From NCBI GenBank assembly GCA_031259505.1, contig JAIRLL010000135.1, positions 1-10,830 of the forward strand: a DNA stretch of 10,830 bases. Direction: 5' to 3'. A program made the position numbers and the translations under genes. Shown piece by piece: positions 1 through 10,830 of the stretch. Origin of the DNA: Tannerella sp. GTDB lineage: Bacteria; Bacteroidota; Bacteroidia; Bacteroidales; Tannerellaceae. Position 1 is the first letter of the stretch; every line of letters starts with the position of its first letter. The notes under the pieces are model-generated. The model worked only from the letters and a program-made list of their open reading frames with translations. It did no database searches and was not told the origin of the DNA.

Positions 1-403
<403 letters not shown>

Positions 404-416
404 AAACCATTATAAA

Positions 417-466
417 ATAAAGGACTTGTCTCTATCCGCCGGGAAGGGCAAGCCCTTTATTTGTTT
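417..466 (+). terminator. Intrinsic terminator after eno
   Basis: The arms ATAAAGGACTTG (417-428) and CAAGCCCTTTAT (449-460) pair over 12 positions with one A/C mismatch. The loop is about 20 bases, and TTGTTTG follows. It lies 13 bases after the eno stop codon and before the rhaM-like gene, which fits a rho-independent terminator. Confidence 0.7.
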
Positions 467-510
467 GTAAAATCAAAAGACGCTGATAAAAGAACCCTAA
501 AAACATCACG

Positions 511-894
511 ATGAAAATAACAGGATATAAAACAAAAACGCACGACGCGCCGACAAAACGCTATTGCCAGACGCTCGACCTGAAAGACGACCCCGCGCTG
601 ATAGAAGAATATGTAAGACGTCACAGCGAAAACGGGTCGTGGCCTGAAATCAGAGAAGGAATCCGCAGCGTGGGCATCCTGGAAATGGAAATATACATTC
701 TGGGCAACCGCCTGTTCATGATTGTGGAAACGCCGCTCGACTTCGACTGGGACGAAGCCTTCGGCCGCCTGGCAACCCTCCCCCGCCAGCAGGAATGGGA
801 AGACTGCATGTCCGTCTTCCAGCAGGCAAAAGAAAACGCCTCCTCGGCAGAAAAATGGAAACCCATGGAACGGATTTTCAGACTGTATGATTGA
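511..894 (+). CDS. L-rhamnose mutarotase family protein (RhaM/DUF718)
   Basis: This 127-residue protein belongs to the RhaM family (PF05336). The characterised members interconvert the alpha and beta anomers of L-rhamnose in the cytoplasm. The N-terminal strand RYCQTLDLKDDP is followed by EEYVRRHSENGSWPEI. In this stretch Y34 and H38 line up with Tyr18 and His22 of E. coli RhaM, the proposed catalytic pair. ILEMEIYILGNRLFMIVET (about 55-73) matches the central strands. The end, QEWEDCMSVFQ then WKPMERIFRLYD, matches the C-terminal WW region and the final strand. The N-terminus is about 15 residues longer than in E. coli. The ATG at 511 follows the A-rich, SD-less AACATCACG. No other rhamnose genes are nearby, so the physiological sugar is uncertain. 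Its last 8 bases overlap phoH, which suggests co-translation. Confidence 0.88.
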   Translation: MKITGYKTKTHDAPTKRYCQTLDLKDDPALIEEYVRRHSENGSWPEIREGIRSVGILEMEIYILGNRLFMIVETPLDFDWDEAFGRLATLPRQQEWEDCMSVFQQAKENASSAEKWKPMERIFRLYD

Positions 895-1864
895 ACGCAT
901 TTACATTCTCGAAAGCGTCGATCCGGTTGCCTTCTACGGCGTGAACAACGTATACATGCAACTCATCAAGACGCTCTTCCCCAAGCTGCGTATCGTGGCG
1001 CGCGGCAACGTGATGAAAATCATCGGCGACGAGGATGAACTGGATACCTTTATCAAGAAAATAAGAGAAATAGAAGAATATTGCGAAGAATATAACGCCC
1101 TGACGGAAGATGCCATCATCGACATTGTGAAAGGCAACCCTTCCGTGGTGATGAAAAAGCAGGACCATCTGATTATCCACGGCGTCGGCGGCAGGCCGGT
1201 CATCGCCCGTTCGGCAAACCAGCAGAAGCTGGTGAAGAGTTTCGAAGAAAACGACCTTACCTTCGCCATCGGTCCCGCCGGATCGGGCAAGACGTTTGTA
1301 GCCATAGCGCTTGCCGTGCGAGCGCTTAAAAACAAGCTGGTGCGGAAAATCATCCTCAGCCGTCCCGCCGTGGAAGCCGGCGAAAAACTGGGATTCCTCC
1401 CCGGCGAGATGAAAGACAAGCTCGACCCCTACCTGCAACCGCTCTACGACGCCCTGCAGGAGATGATTCCCCAGGTCAAACTGAAGGAGTACATGGAAAA
1501 CAACATCATCCAGATTGCCCCCCTGGCCTTCATGCGCGGACGCACGCTCAACGACGCCGTGATAATCCTCGACGAAGCGCAAAACACGACGCCGCACCAG
1601 ATCAAAATGTTCCTCACCCGGCTCGGACTGCGCGCCAGGATGATCGTCACCGGCGACATCACGCAAATTGACCTGCCGGCAAGTACGAACTCGGGACTTG
1701 TCGAAGCCCTGCGGATTCTCTCCGGAGTACACGGCATCGGGAAAGTGACGTTTACGAAGAGAGACATTGTCCGCCACAAACTGGTACGCCACATTGTCGA
1801 CGCCTACGAAAAGCATGACAGACAGCGAAAAGAAAACGACGCGAAAACAGTCACAAAAGAATAA
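887..1864 (+). CDS. phoH: PhoH-family P-loop ATPase
   Basis: This is a 325-residue PhoH/PhoL-type cytoplasmic NTPase. Members are thought to act in RNA metabolism and are often found near ybeY, but the exact role is unsettled. The Walker A motif is GPAGSGKT at residues 129-136. The Walker B motif is VIILDEAQN at 225-233, with the catalytic Asp229-Glu230. TGDITQIDLP at about 255-264 is the PhoH sensor motif. An N-terminal region of about 100 residues with KH-like composition (ARGNVMKIIGDEDEL) precedes the ATPase core. The start was set at ATG 887 because homology-like sequence begins at MIERIYILES. Upstream in-frame codons overlap the mutarotase and read as nonsense. The gene overlaps the upstream stop by 8 bases and ends 11 bases before purC, so the three are probably one operon. 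Confidence 0.95.
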   Translation: MIERIYILESVDPVAFYGVNNVYMQLIKTLFPKLRIVARGNVMKIIGDEDELDTFIKKIREIEEYCEEYNALTEDAIIDIVKGNPSVVMKKQDHLIIHGVGGRPVIARSANQQKLVKSFEENDLTFAIGPAGSGKTFVAIALAVRALKNKLVRKIILSRPAVEAGEKLGFLPGEMKDKLDPYLQPLYDALQEMIPQVKLKEYMENNIIQIAPLAFMRGRTLNDAVIILDEAQNTTPHQIKMFLTRLGLRARMIVTGDITQIDLPASTNSGLVEALRILSGVHGIGKVTFTKRDIVRHKLVRHIVDAYEKHDRQRKENDAKTVTKE

Positions 1865-1875
1865 AAGAATAAAAA

Positions 1876-2850
1876 ATGAAAGAAGCATTGATAAAAACGG
1901 AATATCACTTTCCGGGACAGCAGAGCCTGTATCACGGAAAGGTACGCGACGTATACAACATACGGAACGAGACGCTGATCATGGTCGCAACCGACCGCAT
2001 TTCGGCGTTCGACGTCGTGCTGCCCGAAGGAATACCTTACAAGGGGCAGATGTTAAATCAACTGGCAGCCAAATTTCTGGATGCTACGGCCGATATATGT
2101 CCGAACTGGAAGCTGGCCGTTCCCGACCCGATGGCCACGGCAGGCATCCGCTGCGAAGGCTATCCCGTCGAGATGATTGTCCGCGGCTATCTGTGCGGCA
2201 GCGCATGGCGGGCATACAAAAACGGCGCGCGCGAAATCTGCGGCGTGAAGATTCCCCACGGCATGAGAGAAAACGAAGCCTTTCCCGAACCCGTCGTCAC
2301 CCCGACGACAAAAGCGGCGCAGGGAGCCCACGACGAAGATATTTCCAGAGACGACATCCTGAAAAACGGACTGGTGCCGGAAGCCGACTACGCCGTACTG
2401 GAAAAATACGCGCGCGAACTCTTCCGCCGCGGCTCGGAGATTGCCGCCTGCCGCGGATTGATTCTCGTGGACACGAAATATGAGTTCGGACGCGGCGGCG
2501 ACGGCAAAATCTATCTGATCGACGAAATACACACCCCCGATTCGTCACGCTATTTCTATCGCGACGGTTACGAACAGCGGCTCTCCGAAGGCAAACCGCA
2601 AAAACAACTGTCCAAGGAATTTGTGCGCGAATGGCTTATGAACAGCGGCTTTCAGGGAAAGGCCGGACAGGCGGTGCCGGAGATGACGCCCGAAATCGTT
2701 GAAAGCATCAGTAACCGCTACATCGAACTGTATGAACAGATCACAGGCGAAACATTCGTAAAGTTCGAGACCGACGACCTGATTGCGCGCATCGAAAGAA
2801 ACGTGACGGATTATATCGGCAGACCGGCAAGTCCCGCGTTCGGCTGCTGA
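1876..2850 (+). CDS. purC: Phosphoribosylaminoimidazole-succinocarboxamide synthase (SAICAR synthetase)
   Basis: PurC joins CAIR and L-aspartate with ATP to give SAICAR in de novo purine synthesis (EC 6.3.2.6), in the cytoplasm. The 324-residue product has the family signatures in order. GKVRDVYNI (21-29) is the phosphate-binding N-terminal motif. [21 protein letters not shown] (37-57) binds ATP and substrate. [17 protein letters not shown] (98-114) follows, and [14 protein letters not shown] (214-227) is PurC signature 2. The length fits the longer Bacteroidales form. The start ATG at 1876 follows an A-rich stretch (AAGAATAAAAA) and no Shine-Dalgarno, as is usual in this phylum. It lies 11 bases after phoH. 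Its 3' end converges on the minus-strand lipoprotein gene with only 41 bases between them, and no convincing terminator hairpin was found there. Confidence 0.97.
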
Positions 2851-2891
2851 GGGATTCCGATAGACCGGAACAGGCGTATATCCGTTTTGTC

Positions 2892-3731
2892 CTACGGCGT
2901 TTCCTTCTCGAAAGTCATTACCGGGAAACCGACTTGTCCGGCAGTATGGGCGTGAAGATACTGCACTTCAAATACAGAATCGTTCACCACGTGAAAAAAC
3001 AGTTCATCCGGATAATAAGTATGTCCGCCGTCCACGCTGGCAAGTATAATGGCATGTTCGCGTATTTCGTATTTATATTTATCCGCTTGAGGAGATTCTC
3101 TACGCAGGAAGGTCGCTATTTCCAGATTTTCCTTATCAATGAGATTGATTTCTGTCCAGGACACATTATCCGGGTCAGACGGGTATGTTTCCCGATATAC
3201 TCCCGGCTGAAGATTTACCGGCAAGCTGCTTTCGGGCACAGGCTCCAGCGAGGTCAGTTCGAGCGTTCCGTACGTTTCGCCCTCATCGCCGGTATAAAGA
3301 CGCACCGTACCGTTCATTTGAACGCTGATTTCCGTGACGGCAGTCCATCCTGTCTGAAAAAACTCGCCATTCCACTGTTTCGCAGATCCGGGCAGGTTGA
3401 TGACTTCGCAATGGACAATCCTGCCGTCCGCATCTGCATATCCAAAGTATGTGTCGGCTTCATACTGTGGCGAAGGCGGATAATTTATGATAACGTCCCT
3501 TGGACTGGAACGCCATATCTCATTCCGTTTTACGTCGAACTTCGGTTCGAGAATACGCAGCCGCGTCTGCAGGTTTTCAATCACCGCGACAGCGTAGGGT
3601 TCCTCCCCTACGGGATTGATCGCCTCCGGCTCTTCGGGCGGCAACGTGGCGACGGACGGTTCTTTCCCGCAGGAAATCCATCCTGCCAGAAGCAATGCCA
3701 TGAGGCCAGTAAAAATTTTTTCCATGATCAT
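2892..3731 (-). CDS. Putative lipoprotein of unknown function
   Basis: This is a 279-residue exported protein that I cannot assign to a family. The N-terminus has Lys5, a hydrophobic stretch FTGLMALLLAGWIS, then Cys21. This gives a lipobox-like GWIS-C site followed by a charged, proline-rich linker (GKEPSVATLPPEEPE). A lipoprotein signal peptide is therefore likely, although the residue at -3 (Trp) is unusual. The remainder is acidic and rich in beta-type sequence (EADTYFGYADADG, TVRLYTGDEGETYGTLELTS, DGGHTYYPDELFFHVV), with no membrane helix and no further cysteine. It may be an outer-surface or periplasmic beta-sheet protein. M3 (codon at 3723-3725) is an equally plausible start. It has its own promoter (3754-3785) and is transcribed away from the RNA-rich intergenic region. 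The coding call rests on a long clean frame, the signal peptide and the upstream promoter. Confidence 0.85.
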   Translation of the reverse strand: MIMEKIFTGLMALLLAGWISCGKEPSVATLPPEEPEAINPVGEEPYAVAVIENLQTRLRILEPKFDVKRNEIWRSSPRDVIINYPPSPQYEADTYFGYADADGRIVHCEVINLPGSAKQWNGEFFQTGWTAVTEISVQMNGTVRLYTGDEGETYGTLELTSLEPVPESSLPVNLQPGVYRETYPSDPDNVSWTEINLIDKENLEIATFLRRESPQADKYKYEIREHAIILASVDGGHTYYPDELFFHVVNDSVFEVQYLHAHTAGQVGFPVMTFEKETP

Positions 3732-3753
3732 TATGTTTTCGTTTGAATGATGG

Positions 3754-3785
3754 CAAAATTAGATGAAAAACATGTGTTTTCCAAA
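3754..3785 (-). promoter_or_regulatory. Bacteroidota-type promoter of the lipoprotein gene
   Basis: On the minus strand, TAATTTTG (3761-3754) matches the -7 consensus TAnnTTTG. TTTG (3785-3782) lies 20 bases upstream of it, which is the expected -33/-7 spacing. The predicted start point near 3746 gives a leader of about 15 bases. Confidence 0.7.
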
Positions 3786-3800
3786 TGCGTGAAATAAAAA

Positions 3801-3915
3801 TCAAGGCCACTCTCTGTTCCGCTTACTCACGTACTCTCACACGTACAACTGCTATCTTTACCCCATTAATATAAGCATTATAATGTAAGTTTATAAACAG
3901 ATATTGTGGCCTTGA
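3801..3915 (-). ncRNA. Candidate small structured RNA, possibly 6S-like
   Basis: A perfect 10-bp inverted repeat, TCAAGGCCAC (3801-3810) and GTGGCCTTGA (3906-3915), bounds a 115-base segment. Read on the minus strand, the first arm starts 6 bases after a TATCTTTG promoter box (3929-3922). The last arm is followed directly by TTTTTATTT (3800-3792), a terminator-like U-tract. Inside the closing stem, nt 15-20 UCUGUU pair with 98-103 AACAGA, and nt 27-31 CUUAC pair with 90-94 GUAAG. This extends the rod with small internal loops. Beyond that is an A/U-rich open region and a GUAC…GUAC hairpin (nt 70-85). No long reading frame fits inside. A rod with an open middle is the general shape of 6S RNA, and nt 56-63 UAAAGAUA are complementary to a TATCTTTA promoter-like box. 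Family assignment is inference; another Bacteroidales small RNA class is possible. Confidence 0.6.
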
Positions 3916-3921
3916 CGTGCG

Positions 3922-3929
3922 CAAAGATA
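3922..3929 (-). promoter_or_regulatory. -7 promoter box of the candidate small RNA
   Basis: TATCTTTG on the minus strand exactly fits the Bacteroidota -7 box TAnnTTTG. It is followed after 6 bases by the first nucleotide of the closing stem at 3915, which is the usual distance to a start point. The -33 box is weak; TTCG at 3955-3952 with a 22-base spacer is the best candidate. Confidence 0.55.
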
Positions 3930-4044
3930 GTGTATTTGCGCGTATATTGGACGAACAGGGCAAAAAAAAAATCAGACGCGCCATCGTTTACGACATGCCG
4001 CGCTGACAGTCGAATGACGCCGGCCTGTACAGGGATAAGACGCA

Positions 4045-4145
4045 AGGCGGCGTCGAGCCTCGACGCAGGAAGCAATGACGACGGATGCCATTGCCGACAG
4101 CAACGGTATCTCCGTCATTGCGAAGGCATAGCCTGAAGCAATCCA
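4045..4145 (+). repeat. REP-like palindromic intergenic repeat
   Basis: This non-coding stretch is built of nested palindromes. GCGTCGA (4050-4056) and TCGACGC (4060-4066) form a 7-bp stem with a 3-base loop. GCAATGACG (4072-4080) and CGTCATTGC (4113-4121) form a 9-bp stem enclosing the small hairpin TTGC-CGACA-GCAA. It runs on into GAAGCAATCC (4135-4144), which echoes the GCAATG / CATTGC theme. The CGTCATTGCGA … GAAGCAATCC pattern resembles dispersed intergenic repeats seen in many bacterial genomes. Copy number cannot be judged from one window. The perfect palindrome CCTGTACAGG lies just upstream (4024-4033). Short frames crossing here look like chance. Confidence 0.5.
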
Positions 4146-4241
4146 GTAGAATAATGTCGCAAAATTACACCGCACGCAGTATAAATATAAGCCATTTTTC
4201 GTCAGGATCGCATCGGCGGATATTTTTTATCGGGGGAGTCG

Positions 4242-4272
4242 TTTAGCGTATCAAAAATAATGACTATCTTTG
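4242..4272 (+). promoter_or_regulatory. Promoter of the SRP RNA gene
   Basis: TATCTTTG (4265-4272) is a perfect -7 box. TTTA (4242-4245) lies 19 bases upstream as a near-consensus -33 box. Transcription would begin at about 4275-4278, exactly where the terminal stem of the SRP RNA begins. Confidence 0.75.
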
Positions 4273-4274
4273 CA

Positions 4275-4375
4275 GCCGGGTAAGTCCTATACGGCCAGCT
4301 CCCTCGGAACCCCCCAGGGCTTGATCGCAGCAAGGGTACTTGGTTGTAGCGGCGCGATATAGTAAGCTTACCCGT
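4275..4375 (+). ncRNA. ffs: Signal recognition particle RNA, small bacterial type (4.5S)
   Basis: This is the RNA scaffold that binds Ffh and directs nascent membrane proteins to the FtsY receptor. The ends pair perfectly over 8 bp: CGGGTAAG (4277-4284) with CTTACCCG (4367-4374). The centre, CTCCCTCGGAACCCCCCAGG (4299-4318), followed by GCTTGATCGCAGCAAGGGTA (4319-4338), matches the Bacteroidota form of SRP domain IV. CAGG and AGCA supply the symmetric loop that Ffh recognises. The apical loop reads CUUGAUCG in place of the common GGAA tetraloop. The length of about 100 nt fits the Alu-less form. A perfect promoter precedes it and a T7 tract (4375-4381) follows the terminal stem. I rate the identification as strong; exact ends are estimates. 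Confidence 0.88.
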
Positions 4376-4381
4376 TTTTTT
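4367..4381 (+). terminator. Terminator of the SRP RNA
   Basis: The 3' arm of the SRP RNA terminal stem, CTTACCCG, is followed directly by seven T residues. The mature RNA's own closing helix therefore probably serves as the intrinsic terminator. Confidence 0.65.
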
Positions 4382-4418
4382 CTTCACTGTCTTTCAGGAT
4401 TCATACGGGACAAAGATA

Positions 4419-4467
4419 AAGGCAAGACTTTCGCGGAGGCAGTACATCTCCCGAAAAGCCTTGCCTT
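4419..4467 (-). terminator. Putative terminator of ahpC
   Basis: AAGGCAAG (4419-4426) and CTTGCCTT (4460-4467) form a perfect 8-bp stem. It is extended by CTTTCG (4428-4433) against CGAAAAG (4452-4458 region) with a bulge. Read on the minus strand it lies about 30 bases after the ahpC stop and is followed by the T-rich TATCTTTG. It could also stop transcripts coming from the SRP side. Confidence 0.5.
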
Positions 4468-4495
4468 ATTCAAAGCAATAAATACACACTTCTTT

Positions 4496-5062
4496 TCAAA
4501 TTTTCCCGACCAGATCAATGCTGGGTTTCAGTGTTGCATCGCCTTTTTTCCACTTGGCGGGGCAAACCTGATCGGGGTGCGAAGCTACAAACTGAGCTGC
4601 TTCAACTTTCCGGAGCAACTCTTCCGCATTACGTCCGATGCCGTTGTCGTGAATTTCGACAATCTTGATTTTCCCTTCGGGGTTGACGACAAACGTGCCG
4701 CGGTAGGCCATGCCGTCTTCTTCGATATGTACGCCAAAGGCGCGCGTCAATACGCCCGTCGGGTCGGCCAGCATCGGATACTTGATTTTGCGAATCGTCG
4801 CGGAAGCATCGTGCCATGCTTTGTGAACAAAGTGGGAATCGGTGCTTACCGAATAGATTTCCACACCGGCTTCCTGAAATTTGGCATACTTGTCTGCCAT
4901 GTCTTCCAGTTCGGTCGGACATACAAAGGTGAAATCGGCGGGATAGAAAAAGAATATCGCCCATTTCCCCAACACATCATTGCTCGTAACGGTTTCGAAA
5001 CTGCCGTTATGATACGCCTGTACCTTAAATTCAGGTAACTGAGAATTGATAATCGGTTGCAT
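4496..5062 (-). CDS. ahpC: Alkyl hydroperoxide reductase subunit C (typical 2-Cys peroxiredoxin)
   Basis: AhpC reduces hydrogen peroxide, organic peroxides and peroxynitrite in the cytoplasm and is usually re-reduced by AhpF. The product is 188 residues, one longer than E. coli AhpC. The peroxidatic cysteine is C48 in FYPADFTFVCPTELED, with the conserved Pro and Thr two and three positions from the active-site pocket. The resolving cysteine is C167 in DQVCPAKWKKG, equivalent to Cys165 of the enterobacterial enzyme. The terminal SIDLVGKI is the standard AhpC tail that contacts the partner subunit. The start MQPIINSQLPEF is the family start. Its promoter lies about 115 bases upstream and is interleaved with that of the divergent TIGR02757 gene. 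ahpF is not downstream: a hairpin and the opposing SRP RNA gene are there instead. OxyR, encoded 1 kb away, is the likely regulator. Confidence 0.97.
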   Translation of the reverse strand: MQPIINSQLPEFKVQAYHNGSFETVTSNDVLGKWAIFFFYPADFTFVCPTELEDMADKYAKFQEAGVEIYSVSTDSHFVHKAWHDASATIRKIKYPMLADPTGVLTRAFGVHIEEDGMAYRGTFVVNPEGKIKIVEIHDNGIGRNAEELLRKVEAAQFVASHPDQVCPAKWKKGDATLKPSIDLVGKI

Positions 5063-5175
5063 ACTTCTGTTTTTTTTTATTTGTTATTTGGTTTCGGTCT
5101 GAAAAAGATGATCGGCGTTGATCCGGTTAAAGGATGTTCCGGCGCGTTCGCCAATCACTTTCTTCAGATTTTCTG

Positions 5176-5207
5176 CAAATGTATGACGGTTTTTAGAATA
5201 AATCAAA
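5176..5207 (-). promoter_or_regulatory. ahpC promoter
   Basis: On the minus strand, TACATTTG (5183-5176) fits TAnnTTTG. TTTG (5207-5204) lies exactly 20 bases upstream. The predicted start near 5169 leaves an untranslated leader of about 107 bases before the ahpC ATG, long enough for regulation. No OxyR site could be read off by eye. Confidence 0.65.
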
Positions 5208-5218
5208 TCAATAATTTT

Positions 5219-5226
5219 TATCTTTG
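5219..5226 (+). promoter_or_regulatory. -7 box of the TIGR02757 / oxyR transcript
   Basis: TATCTTTG matches the -7 consensus perfectly and lies 18 bases before the ATG at 5245. The -33 region would fall in TTTTAG (5191-5196), on top of the ahpC promoter. The two divergent promoters therefore share the same 50 bases. Confidence 0.6.
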
Positions 5227-5244
5227 CATCAATTTCGTCTATTT

Positions 5245-6009
5245 ATGGATTCGATTAAAACTTATCTTGATAAACAACTGGCGCTGACAAATACGCCGGC
5301 TTTTGCCGAAAACGATCCCGTGCAGTTTCCTCGACGATATAAAAAGCTGCAGGACATCGAAATCGTGGCGTTTGTCGTGGCGACCATCGCCTGGGGTAAT
5401 CGCAAAATGATACTGAACAGCGCCGAGCGGCTGCTTTCGAGCTGGGGCGACGCTCCGCACGATTACGTCATGAACGAAGGTTATCGAACGCTCGGAAAAG
5501 CCAATGTTCACAGGACTTTCTTCGAACATGATCTGGCTTACATGCTGCGAGGTTTCAGGCATATATTTGCGTCGTACGGAAGCCTGGAAAACTTTCTGAC
5601 GCATCAAAACGCCGGACGGGCGGAAGCGCCTGCATGGTATGCAGCTTCCGCCATGCGGACGGAAATGATGAAAGCCAACGGCGGACAGCACAACGGAAAA
5701 TGCTTTCCCGTCAATCTCGAAAATACGGCGCTCAAACGTGTCAACCTGGCGCTAAGATGGCTGGTGCGAAAAGACCGCATCGTCGATCTGGGCGTATGGA
5801 CTTGTATCAGGCCGCATCAACTGTATATTCCTCTCGACGTACATGCAGGAAACACGGCGCGCAGACTGGGACTGCTGCAACGGAAAAGCAACGACCGGAA
5901 AGCCGTAGAAGAATTGACCGCCAAACTGCGCGAATTTTGCCCCGAAGACCCTGTAAAATATGATTTTGCACTTTTCGGAACAGGCGTAAACAAACTGATG
6001 ACGCAATGA
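5245..6009 (+). CDS. TIGR02757 / DUF2400 family protein
   Basis: This 254-residue cytoplasmic protein belongs to the conserved TIGR02757 (DUF2400) family, common in Bacteroidota. I know of no experimentally established function. Recognised stretches are DPVQFPRRYKKLQDIEIVAFVVATIAWGNRKMIL near the N-terminus and LALRWLVRKDRIVDLGVWT followed by IRPHQLYIPLDVHAGNTAR in the middle. The end reads EFCPEDPVKYDFALFGTGV. There is no signal peptide or membrane helix. The start was placed at ATG 5245, 18 bases after a strong -7 box. A TTG at 5224 in the same frame lies inside that promoter and was rejected. It is upstream of oxyR with its stop overlapping an in-frame ATG of oxyR, so the two are probably co-transcribed. 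That gives a contextual, not demonstrated, link to oxidative stress. Confidence 0.9.
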   Translation: MDSIKTYLDKQLALTNTPAFAENDPVQFPRRYKKLQDIEIVAFVVATIAWGNRKMILNSAERLLSSWGDAPHDYVMNEGYRTLGKANVHRTFFEHDLAYMLRGFRHIFASYGSLENFLTHQNAGRAEAPAWYAASAMRTEMMKANGGQHNGKCFPVNLENTALKRVNLALRWLVRKDRIVDLGVWTCIRPHQLYIPLDVHAGNTARRLGLLQRKSNDRKAVEELTAKLREFCPEDPVKYDFALFGTGVNKLMTQ

Positions 6010-6041
6010 CAGTACTATACATTAATATATATATATACAAT

Positions 6042-6977
6042 ATGAACATACAACAACTGGAATACATAATCGCCGTCGATAAATATCGCCATTTTGCCAG
6101 GGCTGCAGAAGAATGCCGCATCACGCAACCGACCTTGAGCATGATGATTCAGAAACTGGAAGAAGAACTGGATGTGAAGATTTTCGACCGGACAAAACAT
6201 CCCGTCGAGCCGACGGCTGTCGGAAAACAGATTATCGATCAGGCACATGTGTCGCTCAAGCATTTCAGGCAGATTAAATATATCGTCGAAAATGAACAGC
6301 AGACGACTAAGGGATGTTTCGCGCTGGGTATCATTCCCACGATTGCGACCTATCTCGTCCCTGTCCTGCTGAACAGACAGGACGAAACGGATATTGAACT
6401 GACCTTGAAGGAATATACGACGACCGACCTCCTCGACTGTATCCTGAAAGGCGAACTGGACGGCGGACTGCTGGCCGGGCCGCTCAACCGTCCCGAACTG
6501 ATCGAATATCCCGTATACTACGAGAAATTCTACGCCTACGTTTCTCCGCAGGACAAAAGAAGCAGCGAAAAGGAAATAGATCTCAACAGCATAAATATTA
6601 ACGATATCTGGCTGCTGGAAAACGTGCATTGCCTGCGTGGACAAATCGAACGTCTCTGCCTGATGAAAAAAAAGGCTTCCGCCGGCAACGCTTCCGTCAG
6701 ATACGAGGCCGGCAGTATCGATACGCTTATACATATCGTTGATTACAACCAGGGTATCACGATTATTCCCGAATTGCACGCGATGGGTCTCAGCGAAGAA
6801 AAGCAGGAAAATCTGCGCGCATTCAAAAATTCAACGGCCGTACGCGAAGTCTGTCTGGTCGTCGGTAAGGATTATGTGCGCAAAAGCATGCTGGACATCA
6901 TCCTGAAACTCGTCAAGAGCATTGTACCCAGATCCATGCAAGACCCTGCGCTGAAAAAATATGTGGTTGATTTGTAA
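6042..6977 (+). CDS. oxyR: Hydrogen-peroxide-responsive LysR-type regulator OxyR
   Basis: This is a 311-residue LysR-type transcription factor. The N-terminal winged helix-turn-helix MNIQQLEYIIAVDKY…RITQPTLSMMIQKLEEEL (1-43) is typical of the OxyR branch. The effector domain contains LGIIPTIATYLVPVLL (about 95-110), as in OxyR. It also has HCLRGQIERLC with C197 and C206 nine residues apart, which matches the Cys199-Cys208 redox pair of E. coli OxyR in both spacing and context. It should therefore sense H2O2 by disulfide formation. ATG 6042 was chosen because MNIQQLEYI is the conserved family start. An in-frame ATG at 6006, overlapping the preceding stop, would add 12 residues. It follows the TIGR02757 gene by 32 A/T-rich bases. 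The likely targets include ahpC, 1 kb away. Confidence 0.95.
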   Translation: MNIQQLEYIIAVDKYRHFARAAEECRITQPTLSMMIQKLEEELDVKIFDRTKHPVEPTAVGKQIIDQAHVSLKHFRQIKYIVENEQQTTKGCFALGIIPTIATYLVPVLLNRQDETDIELTLKEYTTTDLLDCILKGELDGGLLAGPLNRPELIEYPVYYEKFYAYVSPQDKRSSEKEIDLNSININDIWLLENVHCLRGQIERLCLMKKKASAGNASVRYEAGSIDTLIHIVDYNQGITIIPELHAMGLSEEKQENLRAFKNSTAVREVCLVVGKDYVRKSMLDIILKLVKSIVPRSMQDPALKKYVVDL

Positions 6978-7026
6978 CCGCCCGCAGATAATTCCGGTTT
7001 CGGCTTTCTTTTTTGGACGGAATCGC

Positions 7027-7034
7027 TATCTTTG
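7027..7034 (+). promoter_or_regulatory. -7 box of trpS
   Basis: TATCTTTG is a perfect TAnnTTTG box, 30 bases before the trpS ATG. No clear -33 TTTG at the usual spacing could be found. Confidence 0.55.
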
Positions 7035-7064
7035 TGCCCTTGAAATAAACAAAGAGTGTAAAAA

Positions 7065-8138
7065 ATGGAAAAAATCAATTATTCGACTTTCGAAGTAGTC
7101 CTGTCAAAAAGCCAGGAACTCGAAAAGGATATTCCCGTTAATCCTGCAAAATACAAGGTGTTAACCGGCGACCGTCCTACGGGAAACCTGCATATCGGGC
7201 ATTACTTCGGTTCGCTGAGAAACAGAGTTCGCATCCAGAATCTCGGGGTGGAAACATACATTGTAATTGCCGATTATCAGGTCTTGACCGACCGGGATGC
7301 CTTCGACAAAATCTCGGAATACGTATACGAACTGGTTCTGGATTACCTGGCCTGCGGACTTGACCCCGAAAAATACAGGACACACATTTTCCCGCACAGT
7401 CATATTCCCGAACTCAATCAGTTGCTGCTCCCGTTTCTGACGCTGGTATCCAATTCGGAACTGGAACGGAATCCCACCATCAAGGAAGAAATTTCCGCTT
7501 CGGGACAGAAAACCATCAACGCCGGCATGTATGTGTATCCCGTGCATCAGGCTGCGGATATTCTGTTCTGCAAGAGCAACATTGTGCCTGTCGGTAAGGA
7601 CCAGTTACCACATATCGAACTGACGCGCACCATCGCGCGACGCTTCAATACAAAATACGGGATTTCGACCTTCGAGGAGCCGTTCGGCCTGCTGAGCGAG
7701 ACACCGATGATTTTAGGCCTGGACGGAAACCGGAAAATGAGCAAAAGCCGCAACAATTCCATCGCCATCAAGGCGACGTCCGACGAGACACAGCGGATGA
7801 TCAGGACGGCTAAAACCGATTCCGAACGAGTCATCACGTACGAACCCGAACGTCGTCCCGAAGTGGCCAACCTTCTTCGCCTTGCCGCGCTGTGTCTGGA
7901 CACGGCGCCCGGACTCGTGGCGGAGGAAATCGGCGACGGCGGCGCAAAAAAACTGAAAGAAGTGACAACCGACGCGCTGAACTCATACTTTGCTCCTGTC
8001 CGTCAGAGAAGAACGGAACTGGAGAAAGACAGAAACCACATTCAAAGCATACTGAAAAAGGGAATCGAACAAGCTCGAACGGTAGCGGAACAGACCCTGA
8101 AAGAAGTGTGCAGGGCAATGAATATGGAGCTGTGGTAA
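7065..8138 (+). CDS. trpS: Tryptophan-tRNA ligase
   Basis: TrpRS charges tRNA-Trp with tryptophan (EC 6.1.1.2), in the cytoplasm. It is a class I enzyme of 357 residues. The HIGH motif appears as PTGNLHIGH (38-46), and the KMSKS loop is intact at 224-228 in GLDGNRKMSKSRNN. Between them are TLVSNSELERNPTIKEE and YVYPVHQAADILFCK, which contribute to the tryptophan pocket, and VPVGKDQLPHIELTR, the standard GxDQxxHxE stretch. The start MEKINYSTFEVVLS gives an N-terminal extension of about 30 residues before LTGDRPTG. It belongs to the LTGDRPTG-type TrpRS branch, not the shorter E. coli-type start. The start follows AGTGTAAAAA with no Shine-Dalgarno. It has its own promoter box, so it is probably a single-gene transcript. 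Confidence 0.97.
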   Translation: MEKINYSTFEVVLSKSQELEKDIPVNPAKYKVLTGDRPTGNLHIGHYFGSLRNRVRIQNLGVETYIVIADYQVLTDRDAFDKISEYVYELVLDYLACGLDPEKYRTHIFPHSHIPELNQLLLPFLTLVSNSELERNPTIKEEISASGQKTINAGMYVYPVHQAADILFCKSNIVPVGKDQLPHIELTRTIARRFNTKYGISTFEEPFGLLSETPMILGLDGNRKMSKSRNNSIAIKATSDETQRMIRTAKTDSERVITYEPERRPEVANLLRLAALCLDTAPGLVAEEIGDGGAKKLKEVTTDALNSYFAPVRQRRTELEKDRNHIQSILKKGIEQARTVAEQTLKEVCRAMNMELW

Positions 8139-8180
8139 AAATATTTGCCCTGCAGGCAAGGTCGAAAACGATTTATTAAT

Positions 8181-8188
8181 TAATTTTG
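8181..8188 (+). promoter_or_regulatory. -7 box of the ABM lipoprotein gene
   Basis: TAATTTTG, inside an A/T-rich stretch, fits TAnnTTTG and lies 32 bases before the ATG at 8221. The nearest upstream TTTG (8145-8148) is too far away, so the -33 box is unclear. Confidence 0.5.
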
Positions 8189-8220
8189 CCCCGATTATAA
8201 ACTTACAAATAGCTAACCAA

Positions 8221-8643
8221 ATGAAAAGAATTGGAATTGTTTTAATAACCGTTGCCATGACGTTTGTCGCGACGTCGTGCTGCAACAGCGGAAAGAAATG
8301 CGGCGAGTGTGGCGAATCCTGCAAATGCGGCGAGGCAACAGCCGCAGTAGAACAGCCCGTGCGCAACAAAAAAGTCGTTGTGGCGCGCCTGACAGTCAAG
8401 GAAGGACAGGAGAAAGCTTTTATCGACGTGGCATCCCGTCTGGTAGAAGCTACGCGCAAGGAAGAAGGCAACCTGTTTTACACCCTGTATCAGTCACCCC
8501 TGAACGCAACCGAGTTCATCTTCTACGAAGAATACAAGGATCAGGCTGCTTTCGAAACGCACGCATCATCTGCTCATTTTGCCGCCTTTTCCGAAGGGAC
8601 GAAAGACCTGACGGAAGGAAGCCTTCTGGTGGATGAATTTTAA
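8221..8643 (+). CDS. Cysteine-rich lipoprotein with ABM (quinol-monooxygenase-like) domain
   Basis: This is a 140-residue exported protein in three parts. Residues 1-19 form a signal peptide (MKRIG, hydrophobic IVLITVAMTFVATS) ending at a lipobox with C20 or C21 as the lipidated cysteine. Residues 20-38 form a short cysteine- and glycine-rich linker with C20, C21, C27, C30, C34 and C36, in the spacing CxxCxxxCxC. Residues 49-140 are an antibiotic biosynthesis monooxygenase (ABM) fold like YgiN. Recognisable stretches are VVVARLTVKEGQEKAFIDVAS, EEGNLFYTLYQSP, FIFYEEYKDQAAFETHASSAHF and the closing strand LLVDEF. ABM proteins are typically small dimeric cofactor-free oxygenases or quinone/heme-handling proteins. 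The substrate here is unknown. The gene has its own promoter box and a strong terminator, so it is monocistronic. Confidence 0.88.
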   Translation: MKRIGIVLITVAMTFVATSCCNSGKKCGECGESCKCGEATAAVEQPVRNKKVVVARLTVKEGQEKAFIDVASRLVEATRKEEGNLFYTLYQSPLNATEFIFYEEYKDQAAFETHASSAHFAAFSEGTKDLTEGSLLVDEF

Positions 8644-8671
8644 ACCGAACGGGCGGGATTACATGGAAATG

Positions 8672-8712
8672 CAAAGGTGCAGGGGAAACGTTCCCTGTGC
8701 CTTTGTTTTTTT
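8672..8712 (+). terminator. Strong intrinsic terminator after the ABM lipoprotein gene
   Basis: CAAAGGTGCAGGG (8672-8684) pairs with CCCTGTGCCTTTG (8693-8705) over 13 bp including two G-U pairs, around an 8-base loop. A T7 tract (8706-8712) follows. An outer stem, CGGGCGG (8650-8656) with CCGCCCG (8716-8722), could enclose it. Confidence 0.88.
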
Positions 8713-8747
8713 GCTCCGCCCGGACTGAACAGTAAATCATTGGGAGA

Positions 8748-8810
8748 TTCGTCGTTTTCTATTTGCCTTTCGTCGGGTAAAAATGGCTGTTTCGACGATT
8801 TTCTATTGCC
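8748..8810 (+). repeat. Near-identical direct repeat upstream of the LiaF-like/LytTR operon
   Basis: TTCGTCGTTTTCTATTTGCC (8748-8767) recurs as TTCGACGATTTTCTATTGCC (8791-8810). With one-base gaps placed in each copy, they differ by one substitution. The copies start 43 bases apart, about four helical turns, and the second overlaps the likely -33 box at 8806-8808. This fits a paired activator site, but the binding protein is not known. Confidence 0.5.
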
Positions 8811-8836
8811 GGAAACAACAGGGGCGCTTACCTTTG
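8806..8836 (+). promoter_or_regulatory. Promoter of the LiaF-like/LytTR operon
   Basis: TACCTTTG (8829-8836) fits the -7 box TAnnTTTG, and TTG (8806-8808) lies 20 bases upstream. The predicted start at about 8843 gives a leader of roughly 28 bases before the ATG at 8871. Confidence 0.65.
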
Positions 8837-8870
8837 CCCCGTCAAAACAAATAAATTAAAGATACACAAA

Positions 8871-9839
8871 ATGAACAGACAAAATTTAGTATTGCAGGCG
8901 ATCTTTTCGTTCGCCCTGATGATCGGAAGCGGAACTTTGTTGACGTGGACGTTGAATACGCCCGGCGCGACAGTTGGAGCATTATGCGTCATGACGCTTA
9001 TCATGATTGCTATTCTTGTATTTATGCTTGGTGCGGTATGGATGGGGCGACTTGCCTGTCATGCATCGGGTTACGCCCGTCCGCAGCGCGGTCGCACCCT
9101 CCACGGCGCCGTTTTTGCGCTGATGACTGTTGCCGCAGGCGTTTTGCTGCTGGCATTCAACACAGGCCTCCTGCCCGCCGTGTGGAAAGGATTCTTCTTC
9201 TCGTGGCCGATGCTGTTGTTCCTTTTCGGCGCTCTCAGTTTATGCAGACTGAAATTCCTGCAGGGCGTCATCTTTGCAGCCATCGGGAAATTTTTCCTGA
9301 TCGACAGACTTTCGCTCATTTTCCCGCAGGACGTTTTCTATGAGCAGTTTGTTTCAATTTACTGGCCGGCATTGATTATTGTTGCAGGATTGTTAATTCT
9401 CATGCAATTACTGTTTAAGCCGAAAATATGTTTTTCCCGCCGTCAATTTGGAGACGCCGGTCGCTGTTTCGAGGAAAACCGTCGAGAGACGAAAGAAAAA
9501 AATGCCGATGGCGCCATCAACTATTCATGTATATTCAGCGGCGTGGATGATATTTTTATGGAGCCTGAATTTAAGGGAGGAACGATCGAAGCAATTATAG
9601 GCGGTGTGTGTCTGGATTTGCGCCGTACGTCGTTGCCCGAAGGCGAAACGAGGTTGTATATTCGCGCCCTGTTCGGTGGCGTCGAGATTACCGTACCTGC
9701 CGACTGGCATGTCGAAGTGAATCCGCAGACTGTCTTTGGCGGGGTGAACGACATGAGACCAAACCGCGACGCCGTCGACCGGAGCCGCAAACTCGTCATC
9801 GACGGGCATTGTGCGTTTGGCGGCATAACGCTCAGATAG
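8871..9839 (+). CDS. LiaF-like membrane protein (DUF5668-type membrane part plus LiaF-like C-terminal domain)
   Basis: This is a 322-residue inner-membrane protein. The N-terminal half has about six hydrophobic segments (roughly residues 8-28, 35-58, 77-97, 107-125, 129-147 and 162-183). Two of these, AFNTGLLPAVWKGFFFSWPMLLFLFGAL, match the LiaI/LiaF-type four-helix region with its W-P motif. A charged linker (190-215) leads to a soluble beta-rich domain (218-322) with a recurring turn: FSGVDD, IIGGVCLDLRR, ALFGGVEITVP, VFGGVND and CAFGGITLR, at about 20-25 residue intervals. This is the LiaF/VraT-like C-terminal fold. In Firmicutes LiaF restrains an envelope-stress two-component system. Here the partner is a LytTR protein starting one base after the stop, so the two are translationally coupled. 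Sensing of envelope damage is inference from the family. Confidence 0.85.
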   Translation: MNRQNLVLQAIFSFALMIGSGTLLTWTLNTPGATVGALCVMTLIMIAILVFMLGAVWMGRLACHASGYARPQRGRTLHGAVFALMTVAAGVLLLAFNTGLLPAVWKGFFFSWPMLLFLFGALSLCRLKFLQGVIFAAIGKFFLIDRLSLIFPQDVFYEQFVSIYWPALIIVAGLLILMQLLFKPKICFSRRQFGDAGRCFEENRRETKEKNADGAINYSCIFSGVDDIFMEPEFKGGTIEAIIGGVCLDLRRTSLPEGETRLYIRALFGGVEITVPADWHVEVNPQTVFGGVNDMRPNRDAVDRSRKLVIDGHCAFGGITLR

Positions 9840-9840
9840 G

Positions 9841-10599
9841 ATGAATCCGCCGTTCACGGAATACAGGAAAGGCTATATCGCAGTATGCATTTCGCTTGCT
9901 GCGATATACGCTTCGCTTACCGGGACGCCGTCCGTGGCGTGCCGCATCATGGACGCGATGCTTTATGCGGTGATGCTCTACTCCACAGGTATCATCCTGT
10001 GGCATATTTTCAGGTATGCCTTTCCACGGAATGAGTTGTACTCTCTTCTCTTCCTGTCGATGTTCGCCGTATTGACGGGCAGTCTGATGGTCGGCATCGA
10101 AAGCGTCGCGGTATATCTGTTTTTCCCCGCCGTGTTCGGCAATTTTGCGGCCACTATTCCGGTCAGGCTCTTTATCACTCTGCTGTTCTTTGCAATAGCC
10201 CGTCTGTATTACCATTCGTACGGTACTGAAACGCCGCTGCCCGTTCTTCCGTCCGACGAGCGGACAAAAGAATACGTAAAACGATTTACCGTACGCAGCG
10301 GACAGAAAATCAAAATCATCCCCGTCGAAGACATTCTTTGCCTGCAAGCCGAAGGCGACTACGTAGCTATCTACACTACCGAAGGGCGCTGGCTGAAAGA
10401 GCAGACCATGAAATATTCCGAAGAACAGTTGCCGCCCGACCTCTTTCTCCGCGTTCATCGTTCCTGCATCGTGAATATCAGCCGGATAAGCCGCATTGAA
10501 CGTTACGGCGAAAAACAGCAGATTATTCTCTGCAACGGTGATAAAATCAAAATCAGCGCTACCGGATACCGAATGCTCAGGCAACGGCTGGAATTGTGA
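9841..10599 (+). CDS. Membrane-anchored LytTR-family transcription regulator
   Basis: This is a 252-residue protein with an N-terminal membrane region and a C-terminal LytTR DNA-binding domain. Hydrophobic segments at about 10-28, 36-57, 65-86 and 105-123 predict four helices. A linker (125-145) follows. Residues 147-250 are LytTR: FTVRSGQKIKIIPVEDILCLQAEGDYVAIYT, the strand WLKEQTMKYSEEQLP, and the hallmark FLRVHRSCIVNISRISRIE. There is no receiver domain or phospho-accepting aspartate, so the signal must come through the membrane part or a partner protein. The ATG at 9841 is one base after the LiaF-like stop. Membrane-bound LytTR proteins occur in Bacteroidota and in the LytTR regulatory systems of streptococci. 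It converges on the ackA end with 16 bases between the stop codons. Confidence 0.9.
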   Translation: MNPPFTEYRKGYIAVCISLAAIYASLTGTPSVACRIMDAMLYAVMLYSTGIILWHIFRYAFPRNELYSLLFLSMFAVLTGSLMVGIESVAVYLFFPAVFGNFAATIPVRLFITLLFFAIARLYYHSYGTETPLPVLPSDERTKEYVKRFTVRSGQKIKIIPVEDILCLQAEGDYVAIYTTEGRWLKEQTMKYSEEQLPPDLFLRVHRSCIVNISRISRIERYGEKQQIILCNGDKIKISATGYRMLRQRLEL

Positions 10600-10615
10600 A
10601 ACGGTTTGCGAATCC

Positions 10616-10830
10616 TTATTTTTTCAGAATGGCTTGCGTATCGGACGCGATCATAAACTCCTCGTCGGTAGGAACAACCATCACTGTCGTCCTGCTGTCC
10701 GGCGCGCTGAGAATAGCCTCCTGTCCGCGTATGCCGTTTTTGTTTTCGTCCAGCCGGATACCCATAAATTCCAGTCCGCGGCAAACGTCCGCCCGCATCG
10801 AACACTGGTTTTCGCCTACGCCGCCGGTAA
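10616..10830 (-). CDS. ackA: Acetate kinase, C-terminal part (5' end outside window)
   Basis: AckA interconverts acetyl phosphate plus ADP and acetate plus ATP (EC 2.7.2.1), in the cytoplasm, usually paired with Pta. The last 70 codons are present on the minus strand. They begin within TGGVGENQCSMRADVC, the conserved nucleotide-binding G[GI][IV]GEN loop, and continue through GLEFMGIRLDENKN, the GQEAILS region and VPTDEEFMIASDT. The latter matches the conserved P-T-[ND]-EE-x-MIA-x-DT near the C-terminus of the family. The stop TAA is at 10618-10616. No frameshift is visible. A terminator could not be identified in the 16 bases before the converging LytTR gene. Confidence 0.95.
   Translation of the reverse strand, partial: TGGVGENQCSMRADVCRGLEFMGIRLDENKNGIRGQEAILSAPDSRTTVMVVPTDEEFMIASDTQAILKK

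Follow-up and report, generated by a model that had tools for sequence, protein, structure and literature searches.

Judged from homology, the region at positions 3754 to 3970 of the window, meaning the whole 10,830-nucleotide stretch of Tannerella sp. DNA analysed here, is a remnant of a decayed insertion sequence of the IS110 family, namely its left end (LE), and it is likely that this left end bears an antisense RNA controlling the element's own transposase gene (tnp). The argument draws on the identity of the element, the codon constraint on a promoter box, the covariation of a stem and the frequency of a U-tract, from which we infer that the RNA is produced and acts on tnp. For this locus, a sequence-only reading had proposed a small RNA with its own promoter, closing stem and U-tract, possibly a 6S-type RNA; the small RNA survives as a feature conserved in a family of mobile elements, and the 6S assignment does not.

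In the explanation that we propose, an IS110-family element would have entered the -7 box of the promoter of a lipoprotein gene, and its left end would have remained there. The left end of the family would carry an antisense-RNA gene opposite the transposase start, with the -7 box embedded in the K-D-S codons, a closing stem joining the 5' and 3' ends of the RNA, and termination at a U-tract. Most likely, such an RNA would tune transposase expression by pairing with the 5' region of the tnp mRNA, like the RNA Asr9. The features of the locus are these:

3754..3970, + strand: decayed IS110-family remnant, LE plus the first 26 tnp codons (by homology to sister-genome copies; right boundary approximate)
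3893..3970, + strand: 5' fragment of the IS110-family transposase gene, with ATA where relatives have ATG
3922..3929, - strand: putative antisense -7 box TATCTTTG, the same bases as the tnp codons around K-D-S on the + strand; synonymous sites conserved in relatives
3906..3916, - strand: 5' arm of the closing stem, GTCAAGGCCAC, the same bases as the tnp codons for C-G-L-D on the + strand
3800..3810, - strand: 3' arm of the closing stem (LE arm), GTGGCCTTGAT, within the LE and pairing with GTCAAGGCCAC
3792..3800, - strand: U-tract TTTTTATTT, directly after the closing stem
3831..3846, - strand: inner hairpin GUAC...GUAC, which is GUGC...GCAC in some relatives
3853..3860, + strand: promoter-like -7 box of the transposase, here TATCTTTA; in relatives too the box lies between the arms
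3792..3918, - strand: predicted antisense RNA, its start placed from the box and its end from the U-tract
3754..3761, - strand: LE tip with outward -7 box TAATTTTG, lying 22 nt upstream of the start codon of the lipoprotein gene
2892..3731, - strand: lipoprotein-like gene, 279 aa, no Pfam match, with the LE tip as its putative promoter

An IS110-family remnant and its relatives

The + strand frame of the window reads INRYCGLDVRKDSVFARILDEQGKKK, which contains CGLDVRKDS, and a sister copy in a genome of the same genus (L044, in G011) continues as an open frame, CGLDVHKDSVFACILD.... Here, the window fragment and the protein of the sister copy (P0001) share 18 of 24 residues (BLASTP E 5e-11), and P0001 matches PF01548, the DEDD transposase domain, with an E-value of 7.1e-16. 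A PF01548 search with the window's own 26-residue fragment, which is too short for it, gave no match. In a DNA search of 100 related genomes, dispersed copies were found, with strong matches (E < 1e-6) in seven, the window's own genome included; some of the seven hold multiple copies, and a number of copies lie near contig ends. The window's genome has a second decayed copy (G000:C186, L052), and the copy in the window has lost its start codon and nearly all of the transposase gene. A repeat consisting of MITEs only was set aside; some copies continue into an open transposase frame. At E <= 0.1, an Rfam search of five element-bearing loci (L140, L086, L106, L031, and L044) found no match in either the LE or the right end (RE). 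Elsewhere, L031 has a weak match to the Bacteroides sRNA BTnc060 (5568-5776, + strand; 49.5 bits, under the gathering score of 228.9).

Relatives were collected by scanning named genomes with amino-acid patterns, one of them containing HKD, which gave at least 80 loci, including ones from Tannerella, Paludibacteraceae, Seramator, Petrimonas, Prevotella, Bacteroides, and Pedobacter. Two copies (L113 and L120) lie in MAG contigs labelled Lachnospiraceae, perhaps through binning contamination. Among the matches listed, 9 of the 80 were left out for want of a GLD..K motif close to the match, leaving 71; for codon counts, two that were too short were removed and the other 69 thinned at 85% identity to 54 representatives. 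The fixed LE-tip pattern is common to 56 of the 71 clade loci (50 distinct tips with at least 400 nt of flank), and the RE motif was found at 39 of the 71 (35 distinct flanks for base counts, 34 distinct ones with at least 400 nt).

The inspected loci follow one plan, in which the LE tip CAAANNTA is followed by an A-tract and an arm such as ATCAAGGCCAC, then by a box for tnp and by tnp itself, beginning (M..)CGLDVHKDS, and lastly by a second box such as TATCTTTGTGG 3' of tnp with a conserved segment and by the right end TTTATAGAGGAAA. From the tnp end to the RE there are about 245-310 nt (six members), as against 113-221 nt from the LE tip to the tnp C codon; the longer non-coding region thus lies downstream of tnp, as in the IS1111 group. 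Subterminal inverted repeats, which are 11-13 bp in IS1111, appear long by eye in L092, L095, and L104 and weak elsewhere. Downstream of tnp, a candidate guide-RNA segment with its own box is conserved in 12 aligned members and has a weak consensus fold of 13 pairs, 8 of them with compensatory changes; this segment is absent from the window. In L139 (about 4170-4280) and its equivalents, this candidate bridge or seek RNA has the box TATATTTGTGG/TATCTTTGTGG and the 3' end AGAGGAAA, and the segment contains repeats of two terminal motifs, AGAGGAAA from the right end and CAAAC or CAAAA from the LE tip. A bridge RNA within the LE, its place in IS110-group elements, was set aside on two grounds: the guide-like segment with its own box is downstream of tnp, and the stem of the LE shares bases with the start of the coding sequence.

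Antisense box, closing stem and U-tract

A promoter box is apparently encoded inside conserved enzyme codons, with two synonymous sites invariant among the 54 representatives. For K, AAA is used in 54 of 54, and for D, GAT in 52 of 52; elsewhere in the aligned N-terminal part, the same residues have AAA at 119 of 269 and GAT at 140 of 265 (Fisher p of about 3e-17 and 2e-13, respectively, shared ancestry being ignored). On the opposite strand, TAnnTTTG would be lost if either of the two sites changed, this motif being the -7 consensus for Bacteroidota as presented in excerpts of PMC7366714. Moreover, the codon after D starts with A at 69 of the 71 loci, so that the TA of the box is kept, and the exact TAnnTTTG box occurs at 57 of 71, with TATCTTTA in 10 more; one locus outside the representative set (L064) has GAC at the D codon. 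The putative promoter is thus situated opposite the first tnp codons, as is that of Asr9. By eye, no TTTG was seen in the window at the -33 position upstream of the antisense box. Elsewhere in the tnp alignment, the isoleucine of column 98 is ATC in 40 of 47 sequences, ATC making up 22% at other mostly-isoleucine columns.

Improbably, in our estimation, the fixed CAAAGATA, which shares the motif CAAANNTA with the element's junctions, is kept as an internal recombination site rather than as a promoter, and mini-elements arise there. Consistent with this, homology stops at GTGCA|CAAA in L034 and L035, with different sequence after it and L034 joined to a second LE tip; in L036 it stops just past CAAAGATA, and an insert shared by L037 and L038 starts 3 nt after CAAAGATA. 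However, the breakpoints equally fit the promoter reading with an element that targets -7 boxes, there are five such copies only, and the exact breakpoints are ambiguous since CAAA belongs to tnp. The breakpoint region of the shortened copy L034 is at about 200-270, and the shared insert of about 85 bases lies inside tnp at about 3200-3285 in L037 and 3175-3260 in L038 (+ strand), with a TTTG, by eye, 19 nt before the box on the minus strand. The sequence before that box was rejected as a host promoter, as the insert is inside tnp in L037 and the same in L038.

With regard to the arrangement on the minus strand, the -7 box (3929-3922), the closing stem (3916-3906 with 3810-3800; 10 Watson-Crick pairs and one G-U) and the U-tract (3800-3792) do stand in the right order, as first noticed, and the claim that this is hard to get by chance held up. 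Box, 10-bp stem, and U-tract come together at one place in the window, and none of 200 first-order Markov simulations of the window has the combination, whereas lone TAnnTTTG boxes are common (12 in the window against a mean of 5.8 per simulated window). For the minus-strand segment, the fold has an energy of -38.9 kcal/mol (z -4.4), which none of 200 shuffles equals, and a longer piece gives a z of -3.5. The + strand folds at -31.5 (z -5.9; again 0 of 200 as good), which is relatively stronger against its own shuffles; as both strands beat their own shuffles, folding cannot choose between them.

The expected stem conservation was found in relatives. In an alignment of 19 sequences (the window and 18 relatives), 97.5% of the cells of the closing stem and hairpin are paired, with slid controls at no more than 41%, and there are 16 double-change cells as against 5.3 after shuffling (0 of 500 shuffles reach 16). 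Two of five covariation measures fail to beat shuffling, namely the pairs changed on both sides (3 versus 1.9; 110 of 500) and the further pair types (9 versus 9.3; 485 of 500). Only the closing stem, the GUAC...GUAC hairpin, and a 2-bp helix are kept in this alignment, the middle not being conserved; the two inner helices described earlier are accordingly present in the minimum-energy fold of the window and not kept across the 19 sequences.

More widely, an LE arm complementary to the tnp codons, with at least 9 of 12 Watson-Crick pairs at the best position, is found at 59 of the 71 loci, a few of these arms being clearly misplaced (e.g., in L097 and L139), and the same test gave 57 of 69 for real and 76 of 1380 for simulated upstream regions. 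We prefer the count from the 19-sequence alignment and the simulated control, since placing arms by an ATAAAAA rule alone misplaced many; arms so placed (41 distinct combinations) make on average 5.61 of 10 of their own pairs, compared with 5.19 when shuffled, a value that 1 of 20,000 shuffles reached. Beside the LE arm, an A-tract, the U-tract of the minus strand, is present at 54 of 70 clade loci, and of the 16 without it, some lack it because the arm was misplaced. Where it is present, the arms enclose 58-140 nt, which is long for an intrinsic terminator.

A different role for the stem, which we rate as unlikely, would be in the + strand mRNA, where external transcription would let the LE arm fold on the tnp start and block translation, mRNA from the internal promoter would be without the LE arm, and there would be no antisense RNA. 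Blocking of read-through transcripts in this manner is a feature of IS10 and IS50. In line with it are the promoter-like box between the arms at 56 of 70 loci, the + strand fold z of -5.9 given above, and the G-U cells, which among 44 distinct A-tract arms fit the + strand in 11 cases and the minus strand in 5, under an arm-picking rule that itself favours + strand wobble. However, it leaves unexplained both the fixed AAA and GAT codons outside the stem and the frequent U-tract on the other strand. On the preferred reading, the tnp start is overlain, in order, by a start box, the two ends of a closed RNA, and a U-tract, and for this reason a minus-strand RNA in that place is probably real in the family.

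Left-end tips as possible host promoters

Beyond the right-end GGAAA, the flank reads NNTA, with T in 34 and A in 33 of 35 distinct cases. Two loci with nearly identical right ends (L133 and L135) are nevertheless followed by GGTA and GATA, respectively, a difference which suggests that NN derives from the target. The element thus appears, from these junctions, to have inserted within CAAA|NNTA, which is the -7 box read on the opposite strand, with TA coming from either target or element. Outward-pointing genes also tend to begin close to the LE tip: 33 of 50 flanks have such a start no more than 60 nt away, versus 7 of 34 at the right end (p 5e-5).

Comparisons between species, which are not perfect empty sites, are available for two genes and accord with this. 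In G009, folB is preceded by TTTTTCATCTAATTTTG from the LE, and five orthologues without an LE whose start is seen have an ordinary box at the place, these being TATTTTTG in G011 and G001, TACCTTTG in G008, TATATTTG in G022, and TAATTTTG in G013; TTCATC precedes the box in G011, G001, and G008. The lipoprotein gene has an orthologue in G002 (L165; 74% identity over 54 residues) with the ordinary box TACCTTTA where the window has TAATTTTG of the LE; from that point onward, the flanks are homologous. The remaining lipoprotein orthologues, where inspected, are too diverged or in other contexts.

A search with the outermost 77 bases of the LE gave 72 matches, spread over 15 of 61 genomes, the window's own included, and an outward ORF lies within 60 nt in 23 of the 30 matches fetched. 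Transposase and LE matches number 1 versus 13 in G002 and 3 versus 14 in G009, in assemblies whose fragmentation loses repeats. From these counts, we infer that the LE has been retained as a promoter for host genes; the shortest LE matches (about 30-47 bases) may possibly reflect the likeness of common host promoters. In this genus, LE pieces stand before ordinary genes, the window's lipoprotein gene among them; by eye, the genes behind the pieces at L179-L208 include folB (L183) and possibly hisG (L187) and methionyl-tRNA synthetase (L207).

As to the window copy, its transposase is gone, and an antisense RNA made there would therefore be without a target in cis; the outward LE promoter is plausibly what stays useful. 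That this copy is dead and makes no RNA, whatever the family does, is possible, if on the doubtful side: it lacks a start codon and nearly all of the gene, yet stem and box are intact in it and constrained in the family, and a dead copy would be compatible with our reading at the family level.

In a wider picture, for and against which we find ourselves evenly balanced, a Bacteroidota-wide branch of IS110 would be directed to host -7 boxes by an RNA that the element encodes, insert between TTTG and TAnn, and use its own left end to restore a working promoter, with hardly any harm to the host from insertion. Left ends would outlive the element as domesticated promoters of housekeeping genes, and the antisense RNA in the N-terminal codons of the transposase would restrain copy number. 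Apparently, the target of this mobile element is the core promoter motif used by the host phylum, which the element replaces; such promoter targeting would be a natural model for insertion that is harmless and possibly guided by RNA, and it would also supply new promoters.

Relation to known elements and RNAs

RNA-OUT of IS10 is an antisense RNA over the tnp start, in an element whose transposase and sequence are unrelated to those of the window family. A closer likeness, one of arrangement, is to ISPpu9, an IS110-family element of Pseudomonas putida, as it is described in excerpts of PMC8450116. Its antisense RNA, Asr9, is about 180 nt long with a predicted terminator and has its promoter inside the first 8 tnp codons. 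Shared with the window family, where the RNAs are predicted, are thus an RNA opposite the tnp 5' region, a promoter in the first tnp codons, a predicted terminator stem-loop, and a second RNA downstream of tnp. In contrast, the window family has a Bacteroidota -7 box, the 5' and 3' ends of its predicted RNA form a closing stem with tnp codons, and its target site is a promoter where that of ISPpu9 is a REP sequence. According to the same excerpts, tnp translation goes up under Asr9 and down under the antisense RNAs of IS10, IS30, and IS200, and the effect in the window family may be of either sign.

With the IS110/IS1111 elements that have a bridge RNA or seekRNA, as presented in excerpts of PMC11208160 and PMC11187229, the family shares the DEDD transposase (PF01548), a long non-coding end, and a defined target. 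Its candidate guide RNA is downstream of tnp, as is usual in IS1111; in contrast, long subterminal inverted repeats were noticed only in some members, and the target is a -7 box that the LE rebuilds. IS110 elements, bridge and seek RNAs, and antisense RNAs of insertion sequences are thus already known from these sources. Among the matches listed in the open-licence literature (titles and abstract openings), we noticed neither a promoter-targeted IS110 nor an antisense RNA in a Bacteroidota IS110. As far as searches of that scope show, two findings are new: across Bacteroidota, a promoter box kept constant within transposase codons, and an insertion that takes place in a -7 box and replaces the promoter.

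For a 6S-type RNA binding RNA polymerase, the rod-like fold and a segment complementary to the -7 box would speak, and the fold is the only likeness to 6S or 6S-Flavo. UAAAGAUA is indeed complementary to the antisense box, the reason being that its own reverse complement is another box, the transposase's promoter-like one on the other strand, whose sequence in the window is TATCTTTA and which several close relatives have as TATCTTTG. Moreover, the sequence is element-borne and multi-copy, in an IS end over transposase codons, and its middle is not conserved. Among 4227 Rfam families searched at E <= 10, the window had no match to 6S, 6S-Flavo (RF01685), or Bacteroidales-1. The 6S model (RF00013) also had no match in the window's own genome (a MAG about 81% complete) and found 6S in only 8 of 14 control genomes; a true 6S RNA may exist elsewhere in that genome. 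We thus rejected a 6S RNA at this locus on the covariance search and the IS-end location, considering it vanishingly improbable, and a false lead is thereby removed. In the same intergenic region, the window encodes a Bacteroidales small SRP RNA (RF04183; 4271-4377, + strand; 122.5 bits), which was the sole Rfam match of the window above its gathering score at E <= 10, alongside three weak ones elsewhere.
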